From the NCBI RefSeq assembly GCF_028618595.1, contig NZ_JAQITE010000001.1:124001-188000 (forward strand): 64,000 bases of DNA. The letters run 5' to 3'. The notes beneath the pieces were generated by a model, which saw only the letters and a program-made list of their open reading frames with translations, was not told the origin of the DNA and ran no database searches. The stretch comes from Bartonella sp. AU18XJBT. GTDB lineage: Bacteria; Pseudomonadota; Alphaproteobacteria; Rhizobiales; Rhizobiaceae. Each line of letters starts with the position of its first letter. The first letter of the stretch is position 1. This document shows positions 1 through 64,000 of this stretch, in pieces. Position numbers and translations under genes: made by a program.

Positions 1-935
1 CAGGTGCATTGGAAGATTGGACTTATTCACCTTTTGAAGCTGTCATAGATCAGGGGAAATTATATGGGCGGGGTGCTGTTGATATGAAGGGCGGAATCGC
101 TTGTTTTATTGCGGCGCTAGCGCGAGTTCTTGAGAAACGACCCATTAAAGGAATGGTAAGTTTTTTGATTACCGGTGATGAAGAGGGACCTGCTGTTAAT
201 GGTACCGTCAAACTTCTCAAATGGGCAGAAAAAAAAGGCGAAAAATGGACTGCGGCTCTTGTAGGGGAACCAACAAGTGTAAAGACTGTTGGGGATGTCA
301 TTAAAATTGGTCGCCGCGGATCGATTTCTGGTATTATTACCGTGAGAGGTCGCCAAGGTCATGTTGCTTTTCCAGAGCGGGCTGCTAATCCCTTGCCTTT
401 AGCAAGTAAGCTTATTCAAGCATTGACACAAACTGCTTTAGATAAAGGGACAGAGAATTTTCAGCCTAGTAATTTAGAGCTAACAAGCATCGATACCGGT
501 AATTTAGCGGTCAATGTTATCCCAGCGCAGACAACAGTTCATTTTAATATACGCTACAATGATCTTTGGACAAAAGAAACACTGATGCAGGAAATTGAAA
601 AGCGTCTTGCTTTGGTGCAATCAAAAAACAATGGTTATCAATATCCCTCTTATCAGCTTGAATGGATTCCAAGCCTAGGAGATGTTTTTTTGACCAAAAA
701 TGATAAGCTCATTCAAACTCTATCCAATGCTATTAAAAGTGTAACAGGAAATATACCAGAATGTTCCACTTCTGGTGGTACTTCAGATGCGCGATTTATT
801 AAGGATTATTGCCCAGTAGTTGAATTTGGCTTGCCAGGGCAAACCATGCATATGGTAGATGAGTGTGTAGCTCTTGATGCAGTGGAAGCTCTTACGACTA
901 TTTATGAGCGTTTTATTATTGATTTTTTTGCATAA
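1..935 (+). CDS. dapE: Succinyl-diaminopimelate desuccinylase, 3' part
   Basis: Zn-dependent amidohydrolase of the M20/ArgE-DapE family; it removes succinate from N-succinyl-LL-2,6-diaminopimelate in the lysine/peptidoglycan precursor pathway. The reading frame is open from base 3 to the left edge, so the gene is cut by the window and the true start lies outside. Visible motifs are [10 protein letters not shown] (bases about 66-95, metal-binding Asp), GDEEG (about 172-187, catalytic and metal Glu), [10 protein letters not shown] near the C-terminus and the final TMHMVDE with its metal-ligand His. About 310 of the usual 380-390 residues are present. No frameshift is seen. It is followed by 1.5 kb without genes, so it appears to end its transcription unit. 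Confidence 0.95.
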
Positions 936-1024
936 AGAAATGAGTGCTGGTTCAAAAATACCTTTATCTTATCGTGCCATAAGACATTGCCATTTGAGGT
1001 GTGGTGATATGAGACACGTAAGAC

Positions 1025-1210
1025 TTAATATATTAAGCGGTTTTAGAGTAAGTGATGAATATTCTTAAGTTGGGATTCTTGCCTGTAGAGTCTTTAGTTT
1101 AAGTGAATTACATAATTGGAAAGCCAAGTGCGACCTGCTTTAAGAAGCAGAACTGTTTACAGACTATATTGAATTAAAAATATTCGTTCTTTCAAGTGTA
1201 GGAAGGAAGT
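1025..1210 (+). repeat. Diverged intergenic repeat, family A, copy 1
   Basis: By-eye match to 62090-62261 in the same orientation. Shared blocks in the same order: TTAATATATTAAG, GAATATTCTTAA, GTTTAAGTGAAT, ACTGTTT.CAGACT and GGAAGGAG/GGAAGGAAG, with substitutions and small indels between them. No ORF runs through it. It is either a decayed multi-copy element or the remnant of an old duplication. Confidence 0.6.
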
Positions 1211-2164
1211 CAGTACGCAATCATATATGGAAAACAATGAGTATTATATCATCATTGTGTGATGACAGGTTGAAGCCATAAAGACACATAAAAACATGCT
1301 GCTATTGTAAAAAGTTCGTACAACATAAATGCGCTCATTCACAGTTCATGTCTTAATATGGTTTCTGCATTCTCATAAAAGGTACTTCTTGTTTCAATTA
1401 GCCTCTCTTAGAGTAAAGCCCATAGGAAACGCGTTTTAAGTTTGTTTTATTTCATATATTTTGCCTTGCTTTTTTGTCCCCAAGAACTTTCGTTGCAAAA
1501 TCATTACGAGATAGAAGGTGAGCTTATTTAATCAGCTTTAATATTAGTTATGATAAAGATACACAGAAATTCTTTTGTAGCATCACGTTGACTTCTTTAG
1601 CTAAGGATTGTCCTAGTATTATTCTCAATTTTTTAATAAAATACCTTAAAGGATGCGTACAGACACTTATAAGCATGTACGCATAACAGTAAGATCATAT
1701 GGGATTAATATCGTTTCGCTCGCTAACAAAGCAATCTCGATTCATATCTGGTATATTTGCCATTTGAGTGCATTATTTGTGTAATAAAGCTCATGATGTT
1801 GCTGTTACCTATAAATCAACACCAATCATACAGCCGCGTATCTTAAATAAATATTGGTTCAGTATTTTTTGCGACAACAGCTTTTACATGCTAAAATAGG
1901 ATAAAGGTATAAAGGTGAAAATCAGCGTGCTTTTTTACACTCCTTTTTTATTCGGTTTTACGGTTTTCAAAATTATCTAGAGCAATATCTTTTTAAATAA
2001 TCAGAGATCGATACATGGTTTTATGCTTATTTCCCTGGTTCTTGAAATGGTGCCACGATTTCATAAAGAACCATACATTATCGCATTATGCATTCACATA
2101 CTTGTTTTAAAGAAATTTCCTCAATGTTTGTCACATTCGTGCCACTACGGTGCTTATGAATAGT

Positions 2165-2415
2165 GTACCGTGAAGTGTATAAAGTCTACAGTGCTTCACC
2201 ATCTTTACGTTTATGAAAAAAAAGTTAGACCACCATACACTTTCTAGCTCAAAATATTGCGATAGCTTTTAGCACTTAAGAGTGCTCATAAGAGGCATTT
2301 TTATTTCTTTTTTATAGCTTTTATCAACACGCTTTTCTACTTTTAAGGTGTAAGCAAATGGTGGTAACTAATTTACTATAAATAGTTTTGAAATGAGAGA
2401 ATCTCCGATATTCTA
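2165..2415 (+). repeat. Diverged intergenic repeat, family B, copy 1
   Basis: Matches 24590-24850 and, more weakly, 21520-21780. Shared blocks include CACCATCTTTACG/CACCGTCTTTACG, AGCTCAAAATATT, CACTTAAGAG, AGGCATTTTTA and the closing GAGAGAATC/GAGGGAATCC. All copies are in the same orientation and without coding potential. Confidence 0.6.
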
Positions 2416-2476
2416 ATCTCACCTTTGCTATGAAAAATGATGATTATGATTAAAACAGTATGCTGTTATAAAAACT

Positions 2477-3676
2477 TTAGTTTGCGAGTTGGCTGATGAT
2501 GTGATCAAGAACAATACGTCCTTTGGTTGTTGCTTTTAAGCGTTGGTTATCTACCATTTCTACCAATTTTTGGTGTTGTAAATCGACCAGTTTTTCCATT
2601 GGGATGCGTTTAGGACTTAAGGTTTCATAACGTATAAGTTCTAAGCCTTCGCAAAGGCGTAATCCCATAAGGAGCATTTCATTTGCCTGTTGTTCAGTGG
2701 TTAAAAGTTCCGTTTCAATACAGCCATGTCCTGTTGTTTCTACCAAATTAAGCCACTGTTCGGGATGCTTTTCATTTATTGTGACATAACGTTCGCGGTT
2801 TTCAAGGTGTGATGACAATGTTTTTGAACAGGAAGAGGAATGATTCGGTGCGTGCTCAATGAAACGTCCATGTGCTCCTGGACCAAAGCCTGCATATTGG
2901 TGATAACGCCAATAAAGAAGATTGTGTGCTGATTCAGCACCGGGCATTGCGTGGTTTGAGATTTCATAGGCAGGAAGCCCATGCAATGTCGTTATTTCTT
3001 GGGTAAGATGATACAGATCTGCTGCTAGCTCTGATGGGGGAAGGATAAGTCTTCCTGCGTCATGAAGCCGTTTAAAGGCAGTTCCTTCTTCGATCGTCAA
3101 TTGATAAAGAGAAAGATGGTCAGCTGCCAAATCAATTGCTTGTACAAGTTCAGATTTCCATTGCTCAAGGGTTTGTTCGGGGCGGGCATAAATGAGATCA
3201 AAGGATAAACGTGGAAAAATTTTCCGTGCTAAAGCAATGGCATAAAGAGCTTGTTCTACATTATGGAGTCGGCCAAGTTTGCGCAATGCTTTATCATTGA
3301 GCGCTTGTATCCCTAGAGATAAACGATTAATACCTGCCGCACGGTATCCACGAAAGCGCTCTGCTTCCACACTGGATGGATTAGCTTCTAATGTAATTTC
3401 AACTTTATCATCGACTACCCATTTTTTTGCAAGTGCTTGCAATAGGGCATCGACAGTTTGCGGCTCCATAAGAGAAGGAGTTCCTCCACCAATAAAAATA
3501 CTTGTAATATGGCGTGGGCCTATTTTGTGGTATTGCGTTTCTATTTCGCGCTTAAAGGCGGTGACAAAACGTGGTTGATCAACACCATGGATGCGAACAT
3601 GCGAATTAAAGTCACAATAAGGACATTTAGCTGCACAAAAGGGCCAATGAATGTAAATGCCAAAAGGTTCATTCAT
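2477..3676 (-). CDS. hemW: HemW-type radical SAM heme chaperone (HemN-like)
   Basis: 399 residues. Radical SAM protein annotated in many genomes as oxygen-independent coproporphyrinogen III oxidase. The N-terminus [18 protein letters not shown] carries the CxxxCxxC cluster motif (C14, C18, C21), followed by [10 protein letters not shown] and LEANPSS. It starts almost directly with the radical SAM core and lacks the N-terminal extension of true HemN, and a C-terminal HemN domain is present, so HemW (heme insertion) is the better call. The ATG overlaps the rdgB stop by 4 bp (ATGA), so the two are translationally coupled. The rdgB-hemW pair is usual in Rhizobiales. Whether it retains any coproporphyrinogen oxidase activity cannot be read from sequence. 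Confidence 0.92.
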
Positions 3677-4320
3677 GAGAATGCTAAAAGGTTTTCTGCC
3701 AAAAGTTTGAAAGCACGTGCGCGATGTGAAAGAGGCGGAATATCATTACTTTTCCAGTTGTGTTTTTGCTCTGTTGACATTTCTCCAAAGGTATTTTCAT
3801 ATCCATCTGGTAAAAAAATAGGATCAAAACCAAAGCCTTTGTCTCCCCGTGGAGGCCAAATGAACGTTCCTTCAACGCATCCGCGGAAGTAATCTGCATA
3901 AGCATCAGGCCATGCAATGCAAACGACGGATATAAAACGACATTTTCGTTGGCTTTTTTCTCGCGCTCCGACTTTTTGGAGTTCATTTTCTATTTTTTCC
4001 ATAGCTTTGGGAAAATTACGTGTACCATCGGCTTGAATTGCCCAATCAGCGGTATAAATACCTGGTGCACCCTCCAATACATCTACCTCTAAGCCTGAAT
4101 CATCAGAAAGGGCAGGAAGTCCTGTTTTTTTTGCTGCTGAAAAAGCTTTAATATAAGCATTTTCTTCGAATGTTTTTCCCGTTTCTTTTGGTTCTGGCAA
4201 GCCCAGTTCTTTTGCTGATTGTATTATTAAACCGAAAGGCTTAATTAAAGTAGTGATTTCATGCAATTTGCCGGTGTTATGTGTAGCAATGACAAGTTTT
4301 TTATCTGCTATGCTTCTCAT
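3673..4320 (-). CDS. rdgB: Non-canonical purine NTP pyrophosphatase (HAM1/RdgB)
   Basis: 215 residues. It hydrolyses dITP, XTP and ITP to monophosphates, keeping deaminated purines out of DNA and RNA. The N-terminal substrate loop is ATHNTGK (12-18), the catalytic/metal motif is SDDSGLEVD (72-80), followed by [11 protein letters not shown], and the C-terminal GFGFDPIF and SHRARA motifs are intact. It is the first gene of a two-gene unit with hemW (4 bp overlap). In related genomes the RNase PH gene rph usually sits between the hrcA side and rdgB; no trace of it is seen upstream here. Confidence 0.95.
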
Positions 4321-4785
4321 ATAGATTTCTCCAAAAATGAAAGGGGAATTGTTTTTGTGCTAAAAACCGGCTTAAATGCTCATACACACATATTTTGCTA
4401 GATTTTACATGATATGATTATTTTACACGTTTTATGATATTTTATTCCAATAAAATTTTTTATCTTGTATGAAGATAACCTTGCAAAGGTATGAAAGACA
4501 TGTCTTTTTTATGATAGCATTATTTATGGTAAATTTCCAATTTCTTGCTTGCTCTAAAGGGTAAAATTTTCTATTTACAGCGGTTTTTGAACAATCCATA
4601 TTCTCTTGGTCAAATTATCTTGGCAAGTTCCTACAGCAGACCACTTTACAGATCAACTCTTAATCTTAAATATTTCTCACACACTCTAACAAAAAATACC
4701 TCCTGCGTAATTTATCAAGCATCACTCTGAAGCTAGCATTTTACGGGTTAATAGGATAATATGCTTTTATACTACTTTAGACTAT
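4321..4785. other. Intergenic region between divergent rdgB and hrcA
   Basis: About 525 bp separate the divergent starts. No gene or rph remnant is recognisable. A 61-codon frame at 4545-4730 has no RBS and no familiar motif. The region must carry the rdgB-hemW promoter (not located) and the hrcA promoter described separately. Confidence 0.6.
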
Positions 4786-4813
4786 TTGACCAAACCTTGG
4801 CAAAACTTATATA
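4786..4813 (+). promoter_or_regulatory. Candidate sigma-70 promoter of hrcA
   Basis: TTGACC (4786-4791), 16-bp spacer, TATATA (4808-4813). This places transcription start near 4820, about 27 nt before the hrcA start. No CIRCE operator is seen nearby. Confidence 0.5.
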
Positions 4814-4846
4814 AGAGATGAGGATTTTAAAAGTAGTGAAACAATT

Positions 4847-5920
4847 GTGATGAAGCACAAAACTATTGATAATGAACTAAAATATCTTGATGAACGTTCG
4901 CGTGATATTTTTCGCCATATTGTTGAAGCTTATCTTAATGATGGTGAACCTGTGGGGTCACGCAATCTTTCGCGGCTTTTACGACAGACATTATCACCTG
5001 CGACGATTCGCAATGTGATGAGTGATCTTGAACATCTCGGTTTAATTTATGCACCACATGTTTCTGCGGGTCGAATGCCGACACAATCAGGTTTACGCTT
5101 TTTTGTTGATGCATTTATGGAAGCAGGTGATTTGCCAAACGAAGAGCGAGAAAATATTGAAATGCAAGTCAAAGAGGCTGGTCGTGCACAATCGGTTGAA
5201 CATTTTCTTGTTCAAGCAAGCCGAGTTCTTTCAGATCTTTCACGTGGGGCAGGGCTTGTTTTAGCAACAAAACAAGAAGGAACATTGAAACATATTGAAT
5301 TTGTGCGCCTTGATAGAGAGCACGCTCTTGCCGTTTTGGTGACTCAACAAGGTGAAGTTGAAAATCGTATTGTTCATTTGCCAGAAGGGGTTACCCATGC
5401 ACAATTGACGGAAGCAACGAATTTTCTCAATGCCCATATCCAAGGGCGTACATTGAGTGAAGCTAAAGGGGAAATTGCCCGCTTATGCGCAGAAACACGG
5501 GCTGCACTTGATGATTTATCGCATCATCTTGTTGAAACGGGATTAGCTCTTTGGGGAGGAGAAGGTGCTGATCATAAAATACACCTCATTGTTCGCGGGC
5601 GTAGCAATTTACTTGAAGATGTGAAAGCAGAAGAAGATTTAGAACGGTTACGCCATTTGTTCGATGATCTTGAAACGCGCGAGAGTATGGCACAGCTTCT
5701 CGATTTAACGGATGAAGGTTCTGGGGTTAGAATTTTTATTGGTTCAGAAAATAAGTTATTTTCACTTTCTGGTTCTTCTTTAGTTGTAGCACCTTATCGT
5801 GATTCACAACAAAGAGTCATTGGTGCTTTAGGCGTTATTGGTCCTACACGGCTTAATTATGCAAGGATTGTGCCCATGGTTGATTATACAGCTCAACTTG
5901 TGTCACAGTTATTGCGTTAA
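4847..5920 (+). CDS. hrcA: Heat-inducible transcription repressor HrcA
   Basis: 357 residues from the GTG at 4847; an ATG follows immediately at 4850 and either may be used, as no strong SD precedes them. HrcA binds CIRCE operators, typically in front of groESL, and is kept active by GroEL. The N-terminal winged helix is seen in [22 protein letters not shown] and [17 protein letters not shown], then HVSAGRMPT; the C-terminal part has the [16 protein letters not shown] signature. grpE follows 124 bp downstream in the same direction, the usual hrcA-grpE arrangement. No CIRCE (TTAGCACTC-N9-GAGTGCTAA) lies in front of hrcA, grpE, dnaK or hsp20, so its targets are probably outside this window. Confidence 0.96.
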
Positions 5921-6044
5921 AACGATGCAGGTAAGTATTTGTACTATAAAAGCTCATTGTATTATATACATCGATACCCCTTGATTTTTGTCTATAGAAT
6001 TTCGATATCGAGAATAACGAATCTTATGAAGGAATAAAATTTTT

Positions 6045-6707
6045 ATGTCTGATGAAAAAAACAAATTTACTGACGCTTCATTTGAAAATTGTGATTTAAA
6101 AAATCCAGCTGATCGTAATACACTTAAACAGGCAGCCGATGAATTTTTAAAAACACATAAAACAGAGGAACACGAAGACGTTGAAACAGAAAGCAATGAG
6201 GTTAGTGATCTTTTAGCGTCTTTGCAGGATGAAAATAAAGAACTGAAAGATCAGCTTTTACGTCTTGTTGCAGATATGGAAAATCTTCGACGCCGTACTA
6301 TGCGAGATGTGGCGGATGCAAAGGCTTACTCCATTGCTAATTTTGCACGGGATATGTTATCGGTTTCTGACAATCTCAATCGTGCTTTGGAAGCTATTCC
6401 AGAAGGGGCACGGGAAAGTGATGCTGGTTTGAAATCATTGGCAGAAGGCGTTGAAATGACTGAACGTGCCATGATGGCAGCATTAGAACGTCATGGGGTG
6501 CAAAAAATCCATCCAGAGGGGCAAAAATTTGATCCTCATTTTCATCAAGCGATGTTTGAAATTCCTAATGCCGATGTTCCAGATAACACTGTTCAACAAG
6601 TTGTTCAGGCAGGTTATATTATCGGGGAAAGGGTGCTTCGTCCAGCTATAGTGGGTGTAGCTAAAGGAGGAGCAAAAGAAGCTTCTGTTGAAACTGATTC
6701 GGCTTAA
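6045..6707 (+). CDS. grpE: Nucleotide exchange factor GrpE
   Basis: 220 residues. It releases ADP from DnaK and acts as a thermosensor. It has an acidic, Asn/Glu-rich N-terminal tail (1-60), a long coiled-coil helix (about 60-105, containing [15 protein letters not shown]), then the beta-wing domain with [21 protein letters not shown] and the [19 protein letters not shown] end. A GAAGGA SD lies 12 bp before the ATG. It follows hrcA and ends before a clear intrinsic terminator. dnaKJ, its partners, are 7.6 kb away in the same orientation. Confidence 0.96.
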
Positions 6708-6796
6708 AACACATCAATAATAAATCTCCAACATAAAATGCAGTATTCCCTGCAGTTTCATATATATAGGGTCTTTTTTCTCAAAGAGTTTTTAAA

Positions 6797-6821
6797 GGGT
6801 GTTACAAACACCCTTTTATTT
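6797..6821 (+). terminator. Intrinsic terminator after grpE
   Basis: Perfect 7-bp stem GGGTGTT/AACACCC (6797-6813) with a 3-nt loop and a TTTTATTTTT tail. It lies between the convergent grpE and thpR stop codons and, read on the minus strand, is followed by TTT-AAAAA, so it may serve mainly grpE. Confidence 0.85.
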
Positions 6822-7355
6822 TTGAAGCGCCCAACTTCCTTTTACAACATACACGGCATCGCTTGAGGGAAATGGCGATGAAAATAAAACAAAATGATCA
6901 ACCTCAAAAGGAGGAAATGAAAAATTCCTTCGAAAGAACAGATAAGGAACAAGGTCTTCAGGTTTAGTATCAAGCAGTCGCGCAATAGTAATATGTGGAG
7001 TAAATTCTCTTTCATCAGGTGTTAGACCTAAATGGCTACGGATAGATTGCATCTTTTCGTGTAGAAGATTGAGAGCTTTACAAGGTTTAATGCGAATAAC
7101 AAGAGAGGGGGCAGTATTTTCTGAACCAAAAATATCAAAACCATCTATTTGTAGCATAAAAGGAGAGAGCTTTATTGTGTCAAAGGCGTGCATAAGTATA
7201 TCTGCGGTAGAACTTTCAACTTTGCCAAAAAAAGATAAGGTGACATGAAAATTTTGCGAATTAATCCACTGCGTATTTGGTAAGCCACTTTGCAACGACA
7301 CAAGTTGTTGTGTTGTTTGTTGAGGAATCTGAAGAGCACTAAATAGACGACTCAC
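6816..7355 (-). CDS. thpR: RNA 2',3'-cyclic phosphodiesterase (LigT/ThpR family)
   Basis: 179 residues, the usual length. A 2H-phosphoesterase with the two catalytic HxTx motifs, H37-V-T39-L (in FHVTLSFFG) and H121-I-T123-I (in FTPHITIARL). Family members hydrolyse 2',3'-cyclic phosphate at RNA ends; the in vivo substrate is unknown. It starts MSRLFSALQIP, typical of the family. It is monocistronic and convergent with grpE. Confidence 0.9.
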   Translation of the reverse strand: MSRLFSALQIPQQTTQQLVSLQSGLPNTQWINSQNFHVTLSFFGKVESSTADILMHAFDTIKLSPFMLQIDGFDIFGSENTAPSLVIRIKPCKALNLLHEKMQSIRSHLGLTPDEREFTPHITIARLLDTKPEDLVPYLFFRRNFSFPPFEVDHFVLFSSPFPSSDAVYVVKGSWALQK

Positions 7356-7961
7356 AATATTACCTCTTTACAATGAAAAGATGCTACTCCAAGCACAATG
7401 ATAGATAACGAGAGTGAGTTGTCTACCAAAGAACATAAGGCAATAGTATAGAAAAATAATGTCTAAAAAATGCTTACCATAATTATGAATGTACAAAGCT
7501 TATTTGTTTTAAGACAATGGTTATGATATTGGTAAGAATAGAAATTGCATTTTCATGATCTGTATCACAATGATGTGCAATGGAAGATTCCTTGTGTATT
7601 ATAAAGGCCACAAAGTTAGCAGAAAATAAAAAAAGCTGGTAGATTTTTGATGTGCTAAATTATTTTGACATTTATCTTGAGCTTAAAATAAAGAATATTC
7701 TAATACAAGATGAAGAGTTCTCTTTTCTGTAAAGATTTAATTATACGATTAAGTCGAGTAATAGCTATAACATGCAAAACTATTCAAATTGGTCAAATAA
7801 TGTTAGGAAAGGAAGAAAAAAAATCCAGCATAACAAAATTACTATAAGCTTTTACATTTATGATAATTATGCCAATCCATAATGGATATGAATACTGGTA
7901 TAAAAGCGGGAAGAGAAATTAAAATTCAAAATAATGATGGAAAGTTCCTATTTTCTAAGAA
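7356..7961. other. Intergenic region, no feature recognised
   Basis: About 600 bp of AT-rich sequence between the start of thpR and the 3' end of the HPr gene. No ORF with a recognisable family, no tRNA and no repeat-family copy was identified. Confidence 0.6.
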
Positions 7962-7983
7962 TCATCATCCTTGTTTATGATGA
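7962..7983 (-). terminator. Weak hairpin after the HPr gene
   Basis: TCATCAT/ATGATGA stem (7 bp) with an 8-nt loop just beyond the HPr stop codon; on the minus strand it is followed by TTCTTAG. The stem is AT-rich and the T-run is short, so this is only a possible terminator of the batR-to-HPr cluster. Confidence 0.35.
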
Positions 7984-7990
7984 GAAAGCG

Positions 7991-8290
7991 CTAGCTTTCC
8001 TCTCCAAAGTTGTTATTGATGAGCTTTTCAAGAGCATTAAGAGCATCTGTTGCTTCTGGTCCTGAAACACGAATGGTGAGGTTGCAACCAGATGAAGCCG
8101 CTAGCATCATAAGTCCCATAATTGATGATCCACCAACGATTTTTCCATCCTTTTCAACTTCAACAGTAACATTAAAATTGTCAACAGTTTGTACAAATTT
8201 TGCAGAAGCACGTGCATGCAACCCACGTTTATTACAGATATTGAAATGACGACTTATACATGGGAGGGTATCTTTGGAAAACATGGGCAT
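7991..8290 (-). CDS. ptsH: Phosphocarrier protein HPr
   Basis: 99 residues. PTS phosphocarrier with the phosphorylatable His25 in GLHARAS and the regulatory-serine region GGSSIMGLMML (Ser56 as the HprK target). It is slightly longer at the N-terminus than the usual 85-90 residues, so a later start is possible but no Met with an SD is obvious. It lies 11 bp after the EIIA gene. No sugar permease (EIIBC) is present nearby, so this belongs to a regulatory PTS rather than a sugar uptake system, in keeping with the chvI-chvG-hprK-manX-ptsH cluster of Rhizobiales. Confidence 0.93.
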   Translation of the reverse strand: MPMFSKDTLPCISRHFNICNKRGLHARASAKFVQTVDNFNVTVEVEKDGKIVGGSSIMGLMMLAASSGCNLTIRVSGPEATDALNALEKLINNNFGEES

Positions 8291-8301
8291 TTTATTATCC
8301 G

Positions 8302-8700
8302 CTATAAAGTCATACTTGGTACATTAATATATTTACGCCCTGCTTCTTGTGCTATTCTTAACGCGTCTGATAATGAAATATCAGGACATTTGCGAATAGA
8401 AATCAGTTTAATAAGCATGGGCAAATTAACACCCGCAATCATTTCAACGCGTCCTTTTTCAATAGCAGGAATAGCTATATTTGATGGTGTCCCACCGAAC
8501 ACATCTGTTAATATGATGACGCCATGATCCGTATCTGTATCGGTTACTGCGGCTATAATATCACCTCGGCGCTGATCTATATCGTCATCGGGATAAACGC
8601 ATATTGTTGCGAACTTTTCTTGTACTCCAACAACATGTTCCACGGCATGTAAAAATTCGACAGCCAGCTCACCGTGCGTTACAAGCACGAGTCCAATCAT
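8302..8700 (-). CDS. manX: PTS EIIA component, mannose/fructose type
   Basis: 132 residues. Single EIIA-Man domain with the phosphorylated His9 in LVTHGELA and the TDVFGGTPSN loop. There is no EIIB fusion and no EIIC/D gene nearby, so it is probably the terminal, output-type EIIA of the regulatory PTS, receiving phosphate from HPr. It lies between hprK and the HPr gene, all on the minus strand. The symbol follows Rhizobiales usage; the physiological target is not known from sequence. Confidence 0.9.
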   Translation of the reverse strand: MIGLVLVTHGELAVEFLHAVEHVVGVQEKFATICVYPDDDIDQRRGDIIAAVTDTDTDHGVIILTDVFGGTPSNIAIPAIEKGRVEMIAGVNLPMLIKLISIRKCPDISLSDALRIAQEAGRKYINVPSMTL

Positions 8701-8835
8701 TTACGCAAACTCCTGTTAACTAATAAGATCCAACCATATTGGTGGGAAAGACATTGTACAAGGCTTTATCTTGCTGCCAAGAAAAATTTGCAAAAAAAAG
8801 GCAAAAATTGTGATTTTTTTATCTTTAGAAAAAAA

Positions 8836-9300
8836 TTAGACAGATTTCTGCCATATTTTTCTAAACAAAAATGCTTCAATAGCTTGACAAATGGCTGTAC
8901 AATCGGCTTCACGAAGAGAGGGAAGTTTTAAAAGAGGAATGTGCAAATTTTCAAATTGAAAAGTTTTATTTGTGGAAAAACGTTCATATTCCGGACCGAG
9001 AAAAATAACGCAGTCGATAGTTGTGTGCTTTTCAAATTCTATCATATAAAGACCAACACCACGAATCTCGATACCGCCCTCTAAATTATCAGGAGTATAT
9101 CCGTGAAGCTTTCCATTTTCCGCACGCAACATTGTATAATCATCACTGATAAGCTTCGCTTCACGTTTTGACCACTCAGCGCGGTCAAGCAAAGAAAGGG
9201 TAAGGGTTGATTTTCCTGATCCTGATGGACCTATAATTAACAGCCCCTTGCCGCCCAGTTGAAGGCAATTTGCGTGGAGTATTTCACATTTTGTTTTCAT
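8836..9300 (-). CDS. hprK: HPr kinase/phosphorylase, short alphaproteobacterial form
   Basis: 154 residues, about half of the Firmicutes enzyme: only the C-terminal kinase domain is present, which is normal for Rhizobiales. Walker A is GPSGSGKS (24-31), ISDDYT (51-56) follows, and the HprK signature EGGIEIRGVGLY lies at 74-85. It phosphorylates and dephosphorylates HPr on serine. It lies 23 bp after batS, so it is probably co-transcribed with the two-component system, linking envelope or pH sensing with PTS phosphorylation state. Confidence 0.9.
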   Translation of the reverse strand: MKTKCEILHANCLQLGGKGLLIIGPSGSGKSTLTLSLLDRAEWSKREAKLISDDYTMLRAENGKLHGYTPDNLEGGIEIRGVGLYMIEFEKHTTIDCVIFLGPEYERFSTNKTFQFENLHIPLLKLPSLREADCTAICQAIEAFLFRKIWQKSV

Positions 9301-9323
9301 GTCTTTTACTTTGGATAAAAGAT

Positions 9324-11108
9324 TTATTTAGCGAGGGGAAGCATAATAGTAAAACGTGCACCAGTTTTACACTTCCCAAGTGTCGGGTCAATAATATTTT
9401 CGGCTGTAATTGTTCCGTTATGAGCCTCGATGATTTGCCGACTAATAGAAAGGCCAAGTCCAGAGTTTTGTCCAAAAGCATCTTCGTTTGGTCGATCTGT
9501 ATAAAAACGCTCAAAAATTCGTTCAATATTTTCTGAACGAATGCCTGGGCCATTATCTTCAATGGTTAAAATAAGGGTTGAAGCATGACTTTTCATAGTA
9601 ATGCAAATTTTGCCACGATTTCGAGGAATAAAAGAACGTGCATTTTCAAGAAGATTTGAAATCACTTGCCCTAAACGGAGTTCATGCCCTAATACAAGAT
9701 AGGCTTTTCCATGAGGACGTGGGACAATATTAAGGCTTATATCAATGGTTTGCGTATTACGATAGACTTCCTGAACAGCATGAACAAGACTTTCCAAAAG
9801 TGGTGTCATATCAACAATCTCTGCGGTTTCTCGTGCAAGCTCTGCATCGAGCCGTGATGCATCAGAAATATCTGTAATCAACCGATCAAGACGGCGCACA
9901 TCATGTTGGATAATTTCAAGCAATTTCTCTTGTGCTTCCTCATTTTTAGCCAGAGGGAGCGTTTCAACAGCACTGCGAAGAGAAGTGAGAGGATTTTTTA
10001 ATTCGTGGCTTACATCAGCAGCAAAGCGTTCAATGGCTTCAATACGCATATAAAGGGCATTGGTCATATCACGAATAGAAGTTGAAAGGTGACCAATTTC
10101 ATCTTCACGCATTGAAAAATCAGGAATTTCTACACGCTGATTATTGCCATTACGCACTCGATTAGCCGAGGCAGATAATTTACTTAGTGGATGGGCAATC
10201 GTATGGGCCAAAAAGAGAGAAAGAACCAAAAGTACGCTGCCTACAACGGCAAAAACTTTAAAGATAACCAGTCTTTCGCCTTTTACAATGTTATCAATAT
10301 CGGAACCAGTGGTTGAAAGAAGAAGAGCTCCAACCACTGCACGATAGCGTTGAACAGGAACGGCAACAGAAACAATTAATTGACCTTGCCTGTTGCGTCT
10401 TTTAGCCGTAGCAAGAGATCCGTTTAATGCGCGGTATACTTCTGGATAAGCAATACCACTGATTTTGGTTTGTTCTCTGTCAAGAGCAATACCTTTGCCA
10501 TAAAATGCGCTTGAATACCATGAAGTAAGGCGATCCCACATGTTTTGTTCTGTTTTAAGTGGGGGTAAATCATAACTAAAAACTTCTCCACTAGAATAAA
10601 GAACGCGCGAATCAAGAAGGAGAGTAGCATCACGATCATAGATACGTGCTCTTGTCGTTTTAGGTGTGATGAGACGCCGTAAAAGAGGGGCAACTTGCTC
10701 AGGGTTAATAGGGAAATCCCAAGAATCGGTTGATTGAGGGGCGGGTGTAATGCTTTCACCAGTCTGTAATTCTAAAAGTTTTTGGGGGTCAATGAGGATA
10801 GAATTTGTATCTACTGTTGCAGAAGCAGCAATAGCCCCAGCAATAATTTTTCCTTGGGTACATAAACTTTTAATTTTTGCTTCAATTAAACCATCACGAA
10901 ATTGGTTAAGGTATAAAATGCCTGTAACTAAAACGGCAAGAGCAGCAATGTTTAATATAACAATGCGACGTGTGAGGCTGGAAAAAAGCAATTGTCTAAA
11001 GAGACGTTGTGTTCGAAAATGCAAACGAGCAAACATAAGAAATGGTGTTGAAGATGTACCATTAACGGTTGTTTTTTGTAAAGCTTCCAGTTGAGAATTG
11101 TCTGTCAT
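9324..11108 (-). CDS. batS: Sensor histidine kinase BatS (ChvG/ExoS family)
   Basis: 594 residues. Membrane sensor kinase: TM1 about 47-67, a periplasmic sensor of roughly 210 residues, TM2 about 281-301, HAMP (about 302-355), HisKA with the phosphorylated H368 in FAADVSHELKNPLTSL, and HATPase_c with NLLENA, DNGPGI and GLGLSISRQI. ChvG-type kinases respond to acid/host pH and in Bartonella the BatR/BatS pair controls virulence genes (established for the genus). It lies 39 bp after batR and upstream of hprK. All catalytic boxes are intact. Confidence 0.94.
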   Translation of the reverse strand: MTDNSQLEALQKTTVNGTSSTPFLMFARLHFRTQRLFRQLLFSSLTRRIVILNIAALAVLVTGILYLNQFRDGLIEAKIKSLCTQGKIIAGAIAASATVDTNSILIDPQKLLELQTGESITPAPQSTDSWDFPINPEQVAPLLRRLITPKTTRARIYDRDATLLLDSRVLYSSGEVFSYDLPPLKTEQNMWDRLTSWYSSAFYGKGIALDREQTKISGIAYPEVYRALNGSLATAKRRNRQGQLIVSVAVPVQRYRAVVGALLLSTTGSDIDNIVKGERLVIFKVFAVVGSVLLVLSLFLAHTIAHPLSKLSASANRVRNGNNQRVEIPDFSMREDEIGHLSTSIRDMTNALYMRIEAIERFAADVSHELKNPLTSLRSAVETLPLAKNEEAQEKLLEIIQHDVRRLDRLITDISDASRLDAELARETAEIVDMTPLLESLVHAVQEVYRNTQTIDISLNIVPRPHGKAYLVLGHELRLGQVISNLLENARSFIPRNRGKICITMKSHASTLILTIEDNGPGIRSENIERIFERFYTDRPNEDAFGQNSGLGLSISRQIIEAHNGTITAENIIDPTLGKCKTGARFTIMLPLAK

Positions 11109-11147
11109 CGATTTGATTGCCGTTCAAATTTTTGCGACAAAGTAGTT

Positions 11148-11870
11148 TTACACCTCGTGGAAACGATAACCTACACCATAAAGTGTTTCAATCATTGCAA
11201 AATCATCATCCACTTGTTTAAACTTTTTACGCAGACGTTTAATGTGACTATCAATGGTGCGATCATCTACGTAGACTTGATCACTATAGGCGGCATCCAT
11301 TAAAGCATCACGACTTTTTACAACTCCTGGTCTTTGTGCTAAGGTTTGCAGAATCAAAAATTCCGTAACAGTTAAAATAACAGGTTTATCTTTCCATGTA
11401 CAGGTGTGGCGTTCTTGATCCATCACAAGATCTCCACGTTTGAGAGAAGAGGTGGAAGAAGTTCCTGTAGAAAGCGGTTGGTTACGTGCATTAGAACGGC
11501 GCAAAATGGCTTTCACGCGTTCAATAAGAAGACGTTGGGAGAAAGGTTTAGTAATAAAATCATCAGCCCCCATTTTGAGACCAAATAATTCATCAATTTC
11601 ATCATCTTTAGAGGTAAGAAAAATAACTGGAAGATCAGACTTTTGACGCAAACGACGCAAGAGTTCCATCCCATCCATTCGGGGCATTTTAATATCAAAA
11701 ATAGCTAAGTGTGGAGGGTGAAGTGTGAGACCCTTGAGTGCAGATGCTCCATCTGTATAGCTTTCAACCCGATATCCTTCTGTCTCAAGCGCAAAAGATA
11801 AAGACGTCAAAATATTGCGATCATCATCAACAAGTACAATCGTTTGCGTGATTGTTGGTGTATCTTTCAT
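11148..11870 (-). CDS. batR: Response regulator BatR (ChvI family)
   Basis: 240 residues. OmpR/PhoB-type regulator. The receiver domain has the acidic pocket VDDD (14-17), phosphoacceptor D59 in [12 protein letters not shown], and a KPFS motif; the C-terminal winged helix contains [15 protein letters not shown] and [19 protein letters not shown]. It is the first gene of the leftward cluster batR-batS-hprK-EIIA-HPr. It probably acts on envelope and virulence genes; targets cannot be read from this window. A DnaA-box-like 9-mer lies 36 bp upstream of its start. Confidence 0.95.
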
Positions 11871-12256
11871 GGTTTCTTAGACCTTTCTATTGCTGTGGTA
11901 GCAAATTATCCACACTTATTTATATGGGAGTTCATATTTTTTTTGCAAAACAAATATGATACAAATTGTAGTGAAGAAAAAAACCTTTTGTCATTACTGT
12001 AAAATCTTGTTTTGCTTCCATAATTTATAATGTTTCTACGTCTATTAAGATCCCTTCGTTTGAGAGAAAATTTTCATAAAGGCTTTTTTTATCAAAGTTT
12101 ATTACAAAGTTTATTATTGTATTTGTTCCATAATTGAACAGGTATAGTTTTGATTATTGAAGTTTAGAAAATCTGCCTATGTGTTTTAAGAGCAAAGAAA
12201 AGAATGTGGCAACATATGCACAAAAATTTGTTTCTGCTACACGAAAGGAGGTCGTA
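11871..12256. other. Divergent intergenic region batR / BON-LysM gene
   Basis: 386 bp, AT-rich, expected to hold both divergent promoters. A perfect DnaA-box 9-mer TTATCCACA is at 11906-11914; no second box was seen. A codon-rich extension upstream of 12257 (from 12179) lacks an SD and is not taken as coding. Confidence 0.6.
11906..11914 (+). promoter_or_regulatory. Isolated DnaA-box 9-mer upstream of batR
   Basis: TTATCCACA, an exact consensus DnaA box, 36 bp before the batR start codon on the opposite strand. A single box may be chance; no cluster or AT-rich unwinding region of an origin accompanies it. Confidence 0.3.
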
Positions 12257-12712
12257 ATGGGATTTTTTAATTTTATTAAAACTGTAGGGGAAAAGTTAGG
12301 TATTGGAGACCATGAACCAAAAGAAAAAGATTTTAAGAGAGCATTTGATCATTTTCAATTCGGTACAGAAAAAGTAAATATTCAAGTTGAAGACGGTAAA
12401 GCTATTTTAAGCGGTGAAGTTCCAGACATGGAAACACTTGAAAAAGCACTGCTGGTTGTTGGCAATTCACAAGGTATCTCTTCTGTAGATGTTGATCAAT
12501 TAAAGGTTATAGATACAACGCCTAGAAAACCTTCTCGCTTTTATGAGGTTAAATCTGGTGATAATCTTTGGAAAATTGCTGAAGACGTCTATGGAAAAGG
12601 ACAAGGTGATAAAAATACATTTATTTTTGAAGCCAATAAACCAATGCTAAAATCTCCCGATAAAATTTATCCTGGACAAGTTTTACGTATTCCTGAAATT
12701 GACCATAGTTAA
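12257..12712 (+). CDS. kbp: BON-LysM protein, Kbp/YgaU type (potassium binding)
   Basis: 151 residues from the ATG at 12257, chosen because it has a textbook SD (AAAGGAGG, 7 bp spacing); a longer frame from 12179 has none. The N-terminus MGFFNFIKTVGEKLG, a BON domain (about 40-85, VEDGKAILSGEV) and a C-terminal LysM domain (about 98-147, YEVKSGDNLWKIAEDVYGKG) match the E. coli K+-binding protein Kbp/YgaU in architecture, length and the ending FEANKPMLKSPDKIYPGQVLRIP. No signal peptide is visible, so it is probably cytoplasmic. It stands alone, convergent with the copper chaperone gene. Confidence 0.88.
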   Translation: MGFFNFIKTVGEKLGIGDHEPKEKDFKRAFDHFQFGTEKVNIQVEDGKAILSGEVPDMETLEKALLVVGNSQGISSVDVDQLKVIDTTPRKPSRFYEVKSGDNLWKIAEDVYGKGQGDKNTFIFEANKPMLKSPDKIYPGQVLRIPEIDHS

Positions 12713-12754
12713 TTCATCAAAGGGGATACTTTTTACTGATGGCATTAAACAAAA

Positions 12755-12795
12755 AATGAAGAAGCGTAAAAAAATTCATGCTTCTTCATTTTATA
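12755..12795 (+). terminator. Bidirectional intrinsic terminator
   Basis: Perfect 11-bp stem AATGAAGAAGC/GCTTCTTCATT (12755-12765 with 12780-12790), 14-nt loop. It is followed by TTAT on the plus strand and a TTTTTTG run on the minus strand. It lies between the convergent kbp and copper-chaperone genes and can serve both. Confidence 0.85.
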
Positions 12796-12820
12796 AGTGT
12801 GTATTTATAATAAAAGGAGC

Positions 12821-13375
12821 TTAGTGAACAGGAGAGGATTTAGAAGGTGATGGTGCTTGCATAGCGTTTACAGAGAAATCAACATCTATCGTTCCTGCTT
12901 TCTCAAATGTCAATTTTGCGCTAATTTTATCCCCTAACTTGAATGGTTGTGAAAGCCCCATAAACATAATATGATCACCACCAGGCTTAAGCGTGATTTC
13001 GCCATTTCCCGGAATTTCAATGCCATTGTGCATTTTTTCCATTTTCATAATATCATTAACGACGGCCATAGAGTGTATCTCTGTTGTTTTTACTCCGTTT
13101 GTGGAAATAGAAACCAAACGGTCTGGGGTATTACTGTGATTAATAATGTAGAGATAACCGCTACCAACTCTTATACCTCTAGGTGTTTCGCGTGTCCAAG
13201 GATTGAGAATTTCTATGTCGCCAAGTTTATATTGTTGAGCATCTGCTGGCAGGGTTATACCAGCAAAGAGAAGAGCACACACGATATTTATGATAGCCTT
13301 TTTGTATGGATATTGCGTATGTCTTATATTCTTAAAGATGAGATTTGTTATTTTCTTAATAATAGATGTCATCAT
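12821..13375 (-). CDS. Periplasmic copper chaperone, PCu(A)C family
   Basis: 184 residues from the ATG at 13375, preferred over an upstream ATG at 13402 because GGAGGG lies 7 bp before it. A hydrophobic segment ending in LFAGITLPADAQQ (about residues 30-46) is a Sec signal sequence, preceded by an unusually long basic stretch. The mature domain (DUF461/PCu(A)C) shows the HxM...M...HxM-type Cu(I) ligands: EIHSM, a Met-rich IMKMEKM segment, and GGDHIMFMGL. It probably delivers copper to cytochrome oxidase. No Sco or cox gene is adjacent. The C-terminal tail rich in Pro/Ser ends in His. Confidence 0.87.
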   Translation of the reverse strand: MMTSIIKKITNLIFKNIRHTQYPYKKAIINIVCALLFAGITLPADAQQYKLGDIEILNPWTRETPRGIRVGSGYLYIINHSNTPDRLVSISTNGVKTTEIHSMAVVNDIMKMEKMHNGIEIPGNGEITLKPGGDHIMFMGLSQPFKLGDKISAKLTFEKAGTIDVDFSVNAMQAPSPSKSSPVH

Positions 13376-14163
13376 TGATTTACCCTCCGTCATAAGATTC
13401 ACACTTTGAATATTTTTTTATTTTAGCAGAGCTTTTATTTAAAATAAAAGAAAGAAATGCTAGAATGAAATTGATTTGAATATGAGAATAAAAATCATAG
13501 AATTCCTAGATTTTAAAGGAAGACAGTAAGGTTTACAATGACAACACACCTATCAAGTTTCCCTATTCATCTCATAATAGTATTTGTAAATGGTATAAAA
13601 CTATGATGCACTGCTATTTTACTTAATAAAGATATAATATAGAGCAATTATCAACCACTTTAACCAATTTTTAATATTATGACAGCTCTTGGCATTTTAA
13701 AGCGTTTATACAGAGGCATTTTTATATATTTTCAAGTTCAAAATTATACAGTTAAGAAAAAACGCTGTAGGTGAGTTTAAAGCACAGATTTCAAATAGCC
13801 GCAAACAATGAGACCGTTAGAAGGAGAATTTTTGAAAAGAGATTGATAGATAATACCTTTACTGATATGAGCATTAGATATGATGACTATTTTAGCCAAA
13901 GGAAAATTTGTAATATTTGTGATATAAATTATTTGCCTTTTAAAAAGCTTTTACGTGCGTATCTTTTATTAATGATGAGAAGATCAAGAACGAGAGTGCA
14001 GTCACTCTTTATATTTTTCAATTATAGAAAGATATATTTGTTGAGAATTGCAAGAAAAATATATTATGATCTCAAGTCTCTCATAAATATGGTATTTATG
14101 GGTCATTAGAGCGCCTATTTTAAAATAATTTTTTTATTTTGGAGATGTTTCTCTCATTATTCT
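13376..14163. other. Intergenic region upstream of dnaK
   Basis: No convincing gene. A 112-codon frame at 13771-14109 is basic, lacks an SD and known motifs, and looks accidental. A short stretch at 13670-13730 resembles repeat family B. The dnaK promoter lies at its right end. Confidence 0.6.
13670..13730 (+). repeat. Fragment of repeat family B, copy 2
   Basis: The blocks ATATTATGACAGC, TTGGCATTT and AGAGGCATTTTTA occur in the same order as at 21600-21650 (ATATTACGACAGC, TTGGCATTT, AGAGGCATTTTTA). Only this core of the family is recognisable here. Confidence 0.5.
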
Positions 14164-14195
14164 CTTGTAGCAATAAAAGCCTGTTCTTATATACG
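14164..14195 (+). promoter_or_regulatory. RpoH-type heat-shock promoter of dnaK
   Basis: CTTG (14164-14167), 18-bp spacer, CTTATATACG (14186-14195). This fits the alphaproteobacterial sigma-32 pattern CTTG-N17/18-CYTATNTNNG at every defined position. Transcription would start near 14203, leaving an untranslated leader of about 135 nt before dnaK. Confidence 0.65.
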
Positions 14196-14339
14196 AGGCA
14201 GCAAGGCTTGTTGCGACTTGCAGTTTATTATTATTTTATTGTTGCTTGAAGCAATATACGGGCTTTAGGTGTTATGAGGAGCTATCTTAAAAAGATGCTT
14301 TATGAAGGTTGAGGTAGCTTGCTGAATGGAGATTATAAT

Positions 14340-16232
14340 ATGGCAAAAGTAATTGGTATTGATTTAGGGACAACAAACTCTTGTGTGGCTGTCATGGATG
14401 GCAAAAACGCAAAAGTTATCGAAAACTCAGAAGGAGCACGAACAACACCTTCCGTTGTTGCCTTTACTGATGGGGGGGAGCGGCTTGTTGGGCAGCCTGC
14501 TAAACGGCAGGCAGTGACCAATCCTGAAGGGACAGTTTTTGCAGTTAAACGTTTGATAGGGCGCCGTTTTGATGACCCTATGGTTGAAAAAGACAAAGCA
14601 CTTGTGCCTTATAAAATTGTTAAAGGTGACAATGGTGATGCATGGGTTGAAGAAGCGGGTAAGAAATATTCTCCATCGCAAATTTCAGCTATGATTTTGC
14701 AAAAGATGAAGGAAACAGCAGAATCTTATCTTGGTGAAAAAGTTGAACAAGCCGTTATTACGGTTCCTGCTTATTTTAATGATGCGCAACGTCAAGCGAC
14801 TAAAGATGCGGGTAAAATTGCTGGACTTGAAGTTTTACGTATTATTAATGAGCCAACTGCTGCTGCTTTAGCTTATGGTTTGGACAAAAAAGACGGAAAA
14901 ACAATAGCTGTTTACGATCTTGGTGGTGGTACATTCGATATTTCAGTACTTGAAATTGGAGATGGTGTTTTTGAAGTTAAATCAACCAATGGAGATACGT
15001 TTTTAGGGGGGGAAGACTTTGATATGCGTTTGGTTGGTTATTTTGCAGATGAATTCAAAAAAGAGCAAGGAATTGATCTGAAAAATGATAAACTCGCTTT
15101 ACAGCGCTTAAAAGAAGCGGCAGAAAAAGCAAAAATTGAGCTTTCTTCGTCGCAACAAACAGAAATCAATTTACCATTTATCACGGCAGATCAATCAGGT
15201 CCCAAGCACTTAACAATGAAATTGACTCGGGCAAAATTTGAATCTCTGGTTGACGATTTAGTGCAGCGTACCATTGAGCCTTGTAAAGCTGCGTTGAAAG
15301 ATGCTGGATTAAAAGCTGGTGAGATTGACGAAGTTGTTTTAGTGGGTGGTATGACACGTATGCCCAAGATTCAGCAAGTCGTGCAAAGCTTCTTTGGTAA
15401 GGATCCACACAAAGGCGTTAATCCTGATGAAGTTGTTGCAATGGGTGCTGCCATTCAAGGGGGTGTATTGCAAGGTGATGTCAAAGACGTGTTGCTTCTA
15501 GATGTAACACCTTTATCTTTGGGTATTGAGACCTTGGGTGGGGTTTTCACACGCCTCATTGAGCGCAATACCACTATCCCAACGAAAAAATCGCAAGTTT
15601 TTTCAACAGCTGATGATAATCAGAGTGCTGTAACTATTCGTGTTTTCCAAGGTGAACGGGAAATGGCGAGTGATAATAAGTTATTGGCTCAATTTGATCT
15701 TGTTGGTATTCCTCCAGCACCGCGTGGTATACCTCAAATTGAAGTTACTTTTGATATTGATGCGAATGGTATTGTTAATGTTTCGGCCAAGGACAAGGGA
15801 ACAGGCAAAGAACATCAAATTCGTATTCAGGCATCAGGTGGTTTAAGTGATGCTGATATTGAAAAAATGGTACAGGATGCGGAAGAGCATGCAGCTGAGG
15901 ATAAAAAACGCCGTGAAGGTGTTGAAGCCAGAAATCAAGCGGAAGCTCTTATTCATTCAACTGAGAAGTCACTCAATGAATATGGCGATAAAGTATCAGC
16001 TGAAGAAAAAGGACAGATTGAAACAGCAATATCTGATTTGAAATCTGCGCTTGAAGGCAGTGATACTGAAGAAGTAACAACAAAGATGCAAAAATTAGCT
16101 GAAGTTAGTATGAAGCTTGGACAGGCTATGTATGAAGCTTCACAAGCAGCGAGCGCTGACACTGAAACAGAAGCAAAGAATGATGATGTTGTTGATGCTG
16201 ATTTTGAAGAAGTTAATGATAAGAAGAAATAG
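14340..16232 (+). CDS. dnaK: Molecular chaperone DnaK (Hsp70)
   Basis: 630 residues from the ATG at 14340 (SD TGGAG 10 bp upstream; a longer frame from 14319 adds seven atypical residues). ATP-dependent chaperone. The N-terminal ATPase has [38 protein letters not shown] and [11 protein letters not shown]; the linker is [19 protein letters not shown]; then the substrate-binding domain and an acidic tail ending in [15 protein letters not shown]. All signatures are intact. dnaJ follows after a terminator-like hairpin, so dnaJ is probably partly expressed by read-through. A predicted RpoH promoter lies upstream; no CIRCE is present. Confidence 0.98.
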
Positions 16233-16262
16233 TGTCGGCATATGTGTTGATTAATTTATAAA

Positions 16263-16298
16263 CCCGGCCTTTGAAATATAAGGCTGGGCTTTATTATT
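16263..16298 (+). terminator. Intrinsic terminator between dnaK and dnaJ
   Basis: 9-bp stem CCCGGCCTT/AAGGCTGGG with one G-T pair (16263-16271 with 16280-16288), 8-nt loop, followed by CTTTATTATTT. Being inside the dnaK-dnaJ unit, it probably lowers dnaJ relative to dnaK. Confidence 0.75.
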
Positions 16299-16386
16299 TG
16301 AGAGAGTTGCAACTTTGTTGCTAAAAATATAAATTAAAAGCAATATTATCCATAAAGATGGATGACAGAAAAATTATCAGGAATAC

Positions 16387-17532
16387 ATGATGAAGGTTGA
16401 CTATTATGAAATTCTTGGCGTGACTCGCGACTGTGATGATAAAAAGTTGAAATCTGCTTTTCGTAAGTTGGCAATGCAATATCATCCTGATCGCAACGCG
16501 GGGGATAAAGAGGCAGAGCGAAAATTCAAAGAAATTGGCGAAGCCTACGAAGTCCTTAAAGATCCCCAAAAACGTGCTGCTTATGATCGATTTGGTCATG
16601 CGGCTTTTGAAAATAGCGGTAGTCAAGGAGGAGCAAATCCCTTTGGAGGTTTTGCTGCTGGTGGTGGATTTGCTGATATTTTTGAGGATTTTTTTGGCGA
16701 AATTATGGGAGGTGCGCACCGTAAGCGTAGTGATGGTCGCGAACGTGGTGCAGATCTGAGTTATAATATGGAAGTGACTTTAGAAGAGGTATTTTCAGGA
16801 AAAACTGCAGAAATTACTATTCCCAATTCTGTTACATGCGATGCTTGTGAGGGATCAGGAGCGAGAAAGGGCTCTAAGCCGCAAGTTTGTGGAACATGTC
16901 ATGGATCTGGTCGTGTGCGTGCTGCACAAGGTTTCTTTTCTATTGAGCGAACATGTCCTTCATGTCATGGACGTGGTGAAACTATTACGGATCCATGTCC
17001 CAAATGTCAGGGGACACGACGCATAGAGAAAAAACGTTCATTGAGCGTGAATGTTCCAGCTGGTATTGAAGATGGAACGCGTATTCGCCTTTCTGGTGAG
17101 GGTGATGCTGGTATTCGTGGTGGCCCCAATGGGGATCTTTATATTTTCCTTTCCGTTAAACCGCATGAGTTTTTTCAGAGAGAAGGAGCAGATCTTCACT
17201 GTCGTGTTCCTATTTCAATGGTAACAGCTGCTTTAGGAGGAGAGTTTGAAGTTTCCGATCTTGATGGTGTTAAAGCGCGTGTTAAGATCCCAGAAGGAAC
17301 GCAAAATGGACGTCAATTCCGCCTTAAAGGCAAGGGTATGCCCATGTTGCGTCGGCAGCAAGCAAGGGGTGACCTTTACATCCATGTCACGATTGAGACA
17401 CCACAGAAATTAACGCAAGAGCAACGTGAACTATTGCAAAAATTTGAAAAACTTTCAAATCATGAGAATTCACCGCAATCACATGGCTTTTTTTCACGTA
17501 TGAAAGAATTTTTTGAAAATATTTCTGGTTAA
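16387..17532 (+). CDS. dnaJ: Molecular chaperone DnaJ (Hsp40)
   Basis: 381 residues. Co-chaperone stimulating DnaK ATPase. J domain (about 1-70) with the HPD tripeptide in QYHPDRN, a Gly/Phe-rich linker (about 76-105), zinc-finger region with four CxxCxGx modules ([32 protein letters not shown]), then the C-terminal substrate-binding domains. The last zinc module ends in Arg where the consensus CxxCxGxG has Gly; all eight Cys are present. Start: either of two adjacent ATGs (16387/16390). It follows dnaK with 154 bp between. Confidence 0.97.
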
Positions 17533-19215
17533 AATATATGAATGTTTTCAGAATAGATTAGAAAAAACTTTTGGAAAGTTATTTTAATTTAAGCTTTCTA
17601 TAGTCTTATCATCTTTGAAAAGCATGTTTTTCTTGAAAAGAAAAGAGAGAAACGATTAATTTAGGGTAAGTGCCTGCCGCTGTTAGTTTTTTACATTTCA
17701 CGAGTTTTATGGATAAGTCTTATTTTTGAGTGTCTATGATATTTTAAAAGGGCTTATCCATAAGACGGATGCAATTGAGTGACTGGTTTCCAGTGGCATG
17801 ATAACTTCTTTTATGCATTCAGCATTTTTGTATTTATTGTTTTACTCAAAATCCCTATACTAAAACTGTAAAATAGGTAGTAGCTTACCAAGAAATGCTA
17901 AATAAGCTGTTAGACAATCCATCTTTTTCAAATAAAGCATCAACTTCTTATAAACGATTTTATTTTTGGCATTTTGGTAGTCTTAACTACTATCTCTCTT
18001 TAAAAAGGCAAATAAGGGGTATTTTATTCGGAATAGCTTTTACATGCCTCATACCAGCTTCATTTTCTTTTAGATTACGGATTTTGTTTTGTATTTCTGG
18101 TTCATAAAATACTTCTTCCAGATAATAAAAAACGCTATAACCAGATTTATTTTGTTACAAAGAAATTATGAAATGGGATAATGCATGTTGAATACTAAAG
18201 AAGACATAACAAAATATGTCTTGAGATGCTTGATGCATCTCTCTTTTGGAGAAACAGATTTCATGGAATTCACCTAGTTGAATTTATCGGCATGATAAAA
18301 ATTTGGTGGGGAGAAAGGAGGAGTTACTTTCGAAAAGAAAAAATAAATACAACAAAAAAATGGCACGATATATTTAAAAAACAACACGATATATTGTTGA
18401 AATTGTTAGTAATATGGAAAGAGAAAATTATTTCATAAAATAACATTAAAAGAATTAAAAATTCTAAAAGACATTGAATAATCCAAGCATGTATTGCTAT
18501 GCAGAAAGAAAAACTTAATGACAGATCATGAAAATGAGAAATTTTATAAAATCTTACGAAGAGAGTAATCTAAACAATTAAATGCTTTTACGAAGATGCT
18601 TCTGAAGAGCTATTCGCAATAAAGTCACAATATATGATAATTTTGCAAAGCATTTTTTCGATTTTATGATATAAAAAGATAAATTATTATTATAAATCAA
18701 CTTATTATAATTCTCCATAAGGAGCGTTCAATTGACATTTTCTCATATTTAATGATTGAGAAAAAGTTAAATTTTTAAAACCAAAGTTATAATTTATTGA
18801 GATGAGCTATAAAGCGGTTGAGTGATTTCTTATCTTGGTGATATGTTAATTTTATTATTATAATAAACTTTGTTTTTATCTTACAAAATCAATAGTTGTA
18901 TATATTCCTATTCATTGTTAAGTATCCATAGGCATAAACTAATGAGTTGAATGTACAGCATAGCTTCAAAAGTTGGCTTTTCAATTTTGTATATAAGATC
19001 GTAAAATAATGACGTTTTTTTACACCTATTTTGTTTAATTTTTCGCAGTCAATTTTTAAAGGAAGTTTTTGTATTTCATTTCGCTATTCTTTTTTCATAA
19101 TTTAGAGGAAAATTGATGATTTTCAGAGGGTAGATAGAGTAAAGCTTTGTTTTATTGTTTTCACTTTTCCTAAATTCCATTAGAGATGGTAAAAAGTGAT
19201 GAGGAGGCTCTATTA
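17533..19215. other. Intergenic spacer of 1.7 kb
   Basis: The longest gene-free stretch of the window. Frames of 70 codons at 17895-18107 and 18226-18438 lack SD sequences and motifs. A weak AT-rich terminator-like hairpin (AACTTT/AAAGTT, 17566-17580) follows dnaJ. An 11-bp perfect inverted repeat TTATGGATAAG/CTTATCCATAA lies at 17707-17717 and 17753-17763. In related genomes genes such as engB/yihA usually precede argB; nothing of them is recognised. Confidence 0.6.
17707..17763. repeat. Inverted repeat of 11 bp
   Basis: TTATGGATAAG (17707-17717) and its exact reverse complement CTTATCCATAA (17753-17763) separated by 35 bp, in non-coding DNA. Each arm contains TTATCCATA, one base off a DnaA box. 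Function unknown. Confidence 0.5.
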
Positions 19216-20121
19216 ATGGATGATGCTAAAAACGGTGCTGTAGATGTTTTGGAAAAACAAGCAGCATTTTTATCGTCTGCTTTACCTTATATGCAAAAAT
19301 ATGAAAATGAAACGGTCGTGGTAAAATATGGCGGTCATGCTATGGGTGATCCTGCCTTGGGGCGAGCATTTGCGCGTGACATTGCTCTATTAAAGCAATC
19401 AGGGATTAACCCTGTTGTTGTTCATGGTGGAGGACCTCAAATTGCTGAAATTTTGATGAAAATGGGGATTGAATCACGATTTGAAAATGGTTTACGGGTA
19501 ACCGACGAGCGGATCGTTGAAGTCGTTGAAATGGTTTTGGCTGGTTCCATAAATAAAGAAATTGTTGCTCTCATCAATGCTGAAGGTGAATGGGCAATAG
19601 GGTTATGCGGCAAGGATGGCAATATGGTTTTTGCCGAAAAGGCTTATAAAACTGTCATTGATCCTGATTCGCATATTGAACGTGTTTTAGATTTGGGATT
19701 TGTTGGTGAGCCTGTTGAAGTTGATCGCACATTGCTAGATCTTTTAGCATGTTCTGAAATGATACCAGTTCTTGCTCCTGTGGCTCCGGGACGCGATGGA
19801 AAAACCTATAATATTAATGCTGATATTTTTGCTGGGGCTATTGCTGGTGCATTAGAGGCTAAACGCCTTTTATTTCTCACTGATGTTCCTGGTGTTTTGG
19901 ATAAACAGGGTCAACTTTTAAAAGAATTGACTGTTTCTGAAGCTGAAAAATTTATTAAAAATGGGACGATTTCAGGAGGCATGATTCCAAAAGTAGAGAC
20001 TTGTATAAAAGCCCTTCAAAACGGTGTGGAAGGTGTTGTCATTTTAAATGGTAAAACTCCTCATTCTGTTTTACTAGAACTGTTTACCGAACAGGGAGTT
20101 GGAACGCTTATTGTTTCATAA
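19216..20121 (+). CDS. argB: Acetylglutamate kinase
   Basis: 301 residues from the ATG at 19216, chosen because GAGGAGG lies 8 bp before it; a frame from 19186 would place that SD inside the gene. It phosphorylates N-acetyl-L-glutamate, the second step of arginine synthesis. Amino-acid kinase fold motifs: [11 protein letters not shown] (phosphate loop), [10 protein letters not shown] (acetylglutamate site), [15 protein letters not shown] and ISGGMIPKV. It stands 32 bp before an EamA permease gene. No other arg gene is in the window. Confidence 0.96.
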
Positions 20122-20153
20122 ATTGTAAGGAAAATTGGAAGAGAAAGTTTTTC

Positions 20154-21068
20154 ATGACGAATATAAAACAGTTTAAATATCCTTTATTAAGTAAGCCAGA
20201 ATTGGCAATATTTACCGCGACAATATTGTGGGGCATTACATTTTTAGTCATTCATATTGCGGTACGCTATAGCGGCCCTCTGTTTTTTGTTGGATTTCGT
20301 TTTATTGTTGCATCTCTTATATGTGGGGTAGTTTTTTGGCGCTCTATAAAAGGTATAACTGTTTATGAAGTTTTCGCTGGGATGGCGATTGGTTTAGCCA
20401 TGTTTTTTGGTTATGCTTTTCAAGCAGCTGGACTTCAAACAATTATTAGTAGTCAGTCAGCTTTTATTACAGCGCTTTATGTGCCTATGGTTCCAATCTT
20501 GCAATGGATTGTTTTTAAAAAACCTCCCCGTTTTGCTTGTTGGGTTGGTATTGTTTTCGCTTTTATCGGGCTTGTACTTATTTCAGGACAAAAGCCGGGA
20601 AATTTTGATTTTTCAAAAGGCGAAATTTTGACTTTGTTAGGTGCTTTAGCGATTGCTGGAGAAGTCATACTTATTGGAATTTTTGCCAATAAGGTTGATA
20701 GTCGGCGTGTGACCATTATACAGTTATTTTTTAGTGGTTTTTTTTCATTTGCTTGTATGCCTTTGATGGGTGAAAGCATCCCTGAATTTTCGTGGGTGTG
20801 GTTTAATATTGGTATAGGGTTAGCATTAATGAGTGCCATCATTCAATTAGCTATGAATTGGGCACAAAAGTCCATTTCCCCTACGCGTGCGACACTCATT
20901 TACGCAGGTGAACCGGTATGGGCTGGTATTGTTGGGCGTTTGGCTGGAGAGCATTTATCTCCCTTAGCTTTATTGGGCGGTTTGCTTATTCTGATTGGGA
21001 TCATTGTGGCTGAATTACAACCTTCACAATGGCGTAAAAAAAATAAAGCAATTAAAAAAATTGATTAG
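20154..21068 (+). CDS. EamA/DMT-family inner-membrane transporter
   Basis: 304 residues, about ten hydrophobic segments arranged as two EamA repeats (about 15-145 and 155-290), starting LAIFTATILWGITFLVIHIAVRYSGPLFFVGFR and ending in a basic tail. The second repeat carries the usual ATLIYAGEPVWAGIVGRLAGEHL. Drug/metabolite superfamily members export amino acids, metabolites or toxic compounds; the substrate cannot be inferred. It follows argB by 32 bp and may be co-transcribed. Confidence 0.88.
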   Translation: MTNIKQFKYPLLSKPELAIFTATILWGITFLVIHIAVRYSGPLFFVGFRFIVASLICGVVFWRSIKGITVYEVFAGMAIGLAMFFGYAFQAAGLQTIISSQSAFITALYVPMVPILQWIVFKKPPRFACWVGIVFAFIGLVLISGQKPGNFDFSKGEILTLLGALAIAGEVILIGIFANKVDSRRVTIIQLFFSGFFSFACMPLMGESIPEFSWVWFNIGIGLALMSAIIQLAMNWAQKSISPTRATLIYAGEPVWAGIVGRLAGEHLSPLALLGGLLILIGIIVAELQPSQWRKKNKAIKKID

Positions 21069-21519
21069 CTATGCACCCTTTCTAGTATGATTTTATTACA
21101 TAGAATTTTTGCTTGTAGAGTTTTCATTTTTGAAGCTTTTTTTAATATGAAGATAAGGAGGCTTTATAAGCTATTCCAGCTTTTGTATAGCAAATTGGAG
21201 CAATAATATTTATCTGTTTGCTTAACTACTGAAACGGGAAAACAACCTTCATTGAACCAAAGCATGAGGTGATATAAAGGTAAAAATTAACGCCCCTCGT
21301 TACGATCATTTTTAAATTCGGCTTTACAACTTTCAAAAACACTCACGGTAATGTTTTTGCATAACGAAAATTATGTATTATTGCACATTATTCCTTTTGT
21401 TCTTCACGGGATCACGCTTTTCACGTAAAATAGAACGCCTAAAGCAGCCTCCTATAATGTTGTATATTAACGCGTTTTGTAAAAAGACAATTTTCTCAAT
21501 ATGCATCATATTCATTAAC

Positions 21520-21780
21520 GGTCCGCGTGAAGTATATAAAAACCACAAAGCATCATCGTTTTACTTAAAACAAAAGGCACTAGCATTTTCTTTGTCCGTT
21601 CTCAATATTACGACAGCCTTTGGCATTTGAAAAAGAGAGAGGCATTTTTACTCATTTCTTAAACGTTTTTATCCATATACTAGCCCTGTTTTATAATGGG
21701 GAAGCAAAAAAATTGATTGATTCACTATGAGAAAATTTAAAATGAGAGGGGCTCGCGATATTCAGAGTTTTCATTTAAAT
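21520..21780 (+). repeat. Diverged intergenic repeat, family B, copy 3
   Basis: Shares with 2165-2415 and 24590-24850 the blocks CGTGAAGT.TATAAA, AGAGGCATTTTTA, TTGATTCACTATGA (24805 region: TGATTCACTATGA) and the AATGAGAGG/AGTGAGGGAATCC end, same orientation. Confidence 0.55.
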
Positions 21781-22171
21781 TGCAAAACAATAAACGGTCA
21801 TTATAAATCAATGCGTTATCCAATGAAAAGAATCGAAGAGGATTGGTGTTTTTTATCTTTAGTGGAGAGAGGAAGGAGTTATATAAACAGTACATAAAAA
21901 CATCATTCAACAGAGCATATTTCTAAATTTTTAAAAATCGAGAAGAAGCTCCCTCGATATTCATGTTGTTTTATATAAGATTACTAAAAAAGCAGATTAT
22001 TGCGTATAAATAAAAAAGCATTTCTTGCGAATTTTATTGCAAGTTTAAGTGATATACATGCCCATCATATAAATGTTATAACATATTGATTTATAATGGT
22101 AGTATAGCATTATTCACATTGAATTAGAATCCTGAATACTGTAAAATTTTCTCACTTCAAATCTTTTTCAT

Positions 22172-22330
22172 GTTAAATCAATCCAAATCTACTTTCTTAC
22201 ACGTCACAAACGGGTAGGCCATGTGGGTAAAAACTGTAAAAGAAAGGCATATCTCTTATAAACTTTTTCAAGTATAAAGGATCGTCGCAACATTGGATAT
22301 TGGCAAGGTGTGTGATGGTACTGGCTTATC
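22172..22330 (+). repeat. Diverged intergenic repeat, family C, copy 1
   Basis: Shared order of blocks with 31398-31560 and 59095-59375: GTTAAATCAAT, CATGTGGGTAAAA.CTGT, AAAGAAA, TCTCTTA, AACATTGG and GATGGT. Substituted and gapped; no ORF. Confidence 0.55.
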
Positions 22331-22526
22331 CAGTATATGAGTCGTCAAATAAGGTGTGGAAAGATTATTTTAGCACCCTTGGATTCAATTTAGCAAATAA
22401 AAGCCTCATTTTTTAGATTATGAAAAGTTGTGTTTTGAGACGCTTTTTAAGTTTATATTCTTTTGATAGAAGCCAGAGCATAATTGGTCTTTGCGTTTTG
22501 TATTATTCTTTGCTAAATCGCCTTAT

Positions 22527-24332
22527 ATGACAATAGATCGTAATTATATTCGTAATTTTTCCATCGTGGCACATATTGATCACGGAAAATCCACTTTAGC
22601 TGATCGTTTGATTCAAATAACAGGTGGGCTTGATACACGTGAGATGAAAGAACAAGTACTCGATTCCATGGATATTGAGCGTGAACGTGGAATTACTATT
22701 AAAGCACAAACGGTACGTTTACACTATAAGGCAAAGAGTGGTGAAACCTATATTTTAAATCTCATGGATACACCTGGACATGTGGATTTTGCTTATGAGG
22801 TTTCGCGTTCATTGGCAGCTTGTGAAGGTTCTCTGTTGGTGGTGGATGCAAGCCAAGGTGTAGAGGCGCAGACGTTAGCAAATGTTTATCAAGCCATTGA
22901 TAATTCCCATGAGTTGGTCGTTGTGCTCAATAAAGTTGATCTTCCAGCAGCAGAACCTGAGCGTGTTAAAGAACAAATTGAAGATGTGATAGGCATTGAT
23001 ACATCTCAAGCAGTAGAAATATCAGCAAAAACAGGCTTAGGTGTTCCGGATGTTTTGGAGGCAATTGTTACACAATTACCACCTCCACACACAGGCGATG
23101 TTGCAAATCCCTTGAAAGCTATGTTGGTTGATAGTTGGTATGATGCATATCTTGGTGTCATTGTTTTGGTACGGGTGATAGATGGTATTTTAAAAAAAGG
23201 CCAAACCATTCGTATGATGGGTACAGGAGCAAAATATCCAGTTGAGCGCGTTGGGGTGTTTACACCTAAAATGGTACAGGTTGATGAGTTAGGACCAGGC
23301 GAGATTGGTTTTATCACTGCCTCTATCAAAGAGGTAGCAGATACACGGGTTGGGGATACGATTACTGAAGAGCGTCGTCCTTGTGAAAATGCTTTGCCAG
23401 GTTTTAAGCCGGCGCAACCAGTTGTCTTTTGTGGTCTTTTTCCAATTGATGCTGCCGATTTTGATGATTTGCGTGCAGCCATGGGCAAATTACGCTTAAA
23501 TGATGCGAGTTTTTCTTTTGAAATGGAAACATCTGCGGCTTTGGGTTTTGGTTTTCGCTGTGGATTTTTGGGACTTCTTCATCTTGAAATTATTCAAGAG
23601 CGATTAGAGCGTGAGTTTAATTTGGATTTAATCGCGACAGCACCTTCGGTTGTTTATCGCATGAATATGAATGATGGTTCTGTTAAAGAGTTGCATAATC
23701 CAGCGGATATGCCTGATGTGGTTAAAATTTCTTCCATTGAAGAACCATGGATTCGGGCGACAATCATGACTCCTGATAATTATCTTGGGTCAATTTTAGA
23801 ACTATGCCAAGAGCGGCGGGGGGTACAGGTTGGTTTGTCCTATGTTGGAACCCGTGCTATGGTAACGTATGATTTACCACTGAATGAAGTTGTTTTTGAT
23901 TTTTATGATCGGCTAAAATCGATCTCAAAGGGTTATGCTTCTTTTGATTATCAGATGACCGATTATGCGGAGGGGGATTTAGTTAAAATGTCTATTTTGG
24001 TAAATGGAGAGTCTATTGATGCATTGTCGATGCTTGTGCACCGCACGATTGCAGAAAAGCGCGGGCGTTCCATGTGTGAAAAACTGAAAGATCTTATTCC
24101 CCAGCATATGTTTCAGATTCCAGTTCAAGCGGCTATTGGTGGTAAAGTTATAGCGCGCGAAACAATTCGTGCTTTGCGTAAAGATGTAACAGCGAAATGT
24201 TACGGGGGCGATGTCACGCGTAAGCGCAAACTTTTGGAAAAACAAAAAGAAGGCAAAAAGCGGATGCGCCAATTTGGGAAAGTAGAAATTCCACAATCGG
24301 CATTTATTCAAGCGCTCAAAATGAATAAATAA
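22527..24332 (+). CDS. lepA: Elongation factor 4 (LepA)
   Basis: 601 residues from the ATG at 22527 (a TTG-initiated frame from 22491 would add 12 hydrophobic residues without an SD). Ribosome-associated translational GTPase involved in back-translocation and ribosome assembly. G1 [10 protein letters not shown]2 region [11 protein letters not shown]3 DTPGHVDF, G4 NKVDLP, G5 SAKTG; the C-terminal LepA-specific domain ends [16 protein letters not shown]. Complete, single-gene unit, flanked on both sides by repeat-containing spacers. Confidence 0.97.
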
Positions 24333-24902
24333 TGAAAAAAGGAGTATTTTCTCTCATTGATTGTGCTTTTGTCGATTGGTTCAGATGCTTAAAGAACACT
24401 TTTAAATAGAATTGCGCGGTGTTTCATATTTTTGTTTATTGCGTAATGGTGTCATGCTTCTCACGTAAAACAGAATGCTTTAAATGAAATACATTTATGG
24501 TGCATATTGGTGTGCTTTTTTTAGTGAATCATCATTCAATGCATCAAACCCCATTTCACAATGGGGGCTGTGAAAAATATAAAGTAACATATACTATGAA
24601 TGATATAAAATCCATTTGGCATCACCGTCTTTACGCGTCATAAAGGTGTAAAGCGTATCCATCATACCCTTTTCCAGCTCAAAATATTATTACAATCCTT
24701 ATCACTTAAGAGAAGTCATTAAAGATATTTTTACTCTTTTCTTAAAGTGCTTCTTACCCACACACCAATTGCGTTTGTAATGTGCAAGGGAATGATAGTG
24801 ACTGATTCACTATGAAAGAATTTGAAGTGAGGGAATCCTTGTATTCGAGGTTATTATTCAAGTAAAAAAACGATGAAATATTATTATGAATTAATCTTCT
24901 GT
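24333..24902. other. Intergenic region lepA / dapD with repeat copy
   Basis: 570 bp between the convergent lepA and dapD stops. Most of it is a family B repeat copy. No gene and no GC-rich terminator stem were identified. Confidence 0.6.
24590..24850 (+). repeat. Diverged intergenic repeat, family B, copy 4
   Basis: Best by-eye match to 2165-2415: CACCGTCTTTACG, CCAGCTCAAAATATT, ATCACTTAAGAG, ATATTTTTACTCTTTTCTT, then the block before AGTGAGGGAATCC. The CACGTAAAACAGAATGC segment at 24460-24480 also matches CACGTAAAATAGAACGC at 21423-21440, so the unit may start further left. Confidence 0.6.
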
Positions 24903-25751
24903 TTAAGAACGTAAAAGATCATTAATGGATGTTTTTTCTCGTGTTTTTTGATCAACGCGTTTTACGATAACAGCACAATAAAGGCTCGGTCCTGCTTCAC
25001 CATTTGGTAAAGGTTTTCCAGGGAGAGAACCTGGTACAACCACTGAATAGGCTGGTACTTCACCGATAAAAATTTCACCTGTTGTACGATCAATAATCTT
25101 TGTAGATTTTCCAATAAAGACTCCCATTCCCAAAACAGCACCTTCACGGATAATACAGCCTTCAACAATTTCAGAGCGAGCACCGATAAAGCAATGATCT
25201 TCAATGATCGTTGGATTTGCTTGCAGTGGCTCCAAAACACCTCCAATACCAACACCGCCAGAAAGATGGACATGTTTACCAATTTGTGCACAAGAACCAA
25301 CAGTGGTCCATGTATCAACCATTGTGCCCTCATCGATAAAAGCACCAAGATTGACAAAGGATGGCATCAATATAACGTTGGGTGCAATGTAAGCAGAATG
25401 ACGTACAATGGCTCCAGGAACGGAACGGAAATCAGCACTTTTAAAATCTTCCTCTTGCCAACCAGAGAATTTTGAAGGAACTTTATCCCACCAATGTGTT
25501 CCATTGATTCCACCAGTAATAATTTGCATAGGATTAAGCCGAAAAGAGAGCAAAACCGCTTTTTTCAACCATTGATGAACATGCCATTGTCCATTTTTTT
25601 GTTGCTCTGCAACACGGATTTCACCTTTATCAAGAAGGTTCAATGCATGTTCGACACTCTCACGGATTTCGCCTTTTGTGGTAGTATCGATAGAATCGCG
25701 ATCGTCAAAGGCTTGTTCGATAATCATTTCAAGTTGTGTGAGATGGGTCAT
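24903..25751 (-). CDS. dapD: Tetrahydrodipicolinate N-succinyltransferase
   Basis: 282 residues from the ATG at 25751 ([15 protein letters not shown], the family's usual start; a TTG further upstream is less likely). It transfers succinyl from succinyl-CoA to tetrahydrodipicolinate in the lysine/DAP pathway, the same succinylase branch as dapE at the left edge. The left-handed beta-helix hexapeptide repeats are evident between about residues 105 and 235 ([46 protein letters not shown]). Divergent from the LOG-family gene with 105 bp between. Confidence 0.96.
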
Positions 25752-25856
25752 GACGAGAGTTCCGTTAAACAAGTTGAAGCTTCAAGATTTATCCTCTATG
25801 AACTACGCGAAGAAAAGTGTTCAGTCAATAAAACGATGAAGAAGTAGGACAGGTGC

Positions 25857-26720
25857 ATGAAAAAAAACTGTAAAGAAAAAAGAAAAGCAGAGCAAGAAAA
25901 CTGGACACCGCTTCTCCATACGAAGGATGCTCTACAGCAAATACATAAAATCTCTAATTCAGCCCAAATGCGTTCGTCTACTTATCGTTTAGCGTATATC
26001 GATCAAGATTTTATGATGCGTCCAGAGCTGCGCTCACAACGTATTGGTCTTGAATTTTTAAAGCCGGAAATAACCCTTAAAGAATATGATATTCAATCAA
26101 CAGTTGTTTTATTTGGTGGTGCGCGTATTCCTGAACCTGGGCAAGCAGCGTGGGCTGCAAAAAATGAAATACAAAAGAAAAATTTGCGTGCTATGTCACA
26201 TTATTACGATGAAGCAAGAGAGTTTGCGCGTTTGTGCTCACTTTATTCTGCTACGACAGAATATCGTGAATTTGTGGTTGTTACGGGGGGCGGACCAGGA
26301 ATCATGGAGGCGGGAAATCGTGGTGCTTGTGATGTTGGTGCCCCAACGATTGGCTTGAATATTATTTTACCACATGAGCAAGAGCCTAATTCGTATGTGT
26401 CGCCGTATTTGTGTTTCAATTTTCATTATTTGGGGATGCGCAAAATGCACTTTTTAGTACGAGCGAAAGCATTAGTTGTTTTCCCTGGAGGATTTGGGAC
26501 TCTGGATGAACTGTTTGAGACGTTAACTTTAGTACAGACGGGGCGTATGAAGCAGGTACCAATTTTATTGTTTGGCAAAGAATTTTGGAGCAATGCTATC
26601 AATTTTGAGTATCTGTCTGAACAAGGTACAATTTCTCCTACTGATGTTAATTATATGAAATTTGTCAATACAGCAGCAGAAGCTTTTGAAGAAATTCGTT
26701 CTTTTTATAAACTGCCTTAA
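25857..26720 (+). CDS. LOG-family nucleotide phosphoribohydrolase-like protein (TIGR00730)
   Basis: 287 residues. Rossmann-fold protein of the group often mis-annotated as lysine decarboxylase. The family signatures VVTGGGPGIMEAGNRGA (about 141-157) and FPGGFGTLDELFETLTL (about 205-222) are intact; related proteins cleave nucleoside 5'-monophosphates to base and ribose phosphate (cytokinin-activating in plants). It has about 100 extra N-terminal residues, basic and Lys-rich at the start, as in the long bacterial subgroup. Substrate unknown. Monocistronic; convergent with truA 32 bp away. Confidence 0.85.
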   Translation: MKKNCKEKRKAEQENWTPLLHTKDALQQIHKISNSAQMRSSTYRLAYIDQDFMMRPELRSQRIGLEFLKPEITLKEYDIQSTVVLFGGARIPEPGQAAWAAKNEIQKKNLRAMSHYYDEAREFARLCSLYSATTEYREFVVVTGGGPGIMEAGNRGACDVGAPTIGLNIILPHEQEPNSYVSPYLCFNFHYLGMRKMHFLVRAKALVVFPGGFGTLDELFETLTLVQTGRMKQVPILLFGKEFWSNAINFEYLSEQGTISPTDVNYMKFVNTAAEAFEEIRSFYKLP

Positions 26721-26752
26721 CGACTTTTAAGACGTTCATTCTTGAAGGATAA

Positions 26753-27496
26753 TTAGTACTCTACTTTGGTTAAATAAAGTCCTGAAGGAGGAGCAACAAC
26801 ACCACAACGTTTACGATCTTTAGCATGAAGAGCTGCTTCGAGATCTTGAGCTGTCCAACGTCCAATACCCACTTCCATGAGGCTTCCTGCGAATGAACGG
26901 ATTTGATGATGAAGAAAAGAACGAGCTTGCGCATAAAGGAAAATTTCTTCACCTTCTCTTTGAATATCGAGGCGTTCAAGGGTGCGAATAGGGCTTTTGG
27001 CTTGGCAATGTGCTGAACGGAAAGTGGTAAAATCATGTTTTCCTACAAGCTTTTGAGCAGCTTCATGCATGGCTTCAGCATTAAGAGGCTTTGGCAACCA
27101 CCACACGCGTTTGGCATTTAAGGTTGGTGGAGAGCGACGATTAAGAATTTTAAAAAGATAATGGCGTTTGGTTGCAGAAAATCGTGCATCAAAGTCATCA
27201 GGGACATTTTGTACGTTTAAGACTGAAATCGCTTCTCCTTGTTTACGTAAAAGAGCATTGAGCGCATCACGTACAGTATGGGGATGCCAGTTTTTTATGA
27301 AATCAACATGCGCAACTTGTCCCGTAGCGTGTACGCCCGCATCGGTTCTTCCTGCTGTTGTTATGGTCAATTGTTGTCCACTAAAGGAAAAGATTGCCTG
27401 TTCAAGAGCTCCTTGTACAGTGTGAAGTTTTGCTTGACGCTGCCAACCAGCATAATTTGAACCATCATATTCAAGAGTGAGTTTAAAACGTGGCAT
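26753..27496 (-). CDS. truA: tRNA pseudouridine(38-40) synthase TruA
   Basis: 247 residues from the ATG at 27496 ([21 protein letters not shown]); a longer frame from 27547 overlaps fmt and is unlikely. Modifies U38-U40 in tRNA anticodon stem-loops. The catalytic Asp52 lies in [15 protein letters not shown]. The start is 1 bp after the fmt stop, so def-fmt-truA form one translationally linked unit. Confidence 0.96.
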
Positions 27497-27497
27497 C

Positions 27498-28427
27498 TTA
27501 AAAAACAGCAGAAATGTGAGCACCTCGCAAAAAGGTTGCGCTCTCAAGGACTTTACCGCCAGATCTTTGGAGAGAGGTTATTTCTATCCGCCCTTGTCCA
27601 CAATGGACAATCAAAGAATCTGGTTCTATCCGTCCAATTTCAAGAGAAGGACCTGTTGTTAAGCGACTATCAAGAATTTTTACACGTTCTTCTCGTCCCC
27701 CAATATTCATGTTGCACCAGCAACCAGGAGAAGGAGAGAGCGCACGGATATGCCTATGAATAAACTCTGCAGGCTTTGTCCAATCAATGCGGGTTTCTTC
27801 CTTTTTGATTTTGGCAGCATAGGTGACGCCTTCCTCTGATTGTGGGGTCAGTTTCAGTTGTCCCTTTTCAAGAATTGATAAAGTTTCTACCATAAGTTCT
27901 GCGCCAATATGTGAAAGTTTGTTTAAAAGCTCAGCAGTGGTGGTGTTATTAGTAATGGGAATGGAACGAGAAAGAGCGATAGGTCCTGTATCAAGTCCTT
28001 CATCCATTTTCATGATCATGATACCTGTTTCTTTATCACCAGCCATAATTGCTCGTTGAATAGGCGCAGCACCACGCCAACGTGGTAAGAGTGAAGCGTG
28101 GGCATTAAAACAACCAAAACGCGGCGTTTCGAGAATAGCTTTGGGTAAAAGGAGCCCATAAGCTACCACAATAGCAGCATCAATAGAAAGTGCTGCAAAT
28201 TGCTTCTGTTGTTCGATTGTTTTGAGTGTTTGAGGCGTGAAGACAGGAATAGATTTTTCTTTTGCTACGTTGTGAACAGCTGAGGGGATTAATTTAAGTC
28301 CTCGACGCCCAGCTGGGCGAGGGGGTTGACTATAAACAGCAACAACATCATGACCTGCATCCAATAAAGCATGTAAAATAGGAACAGAAAAATCTGGTGT
28401 CCCCATAAAACTTAATCGTAAAGCCAT
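27498..28427 (-). CDS. fmt: Methionyl-tRNA formyltransferase
   Basis: 309 residues. Formylates initiator Met-tRNA using 10-formyl-THF. Visible: [18 protein letters not shown], the tRNA-acceptor loop around [14 protein letters not shown], catalytic N108/H110 in [18 protein letters not shown] and D146 in [10 protein letters not shown], and a C-terminal OB-like domain. The ATG overlaps the def stop by one base (TAATG). The def-fmt pair acts at opposite ends of the N-formyl-Met cycle. Confidence 0.97.
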
Positions 28428-28963
28428 TATAAAACTGCTTCCTGCATGTTTTTTTCTTTTGCGCGTTTTTTAAATTTTCGTATCACCATATCGCGTTTGA
28501 TCTTTGAAATGTAATCAATAAAAAGGCGCCCATCTAAATGATCAATTTCATGCTGCAAGCAAGTTGCCAAGAGATCGTCTGCTTCAATTTCTGTTTGTTT
28601 TCCTTCACGGTTTTGGTAGCGAACACGAAGGCGTTTAGGACGCTCAACCTCTGCAAAATAATCAGGAATAGAAAGACAACCTTCTTTGTAAATATTACGC
28701 TCATCTGAAAGCCATAAAATTTCAGGGTTGATAATAACAAATGGCTTTTTCTGCTCATCTTCAGAATTTCTAGAGACATCTATAACCAACATACGTAGCG
28801 GTATACCAATTTGAATAGCAGCAAGACCAACGCCTTTAGCATTATACATGGTTTCCAACATATCATCCGTAAGTTTTTGGAGAGCTGAATCGACCTGCTC
28901 AACAGGTTTGGATACTTCCCGTAAAATCGGATCAGGTAAAGTAACTAAAGATCTCACTAGCAT
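28427..28963 (-). CDS. def: Peptide deformylase
   Basis: 178 residues. Removes the N-formyl group from nascent proteins. All three metal/catalytic motifs are intact: [10 protein letters not shown] (44-53), EGCLS (94-98, Cys96 metal ligand) and QHEIDH (137-142, His138 and His142 ligands, Glu139 catalytic). First gene of def-fmt-truA, divergent from rmuC with 90 bp between. Confidence 0.97.
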
Positions 28964-29053
28964 AAGTAGAGATTAATCAATGGTTTGTTATTGGTCAATA
29001 TTGAATAACGGATTCTTGCGTTTTTTTACAATAAGAGCGTTATATTACAATTT

Positions 29054-30235
29054 ATGTTTGATTCGTTTTTTTCCATACTCGCTGGTGAGTTTTTTTCTAA
29101 ACTAATGCTTTTGCTTTTATTTTTACTTGTCTGTTTGGCATTTTTTATGTTGATACATTCTCATCGAAAAAAAGCATTTTTAGAAAATGAAATTGCTGAA
29201 CGCGCACGCGAGGCACAAATGCAGATGGCTAACTTGCTGAAAACACAAGCTGAAATGCAAGGGCGAATGCAAACGATGGCGGAAATTTTTGGTCAACGGC
29301 AGGCTGAATTGAATAAATCACTCAGTGAGCAACTCAATGGGATGACAACAAGCTTAGGTCAAACACTTCAGGTACAGACCAAATCCACTTATGAAAATTT
29401 GAATCGTTTGCAAGAGCGTTTAGCAGTGATTGATGCAGCACAAAATAATATTCAATCGCTTACGGGACAAGTTGTTCAGTTGCAGTCCATTTTAAGCAAT
29501 AAGCAGACACGTGGTACTTTTGGTCAGGGGCGGATGGAAGCCATTATTGCCGATGCCTTACCAACAAATGCTTATGCTTTTCAAGCTGTTCTTTCCAATG
29601 GAAAGCGTCCAGATTGCCTCATTCATATGCCCAATAAAGCCCCTTCTCTTGTTGTTGATGCTAAATTCCCTCTGGAGGCGTGGAATGCTATGCGTAAGGC
29701 AGAATTAGCGCAAGAACGTCAAGAGGCAGAACGCCAATTTCGTACCGATATGGAAGTTCATATTCGTGATATTGCACAAAAATATTTGATTCCTGGAGAA
29801 ACCCATGACACTGCTTTCCTTTTTGTGCCATCTGAATCGATTTTTGCAACAATTTATGAAGACTTTGAGGCATTGGTACAAAAATCCAATAGAGCTCATG
29901 TGATTATTGTTTCACCATCTTTGTTGATGCTCTCTGTCCAAGTGGTACAAACCATTATGAAAGATGCACGGATGCGTGAACAAGCGCATTTAATTCAATC
30001 AGAAGTAGCAAAATTGATGGAAGATTTTGGACGAATGGATATACGTGTTCGCGCACTACAGAAGCACTTTCACAAAGCAGGTGAAGATATAGAGGGAATT
30101 TTGATATCGTCTTCCAAAATTATGAAACGGGCAAATCGCATTGAAACTGTTGAATTAAAAGAGAATCACTCTGAACCAACAAAAATGACAACATTGGCTC
30201 AGTCGCAAACATTGCGTTTTGCTGATGAGGAATAA
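29054..30235 (+). CDS. rmuC: RmuC-family DNA recombination protein
   Basis: 393 residues. An N-terminal membrane anchor (about 10-34, LLLFLLVCLAFFMLIH), then a coiled coil (about 40-150, many Gln/Glu/Met), then the RmuC nuclease-like domain with RGTFGQGRMEAIIADALP, LVVDAKFPLEAWNAM and ETHDTAFLFVPSE. RmuC limits recombination at inverted repeats in E. coli; its biochemical activity is poorly defined. Complete, with a mixed hydrophilic tail. Confidence 0.92.
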   Translation: MFDSFFSILAGEFFSKLMLLLLFLLVCLAFFMLIHSHRKKAFLENEIAERAREAQMQMANLLKTQAEMQGRMQTMAEIFGQRQAELNKSLSEQLNGMTTSLGQTLQVQTKSTYENLNRLQERLAVIDAAQNNIQSLTGQVVQLQSILSNKQTRGTFGQGRMEAIIADALPTNAYAFQAVLSNGKRPDCLIHMPNKAPSLVVDAKFPLEAWNAMRKAELAQERQEAERQFRTDMEVHIRDIAQKYLIPGETHDTAFLFVPSESIFATIYEDFEALVQKSNRAHVIIVSPSLLMLSVQVVQTIMKDARMREQAHLIQSEVAKLMEDFGRMDIRVRALQKHFHKAGEDIEGILISSSKIMKRANRIETVELKENHSEPTKMTTLAQSQTLRFADEE

Positions 30236-30346
30236 ATCAAAGCAAGCTTCTTAAATATCACAAGTCAGAACATGTTCTTTATTGATTGGTAATACTTTTT
30301 TAGTATCTCTATCTTGTTTTATTTCTTAAACGAGAGGAATAGGAAT

Positions 30347-30934
30347 ATGCGACACCTTTTGTTTTTAGGGGCACTGGTGTTTCTGCTAGAGGGATGTGCA
30401 ACAACCACTCCCTCACACACAAACAATGCTTGTGCTATTTTAGCACAAAAAAATGGTTTTTTTGATAATTGGGGTAAGGTGTCTCAAAGAGCAGAAATGC
30501 GCTACGGAATTCCTATGCCGATTATTCTTGCAACTATTAAGATGGAATCGAGCTTTCGTCACAATGCACGTCCTCCACGTAAAAAACTACTTGGTTTTAT
30601 TCCATGGAAGCGTCAATCGACAGCTTATGGTTATTCTCAAGCGCTTGACAGTACATGGGCAATGTATCTTCGCTCTACGGGCAGATCTTTTGCATGGCGT
30701 ACGAATTTTGCAGATTCTGCTGATTTTATTGCTTGGTACCATCGCCAAAGTGTTCAACGCAATGGGGTGAGATTTGATGATGCATATAGCCTTTATTTAA
30801 ATTATCATATGGGACATGGTGCTTATGCGCGTAGTGGCGGGCATGCCTCTGCGGCGCTTTCACAGGCAGCACAGCGCATGGCAAGGATATCGAGGCTCTA
30901 TGAACAGCAATTAAAGAGATGTGGATGGCGTTAG
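30347..30934 (+). CDS. Lytic-transglycosylase-like lipoprotein
   Basis: 195 residues from the ATG at 30347 (preceded by GAGAGGAATAGGAAT; a frame from 30314 has no SD). Signal peptide with lipobox LLEGC (Cys17 lipidated). The lysozyme-like/SLT domain has the presumed catalytic Glu67 in TIKMESSFRHNARPP and the YGYSQALDSTW motif, and ends with YLNYHMGHGAY. It probably cleaves peptidoglycan from the inner leaflet of the outer membrane. No secretion-system genes are adjacent, so a general wall-remodelling role is as likely as a specialised one. Confidence 0.87.
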   Translation: MRHLLFLGALVFLLEGCATTTPSHTNNACAILAQKNGFFDNWGKVSQRAEMRYGIPMPIILATIKMESSFRHNARPPRKKLLGFIPWKRQSTAYGYSQALDSTWAMYLRSTGRSFAWRTNFADSADFIAWYHRQSVQRNGVRFDDAYSLYLNYHMGHGAYARSGGHASAALSQAAQRMARISRLYEQQLKRCGWR

Positions 30935-32106
30935 GGAAGGTTTTTGCAAATCTCAATTAGGGAATTGTTGTGGTAAAATTATTTAAGGGCAAAATTTCTT
31001 ATGGTGTGACAAGGGGCTGTATCATTTTTTCGATTGTCAAATGAAGTGAATTGTTATTTTTTAGAATAAACTCAAGAGACCGAAGCTTTTGAATACGCAA
31101 TATATTTGAGTGCACTTTCGATGTTTTGACTTCCTGTGTTTAAAAAATTTACAATGGAAACTATCTTCTATTTGGCGCTGGCATTTCGCACTGGGCTAAG
31201 TACTAGATATTATTGAAGAAAAATTTTGAAATATAATATCATTTTTTATTTTCATTATGCGTATTACTGGCTGATTATTACATGAATATTTTCTTTGTTA
31301 AGCGTATAAAATAGTAATCAAAAAAATGCAATTCGAGCATCATATTAAAGTGAGAATCTCGAATGGCGTAGGGTTTTATCGTTTCAGATCTCTTGAGGTT
31401 GAATCAATAAAAACATTGGCTTGCACATAACAAGTGCAATTGGCATGTGGATAAAAGCTGTGAAAGAAAAGACTAAAAATGTCTCTTACGAACATTCTCA
31501 AATGTAAGAATTATCGGAAACATTGGGAATTAGCACGTATAACGGTGGCGCCACTTTGCTCTCATACCTCAATCTTGCTTGTGACGTGCAAGGAAAAAAA
31601 TTAATTGATTCAATATGTTATTTAAGCGTTAACATACCTCATTATTGACCAAGTAGATGCTACTCAAGGTGGGCAATTTTTTAACTTGTAGGACATCTGA
31701 TCAGGCAAAAAATACACGAAAAAAGTCTTGATTCGCAATAATTGAGAAGTATATTTTATTCTATAATCTTTGTTTAGGTACTTCGTACCTTTTAGATATC
31801 GATAATCAACATATTATGATTTTGTGGAAATATTGTGATAAAGGAAATTCAAATTTTGTCTTTTAAAACAAGGCGTAAGTTAAACAGCTCATTTTCTGTT
31901 TCTGTGTAAAGCATAAAAAATTATCTACTTTCACAGTTACAACAGTAAAATTTTATAAAGCAACAAATGATTAAAAATGTATTATAATATCATTAAAATG
32001 CAAGGAACAGGCGCTATTGGAATGATGATTAATAGAACATAGACCTTTTAAATTGATGCACACATCTTTTATTATTTGATTCCCTTGATAGAACAGTTGG
32101 TCCTTT
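30935..32106. other. Intergenic spacer of 1.2 kb with repeat copy
   Basis: No supported gene on either strand. It holds a family C repeat copy at 31398-31560. The rest is AT-rich with short, interrupted frames. The tRNA-Ala gene closes it on the right. Confidence 0.6.
31398..31560 (+). repeat. Diverged intergenic repeat, family C, copy 2
   Basis: GTTGAATCAAT, GCATGTGGATAAAAGCTGT, GAAAGAAAAG, TCTCTTACGAAC, AACATTGGGAAT and CGGTGGCGCC appear in the same order as at 22172-22330 and 59095-59260. Confidence 0.6.
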
Positions 32107-32182
<76 letters not shown>

Positions 32183-32300
32183 TATAAAAACAAATTTTCC
32201 CAAAAGGAAAGTATACAATTCCAGCTTTTCTAGAACGATCAAAATTGAAGATCAAGAAGAATTTACATTCAATGGAAAAGATGTCTTCTTTTTACTTCTC

Positions 32301-32681
32301 TTAAGAATCGTCATCATTAGAAACACCACCTCCGAGAATATCAGTAACATCATCATCTTCATCGTCACCATCATGAGACAAAAATGTATCATCATCATCA
32401 CCAAGATCTACATCACTATCTTCTAAATCAGGAAGATCGTCCTCTTTAGGATCCTCATCATCATCTTCAAGAAGCATAAAAGCAGATTTTTCAAGTGCTG
32501 TATCAAGCTCTTCAGTATCAACTTCTTCCTCATTGTTTGCTTCAGCTGCTGCAACTTCAAAGTAAGAACGCGGATAAGAAATTCCTGTATAGGGCGACAC
32601 AATAGGATCGCGATTTAGATCGTAAAATTTTTTTCCTGTTTCTGGATCAACACGTTTAGTTCCAAGTTCTTGTTTTGCCAT
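32301..32681 (-). CDS. FYDLN-acid domain protein (TIGR02300)
   Basis: 126 residues. Small alphaproteobacterial protein of unknown function. The N-terminal half (1-45) is conserved: MAKQELGTKRVDPETGKKFYDLNRDP and SPYTGISYPRSYF; the C-terminal 75 residues are almost entirely Asp/Glu with Ser and end in GGGVSNDDDS. The KFYDLN motif names the family. It is divergent from aroA, its usual Rhizobiales neighbour. No catalytic motif is seen. Confidence 0.9.
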   Translation of the reverse strand: MAKQELGTKRVDPETGKKFYDLNRDPIVSPYTGISYPRSYFEVAAAEANNEEEVDTEELDTALEKSAFMLLEDDDEDPKEDDLPDLEDSDVDLGDDDDTFLSHDGDDEDDDVTDILGGGVSNDDDS

Positions 32682-32847
32682 AAACCGTGCCTCTTTGATT
32701 AACTATTATTCCATTAAAAGATAAATTTTATGGTGCTTAATCGAAAAATAATGCCTTTGTCAAAGATAAATACATTGTTCCACAGTGATTTTTTCATGAC
32801 GTCTTTTAAAGCATGTGCTAAAGGATACACAATTTCATAAAAGTTAG

Positions 32848-34841
<1,994 letters not shown>

Positions 34842-34862
34842 ATTCGTTAAGGTGACTTCTAG

Positions 34863-34974
34863 CCTAGCGCTAACTTTTCTTCCTTTATTCAAGGAAAAAG
34901 GCTAAGGAGTTGCTTATGTTAACACTAACCTAGCGCTCATACCTTATAATACAAGGTATATATTAGGAGTTCTT
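34863..34974 (+). promoter_or_regulatory. Duplicated rpsA leader with two hairpin-SD units
   Basis: Two similar units in tandem. Unit 1: CCTAGCGCT (34863-34871), hairpin TTCCTT/AAGGAA (34880-34896), SD AAGGAG (34904-34909), ATG at 34916. Unit 2: CCTAGCGCT (34929-34937), hairpin ATACCTT/AAGGTAT (34939-34959), SD AGGAG (34965-34969), ATG of rpsA at 34975. The first ATG opens a five-codon ORF (MLTLT, stop TAG at 34931-34933) whose stop lies in the second CCTAGCGCT. Possibly an S1 autoregulatory leader; the duplication is seen directly, the role is inferred. Confidence 0.6.
34916..34933 (+). other. Five-codon leader ORF before rpsA
   Basis: ATG TTA ACA CTA ACC TAG with its own SD (AAGGAG, 6 bp spacing). 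It arises from the duplicated rpsA start region and ends 41 bp before the real start. Whether it is translated is unknown; if it is, ribosomes would run into the second hairpin. Confidence 0.45.
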
Positions 34975-36675
34975 ATGTCACAATACAATCCCACAACAGC
35001 GGATTTTGAAGCCCTTTTAACAGAATCTTTTCAAACTAATGATCTTAATGAAGGATCTGTTGTTAAAGGTCGTGTTATTGCAATCGAAAAAGACATGGCC
35101 ATTATTGATGCTGGTCTTAAAGTCGAAGGACGTATTCCTCTCAAAGAATTTGGAGCTAAAGCAAAAGATGGTTCTTTGCAAGTTGGCGATGAAGTTGAGG
35201 TTTACATTGAACGCATTGAAAATGCGATGGGTGAAGCTGTTTTATCGCGTGAAAAAGCACGGCGCGAAGAAAGTTGGGTCCGTTTGGAGGAAAAATTTAA
35301 TGCTGGTGCACGCGTTGATGGAGTGATCTTTAGCCAAGTAAAAGGTGGTTTTACAGTCGATCTTGATGGTGCTGTTGCTTTCTTGCCGCGCAGCCAAGTT
35401 GATATTCGTCCCATTCGTGATGTTTCACCTCTCATGCATAATTCTCAGTCCTTTGAAATTTTGAAGATGGATCGTCGTCGTGGTAATATTGTGGTTTCAC
35501 GTCGTACTGTTTTAGAAGAAAGTCGCGCTGAGCAACGTTCAGAAATTGTACAAAATCTTGAAGAAAACCAAATCGTTGAAGGTGTGGTGAAAAATATCAC
35601 AGATTATGGTGCCTTTGTTGATCTTGGTGGGATTGATGGTCTCTTGCACGTTACAGATATGGCATGGCGGCGTGTTAATCACCCATCTGAAGTGCTCACA
35701 ATTGGCCAAACGATTAAAGTTCAGATTATTCGCATTAATCAGGATACGCACCGTATTTCTCTTGGAATGAAACAGCTTGAAAGTGATCCTTGGGAAAGCA
35801 TCAGTGTTCGGTATCCAATTGGTAAAAAAATTACGGGTGCTGTTACCAACATTACTGATTACGGTGGTTTTGTTGAAATTGAGCCAGGAATTGAAGGGCT
35901 GATCCATGTTTCTGAAATGAGCTGGACGAAGAAAAATGTTCATCCTGGAAAAATTCTGTCTACATCACAAGAAGTAGAAGTGGTTGTTCTTGAGATTGAT
36001 CCTTCTAAACGGCGTATTTCTCTTGGCTTAAAGCAAACATTTGAAAATCCATGGGAAGCTTTTGCCAATAAATTTCCTGTCAATTCGCAAATTGAAGGAG
36101 AGGTTAAAAATAAAACAGAATTTGGTCTGTTTATTGGGCTTGAAGGCGATGTTGACGGTATGGTTCATTTGTCTGATCTTGATTGGAACCGTCCTGGTGA
36201 ACAAGTTATTGATACTTACAATAAAGGCGATATCGTTAAAGCTGTGGTCCTTGATGTTGACATTGAAAAAGAGCGCATTTCCCTTGGAATTAAGCAGCTT
36301 TCCAGCGATAAAGTTGGAGAAGCAGCTGCTTCTGGTGAATTGCGAAAAGGTGCTGTTGTAACATGCGAAGTGATTGCTGTTAATGACAATGACATTGGTG
36401 TGAAATTGATTGACCACAACCTTGAGACAACCATTCGGCGTGCTGATCTTGCGCGTGATCGTGATGAGCAACGTCCTGAGCGTTTCGCAATTGGGCAAAA
36501 AGTTGATGCGCGCATCACAGCATTTGATAAAAAAACACGTAAAATTTCAGTATCGATTAAAGCTTTAGAAATCGCAGAGGAAAAAGAAGCTGTTGCACAA
36601 TATGGTTCTACAGATTCAGGTGCTTCTCTTGGTGATATTCTTGGTGCAGCTTTGAAAAAACAAGAACAAGATTAA
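34975..36675 (+). CDS. rpsA: 30S ribosomal protein S1
   Basis: 566 residues, full length. Six S1/OB repeats are visible, from about residue 24 (GSVVKGRVIAIEKDMAIIDAG), 110, 195 (VVKNITDYGAFVDLGGIDGLLHVTDM), 280 (VTNITDYGGFVEIEPGIEGLIHVSEM), 367 and 455. It binds mRNA upstream of start codons on the small subunit. The last domains are more divergent, as usual. It is preceded by the duplicated leader and followed by a strong terminator. Confidence 0.98.
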   Translation: MSQYNPTTADFEALLTESFQTNDLNEGSVVKGRVIAIEKDMAIIDAGLKVEGRIPLKEFGAKAKDGSLQVGDEVEVYIERIENAMGEAVLSREKARREESWVRLEEKFNAGARVDGVIFSQVKGGFTVDLDGAVAFLPRSQVDIRPIRDVSPLMHNSQSFEILKMDRRRGNIVVSRRTVLEESRAEQRSEIVQNLEENQIVEGVVKNITDYGAFVDLGGIDGLLHVTDMAWRRVNHPSEVLTIGQTIKVQIIRINQDTHRISLGMKQLESDPWESISVRYPIGKKITGAVTNITDYGGFVEIEPGIEGLIHVSEMSWTKKNVHPGKILSTSQEVEVVVLEIDPSKRRISLGLKQTFENPWEAFANKFPVNSQIEGEVKNKTEFGLFIGLEGDVDGMVHLSDLDWNRPGEQVIDTYNKGDIVKAVVLDVDIEKERISLGIKQLSSDKVGEAAASGELRKGAVVTCEVIAVNDNDIGVKLIDHNLETTIRRADLARDRDEQRPERFAIGQKVDARITAFDKKTRKISVSIKALEIAEEKEAVAQYGSTDSGASLGDILGAALKKQEQD

Positions 36676-36705
36676 TCATCAATCACTAAAGTTAACGGTG
36701 TTATT

Positions 36706-36736
36706 AAGGTCACTCATTTTAGGGTGACCTTTTTAT
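36706..36736 (+). terminator. Intrinsic terminator after rpsA
   Basis: Perfect 8-bp stem AAGGTCAC/GTGACCTT (36706-36713 with 36724-36731), 10-nt loop, followed by a TTTTTATTTT tail. Confidence 0.9.
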
Positions 36737-36902
36737 TTTCTAAAAAATTGTCTGTTTATTTTCTAATTATTGGCGTCAAAAATTATAAATGCTTGCAAAT
36801 AAAAACAAAAAGTTTGTTTTTTGTCTATCAACGGTTCACTATTCAGATAAAATGCTTACAATTTAAATAAAAAACGATGTAATTGGATAACAATAGGACA
36901 TT

Positions 36903-39900
36903 ATGACGTGCATAATACCTTTCATAAAGTGCTTTTTTTCTCAAAAAGAGAAAAAAGACTATTTTATTAATACGGATTTTCCTCTTCGTGCAATTTATAA
37001 GGTACAGGAAGATCTTTATAACTTAGGGCATGATATAGCTTCTGGTAAAGAAATTTTACTCCCTGAATATGACGGAGTAGAAGATTTTCGCAAGAGATTG
37101 AATGAAAATGCTAAACTTATTCTTCATGCCTTTCATACCAGTGATTTTGCTGCTCGAAATGATGAAACCATCGCACCGTCTGCTCAATGGCTCATTGATA
37201 ATCATTACACCATTGATAAAACCATACAAAAACTACGTCGTAATCTGCCCAAGTCCTTCATAAAGCAACTTCCTCTTTCTACACACAAAGCGGGAATACC
37301 ACGAATTTTTGCTTTAACTTGGCTTTATATTGCGCATACCGATAGCAGTTTTTCACAAGAAACACTCACTGCTATAACCAACGGATTTCAAGAAGTTTGT
37401 GCGCTCACAATTGGTGAATTGTGGGCTCTTCCTTCTGTTATGCAAATGCTGCTCATTGAAAATATCCGTCGTCTTTCCGTCCGTATCGAAAAAGCGCGAC
37501 ATATGCGCCATCTTGCTAGTCAAGTGGCTGATAAAATTTCTCTTGTAGAAAATAAAACAAATCTACACTCTCTTTTTACGCAGTATAAACCATTTACTGT
37601 TGATCCAACTTTTTCGGCACATTTATTCTATCGCCTGCGCAGTGCATCTGTCGATTCAACCATAGCATTAACTTGGCTTGAAAAGCAATTGAAAAGCCAA
37701 GGCAGTAGCTTAGAGATTGTAACAGCCGATGAACATACCAGACAAGCAGCAGATGGTGTGACCATGGGAAATATTATCCGTGCTCTTAAAGCTATAGATG
37801 ATGTTGATTGGACAGCGTGGTTTGAAACAGTGAGTTGTGTCGATTCTATTTTGCGTAAAAATAGTGATTTTTCTGAAATTGATTCTCACTCACGCAATAT
37901 TTATCGACAAGTCATTGAAAAAGTTTCACGCTTTTCGCCTCTTAGTGAGCTGGAAATTGCACATAAAGTTGTAGAAATAGCAAATTCCACTTCTAAAGAT
38001 ATGCCTCATCATTCTTGTGTGGGGTGGTATCTTGTTGATGATGGTCGTGGCATATTTGAAAAGGCTTGTGGATATATCCCGCCCTTTCTCATAAAATGGA
38101 TACGCGCTTCCTGTTGCTCAAAATTGAGAGTCATCGCCATTCCTGTCTCTTTTCTGACGCTCGCTCTTTTGTTTGTAATTTACGCCCTTTTACAAATATC
38201 TGGCATGACACAATGGATGTCTTTTTGCTTTACTGTATTGGCGCTTTTTCCTGCTATCGATGCTGCTTTTGCTTTATTTAACACTGTTGTTTCGTGGTTT
38301 GTCCCATCAAGACAACTCATTGGCTATGAATATAAAGAAGGTATTCCAAAACATGCACGGACAATGGTTGTTGTACCTACTTTGATGACATCACGCGATG
38401 ATATTGATGAGCAAGTGCGCAATCTTGAAGTGCACTATCTTTCCAATCCTAAAGGTGCCATTCATTTTGCACTCATTACAGATTGGGTGGATGCTCTATT
38501 GAGAGAAACGCAAGATGATCTTGATTTATTGCACTATGCGCAAAAGAGTATTGATAAACTCAATAGTCGTTATCATCGGGATGAACTTCCTCTTTTTTTC
38601 CTTTTACATCGCCGACGCCTTTATAATGCAAGCGAAAAATGTTGGATGGGATGGGAACGAAAGCGAGGAAAACTTCATGAACTCAATCGGCTCTTAAGAG
38701 GCGATAAAAACACAAGCTTTTATCCCCCCAATCCACATCTTCCTATGGATTGCCGTTTTGTTATGACGCTGGATTGTGATACACGTCTTACTCCAGAGAG
38801 CGTCGTGAAACTTGTTGGAAAGCTTAACCATCCACTCAATCATCCCGTTTTTGATCCACAAAGTGGAAAGGTTGTAAAGGGCTATAGCATTTTACAACCA
38901 CGCATTATTCCTTCACTTACAACAGGGAAAAAAACATCAATTCTCCAACGGGTTTTTTCTATCAACCGTGGCATTGATCCTTATGTTTTTGCTGTTTCTG
39001 ATACTTATCAAGATCTTTTAGGAGAAGGCACCTTTATCGGTAAGGGTCTTTATAATATTGATGCATTTGAACAAGCGCTTGATGGCAAAATTAAAGAAAA
39101 TACTATTCTTAGTCATGATCTCTTAGAAGGAGGTTATGCTCGTACTGCTCTGGTGAGTAGCATAGAAGTCATCGAAGATTATCCAACTGCTTATAATATT
39201 GATGTTATGCGTTATCATCGTTGGGTCCGCGGTGATTGGCAGCTTTTGCCTTATCTTTTTTCCCACCGTCAAATAAGTTCCGTGACGTGTTGGAAAATGC
39301 TGGATAATTTACGTCGTTCTCTCACTCCACTTATGTGGTTAATCGCATCACTTGCAGGATGGGCTTTTTTGTCTTTAAAGAGTGCAATCGTTTGGCAAAT
39401 ATTCTTGTTGGTTAGCTCCTTCATTTCACCCATTCTATGTGTATTAAAAACGCTTGTCTCATCCAATATAGATCATTCTTTGCGGGGACATTTTCAATTA
39501 ATTTGGAACAAAACTGCTCTTACAAGCGCTGATATATTTCTTAAAACGACGTTTCTTGCTCATTCGGCGTATTTTATGACCGATGCGATTATTCGTACAC
39601 TCTATCGTATGATGATTTCAAAACAGCATCTTCTTGAATGGAAAACTTCTGCCGCAACAAAATCAATGCCCAACAGTTTGCTTTTCTATGTTTTTACAAT
39701 GGCACCAGCATCGCTTATTGGTGTCCTTACTATAGCACTCCCTCTTTTTTCTGATAGTTTTGCAAGCTTGATTGCTTTGCCTTTTGGGATAGCATGGTTT
39801 TTTTCACCCTTCATTGCTTGGATTGTGAGTCAACCTTCAACCTTTCAAGATAGCCTTCATCTTTCTTCAAAAGATGAAAAAAAACTTCGCTCTATTGCAC

Positions 39901-42900
39901 GGCGGACATGGCTTTATTATGCAACCTTTGTCAATGCACAAAACAACTATTTGCCTCCCGATAATTTTCAAGAAGATCCTGAACCTCTTGTTGCTCAACG
40001 TACATCTCCTACGAATATTGGCGTTTATCTCCTTTCTATTATTGCAGCACGTGATTTTGGCTGGATTGGTTTTGAAGAGACTATTACCCGCATTGAATGT
40101 ACATTACGCTCTCTTACAAAAATGGAAAAGTTCCGTGGTCATCTCTATAATTGGTATGAAACGGATACGCTCAGGCCTCTTTTACCTACTTATGTATCAA
40201 CCGTTGATTCAGGAAATTTTGCTGGTCATTTGATAACACTCTCTTCTGCCTTAAGTGAATGGGCTGAAAAACCACATCTTTTTTTTCAAATTGATCGAGA
40301 AGGCTTATCAGATGTTCTTACTATTCTTGAAGAAACTGTCAGAGAAATTCCAAATCATCAACCTAGGTTACGCTCGTTACGCCAAAAAATCGAAGAAAAC
40401 ATCACTCGTTTTCATGACTCTGTCTTCACTTTTGCAGAACAAGAAAATACGCTCCCTTCTCACATCATAGATCTTTCACTTGCAGCCCACGATATTGTGC
40501 GCTTAGTCGGTGAACTTGACCATAAAATTCAAACGTTAGAATCTGCGCGTGCGCTTTCTTGGGCTAAATGCCTTATCGATACCTGTAACGCTTATCATCA
40601 TGATGAGATTGCTCATTGTGATACTGAAAAATTACATAAAAAACTAAACAGGCTGGCTATAGTGGCACGGCAAATAGCCTTTGATATGAAATTTGATTTT
40701 TTAGAACAGCCTAAACGGCATCTCTTATCTATTGGATATCGTGTTCAAGAAAATAAACTCGATGAAAATTGTTATGATCTACTTGCTTCAGAAGCACGTC
40801 TTGCAAGCTTTTTTGCTATCGCAAAAGGAGACATAAAACTTAAACATTGGTTTCGTCTTGGTCGACTCCTCGTCCCCATAGGTTGGAAAGGTGCGCTCCT
40901 ATCATGGTCTGGATCGATGTTCGAATATCTGATGCCATCTCTCGTAATGCATGAACCTTTAGGATCTCTCCTAGATCAAACAAATCGATTGATTATTCGT
41001 TGTCAAATACAATATGCCCATAAACGGGAATTGCCATGGGGCATTTCAGAAGCCGCATTTAACGCTCGCGATCATTTAATGAATTACCAATACGCTCATT
41101 TTGGTGTTCCAAACCTCGGACTCCAACGTGGTCTTTCACGCAATGCTGTCATTGCTCCCTATGCCAGCCTTCTAGCGGCACAATATGCTCCTGCTTGCGC
41201 TGTCGCTAATTTAAAACGACTCCGTGATCTTGGAGTTTTAGGAACATATGGTTATTATGACTCTGTCGATTTTACTCCTTCACGCGTGAAAACAGGGGAA
41301 AAATACGCTGTTGTACGCAATTATTATGCGCACCATCATGGCATGTCGATCCTTGCTCTTAACAATGTTATTTTTCAAGGACGAATGCGTGATCGTTTTC
41401 ACCGTGACCCCGTTGTTGAAGCAACGCAACTGCTGTTACAGGAAAGAGCGCCTCATCTTATTCCTATTATTCATACCAAAGCTGTTAATCGTATGCGCAA
41501 TAAGTCTCAAGCATTTGACGCTGCCCCTTTGCGCATTATTACAAATCCGTTGCTCAAACCACGAGCAACCTTACTCTTGTCTAATGGATTTTATTCTACC
41601 ATGTTAACAGCGAATGGTTCTGGTTACAGCCGTTGGCACGATTATGCGATTACGCGCTTTATTCCTGATGCAACAGAAGATCAACAAGGTACTTTATTCT
41701 TCTTACGCGATACGCATAGTGGACGGTGGTGGTCTGTTACTGGTGAGCCAACACGTGTTATTGAAGAAGAAGCTGTCAGCATTTTTACAGATGAAAAGGC
41801 TGAATATACAAAAATGGTTGATGGTATAAAATCAACACTTGAATGTCTTATTACATCTGAAGGATGTGGCGAAGGTAGACGTATTCAACTGATGAATACG
41901 ACAAATAAAGAGCGCCTCATTGAAGTGACTTCTTATGGTGAATTAGCGCTTGCCACAATGGGCACAGACCAAGCTCATCCTGTTTTTTCCCGTATGTTTA
42001 TAGAGACAGAAATTGCTGAAGAAGGTAAAACAATTTTTGCCAAAAGGCGTAAACGCTCACCTAGTGATCCTGAAATATATGTTGCCCATTTTGTCTCCAG
42101 TACAACAGATACTCTCCGAGAGACAGAAGCTGAAACGGATCGCTCTCTGTTTATTGGGCGGGGGCGATCCATTCATCGGCCTGTTGCATTTGACCAAAAT
42201 GCTCGTTTCAGTAACAGTCAAGGTTGCGTTCTTGATCCTGTTATGTCATTGCGATGCCGTATAAAAATTCCAGCCCATGAAAAAGCAGAACTTATTTTTT
42301 GGACTTTTGCTGCTCATACAAAAGAAGCGCTAAATAATCATATTAAACATTATCGACAACCTGATATGTTTCAAAAAGAACTTTCAATGGCATGGACGCG
42401 CTCACAAGTCGCACTGTATCAGAGCGGAACTGAGCTTAAAGAAGCTATTGTCTATCAAAAATATGCAACACCGCTTATTTATCCAGAACGAACGTGGCGT
42501 CTTCCTTCTGAAATATTAGCAAAAACGCTAGGAAAACAGTCTGATCTTTGGCCCATGTCTATCTCAGGAGATAATCCACTCTGTCTTCTTAGGTTAAATA
42601 ACGAGGGAAATATAACCGTACTGCGCGAGCTCCTTAAAGCACACGAATATTGGCGTATGCGCGGACTCATCGTTGATTTGGTCATTCTTAACGAACAAAC
42701 ATTTTCCTATATACAAAATACACAACGCGCTCTTGAGTGGGTCTGTGAATCTTATTATCACCACACGCAAAAAGCAGATGAACGCCAACATATTTTCATG
42801 CTTCGACGCGATCAAATGAGTGAACAGAGTTTTAAAACGCTTCTTGCATCAGCGCGCATCGTTTTTGATGCCCAAAATGGCTCTTTATCTGAACAACTTA

Positions 42901-45473
42901 AACGACTTGATGAGAATAATGTTAATCTCACAATTCGTAAAAATTATCAAGAATCTTATGATCAATTAGACTTGCCAAGATATAACGAAGGAAAGCAAAT
43001 TACAACACAAACTGAACAAAATCTTTTTTCTTCCATTGGTCTTATTGGCCAACAAAAACCCTCTTCTTTTCTCCCAAATGGAGAAGATCTAAGATATTGG
43101 AATGGTTATGGCGGTTTTAATCAGCACAATCATTATGTAATACGTCTACATGGACGTACCACCACACCGCATCCGTGGATTAATGTCATTGCTAATCACA
43201 GATTTGGTTTTCATGTCTCTGCTGAAGGTGCAATTTTTACTTGGGTTAACAATAGCCGCGATTATCAACTAACTCCTTGGGCGAATGATCCAACGTCTAA
43301 CCGGCCAGGAGAAGCTCTTTATCTGGTTGATCGCCAGTCTTTAAAACGTTTTTCACCGGTTTCTGCTGTAGAATGTGATGAAAATATTGTCTATGAAGCT
43401 TGTCATGGTTTTGGATTTTCAACTTTTAAATCGACACATTCAGAAATTGCGTTAGAACTGACTCATACAGTCGATCCCGAAAAACCTATTCGCTTTTCAC
43501 GTCTTACCCTCACGAATGAAGGGGAAAAGCCACGTAGTTTACGCCTTTATAATTATGTTGAATGGGTTTTAGGAAATGTCCGTACAAAATATGCCCCTTT
43601 TATTGTTTCCTCTTATGAGGCCAGATGGGGTGCACATTTTATTCAAAATCCCTATAACATCGAGAAATCTCAACAAGTTACATTTTTATCAGCATCCGAA
43701 ATGCCAACCAGCACCACGACCAATCGCGCTGAATTTATTGGTGCAATGGGAACCGTAACGCATCCAACTGCGATCCGTAAAGCCGATGTTCTTTCGAATA
43801 CCATTGAAGCAGGATGTGATCCTTGTTCAGCATTCGCCTATGATATTGATCTTCAACCAGGGCAAACAAAAGAAATCATCTTCTATCTTGGCAGTGCTGA
43901 AAACAGACAAGAAGCTGAAAAATTACTCAATCAAGTGCGTGCAAGTGATTTTGAAATTCTGCTCACAAAACAAAAACAGCAATGGAGTGATTTTGTTTCT
44001 CCTTTCCAAGTCAAAACACCTGACGCTTCTTTTAATCTTATGGTCAACCATTGGCTTCCTTATCAAATCTACGCATGCCGCATCATGGCACGCGCAGGCT
44101 TTTATCAAGCGAGTGGTGCATTTGGTTTTCGTGATCAGTTACAAGATAGCTTGTCTTTGTTATTGCTGGAACCACAATTAGCACGTGAACAATTGTTAAA
44201 TGCAGCAGCGCACCAATTTCTTGAAGGTGATGTGCAACATTGGTGGTTGCCTGACACAAATGCTGGTGTTCGTACGCGTATTTCTGATGATATCGTTTGG
44301 TTTGCATATGCAACAGCTCTTTATGTTAATACCACTGGCGATGATGTCTTTCTTGATACGCTCATTCCTTTTATTGAAGGTGATGTTCTCAAAAGTGAGC
44401 AACAGGATGCTTATTTTCAACCTATCCAATCCTCAAAGGTTGCAACAGTTTATGAACATTGTGCTTTAGCTTTAGACCTTGCCATTAAACGCTGCGGACC
44501 ACATGGTCTCCCTCTTATTTTAGGTGGGGATTGGAATGATGGCATGAATTTGGTAGGTGTGGAAGGAAAAGGTGAAAGCATTTGGTTAGGATGGTTTCTT
44601 GGGTACACATTACAAGCTTTTATCTCTTTAGCAAAAAAACGTGGTGACAATAGCCATATGCAAATATGGAGTACGTACCTTGAACATTTAACAAAATCCC
44701 TAGAAGAAAACGGTTGGGATGGTGCTTGGTATCGACGTGGTTATTTTGATGATGGAACACCTCTTGGCTCTAAAATCAATGATGAATGTCAAATCGATAC
44801 CATTGCTCAATCTTGGGCTGTCATTTCTCAAATGGCATCGCCTGAACGTCAAAAACAAGCGATGAAATCAATGTTGGAATATCTCTATGATAAAAAAGGC
44901 GGACTCATTCGCCTTTTTTGGCCACCGTTTGATAAAAGTACACTCGAGCCTGGTTATATAAAAAGTTATCCTCCAGGAATCCGAGAAAATGGTGGTCAAT
45001 ACACGCATGGTGCCATTTGGAGTATTTTTGCGTTGGCTGAAATGGAACAAAACGATAAAGCTTATGCTTTATTTTCTATGATAAACCCAATTACTCATGG
45101 ACAAGATCCTGAAATTTATCGTGTTGAACCTTATGTGATGGCCGCAGATATTTATTCTGTTGAACCACGGTGTGGTCAAGGCGGTTGGACTTGGTATACA
45201 GGTTCAGCCGGTTGGTTTTACCGCGCCGCAACACAAGCTATTCTTGGAATACAGCGTCAGGGAGACCTATTGTTTTTGCAACCACATTTACCCTCTATTT
45301 GGCCAAAATATGAAGCAACAATGAAGTTTTATGATGCCGTTTATAGCATTAAAGTAAAATGGGGACCTAAAAATATGCTCCATGTTAATGGCAAAGAATA
45401 TACCGAATTTCATACAGGGATAAAGTTACAAAAAACAGGTCAGCATGAAATTATACGTATTATCAAATCTTAG
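36903..45473 (+). CDS. ndvB: Cyclic beta-1,2-glucan synthetase (NdvB/ChvB/Cgs)
   Basis: 2856 residues, in the size range of Brucella Cgs and Agrobacterium ChvB. Inner-membrane enzyme that makes periplasmic cyclic beta-1,2-glucan. Order: N-terminal region (1-400); TM cluster about 410-470; GT84 glycosyltransferase with D624-C-D626 (TLDCDTRL), EGTFIGKGLYNID (about 707) and RWVRGDWQ (773-780); TM clusters about 800-845 and 924-980; a region with HHHGMS (about 1477); then glucan-phosphorylase-like modules and a GH94 domain with GGDWNDGMN (2541-2549, including the catalytic-Asp position D2546) that sets chain length. No frameshift over 8.5 kb. The exporter gene (ndvA/chvA) is not in the window. 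It stands alone. Confidence 0.96.
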   Translation: MTCIIPFIKCFFSQKEKKDYFINTDFPLRAIYKVQEDLYNLGHDIASGKEILLPEYDGVEDFRKRLNENAKLILHAFHTSDFAARNDETIAPSAQWLIDNHYTIDKTIQKLRRNLPKSFIKQLPLSTHKAGIPRIFALTWLYIAHTDSSFSQETLTAITNGFQEVCALTIGELWALPSVMQMLLIENIRRLSVRIEKARHMRHLASQVADKISLVENKTNLHSLFTQYKPFTVDPTFSAHLFYRLRSASVDSTIALTWLEKQLKSQGSSLEIVTADEHTRQAADGVTMGNIIRALKAIDDVDWTAWFETVSCVDSILRKNSDFSEIDSHSRNIYRQVIEKVSRFSPLSELEIAHKVVEIANSTSKDMPHHSCVGWYLVDDGRGIFEKACGYIPPFLIKWIRASCCSKLRVIAIPVSFLTLALLFVIYALLQISGMTQWMSFCFTVLALFPAIDAAFALFNTVVSWFVPSRQLIGYEYKEGIPKHARTMVVVPTLMTSRDDIDEQVRNLEVHYLSNPKGAIHFALITDWVDALLRETQDDLDLLHYAQKSIDKLNSRYHRDELPLFFLLHRRRLYNASEKCWMGWERKRGKLHELNRLLRGDKNTSFYPPNPHLPMDCRFVMTLDCDTRLTPESVVKLVGKLNHPLNHPVFDPQSGKVVKGYSILQPRIIPSLTTGKKTSILQRVFSINRGIDPYVFAVSDTYQDLLGEGTFIGKGLYNIDAFEQALDGKIKENTILSHDLLEGGYARTALVSSIEVIEDYPTAYNIDVMRYHRWVRGDWQLLPYLFSHRQISSVTCWKMLDNLRRSLTPLMWLIASLAGWAFLSLKSAIVWQIFLLVSSFISPILCVLKTLVSSNIDHSLRGHFQLIWNKTALTSADIFLKTTFLAHSAYFMTDAIIRTLYRMMISKQHLLEWKTSAATKSMPNSLLFYVFTMAPASLIGVLTIALPLFSDSFASLIALPFGIAWFFSPFIAWIVSQPSTFQDSLHLSSKDEKKLRSIARRTWLYYATFVNAQNNYLPPDNFQEDPEPLVAQRTSPTNIGVYLLSIIAARDFGWIGFEETITRIECTLRSLTKMEKFRGHLYNWYETDTLRPLLPTYVSTVDSGNFAGHLITLSSALSEWAEKPHLFFQIDREGLSDVLTILEETVREIPNHQPRLRSLRQKIEENITRFHDSVFTFAEQENTLPSHIIDLSLAAHDIVRLVGELDHKIQTLESARALSWAKCLIDTCNAYHHDEIAHCDTEKLHKKLNRLAIVARQIAFDMKFDFLEQPKRHLLSIGYRVQENKLDENCYDLLASEARLASFFAIAKGDIKLKHWFRLGRLLVPIGWKGALLSWSGSMFEYLMPSLVMHEPLGSLLDQTNRLIIRCQIQYAHKRELPWGISEAAFNARDHLMNYQYAHFGVPNLGLQRGLSRNAVIAPYASLLAAQYAPACAVANLKRLRDLGVLGTYGYYDSVDFTPSRVKTGEKYAVVRNYYAHHHGMSILALNNVIFQGRMRDRFHRDPVVEATQLLLQERAPHLIPIIHTKAVNRMRNKSQAFDAAPLRIITNPLLKPRATLLLSNGFYSTMLTANGSGYSRWHDYAITRFIPDATEDQQGTLFFLRDTHSGRWWSVTGEPTRVIEEEAVSIFTDEKAEYTKMVDGIKSTLECLITSEGCGEGRRIQLMNTTNKERLIEVTSYGELALATMGTDQAHPVFSRMFIETEIAEEGKTIFAKRRKRSPSDPEIYVAHFVSSTTDTLRETEAETDRSLFIGRGRSIHRPVAFDQNARFSNSQGCVLDPVMSLRCRIKIPAHEKAELIFWTFAAHTKEALNNHIKHYRQPDMFQKELSMAWTRSQVALYQSGTELKEAIVYQKYATPLIYPERTWRLPSEILAKTLGKQSDLWPMSISGDNPLCLLRLNNEGNITVLRELLKAHEYWRMRGLIVDLVILNEQTFSYIQNTQRALEWVCESYYHHTQKADERQHIFMLRRDQMSEQSFKTLLASARIVFDAQNGSLSEQLKRLDENNVNLTIRKNYQESYDQLDLPRYNEGKQITTQTEQNLFSSIGLIGQQKPSSFLPNGEDLRYWNGYGGFNQHNHYVIRLHGRTTTPHPWINVIANHRFGFHVSAEGAIFTWVNNSRDYQLTPWANDPTSNRPGEALYLVDRQSLKRFSPVSAVECDENIVYEACHGFGFSTFKSTHSEIALELTHTVDPEKPIRFSRLTLTNEGEKPRSLRLYNYVEWVLGNVRTKYAPFIVSSYEARWGAHFIQNPYNIEKSQQVTFLSASEMPTSTTTNRAEFIGAMGTVTHPTAIRKADVLSNTIEAGCDPCSAFAYDIDLQPGQTKEIIFYLGSAENRQEAEKLLNQVRASDFEILLTKQKQQWSDFVSPFQVKTPDASFNLMVNHWLPYQIYACRIMARAGFYQASGAFGFRDQLQDSLSLLLLEPQLAREQLLNAAAHQFLEGDVQHWWLPDTNAGVRTRISDDIVWFAYATALYVNTTGDDVFLDTLIPFIEGDVLKSEQQDAYFQPIQSSKVATVYEHCALALDLAIKRCGPHGLPLILGGDWNDGMNLVGVEGKGESIWLGWFLGYTLQAFISLAKKRGDNSHMQIWSTYLEHLTKSLEENGWDGAWYRRGYFDDGTPLGSKINDECQIDTIAQSWAVISQMASPERQKQAMKSMLEYLYDKKGGLIRLFWPPFDKSTLEPGYIKSYPPGIRENGGQYTHGAIWSIFALAEMEQNDKAYALFSMINPITHGQDPEIYRVEPYVMAADIYSVEPRCGQGGWTWYTGSAGWFYRAATQAILGIQRQGDLLFLQPHLPSIWPKYEATMKFYDAVYSIKVKWGPKNMLHVNGKEYTEFHTGIKLQKTGQHEIIRIIKS

Positions 45474-45537
45474 AGATGAAAGATGAAAAAAGAGAGAAGA
45501 CTTTTTATTCTTGCCCAAAACTGTAGAGTTGCTATAT

Positions 45538-45567
45538 TGCACCGCCTATATTAGCCGTGTTGGTGCA
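45538..45567. promoter_or_regulatory. Inverted repeat in front of pncB
   Basis: TGCACC (45538-45543) and GGTGCA (45562-45567), extendable with TATT/AATA on the outside, centred about 53 bp before the pncB start. It could be an operator for NAD-biosynthesis control or a leader hairpin; no protein is assigned. Confidence 0.3.
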
Positions 45568-45605
45568 TAATATTTTAGATTTTATGAAACTGAAAGAAAA
45601 AGGTT

Positions 45606-46910
45606 ATGAATCATCCGGATATTGCTAGACGTGTTTACAATCACACTTGGAAACTTGATCCCATTATTCGCTCACTTCTTGATACGGATTTTTATAAGCT
45701 TCTTATGGTGCAGATGATTTGGGGGTTATATCCTAATGTTAATGTTACTTTTTCCCTCATAAATCGCTCTAAAACAATACGTCTTGCCGATGATATTGAT
45801 GAGAGTGAATTACGTGCTCAACTTGATCATGCTCTTAGTTTGCGCTTTACAAAAAAAGAAATGATCTGGCTTGCTGGTAATACATTTTATGGACGCAAAC
45901 AAATTTTTGAACCGGATTTTCTTCAGTGGCTTGAGAGTTTTCAACTCCCAGAATATGAACTAACCCGTAAAGATGGCCAGTATATTCTTCATTTTTATGG
46001 TTCGTGGGCTCATAGCTCTATGTGGGAAATTCCAGCCCTTGCTATCATCAGTGAATTACGTTCACGTGCTGCTCTCAAAAAACTAGATCGTTTTGCTCTT
46101 GATGTACTTTATGCGCGTGCTAAAGCAAAAATGTGGAGTAAAGTTGAACGTCTCAGAAAATTGCCTGATATTAAAATATCTGACTTTGGGACAAGGCGCC
46201 GCCATTCTTTTTTATGGCAGCGCTGGTGTGTGGAAGCATTAAAAGAAGGCATTGGTAATTCTTTTACTGGAACTTCTAATGTTCTTCTTGCCATGGATAC
46301 GGATTTAGAAGCTCTTGGAACCAATGCACACGAATTGCCCATGGTTATCGCGGCTCTCAGCAACAATGATGATGAATTACGCAGAGCTCCGTATCAAGTC
46401 TTGCAAGATTGGAACCGTTATTATGGTGGAAATCTTCTCATTGTTTTACCTGATACCTTTGGTACAGAAGCATTTTTACGCAATGCACCAGATTGGGTCG
46501 CTGATTGGACGGGTTTCAGACCCGATAGTGCGCCCCCTATTGAAGGTGGTGAACGTATTATTCAATGGTGGAAAGAAAAAGGAAAAGATCCACGCAAAAA
46601 ACTTTTAATTTTTTCTGATGCTCTTGATGTCAATACAATTGAAAAAACCTATCATCATTTCCATGATAGAGTGCGCATGAGTTTTGGATGGGGCACGGAT
46701 CTTACCAATGACTTTACAGGCTGTGCACCTCAGGAAATCGAAACTCTTGATGCTCTTTCCCTTGTTTGTAAAGCCACTCATGCCAATGGTCGACCAGCCG
46801 TAAAACTTTCAGATAATCCTAAAAAAACGATTGGTGATCCAAAAGAAGTACAACGTTATCTCAATTTTTTTGGTAATAAAAAGAGAATTGCTAGACCTAT
46901 AAAGACCTAG
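45606..46910 (+). CDS. pncB: Nicotinate phosphoribosyltransferase
   Basis: 434 residues, the normal length. Converts nicotinate and PRPP to nicotinate mononucleotide in NAD salvage. Typical segments: [20 protein letters not shown] near the N-terminus, [39 protein letters not shown]-like [10 protein letters not shown], and [12 protein letters not shown] close to the C-terminus (PRPP-binding region). Monocistronic, following the glucan synthetase gene by 132 bp. Confidence 0.96.
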
Positions 46911-48349
46911 TTTCCGGTTTTTTAAAACGAGTATATTGAATCATTATATTGTTTGTAAGATTGATTTTTGTCCTGCCCTAAGGATGAGGATTCTTAGCCT
47001 TTGCTGGTCCGTAAACAGTTTGGCTATTTTTTGAACAGATTGTACTTGGCCTATCACGTATATGCTTCACTTACATAAGAATCGACAGATAAAAAAATAT
47101 TCACTACGCATTAAAAAATACTTAACGTGCTAGGGAAGTTTAACCAAGGAGTCTTTCTTATATCATTGTTATAAATAACGGTATTATACGGCATAACAAG
47201 ATACTATCATTTTGCATGTATGAAGGTTTTCAATTTTAAGGGTTATTGTTGTAGTTTGATAGTAGGTTTTGTACTAAGTGGCAAGAGGTGGGATTAAGTA
47301 TGAATACGTGGTAATTTATTGTTTTTATGTACAGTTTTGACCATTAAATGTACGTTTTATCAAAATAGATTTTGACACCTAAAATTGCAAAAATTACCGA
47401 AAATTAGAAAAAAGTGCGTTTCCATAGTAAAAATGAGAAAAGGTTTTGCAAACCCTTTGAGAACATCTTTAAACTCTTTGAAAAAAATAAATTGGTACAA
47501 AATCTAGTGTCAAAATATACAAAACCAGATGACAAGATACAATTGTAACATTACGAATTGCTAAGACAACATTGGAGGATGACAAATAACATGGGGACTA
47601 TCAGTGTGCATTTTGCAAGGCAAGGATGATGGTGCCCAAATAGATTTTATACACTTTACAGGAGATTTTATTTTATCCATGTATGGTCTGCTATCATGGA
47701 GTTCGTAAGGCGTTGAGAAATGTTTTGTTTTACGTGAGGGGCATGACCTCATTAAAAAACAGAGAATGCAATAATATTTTTATTTCGAAAAAGCTTTATA
47801 CGAAGACAGAGAATTTATTTATTCGCATATTATAATAAGAATGCGTGTATGCATAAAACCATTTGAAAAATTCTGTTGTTTCTTATGAATTATTCTTAAG
47901 TTAAGAACAGATGTAACATTAAAGATTGATATAATAGACCGGCTTCTTAACTGTATAAGTACAAAAATGATGGTGTTTAGTAAGCTTTGTACTATATCCT
48001 CATTAAGAGATATAAAAACAAACGAAATGTCTTTTTAGAAAGAAATAGCTATCATATCAATGACTTCTCAATAGAGAGATTCATACAAACATACCTAAAA
48101 TAATGCTCTTTTCCATGAATGTGGTTTATCATTGTTTACCAAGTGAGAACATTTTGAGTGTTCGTAAACAGTCTTCTTTGTTCATAAAAATTATTTCACA
48201 AACATATTATTAATTAATTGCTTTCAAAAAGCTCGCTATTTCATATGCATTTTGGATATGGAGAGCTTATACTCACAACTTAAAAGTTCTCATAGTTTTT
48301 ACAAATAAGCCGAAGCTAAAAAGAGTATCTCATAAAGCCTTTTTTATCA
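46911..48349. other. Intergenic spacer of 1.4 kb with repeat fragment
   Basis: No credible gene between pncB and the convergent ybaN-like gene. A family C fragment lies at 47568-47740. Otherwise AT-rich sequence with short, motif-free frames such as 47561-47752 on the minus strand, which lies within the repeat. Confidence 0.6.
47568..47740 (+). repeat. Diverged intergenic repeat, family C, copy 3 (right part)
   Basis: AACATTGGAGGATGA, GATGGTGCCC, TAGATTTTATA, GGAGATTTTA, CCATGTATGG and GCGTTGAGAAATGTTT correspond in order to 59212-59375 (AATATTGGGGATGA, AGATGCCC, TAGATTTATA, GGGACTTTTA, CCATTCATAGG, GCATTGAAAGATGTTT). The left half of the family is missing here. Confidence 0.55.
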
Positions 48350-48736
48350 TTATGAAGATGGACGTGTTCCAATATAAATGGCAATCAGCAATAATATAAC
48401 CGCAACAAGTAAGGAAATCCATAAAGGAGGGTGTACCATTACAAAAAAGGATAAAAATCCTCCTGTCATACTAATCATTGCAAAAACTTTAATGAATGGA
48501 GATATTGCTTTTTTTTCTTCCCATCGCTTAATAGGAGGACCAAAAATACGATGATTGTTCAACCATTGATGAAAACGTGGAGAAGAACGCGTAAAACACC
48601 ATGAGGCAACTAACAAAAAAGGCACAGTTGGCATAATAGGTAATACTACACCGATAATACCTAATATAACCATTATCCACCCTGCTATATAATAGCAGAT
48701 ACGCAAAGGGTGCGATATCTTAAAATTTTTTTTCAT
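48350..48736 (-). CDS. YbaN/DUF454-family inner-membrane protein
   Basis: 128 residues with three to four hydrophobic segments (about 12-48 as a hairpin around IGVVLPIMPTVPFLLVASWCF, then 80-98 and 103-122). The DUF454 core PTVPFLLVASWCFTRSSPRFHQWLNNHRIFGPPIKRWEE is clear. Function unknown; the E. coli relative YbaN is an uncharacterised membrane protein. It is oriented like the metal importer operon upstream but separated by 400 bp and a terminator, so it is probably expressed separately. Confidence 0.87.
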   Translation of the reverse strand: MKKNFKISHPLRICYYIAGWIMVILGIIGVVLPIMPTVPFLLVASWCFTRSSPRFHQWLNNHRIFGPPIKRWEEKKAISPFIKVFAMISMTGGFLSFFVMVHPPLWISLLVAVILLLIAIYIGTRPSS

Positions 48737-48939
48737 TTTCTCGTACTATTTTCCTCTACGCAAAGTCCTATACAAAAACATTGTATCTGTTTTTTGTTTA
48801 CATGTCTGAGTGCACAATTACACTCTACCCCTTCATGCGTAAGCGTCTTTTCTGTTATAAGTTTCTTGAAAATACCGAATAGCTTACGCAATATGATAAT
48901 TATTGTAAATGATTTCAAGAAAAGAGAAGAGATTTTAGA
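48737..48939. other. Leader region of the ybaN-like gene
   Basis: About 200 bp between the gene start and the end of the putative small RNA. It should hold the ybaN-like promoter; none is clear by eye. An 86-codon plus-strand frame crossing this region (48710-48970) has no SD or motif. Confidence 0.5.
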
Positions 48940-48982
48940 AAAACAAAAAAATAAAAAGGCTGCAAAATAAATCAATGCAGCC
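48940..48982 (-). terminator. Strong intrinsic terminator
   Basis: On the minus strand: perfect 7-bp stem GGCTGCA/TGCAGCC (48982-48976 with 48964-48958), 11-nt loop, then TTTTTATTTTTTTG. It ends either the sitABCD transcript or the candidate sRNA just before it, or both. Confidence 0.88.
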
Positions 48983-49080
48983 TCTTAATTAAGAATGCAG
49001 TGTTGGGGGGGGAGAAAATATACTGCATTCACCTGCTAGACTTTAGGAGGAAAAATAACCTAGCACCCCAAACTCTAATT
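48940..49080 (-). ncRNA. Candidate trans-acting sRNA with anti-SD loops
   Basis: Minus strand, three hairpins in a row. H1: stem TGCTAG/CTAGCA (49065-49060 with 49039-49034), 20-nt loop containing TTTTTCCTCCT. H2: stem AATGCAGT/ACTGCATT (49029-49022 with 49001-48994), 20-nt loop containing TTTTCTCCCCCCCC. H3: the intrinsic terminator at 48958-48982. Two loops with C-rich anti-Shine-Dalgarno tracts plus a terminator is the design of the alphaproteobacterial CCUCCUCCC-loop sRNAs. Alternatively it is a structured 3' UTR of the sit operon. TTGGGG at its 5' end (49071-49066) could pair with the C-run of H2. The 5' end is estimated. Confidence 0.55.
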
Positions 49081-49142
49081 AAAATAAAGATGAGAAACAA
49101 TATATAAAAATGCATGGCTGATATGCATGAATTTTAACATTT

Positions 49143-50048
49143 TCAAGTTTCTTGAACGGTGCTTCGACGAAAGAAAATCATCATGAAAATAGCCATAAAA
49201 ATCAACGTCAAGATCAACACAATTGTAGAAGCAGAATCAGAGCCGATAAATAAGCTGAGATAAATCCCTAAAAAACCAGAAAAAGCTGCAACAAGTATCG
49301 CGATCATTAACATAAAAGAAAACCGCTTTGTAACAAGATAGGCAATTGCTCCTGGTGCTATCAGTAAAGAAATAACAAGCACAATACCTACAGCTTTCAA
49401 AGCCGCAACAATTGTAAGAGAAATCATCGTTAGAAGGGTATAGTGGAGTAGAGATATTGGTAACCCCATTGCACGTCCTTGAACTGTGTCAAAAATATAC
49501 AGCATAAAGTCGCGCCATTTTGCTGCTAAAATAAAAGTGACAATAGCAGAAATGATCGCCGTCTGCGTTATATCAAGCCAGTTAACACCCAAGAGATTAC
49601 CAAATAGAATATGATTCAAATCTAAGCTACTATAAATAGATGTGGCTAAAACAAGCCCCAAGCCAAACATCGAAGAAAAGACCACACCCATTACCGTGTC
49701 CTGTTTGATACGGCTATTGCTCCCTAAAAAACCCGTTAATAGTGCACATACCATTCCTGCAACAAAAGCACCGCAAGTAATCAAAGTCATTGTAATGTTC
49801 TCTGGACGCATATGCTGAAACCAAGCAAATGGCAAAGAAGTTAAAAATACGATTACCCATGGTGTTGTCATATAACCAACAACAACACCTGGAAAAACTG
49901 CATGAGAAATGGCATCGCCTAACAGCGCCCATCCTTTCAAAATAAGAAAACAGGAAAGCATCGCCATGGGAATAGAAAGAATCATGACAATAAGCATACC
50001 CTTAAGCATAAAAGAAAACTGAAACGGAAGCAGTAATTGATCAATCAT
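49143..50048 (-). CDS. sitD: Mn/Fe ABC transporter permease SitD
   Basis: 301 residues, eight to nine hydrophobic segments of the ABC-3 (metal) permease family. The motif region LLGDAISHAVFPGVVVGYM (about 42-60) and the later ISLLIAPGAIAYLVTKRF are typical. It pairs with SitC to form the membrane channel. Its ATG overlaps the sitC stop by 4 bp. It is the last gene of the operon; the 3' region holds three hairpins ending in a terminator. Confidence 0.93.
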   Translation of the reverse strand: MIDQLLLPFQFSFMLKGMLIVMILSIPMAMLSCFLILKGWALLGDAISHAVFPGVVVGYMTTPWVIVFLTSLPFAWFQHMRPENITMTLITCGAFVAGMVCALLTGFLGSNSRIKQDTVMGVVFSSMFGLGLVLATSIYSSLDLNHILFGNLLGVNWLDITQTAIISAIVTFILAAKWRDFMLYIFDTVQGRAMGLPISLLHYTLLTMISLTIVAALKAVGIVLVISLLIAPGAIAYLVTKRFSFMLMIAILVAAFSGFLGIYLSLFIGSDSASTIVLILTLIFMAIFMMIFFRRSTVQET

Positions 50049-50911
50049 GATAATATTACACCCTTTTTTGCCGCATTTATGCGTAAGCGCGCAGCAATAT
50101 ACCCATGTTTAGGAGCAAAAATAAAAGCCAAAACAAATAAAGATGCTTGAAAAAGCACAACAACCCCACCTGTTTGTGCATTTAAAAAATAACTCACATA
50201 AACACCCAAAACACTTGTGAATGTTCCAATTACAACTGCAATAACCAAGATGTTCACGAAACGATCACTTAAAAGATAGGCTGTTGCTCCAGGTGTCACA
50301 ACAAGACAAATGACTAAGAACGCTCCAACGGTTTGCATCGCAGCAACAGTACAAGCGGCAAGCAATGTGAAAAAGAGAATCTTTAAAAATTTTACGTTTA
50401 ATCCAATGGCATGTGCATGCGTTTCATCAAATAACGAAACAAGAAGATCTTTCCATTTCAAAAGCAATATAAGCAACGAAACAAAGCCGATAAAAGCCAA
50501 TTGTAGAATATCTGATGAACTAACTGCTAAAATATTTCCCAAAACAATCGTATCAATATTAACAGCCATTGGTTTTAATGATTTGAGAAACAACCCAAAG
50601 GCAAAAAAGGAAGAAAAAATGAGCCCAATAATGGTATCTTCTTTAAGCTTTGTCCGGTGGTTAAAAAAGAGCATTGCTGCTGCTGCAAGACCACCGGAAA
50701 AAAAAGCGCCAAGTGAAAAAGGTAACCCTAAAAGGTAAGCTCCTGCTACACCAGGAACAATCGAATGGGAAAGTGCATCACCAATCAATGACCAACCTTT
50801 TAACATCAAAAAAGCCGAAAGAAAGGCACAAACACACCCAACTAACCCAGAAACCCACATTGCATTCACCATATATTGATAGCTCAGTGGCTCAAGCAAC
50901 CAAGAAATCAT
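50045..50911 (-). CDS. sitC: Mn/Fe ABC transporter permease SitC
   Basis: 288 residues, ABC-3 family permease paralogous to SitD. The shared motif [19 protein letters not shown] (about 42-60) and [17 protein letters not shown] are visible. Two different permease genes in one operon is the SitABCD/YfeABCD arrangement for chelated manganese and iron, unlike ZnuABC, which has one. Overlaps sitB and sitD by 4 bp each (ATGA). Confidence 0.93.
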
Positions 50912-51738
50912 GCAACGTGCTCCACTATTTCAATATCTTCACAAACTGCAGACTGCTTTCTTCCCATGAAAACATCATTTTTTTTCGTACTTTGAAGATC
51001 AAAAATATGGTGGTGCAAAGACCCTCCAAAAGTTTTTTCCAGATTTTCCTTTGTAAAGATTTTTTCTGTTAACCCAGAAGCTAAAACAGTTCCTTTTATT
51101 AAAACTGTATGATCACAAAATTCGCGAACAGATCCTAAATTGTGCGTTGAAACCAAGATTACGGCTCCTTCTTTACGAAGATCTTGTAACAAAGCAATGA
51201 TTTTATCTTCTGTTGTAACGTCAACCCCTGTAAACGGCTCATCTAATAAAATAGCTTTTGCTTTCTGTGCAAGAGCGCGCGCTAGGAAAACACGCTTTTT
51301 TTGTCCACCAGAAAGTTCTCCAATCTGGCGCTTGGCAAAAGCCAACATATCAACGCGTTCTAAGGCAATGCGAACAGCTTCATAATCTTGTGGACGGGCA
51401 TAGCGAAAGAAATTCATATGACCGTACCGCCCCATCAATACAACATCTTCAACCAAGACAGGAAAATTCCAATCAACATCCTCACTTTGAGGAACATAAG
51501 CAATAAGATTTTTTTTCAAAGCTATATCAACGGGCAAATCAAACATGCGAATTTTTCCCTTTGAAGGGCGTACAAACCCCATAATCGCTTTAAATAACGT
51601 TGACTTACCGGATCCATTAACACCAACCAATGCCGTAATAGAACCCTTTGGACTTTCAAAATTCACTTCACGTAAAGCTGTATGTCCATTACGATACGTT
51701 ACCGTTACTCCTTGGGCAAATATTCCACATTCCGTCAT
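50908..51738 (-). CDS. sitB: Mn/Fe ABC transporter ATP-binding protein SitB
   Basis: 276 residues. ABC ATPase with Walker [10 protein letters not shown] (about 38-46), Q-loop in [14 protein letters not shown] (the DWNFP extension is typical of metal importers of this group), signature [15 protein letters not shown], Walker [13 protein letters not shown] and switch His in STHNLG. It energises import through SitC/SitD. 4-bp overlaps on both sides. Confidence 0.95.
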
Positions 51739-52643
51739 TGGCTTTTTACTCCCTCTAATAAAGCATTGCTAATACGCCCACTCGTGACACGTAATAAATC
51801 AATATAAGTGGGCACCTCACCATTTTTCTCACTTAAAGAATCAACATAAAGAACACCACCGTATTTGGCTCCTGTTTCTCTGGCAACCTGCTTAGCAGGA
51901 GCAGGGGAAATGGTGCTTTCAGAAAAAACTGCATGAATATTGTATTTGCGAACCATATCAATAACATGCTTGACCTGCTGTGGTGTTCCTTGTTGGTCAG
52001 CATTAATGGGCCATAAATAAAGTTCTTTTAGATCAAAATCACGTGCCAAATAGCTAAAAGCCCCCTCACTGGTCACAAGCCAACGTTTATCTTGCGGTAC
52101 GGCTTCTAATTCAGCCCTAATTGGATCAATCGTTGCACGAATTTTCTGTTTATAAATTTCAGCATTCTCTTTATAAATTTCAGCATGTTGAGGATCATAT
52201 TTTACAAAAGCATCGCGAATATTATCAACGTAAATCAAAGCAGAGGTCGGTGACATCCACGCATGAGGATTGGGTTTACCGCTAAAGGGACCCTCACCAA
52301 TTTTAATGGGTACAACACCTTTTGAAACAACAACACTTGGAACATCCTTGATGTTTTGAAAAAACTTTTCAAACCAAAGCTCTAACTCTAATCCATTCCA
52401 CAATACAAGGTTAGCTCCCTGAGCACGCATAAGATCGCGTGGGGTGGGTTGATATTCATGAATTTCCGCACCTGGTTTTGTAATGGATTCAACATCAGCA
52501 GCATCACCTGCTACATTGCGTGCCATATCAGCAATGATAGTGAATGTCGTAACAGCTTTAAATTTACCAGCACACAAAGCAAAATTGGGTGTAAAAAAAA
52601 TAACACTTCCAAAAACTATGGTGAAAAACGTTCTTACGTTCAT
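51735..52643 (-). CDS. sitA: Mn/Fe-binding periplasmic protein SitA
   Basis: 303 residues from the ATG at 52643 (purine-rich GAGAGAAG before it); a frame from 52700 would run through the operator-like palindrome. Signal peptide [26 protein letters not shown] (about 1-26). Cluster A-I solute-binding protein: [14 protein letters not shown], metal His ligands in [11 protein letters not shown] and [10 protein letters not shown], further ligands in the C-terminal lobe (VFSESTISP, and Asp near [10 protein letters not shown]). The substrate is Mn2+ and/or Fe2+ by family and operon type; Zn cannot be excluded from sequence. First gene of sitABCD. Confidence 0.93.
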
Positions 52644-52678
52644 TGCTTCTCTCTTTCCTTTATATGCCTTCTTTTTAT

Positions 52679-52693
52679 TGCAAATAATTTGCA
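52679..52693. promoter_or_regulatory. 7-1-7 palindrome upstream of sitA, candidate Mur/Fur operator
   Basis: TGCAAAT-A-ATTTGCA, a perfect 15-bp 7-1-7 inverted repeat, 35 bp before the sitA start codon and continued by ATTATCATTT. The 7-1-7 geometry is that of Fur-family boxes; in Rhizobiales sit operons are controlled by the manganese-responsive Fur homologue Mur. The regulator is inferred. Confidence 0.55.
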
Positions 52694-52867
52694 TTATCAT
52701 TTAGCAATAGCAGTTATCTTTTACATTTGCAATGAAGGATTAAGAGAAAAATAATTTTTAAAGATGTTTAAAAACAGTTTTTTCATATTGAAAAAGTTGA
52801 TGATTTAGGCAGCTTGTTTTGCTAAGGAGGTTCGCTTTCAAGAAGCTTTATAGCTCTTGAATGCCAA

Positions 52868-52896
52868 GCAAAAAAGGAGCACTCAAAAATGCTCCT
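52868..52896 (-). terminator. Intrinsic terminator after pheT
   Basis: On the minus strand: 7-bp perfect stem AGGAGCA/TGCTCCT (52896-52890 with 52881-52875), 8-nt loop, followed by TTTTTTG. It lies 36 bp after the pheT stop. Confidence 0.88.
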
Positions 52897-52931
52897 ACTT
52901 CATGTAAAATATCTCATAAAAATGAGAATAC

Positions 52932-55346
52932 TCAGTAGCGCAAATATGCACCTGTCATTTTGGTAACATTATCCACGATCTTTAAGGCAAGCTTTTCTAA
53001 ATCTTCATCTGTTAGAGTCCGTTCTATGGGCTGAATAGTTACTTCAATCGCAACAGATTTTTTATCTTCACCAAAGCTTGGATCTTCAAAAATATCAAAA
53101 ATCTGCACAGAATGAATAAGTTTTTTATCGGCTCCACTTGCTGCACGAATAATAAGAGAAGAGGAAACAGTTTTATCCGCTATAAAGGCAAAATCACGCC
53201 GTACCATTTGAAAAGGTGAGAGTTTCAAAGGAGGACGGCTTTTGGTCGTTTTTTTCTTTGATTCTGGGATTCGGTCTAGAAAAATTTCAAAGCCGCATAA
53301 AGGGCCACTGACATCTAATTTTTCTAATGTAGCAGGATGAAAAACACCAAAAAAACCAAGAATAATCTTTGATCCAAGTTTTATGACACCTGAACGACCA
53401 GGATGATACCAACTGGGTGCTCCAACTTCAATCTGCACTTTCCCAACATCTATATTGCATGCTTCTAAAATAGCTAAAGCATCTGCTTTGGCATCAAAAA
53501 CATCAACGACGGTTGCATTTCCATTCCAAAAACGCCCAGCCCCTTTAAATTGCTCTGTTCCGCGACGAATCCCACTAACAACACGGTGTTGTTTATCAGG
53601 GGTGTCGCCTTCATAAATACTGGAAACTTCAAACAAAGCAAGATCGGAAAAACCACGATCGGCATTTCTCTGTGCCGCCATAATCAAACCAGGTAAAAGG
53701 GAAGGACGCATCATTGACATATCAGCAGCAATAGGATTAACCAATTTAAGCTCTTCTTGACCTCCTCCAAAAGCAAGAGCTTGATTTTCAGAAATAAAAG
53801 ACCATGTTATCGCTTCTTTCATACCACGTTGCACTAAAGCCAAACGTGTAGCACGTGAGCGAATTTGTGCGCATGTTAAAATTTGATCTTTTCCTTCTGT
53901 GAAGTTTTCCAAAGGAATAGGTTTAATTTTATCTAGCCCATAAATCCTCATGACCTCTTCCACCAAATCAGCTTTACCCATAATATCATGGCGCCATGAT
54001 GGTTCTTTTACCGTAACGACATCTCCTTTTCCTTCAACAAAAAATCCAAGTTTTGTTAAAATAGAGATGACTTTTTCAGGCTCTATTTCCAAATTTGTTA
54101 AACGTTTAATTTCAGAAAAAGGAAAAGCTATCTGTTTTATTTCTTGTTGCTGATAGCCAATGATCCTCTTCTTAGATACTTCACCACCACAAAGACGTAA
54201 GACAAACTCTGTTGCAATCTCAAGCCCTGTTTCCATAAAAGCCGGATCAACACCTCGTTCAAATCGATAACGTGCATCACTGATAAGACCTAATGCTCTT
54301 CCTGTTTGTGCAATGCTTTTCGCATCCCAAAGTGCTGATTCAATAATAACGCGATGTGTTGTTTCATCACAACTCGTTCTTTCACCACCCATGATACCGG
54401 CAATCGAAACAACACCTTCTTCATCAGCAATGACACAATTCTTAGCGCCCAAACGATAGATTTTTCCGTTCAGTGCTTGAAGTTGTTCTCCTTCACGAGC
54501 ACAACGTACACATAAATTACCTTTAATTTTATCTGCATCAAAAACATGGAGTGGACGACCAAGGTCAAAACTTATGTAGTTGGTCATATCAACAAGCGCA
54601 TTAATCGGTCTCAAACCAATTGCATTCAAACGCTGTTGCATCCATTGTGGTGACGCACCATTTTGAACATTGCGCACTTCACGCCAAGCAAAACCTAAAC
54701 ATAATGATGAATCTTGCGAAAAATCTAATGAAACATCGAGAGGCGTTTCAAAGGAAGGTTCAAATTTTGACAAGGATAATTCTTTTAATTTTCCCATTCC
54801 GGCGGCAGCAAGATCACGGGCAATACCACGAACACCTGTACAATCAGAGCGATTGGGGGTCAAACCAATATCAATAATCGGATCATCTAAACCAGCATAA
54901 GCTGCAAATGAATCTCCAATAGGTGCATCTTCTGGAAGTTTGATAATCCCGTCATGTTCATTTGATAATTCAAGCTCCACTTGCGAACACATCATCCCAA
55001 AACTTTCAACACCGCGGATTTTTCCTACAGATAATGTCACATCGAGTCCTGAAATATAAGTGCCTGGTAGTGCCAGAACACCAACAAGACCTGCACGCGC
55101 ATTTGGTGCTCCACAGACAACTTGAACAGGTGTAGAAGTCCCTGTATCGACGGACAGAATCTGGAGTTTATCTGCATCAGGATGCTTTATTGCGGTTAAA
55201 ACTTTTGCAATTACAAAACCTTTGAGAGAAGACCGATCATCAACGTAATCAACCTCAAGACCTATAGCTGTTAGTTTCTCACAAATTTCATCCAAAGATG
55301 CACTTGTCTCTAAGTGATCTTTTAACCACGACAATGTAAATTTCAT
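52932..55346 (-). CDS. pheT: Phenylalanyl-tRNA synthetase beta subunit
   Basis: 804 residues, the usual length. Forms the alpha2-beta2 enzyme with PheS; contains the tRNA-binding/editing parts. Order: N-terminal tRNA-binding OB domain (about 40-150, [20 protein letters not shown]), B3/B4 editing domain (about 215-390, [14 protein letters not shown]), B5 domain (about 400-475), catalytic-like domain and a C-terminal anticodon-binding FDX-ACB domain ([11 protein letters not shown], about 715-804). Starts 32 bp after pheS in the same operon. Confidence 0.97.
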
Positions 55347-55378
55347 TTTAAAACCTCACATGAAAGCGATGACTAAGA

Positions 55379-56461
55379 TCACACATTTCTATTAGGAAAA
55401 AAAGCAGGCATATCAAAGCAACGAAAGCCATAATGGTCTAACCAACGCAGATCAGCATCAAAAAAAGCTCGTAAATCAGGCATACCGTATTTTAACATGG
55501 CAATACGATCAATGCCCATTCCCCATGCAAAGCCTTGATATTCATCGGGATCTAAACCAACATTTTTTAACACATGAGGATGCACCATTCCGCATCCTAA
55601 AATTTCCAACCAATCCTGTCCTTCTCCGAACTTGACTTCTGAACCAGAACGATCACATTGAATATCCACTTCCATAGATGGTTCGGTAAAAGGAAAAAAA
55701 GAGGGACGAAAACGCATTTTTACAGAGGGAACTTCAAAAAACTCTTTACAAAAGGTTTCATGTAACCACATCATATGGGCAATGGTGGAGGTTTTATCAA
55801 TGACAAGACCTTCCACCTGATGGAACATGGGAGAATGTGTTGCATCCGAATCCATACGGTAAGTTTTTCCAGGAACAATGATCCGTATCGGTGCTTTTTG
55901 TTTTTCTAGTGTGCGAATTTGTACAGGTGATGTATGGGTCCGCAATAATTTTCGTTCTCCCATTTTATCGACATCAAAAAAGAAGGTATCATGCATTTCT
56001 CGTGCTGGATGCCCTTCAGGAAAATTCAATGCCGTAAAATTATAATAATCTGTTTCAATATCAGGTCCTTCTGCAAGAGAAAAATCCAACTTCGTATAAA
56101 TGGCAATAATTTCTTCAATCACTTGTGAGATAGGATGAATGCGTCCCCGTTCTATAGGTGAAGAGCGAACAGGCAAGGTAACATCAACCGTTTCACGAGA
56201 AAGACGGGCATCCATTGCCTGTTTTTTCAGAAGATCACGCTTTTGTGCCCATAATTCTAAAATACGATTTTTTAATCCATTAAGAACTGGTCCAACTTTA
56301 TGGCGCTCGCTAGCATCCATTTTTCCTAATGCTTTTAATTTTTCAGAGATGCTACCTTTTTTACCCAATGCTGCAATACGCACTTCTTCAAGTGCTTGTT
56401 CATCACCTGCTGCCTCTAAAGCTAAACAAATTTCTTGTTCCAGACGCTCAATATCATTCAT
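55379..56461 (-). CDS. pheS: Phenylalanyl-tRNA synthetase alpha subunit
   Basis: 360 residues. Catalytic subunit charging tRNA-Phe. N-terminal coiled coil (1-90), then class II motifs: motif 1 around [28 protein letters not shown], motif 2 [19 protein letters not shown], and motif 3 [23 protein letters not shown] terminator-like hairpin lies 30-55 bp upstream of the ATG, suggesting control of pheST by attenuation or separation from rplT. Confidence 0.97.
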
Positions 56462-56480
56462 ATTTTTGCCTATTTTTTAA

Positions 56481-56516
56481 TAAAGAAAAACCCGCACTTG
56501 CAATAGCCAGCACGGG
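56481..56516 (-). terminator. Terminator/attenuator between rplT and pheS
   Basis: On the minus strand: stem CCCGTGCT/AGTGCGGG (56516-56509 with 56498-56491, two G-T pairs), 10-nt loop, then TTTTTCTTTATT. An upstream AGCCAG (minus strand of 56556-56551) could pair with CTGGCT in this hairpin (56510-56505) and act as antiterminator. The hairpin is clear; attenuation is inferred. Confidence 0.6.
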
Positions 56517-56555
56517 ACCTCGAATAAATGAATGCTTTAAGAGAACACGACTGGC

Positions 56556-56957
56556 TTATTTGACAGCGCCTTCGAAAGCATTAGGTGTCGTATCTTTTAA
56601 ATATTCCAAAGCCTTTTTTGCCGAAGCTACTAAAGCAGAAAATGCTTCCACTTCGTGGATTGCTATATCTGAAAGAACCTTACGATCAACTTCAATACCG
56701 GCTTTTGATAAGCCATCAATAAAACGTCCATAAGTTAAACCTTCTGCGCGAACAGCAGCATTAATTCTCTGAATCCACAAAGCACGGAAAGTACGTTTTC
56801 TATTTTTGCGATCACGATAAGCGTATTGCTTTGAACGATCAACTGCTGCTTTAGCCGCACGAATGGTATTTTTACGACGACCGTAAAAACCTTCAGCCTG
56901 TTTAAGAACTTTTTTGTGCTTAGCGTGTGCTGTCACACCTCTTTTCACACGTGCCAT
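56556..56957 (-). CDS. rplT: 50S ribosomal protein L20
   Basis: 133 residues. Early-assembly 23S-rRNA binding protein. Starts [39 protein letters not shown], the L20 signature, then [20 protein letters not shown]. The C-terminal extension (AFEGAVK) is typical of Rhizobiales. In other bacteria L20 represses its own operon by binding the leader. Follows rpmI by 33 bp. Confidence 0.98.
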
Positions 56958-56990
56958 ATTATAATCTCCTCAAAATCAAAAGCGTAAGGT

Positions 56991-57194
56991 TTAAACACCA
57001 TTCGGCAAATAATGCTGAATGACTTTTTTAGCATCTTGTTCACACAAAACCATTGTTCCACGCGCATCACGAATAAATTTATTCGAACGCTTAATCATAC
57101 CGTGGCGCTTACCGGCAGCTGCTACTTTAATTTTGCCTGACGCAGTGATTTTAAACCGCTTTTTAGCGGATGATTTGGTCTTCATCTTGGGCAT
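56991..57194 (-). CDS. rpmI: 50S ribosomal protein L35
   Basis: 67 residues. [37 protein letters not shown] is diagnostic of L35. First gene of rpmI-rplT-pheS-pheT; infC, often directly upstream in other bacteria, is not here. Two hairpins occupy its leader. Confidence 0.98.
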
Positions 57195-57241
57195 TTTGCT
57201 ACTCCATACATTAATTTATTCAATCAAACATTCTATTCACT

Positions 57242-57300
57242 CAAGCGGACCAACGCTTGAACAAGCATTTAAACAGCCACGGCATGCCCTGCCGGGCGGT
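57242..57300 (-). promoter_or_regulatory. rpmI leader with two stable hairpins
   Basis: On the minus strand, upstream of rpmI: hairpin CGGCA/TGCCG with loop GGGCA (57294-57280, extended by outer GCC/GGC pairs), then hairpin CAAGCG/CGCTTG with a 6-nt loop (57259-57242). They stand out in AT-rich surroundings and lack T-runs, so they are not terminators. An L20-type autoregulatory leader is possible. Confidence 0.45.
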
Positions 57301-57348
57301 TCTAATAGTGTTTCCATAAGCCACTATACACAAAATAGCAAGGCCGTA

Positions 57349-58089
57349 TTACAAAAAAATCGGCGCTCCATTGCCTTGAAGCTCAACTAAAGGTGCCGGA
57401 ATAGCATTTGTTTTGATGGCTGCTTTACATAAATCGGCAATAATGCATTGCCCACATTGTACTTTACGTGCTTGGCAAATATAGCGTCCATGTAAAATCA
57501 GCCAATGATGCGCATCACGAAGATAATGGATTGGTATAATCTTTAATAATTTTTTCTCAACAATCTCTGGTGTTTTGCCAGGTGCTAAACCAAGACGGTT
57601 GCTTAAGCGAAAAATATGTGTATCTACTGCCAATGTAGGCTGACCAAAAGCAACATTCAAAATAACATTAGCCGTTTTGCGCCCCACTCCAGGAAGGGCC
57701 ATAAGTGCTTCACGCGTATCAGGTACTTGACCGCCATAACAATCAATTAAGCACTTACAAAGTGCATAAACATTGTGTGCTTTTGCTCGCCAAAGACCAA
57801 TTGAACGGATATGATGTGCTATTTCTTCTTCTCCTAATGCAACCATTTTTTCCGGTTGATCAGCAAGGCGAAATAATTCTTTTGTCGCTTTATTAACGCT
57901 TACATCTGTCGCTTGAGCCGAAAGCACAACGGCAACCAAAAGTGTAAAAATATTTGTATAGATAAGATCACTCTTAGGCGCTGGGCGCTGCACAGAAAAA
58001 CGGCGAAATATTTCTGCAATTTCATTTTCATTATATAATATACCAGATAAATTTCGCACTTTTGACAATTTTATGGTACTTTGAGGCAT
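57349..58089 (-). CDS. nth: Endonuclease III
   Basis: 246 residues. Base-excision repair glycosylase/AP lyase for oxidised pyrimidines. HhH motif LPGVGRKTANVIL with the catalytic Lys, catalytic Asp in VDTHIFRLSNRLG, and a complete [4Fe-4S] motif C-x6-C-x2-C-x5-C (CQARKVQCGQCIIADLC). The N-terminal 30 residues before EIAEIFRRF are longer than in E. coli. It ends 154 bp before rpmI on the same strand. Confidence 0.96.
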   Translation of the reverse strand: MPQSTIKLSKVRNLSGILYNENEIAEIFRRFSVQRPAPKSDLIYTNIFTLLVAVVLSAQATDVSVNKATKELFRLADQPEKMVALGEEEIAHHIRSIGLWRAKAHNVYALCKCLIDCYGGQVPDTREALMALPGVGRKTANVILNVAFGQPTLAVDTHIFRLSNRLGLAPGKTPEIVEKKLLKIIPIHYLRDAHHWLILHGRYICQARKVQCGQCIIADLCKAAIKTNAIPAPLVELQGNGAPIFL

Positions 58090-58111
58090 TGAACTCTCTT
58101 AAATCTTCTCT

Positions 58112-58141
58112 CTTGAAGTTATCATTTACGCTCGCCATATG
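58112..58141 (+). promoter_or_regulatory. RpoH-like promoter of hsp20
   Basis: CTTGAAG (58112-58118), 15-bp spacer, GCCATATG (58134-58141), close to the enterobacterial sigma-32 pattern CTTGAAA-N-CCCCATNT. It lies about 70 bp before the hsp20 start. The fit to the alphaproteobacterial -10 is weaker. Confidence 0.4.
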
Positions 58142-58208
58142 AGAGGAATGCAGCGAACACTTTTATAGAGTTTGGTCAAGTAAGCCGTTTTAAAGAGGAT
58201 ACTCATGA

Positions 58209-58640
58209 ATGACACATGTGACACCTTTCTCCAATCCCTTTCTTTTAGGGTTTGAAACCGTAGAAAAAATATTGCAACGTATCGGTAAAGCTGATGAGGC
58301 TTACCCAGCCTATAACATTGAACGTTTACATAAAAATGATGACGCAAATCATATCCGGATAACTTTGGCTGTTGCAGGATTTAAGGTTAACCATCTTAAT
58401 ATTTTGCTCGATGATAATCAATTGGTTATTCATGGTAAACAAACAGACAACCAAAATCATCAATATTTATATCGTGGTATAGCTGCGCGACAATTCCAGC
58501 GAACCTTTGTTCTCGCGGAAGGGATGCATGTTACAAATGCAGAGTTGAAAAATGGTCTTTTATCAATTAATCTGTATCAACCAAAATTAAAAAAAGAAAT
58601 AAAACAGATTCCAATTAAAGTCAGTAGTGGTGTGTCATAA
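58209..58640 (+). CDS. Small heat-shock protein, Hsp20/IbpA family
   Basis: 143 residues from the ATG at 58209 (AGAGGA 10 bp upstream). ATP-independent holdase. Alpha-crystallin domain from about 36 (YPAYNIERLHKND) to about 130, with the family's VAGFKVNHLNI, YLYRGIAARQFQRTF and the ELKNGLLSINL motif; the C-terminal IPIKV provides the I-x-I oligomerisation motif. The DUF1150 gene follows 26 bp downstream, a conserved pair in Rhizobiales. Confidence 0.93.
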   Translation: MTHVTPFSNPFLLGFETVEKILQRIGKADEAYPAYNIERLHKNDDANHIRITLAVAGFKVNHLNILLDDNQLVIHGKQTDNQNHQYLYRGIAARQFQRTFVLAEGMHVTNAELKNGLLSINLYQPKLKKEIKQIPIKVSSGVS

Positions 58641-58666
58641 AAGTTAAGGCGTAAAGGAACAGTGAA

Positions 58667-58918
58667 ATGGGAGAACATAAACAAAACTTGTCGTTTCAGA
58701 ACACGTCCCACTCTGATGCGGGACAGATTGCCTATTTAAAAAAAGTTTGTACAGATGATTTGGCTAAAAACTTTCCAGATCTTCCACCAATGACTCCAGG
58801 CATTACGATATGGGCTCTCTTTGGTGAAACAGGTTATCCTCTCATTTTATCCGATGAGCGTTCTATTGCCCTTGCTGGAGCCAATGAGCATGAACTACAA
58901 ATTGTAACTCTGCACTAG
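58667..58918 (+). CDS. DUF1150-family protein
   Basis: 83 residues. Small alphaproteobacterial protein of unknown function. The conserved core is PPMTPGITIWALFGETGYPLILSDERSIALAGANEHEL. It is typically encoded directly after hsp20, as here, suggesting a role with the small heat-shock protein or common heat control. No enzymatic motif. Confidence 0.87.
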   Translation: MGEHKQNLSFQNTSHSDAGQIAYLKKVCTDDLAKNFPDLPPMTPGITIWALFGETGYPLILSDERSIALAGANEHELQIVTLH

Positions 58919-59903
58919 ATTACCTTACGACAAAAAGTTGTACTCTTTGTAAATTCTATCTGTTTTTTCGTAAAGGGTGTAATGTAAGTTATAATCAGAT
59001 AAGTATTGACTTATATTCATAATTAATTTTTTACAACTGGAATGAGAGTCCCGAAAATCATAAGTTCTCTCATTTTAGATCCTCTTATATTAAAACAATT
59101 AAAGTCACTTGCTTGTATGTCATAAGCATGAAGAACCGTGTGGATAAACACACTTGAAGAAAGGAATAAAAATATCTCGTGTGAATTGTCTTAATTACCA
59201 AGGGCGTTCACAATATTGGGGATGAGAAAAATGTATGATGGTGCTCGTTTGCTTTTTCATAAGTGTGAAGATGCCCTCCATAGATTTATATTATTCACGG
59301 GGACTTTTATACCATTCATAGGCGCTATCGTGAAATGAGCTCGAGTGCATTGAAAGATGTTTCTTTAAAATAAGCCATGAAGGCTATACAAGTATATTTT
59401 GTTTGGGGTGTTCTGTTCTTCCTAAGGGAAGTAACTCCATTGAGGAGTGTAAAAAAAGCATGAGATAATGCGTCATCATTATTTAAAAGATATTGCTATG
59501 AATACTTGTGAAAGGTGTAAAGCTGAATTGTAAGGAGTTAATAGATTTTTACCATGATTCCTTATATTCTTTCCAAATGAGGCTGTCTTCTTGTTTCAGA
59601 AATTACGCAAACAGATAGATGCAATATACTTACCAAATCTGGCATACAAAAATATGGAACAGTTCGTGCCACACTGAAGTGTTTTGATATTTGTCTCAAA
59701 TGTGGAATTGCACAGGGATTAGATGTTGATTAACAGGTAATAAAAACAAAGGCCTTATGAAAAAGTTTATGCAGAGTTTTTAATTTTGTGCTTCAAATGC
59801 CTCAGTACAAGGTATTTTTCTCTTTTGAATATTAAAGCTCTTGTTTTTATAATGAAGTTACAGCACAACAAGCAAAATGGAATTATTTGAGGGGAAAAAA
59901 ATA
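58919..59903. other. Intergenic spacer of about 1 kb with repeat copy
   Basis: No supported gene. Contains the longest family C repeat copy (59095-59375). The ilvD promoter must lie at the right end; not identified. Confidence 0.6.
59095..59375 (+). repeat. Diverged intergenic repeat, family C, copy 4 (longest)
   Basis: The left half matches 22172-22330 and 31398-31560 (TGTGGATAAA, GAAAGGAATAAAAATATCTC, AATATTGGGGATGA, GATGGTGCTCG); the right half matches 47600-47740. This copy joins the two halves and shows that they are one unit of roughly 280 bp. Confidence 0.6.
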
Positions 59904-61742
59904 ATGCCTTCTTACCGTTCAAGAATATCGACCCACGGGCGTAATATGGCAGGAGCCCGCGGACTTTGGCGTGCAACAGGGATGAAAGATACTGATTTTG
60001 GTAAACCCATTATTGCGATTGCGAATTCTTTTACACAATTTGTACCAGGGCATGTCCATTTAAAAGATCTTGGGCAATTAGTCGCACAACAGATAGCAGT
60101 TGTCGGTGGTGTTGCGAAAGAATTTAATACCATTGCTGTAGATGATGGAATCGCGATGGGGCACGATGGAATGCTTTATTCTTTGCCCTCACGTGAAATC
60201 ATTGCTGATTCTGTAGAGTACATGGTTAATGCACATTGTGCGGATGCACTTGTCTGTATTTCTAATTGTGACAAAATTACGCCTGGTATGTTAATGGCTG
60301 CTTTACGGTTGAATATTCCGACAATCTTTGTTTCAGGCGGTCCTATGGAAGCAGGTAAGATTAAATGGAAGGATCAAGATCTAAGGGTTGATTTGGTCGA
60401 TGCCATGGTTGCAGCAGCTTCAGAACAAAATTCAGAAGAAGAGGTTGCTGAAATGGAGCGTGCTGCTTGTCCTACATGTGGTTCTTGTTCAGGAATGTTT
60501 ACGGCTAATTCCATGAATTGCTTAACGGAAGCATTGGGGCTTTCGCTTCCCGGAAATGGATCAATGTTAGCAACACATGCAGATCGACGGATGCTTTTTG
60601 AAGAAGCTGGAAGACAGATTGTTGCATTGGTTAAGCGTTATTATGAAAAAGATGATGAAGCAGTTTTGCCGCGCTCTATTGCTTCACGCAAGGCTTTTGA
60701 AAATGCAATGACCGTTGATATTGCCATGGGGGGATCAACCAATACAGTATTGCACCTTTTAGCTGCGGCGCAAGAAGGTGAGGTGGATTTTACCATGACG
60801 GATATTGATCATCTTTCACGCCGTGTTCCTGTTTTATGTAAGGTTGCTCCTGCTGTTTCGAATGTACATATGGAAGATGTTCATCGGGCTGGTGGTATTA
60901 TGGGGCTTTTAGGGGAACTGGATGCGGCAGGACTTATTGATACGTCAACTTATACGGTTCACGCAAAAACGTTGCAAGAAGCTCTTTACCGTTGGGATGT
61001 GAAACAAACTAATGAACCAACAGTTCGTGCATTTTATCGTGCCGCTCCAGGTGGTATTCCAACACAGATAGCTTTTAGCCAATCTTGTCGCTATGAGACT
61101 CTTGATCTTGATCGTGAAAAAGGTGTGATTCGTGATAGGGAACATGCATATTCACAAGATGGAGGATTGGCAGTTCTTTATGGAAATCTTGCAAAAGATG
61201 GCTGCATTGTAAAAACAGCAGGCGTTGATCAATCAATTTTAACTTTTAAAGGTCCGGCAAGAATTTTTGAAAGCCAAGATTCAGCTGTTTCAGCTATATT
61301 AACTGATAAGATTAAAACAGGTGAAATTGTTTTAATCCGTTATGAAGGTCCACGTGGTGGACCTGGAATGCAAGAAATGCTTTATCCAACAAGTTATCTC
61401 AAATCTAAAGGATTAGGAAAGATTTGTGCACTTGTTACAGATGGACGTTTTTCAGGGGGAAGTTCAGGGCTTTCGATAGGACATATTTCACCAGAAGCTG
61501 CTGAAGGAGGAGAAATTGCGTTGGTGGAAGAGGGGGATATCATAGAAATTGATATTCCAAATCGTAGAATTCATATGTTGGTAGATGATGTTGAGATGAA
61601 GCAGCGCCGTGCTAAGATGGAAGCAAAAGGAAAAGATGCTTGGCAACCGAGTGAGAAGCGTCAGCGTAAAGTTTCAAAGGCTCTCAAAGCCTATGCAGCG
61701 ATGACTACATCTGCTGCAAAAGGTGCAGTACGTAATATTTGA
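59904..61742 (+). CDS. ilvD: Dihydroxy-acid dehydratase
   Basis: 612 residues from the ATG at 59904 (SD GAGGGG 9 bp upstream; a frame from 59877 lacks one). Dehydrates 2,3-dihydroxy-isovalerate and its homologue in valine/isoleucine synthesis. Starts [26 protein letters not shown]; iron-sulphur cysteines in [10 protein letters not shown] and [43 protein letters not shown] near the C-terminus. Complete; single gene between repeat-containing spacers. Confidence 0.97.
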
Positions 61743-62781
61743 TGAGATGAATAGAGATAGTACTCTGATTTTTTTGCATCTTTTACACGATATTCTAAGC
61801 TAATTATTTTATGAGTTTATGAACTTATCAGAATATTTCGAGTCATGATCAGTATGATTAAAAAGCTATCAATACGACTAAAAGCTGCTGAGGATTGCTT
61901 ATTTTAGCAGCTAGGTAAGACAGATAAAGATAGATATGGTCTGATTACTTTTCATATCATATTCCAATTTTATACGAAATTACGATTTCTTGTTACTCAT
62001 ATTTATGAAAGATATTTATTGTACTGGTGGCATTATCTTGCTGTACCGTAAAACACTGCTATTTAGGGCTGTGATATATGGCATCCTCGTTAATATATTA
62101 AGTATTTTAGTGCGTGGTGAATATTCTTAAACTTGTTTGTAAAGCTTTGAGTTTAAGTGAATCACATGACTAGGAAGTCAAGGTAAATTCCTTAGAATTT
62201 GGACTGTTTGCAGACTTGATTCGAATGAAAATCCTTATCCTTTGAGGTGCGGGAAGGAGTTCAAAGGATGTTTAGGAAAATAAAATGCTTCTGTGATATA
62301 TCTGATTATATGGTTCATATAAAAACAGTAAAAGAACTCTTTATAACTTAAAATGTGAAGAAAATGCGAGACCCATTATCCATGAATTTATTATGCAAAA
62401 TGGGGTGGCATCCCAACGCCGACAGCTTTAAACTAAATGTTGCTACGATAACAACAATATTGATTGTAAAAAAGCATAATTCATGAAATATTGCGTATTT
62501 GCAAGGTGGAGGAGATTTCATGACAACCTTTACAAAAAAAGACTATTTTGTAAAAATAGTCGATCTTGGCCATTTTTTCGTATACGGGACAATATTGATG
62601 TAAGGAAATATGAAATATAATGCATAGGATTTTGCCTCTATGTGCATTACACTTATCAAAATATATTTGTGTAGAAAAGCGATGGGAATACGGTAAACAA
62701 CAGTTTGTGCTGTAGCCTATCAAAAAGGGATACTTTATCTCCTATTAAGAAAGCTTTTTAATAAAAAATAACATCTGTTTT
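61743..62781. other. Intergenic spacer of about 1 kb with repeat copy
   Basis: Between the convergent ilvD and mutS stops. No supported gene and no strong terminator. Contains family A copy 2 at 62090-62261; the stretch after it (62310-62350) faintly resembles family C. Confidence 0.6.
62090..62261 (+). repeat. Diverged intergenic repeat, family A, copy 2
   Basis: Same-orientation match to 1025-1210: TTAATATATTAAG, GTGAATATTCTTAA, GAGTTTAAGTGAATCACAT, GACTGTTTGCAGACTTGATT and CGGGAAGGAG, in the same order and spacing within a few bases. Confidence 0.6.
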
Positions 62782-64000
62782 CTATAAAGGGTTACTCTTT
62801 TCAAGCTGTTTGAGGTGGTAAATTGCTTCTAAAGCTTGTTTTGGAGAGAGTTCATCGGGATGAATATTTTTTAAAGCTTCGTGAAGTACACAATGTTTGT
62901 TTCTTGCTTCATTGCTAGAAGATGTTGCTTTAAGAGAAAAGAGTGGTAAATCATCAATGAGTTTATGTCCTTTTCCGGCCATTTCACCTTGTTCTAATTG
63001 ATGGAGTACATCTGTTGCTCGTGTAATAACGGCTGGGGGAAGTCCAGCAAGTTTTGCGACTTGTACACCATAGGAACGGTCAGCAGCTCCTGGTGTGACC
63101 TCATGAAGAAAAACTACATCACCATCCCAATTTTTGACTTTCATGGTTACATTATGTAGTCTGTCAAGTTTTTCGGTAAGAGCAGTCATTTCATGAAAAT
63201 GGGTAGCCAGAATAGCACGACAATGGTTAACTTCATGGAGATATTCAACAGCAGCCCAAGCAATAGAAAGTCCATCAAAAGTTGATGTTCCACGTCCTAT
63301 TTCATCAAGAATAACAAGGGAATGGTGGCTAGCATGATTGAGAATCGTTGCTGTTTCAACCATTTCCATCATAAAGGTTGAGCGTCCCCGTGCAAGATCA
63401 TCGGAAGCTCCGACACGACTAAACAAGCGATCAACGACACCAATATGTGCTGAAGTCGCTGGAACGAAGGACCCCATTTGCGCCATAATAGCAATAAGAG
63501 CATTTTGCCGCAAAAAAGTTGATTTTCCACCCATATTAGGTCCTGTCAACAGCCAAATTGCTGCATATTGCTGATTTTCTTGTACAGAGAGATCACAATT
63601 ATTGGCAATAAAAGGTTCTGCTGCTTGTTTGCGAAGTGCTTGCTCGACGACAGGATGGCGCCCTGCTGTGATATGAAAGGTAAGTGAAAGATCAATTTTA
63701 GGGCGGCAATATCCTTGTTCTTCAGCAAGATATGCTAAAGCGACAGAGACATCTAAAATAGCAAGTGCTTCAGAGGCTTTACGAATAAAATCAACTTGTT
63801 CGGTAATTTCTTGAACGAGAATATCAAAAATCTCTAGTTCAAGTGTCAATGCGTGATTGGCAGCATGAGCAATACGGCTTTCAAGGTCAGCAAGCTCTGT
63901 TGTCGTAAAACGCATAGCGTTTGCCATTGTTTGCCGATGAATAAAACGTGCTTTAGCTTGTGGATTATTTGTAAGAGCAGATGCTTGTGTACTGGTTACT
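62782..64000 (-). CDS. mutS: DNA mismatch repair protein MutS, C-terminal part
   Basis: The frame is open to the right edge (first full codon at 63999), so only the C-terminal 405 or so residues are seen; an internal Met at 63927 is not the start. Mismatch-recognition ATPase. Visible: the end of the lever/clamp region ([23 protein letters not shown]), Walker [14 protein letters not shown], the conserved [21 protein letters not shown], Walker [27 protein letters not shown], and the HTH dimerisation tail with [14 protein letters not shown]. Convergent with ilvD. Confidence 0.96.

Follow-up and report, generated by a model that had tools for sequence, protein, structure and literature searches.

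A probable gene for a small RNA (sRNA) of ~115 nt lies at 48953..49068 on the minus strand of the window (the whole 64,000-nt stretch of Bartonella sp. AU18XJBT DNA that was analysed), its start being a prediction to within a few nt, and sequence comparisons indicate that it is a derived αr14 (NfeR1-like) RNA. Our complete proposal is that of an independent, trans-acting, αr14-derived sRNA of ~115 nt with its own LsrB-activated promoter and a mode of action based on blocking Shine-Dalgarno (SD) sites, and we put its probability at roughly 0.78; transcription in the window's strain, binding of LsrB, the targets and their repression are what we infer. Upstream, the gene is flanked by a sitD-like permease gene (49143..50048, minus strand; Pfam ABC-3) and downstream by ybaN (48350..48736, minus strand; DUF454, Pfam DUF454). 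The sRNA segment has a single DNA match in the window's genome (G000).

The initial annotation placed three successive hairpins on this strand, and all three were found where it had described them. The lengths it gave for the first two stems, 8 and 6 bp, needed correction. Hairpin 1 (49034..49065, minus strand) has six Watson-Crick pairs, or more when G-U pairs are counted (UGCUAG at 49065-49060 with CUAGCA at 49039-49034), around a 20-nt loop holding UUUUUCCUCCUAA (49055-49043). Hairpin 2 (48993..49030, minus strand) has a 9-bp stem, GAAUGCAGU at 49030-49022 with ACUGCAUUC at 49001-48993, and a 20-nt loop holding UUUUCUCCCCCCCC; a tract of eight C residues in this loop (C8; 49005..49012, minus strand) varies in length among species. 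The third hairpin (48954..48986, minus strand) is an intrinsic terminator whose stem pairs approximately 48986-48976 with 48964-48954 and is followed by a T-run. Three hairpins of which the last is the terminator is the layout of αr14 RNAs, with hairpin 1 weak when the window is taken alone. The 141-nt strand folds at −39.2 kcal/mol compared to a mean of −26.9 for shuffled sequences (z = −3.7, 0/200 shuffles as low), and both hairpin 2 (z = −3.23) and the terminator hairpin (z = −4.96) stand out individually. Hairpin 1 itself stands on its conservation and not on folding energy in the window, since its fragment (49023-49070) does not surpass shuffles (z = 1.06) and its pairing is different in the best fold predicted for the 141-nt strand. 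Right after the terminator, a promoter-like TTGAAA-17-CATATT occurs at 48890-48918 (minus strand) and perhaps serves ybaN; the CTTGAAA just past the terminator recurs across many aligned loci.

DNA searches matched the sRNA segment in 57/71 Bartonella genomes with E values of 2.1e-14 or better, the best DNA match in the remaining 14 having an E value of 0.0024 to 0.14. Judging from their αr14 scores and LysR counts (see below), these 14 genomes are presumably bee-type. We use "bee-type" for loci L068-L071 and L073-L077, three of which belong to B. apihabitans, B. apis and B. choladocola and the others to one strain and to uncultured genomes; such Bartonella species live in bees. The named Bartonella loci were gathered by a SitD scan. 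A 47-row alignment (A1) left out L041, L070 and L076, and a 39-row alignment (A3) omitted the same three loci together with every bee-type row and the second of the B. bacilliformis copies.

Using the 47 sequences, RNAalifold recovered the three hairpins with compensatory changes in 7/25 predicted pairs. When we named the structure ourselves, both-side changes were found in 7/25 pairs compared to a mean of 1.7 in shuffles (0/500 as high), and 96.3% of the cells paired compared to 22-45% when the structure was slid along the alignment, a control that favours a structure derived from these very sequences. The number of further pair types was not unusual (23 versus 21.6 in shuffles, 82/500 as high). 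Both-side changes affected 4/8 pairs of hairpin 1, one inner pair of which fails in 38/45 distinct rows, 1/9 pairs of hairpin 2 (99.3% of cells paired) and 2/8 pairs of the terminator (100% of cells paired). The initial annotation was to be abandoned if no conserved stems existed in other Bartonella; the stems proved conserved and covarying over the 47 sequences. A small RNA gene is the more likely reading of these hairpins, a 3′ UTR in decay the less likely one.

A covariance-model search, which the initial annotation had proposed, gave a mixed answer. In the window, the αr14 model RF02344 aligned end to end on the correct strand, with 18.2 bits against a gathering cut-off of 58.8, a score that is not significant alone and that is level with the 18.4 bits of a chance family on the opposite strand. 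Under strict filters, RF02344 found no match in 29 of the 57 genomes that have a DNA match, including the whole of G000. Across the genus, however, its best match was the orthologous locus in 26 of these 57 genomes (E 1.7e-8 to 0.0025, coordinates compared by eye), and it scored above the cut-off in 14/71 genomes, exactly those without a DNA match. In two more of the 57 it matched elsewhere, with E values of 0.5 or worse. None of 14 control genomes passed the cut-off, and sub-threshold matches at E≤10 occurred in 4 of them. In the wider family, 290/297 genomes were matched at E≤0.01, 276 of them above the cut-off, compared to 0/14 controls.

Conversely, a reciprocal model built from the 39 non-bee rows recovered 9/9 bee-type loci with 59-73 bits. 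Among 30 αr14 loci of other genera, which were the best scorers and not a random draw, it missed 25 and matched six places in the other 5 (37.7 bits and E 2.8e-5 for the strongest, E 0.002-0.02 for the others), each of which is αr14 above the Rfam cut-off. Because RF02344 finds the orthologous locus in 26/57 genomes and the only other matches of the reciprocal model are αr14 RNAs, homology to the known αr14 RNAs by descent is the reading that we adopt. Kinship with the alphaproteobacterial CCUCCUCCC-loop RNAs, which the initial annotation had read from the anti-SD loops, is thus borne out as kinship by descent, through covariation and αr14 matches in both directions. According to PMC7143759, αr14 RNAs expose an unpaired anti-SD motif in all three loops; in the window, only loop 1 has the motif intact, loop 2 having a degenerate form and loop 3 none. 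As the RNA departs from the family in this mark and in its score below the Rfam cut-off, we file it as a derived variant rather than as a canonical member. The AbcR (αr15) model RF02345 gave no match at the sRNA locus, its matches in G000 lying on contigs C35 (26.2 bits) and C57 (18.4 bits). A second αr14 copy, below the cut-off (46.7-57.7 bits; for example G014:C1:2800501-2800610), was seen in 13 of the 14 Bartonella genomes that have a copy above it.

Loop 1 keeps UUCCUCCUAA in the window, and TTCCTCCTAA is present in 38/41 non-bee rows. Loop 2 of the window reads UUUUCU followed by the C-run (C8), with a degenerate UCUCC. Outside the window's clade, the bee-type rows and 7/8 non-bee rows have CUCCUCCC as loop 2, the eighth, B. 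bacilliformis, having UUCCUCCUAA; most rows of the clade itself (support 100/100) show UUCU followed by a C-run there. Runs of at least six C residues were found in 28/31 clade rows (lengths 6 to 11) compared to 0/12 rows outside, a distribution that parsimony explains with four changes, for example a single gain plus three losses. No C/G run in the window is longer than C8, and over 39 loci (230 kb) runs of at least six fall within the RNA of 27 loci compared to 22 elsewhere in total. The terminator loop holds no anti-SD motif in the window or in the non-bee rows; the bee-type rows have three CUCC-rich anti-SD loops, that of the terminator included. A bold extension, which we consider improbable, would be that the second seed loop of the clade has become a length-variable, slippage-prone C-run tuning or switching the target range, in one of two anti-SD RNAs under the sole LysR-type regulator that was kept. 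Elsewhere in the window, two G7 runs (14472-14478 and 15006-15012) within a single 630-aa frame (14340-16232) are possible slippage sites. The suggestion that a 5′ TTGGGG pairs with the C-run as a self-masking switch was dropped: inspection by eye found GGGG there in only 3/47 rows (the window, L032 and L079), and the predicted start coincides with the element or falls downstream of it. A scripted count returned the same three among 50 rows, but it misplaces rows that have no GCTAG, and the count by eye is the one relied on.

Between sitD and the RNA lies a conserved dyad, GCATATCAGCCATGC (49112..49126, minus strand), whose centre is ~50 nt upstream of the predicted start and which is a putative LsrB site. 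Its complement, GCAT-GGC-TG-ATA-T, fits the VtlR/LsrB consensus GCAT-N3-TG-N3-T (PMC7486931, PMC8844928), on the strand opposite to that used in other genera. A putative −35 element, TATTGTTTC (49094..49102, minus strand), follows 9 nt past the dyad, and a tentative −10 element, TTAGAG (49073..49078, minus strand), taken from the alignment, lies 17 nt past ATTGTT; a generic sigma-70 scan of the window did not report this TTAGAG. A 50-row alignment shows conservation of the dyad, of the TATTGT element 9 nt further on and of the −10-like element. The dyad core is present in 48/50 rows, the two without it being L053 and the first B. bacilliformis copy (L065), which fits BbsR14 (see below). The dyad pattern GCATANCAGNNATGC has one perfect match in the 2.39-Mb genome, at the sRNA promoter. 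One-mismatch matches occur at 15 places, only one of which precedes an AbcR-like RNA, starting 60 nt before it and showing the same 9-nt spacing to TATTGT as the sRNA promoter. Because two-mismatch matches are common in the genome (77 + 93 versus 33 + 50 for the control), it is position that carries the weight here. Of the 30 top-scoring αr14 loci from other genera, 10 have a dyad-like site (1-2 mismatches of 11) 69-70 nt before loop 1 and 20 have none at this distance; in the window the distance is 69 nt. At the level of sequence, a putative LsrB box upstream of the promoter, as in αr14/NfeR1, is recognizable.

The window's genome has a single hit for the LysR-type HTH domain (PF00126), as do 57/71 Bartonella genomes in all, the other 14 having 6-16 hits each. 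The protein is 64-67% identical to LysR proteins adjoining AbcR in two other genera and 75% identical to the bee-type form, pointing to this only LysR-type gene detected in the genome as the LsrB/VtlR orthologue. Two cysteines kept in Bartonella LsrB match, by a constant offset, C144 and C273 of A. tumefaciens LsrB. A third cysteine, present in LsrB of L143, is missing from Bartonella LsrB (L152:1444-2385), in which an additional cysteine directly precedes the HADC motif. Directly 3′ of lsrB/vtlR lies the diverged AbcR (αr15)-like RNA (L146; G000:C35:5037-5153), with 26.2 bits for RF02345 against a cut-off of 40; since 8/14 control genomes also gave sub-threshold RF02345 matches (E≤1), the AbcR-like call stands on position. 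The αr14 RNA NfeR1 of S. meliloti is activated by LsrB through a box at −72 to −57 (PMC10746234, PMC8844928) and AbcR1 through a box at −61 to −49 (PMC8844928), and LsrB/VtlR activates AbcR1 both in this species and in A. tumefaciens (PMC8844928, PMC7486931). LsrB probably activates transcription of the Bartonella sRNA via the dyad.

Whether the RNA is a gene of its own, as the initial annotation allowed, or belongs to the sit operon as its 3′ UTR and terminator, possibly with processing and lacking a promoter of its own, turns on what separates it from sitD. The RNA follows closely behind sitD in all 39 non-bee loci, no other terminator was detected between the two (weak evidence, as the scan also misses the RNA's own terminator) and the predicted −10 element is poor, all of which a 3′ UTR would explain. 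Yet the dyad and the −35- and −10-like elements sit between sitD and the RNA at near-constant spacing, the nine bee-type loci that were read keep the dyad and the RNA together ~0.9 kb past sitD, with a glycosyltransferase-25 gene in between in L077, and in B. bacilliformis Ver097 the sRNA has a tandem duplicate (L065:3744-3857) with one intact anti-SD loop and its own dyad core. Because of the promoter-like elements and the bee-type arrangement, we favour an independent gene and regard a sit 3′ UTR as unlikely. The dyad itself could be the terminator of the sit operon instead of a regulator site, as the TTTTT that follows it in non-bee rows might suggest, but its RNA fold is worth just −4.2 kcal/mol (45/200 shuffles equally good), the T-run is absent in bee-type rows and the AbcR-like RNA is preceded, at equal spacing, by a similar dyad, making this explanation very improbable. 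The initial annotation also considered a tie of the RNA to the metal operon. The sit-sRNA neighbourhood is conserved within Bartonella, and the tie did not extend beyond the genus: an Rfam scan of 16 sit loci of other genera gave no match above threshold, and a search of 32 such loci with the sRNA model (39 non-bee rows) turned up no hit at E≤1. We treat the link as local synteny, though a tie may exist within Bartonella.

An independent gene might still be a decaying αr14 remnant whose seeds erode and whose regulation is lost. Non-bee rows do miss the third anti-SD loop, one clade has the C-run of variable length and the window gives no target signal. Against decay stand the loop 1 motif and dyad core described above (kept in 38/41 and 48/50 rows, respectively), the maintenance of the stems by both-side changes and the published expression of BbsR14 (PMC7717549), so that we hold a remnant to be slightly less probable even than a sit 3′ UTR.

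For a functional, independent sRNA, we propose that transcription would start at its own promoter just past sitD and end at the intrinsic terminator. LsrB/VtlR, the genome's only detected LysR-type regulator, would bind the conserved dyad, probably as an activator. The UUCCUCCUAA of loop 1 and the degenerate UCUCC/C-run of loop 2 would pair with the SD regions of several mRNAs and, by analogy with NfeR1, which silences mRNAs via anti-SD loops (PMC10746234, PMC8844928), this pairing would block ribosome entry on the target mRNAs. When the loops were paired with 41 start regions taken from the window, the energies came close to those of shuffles and gave no target signal: the means were −4.49 versus −3.72 for loop 1, −4.27 versus −4.10 for the C8 loop 2, −4.46 versus −4.41 for the ancestral loop 2 and −5.34 versus −5.2 for the 16S end, with 7/41 start regions at or below −8 for each probe. 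The sit genes are not privileged partners of loop 1 (sitB −9.0, sitC −5.6, sitD −3.6, sitA −2.5). The start region of ybaN is the best of the 41 with loop 1 (−10.1); ybaN is not claimed as a target. In G000, AGGAGGAAA-N1-8-ATG occurs at 5 sites compared to 2 for the reversed control. Only one of the five opens a long frame, that of a TrbI/VirB10-like gene (L175; G000:C140:67111-67125), whose start AGGAGGAAAATGATG is complementary to loop 1 over 10 nt. This gene is not claimed as a target.

The locus very likely corresponds, on the evidence of loop motifs and position, to that of BbsR14 of B. bacilliformis, an sRNA described as having two TTCCTCCTAA stem-loops and reaching a higher level at pH 8 than at pH 6 (PMC7717549). 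A pair of TTCCTCCTAA loops was found once each in G007, G008 and G363, always at the sRNA locus (the coordinates in G008 and G363 are identical, so that the two are probably a single assembly), and not in G002. The same two-loop pair is thus seen at this locus in B. bacilliformis and not in the window, where loop 2 differs. Indiscriminate repression by BbsR14 is raised as speculation in PMC7717549, a 2020 paper whose available text mentions αr45 and not αr14, NfeR1 or LysR. In the open-access literature we found no printed link of BbsR14 or any other Bartonella RNA to αr14 or LsrB. Bartonellaceae are named in the available text of PMC3927594 among the families covered by a model group that includes SmelA075, and a catalogue entry for such a Bartonella RNA may exist.

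Compared with the systems already described, the sRNA resembles BbsR14 in that the TTCCTCCTAA loop pair occurs once per B. bacilliformis genome, at the sRNA locus, and differs in loop 2, which is UUCCUCCUAA in B. bacilliformis versus UUCU plus C8 in the window, and in the tandem second copy present there. BbsR14, puzzling for having nothing but anti-SD seeds, would thereby be placed in a family and be given both a likely activator and a promoter that is conserved genus-wide. Anti-SD-loop hairpins are likewise the hallmark of the CCUCCUCCC-loop RNAs RFMSmelA075/A099 and Rhodobacter RS0680a, in which hairpin number varies within the family (PMC3927594); the rhizobial families are described there as multicopy with fragmented synteny, whereas the Bartonella sRNA has one DNA match in its genome. 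AbcR/αr15 (RF02345) is also an anti-SD sRNA, with AbcR1 under LsrB/VtlR (PMC8844928, PMC7486931), but in the window's genome it corresponds to a separate, sub-threshold locus adjoining lsrB. The comparison predicts that the lone LysR-type regulator of non-bee Bartonella acts via two sRNAs, both of them blockers of ribosome sites; such wiring is known in rhizobia. With αr14 (RF02344; NfeR1/Smr14C2 of S. meliloti), the sRNA shares three hairpins ending in the terminator, an anti-SD loop, a length of ~115 nt, an LsrB-type box upstream and covariance models that link both RNAs in either direction. Unlike αr14, the window's RNA falls below the Rfam cut-off and has an intact anti-SD motif in loop 1 only, with a C-run in loop 2 and none in the terminator loop, and its box lies nearer the predicted start (centre at about −50) than that reported for NfeR1 (−72 to −57). 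Within this one RNA family there is thus a natural series of seed loss, from three anti-SD loops to two and then to one plus a C-run, which bears on the number of seeds such an RNA needs.
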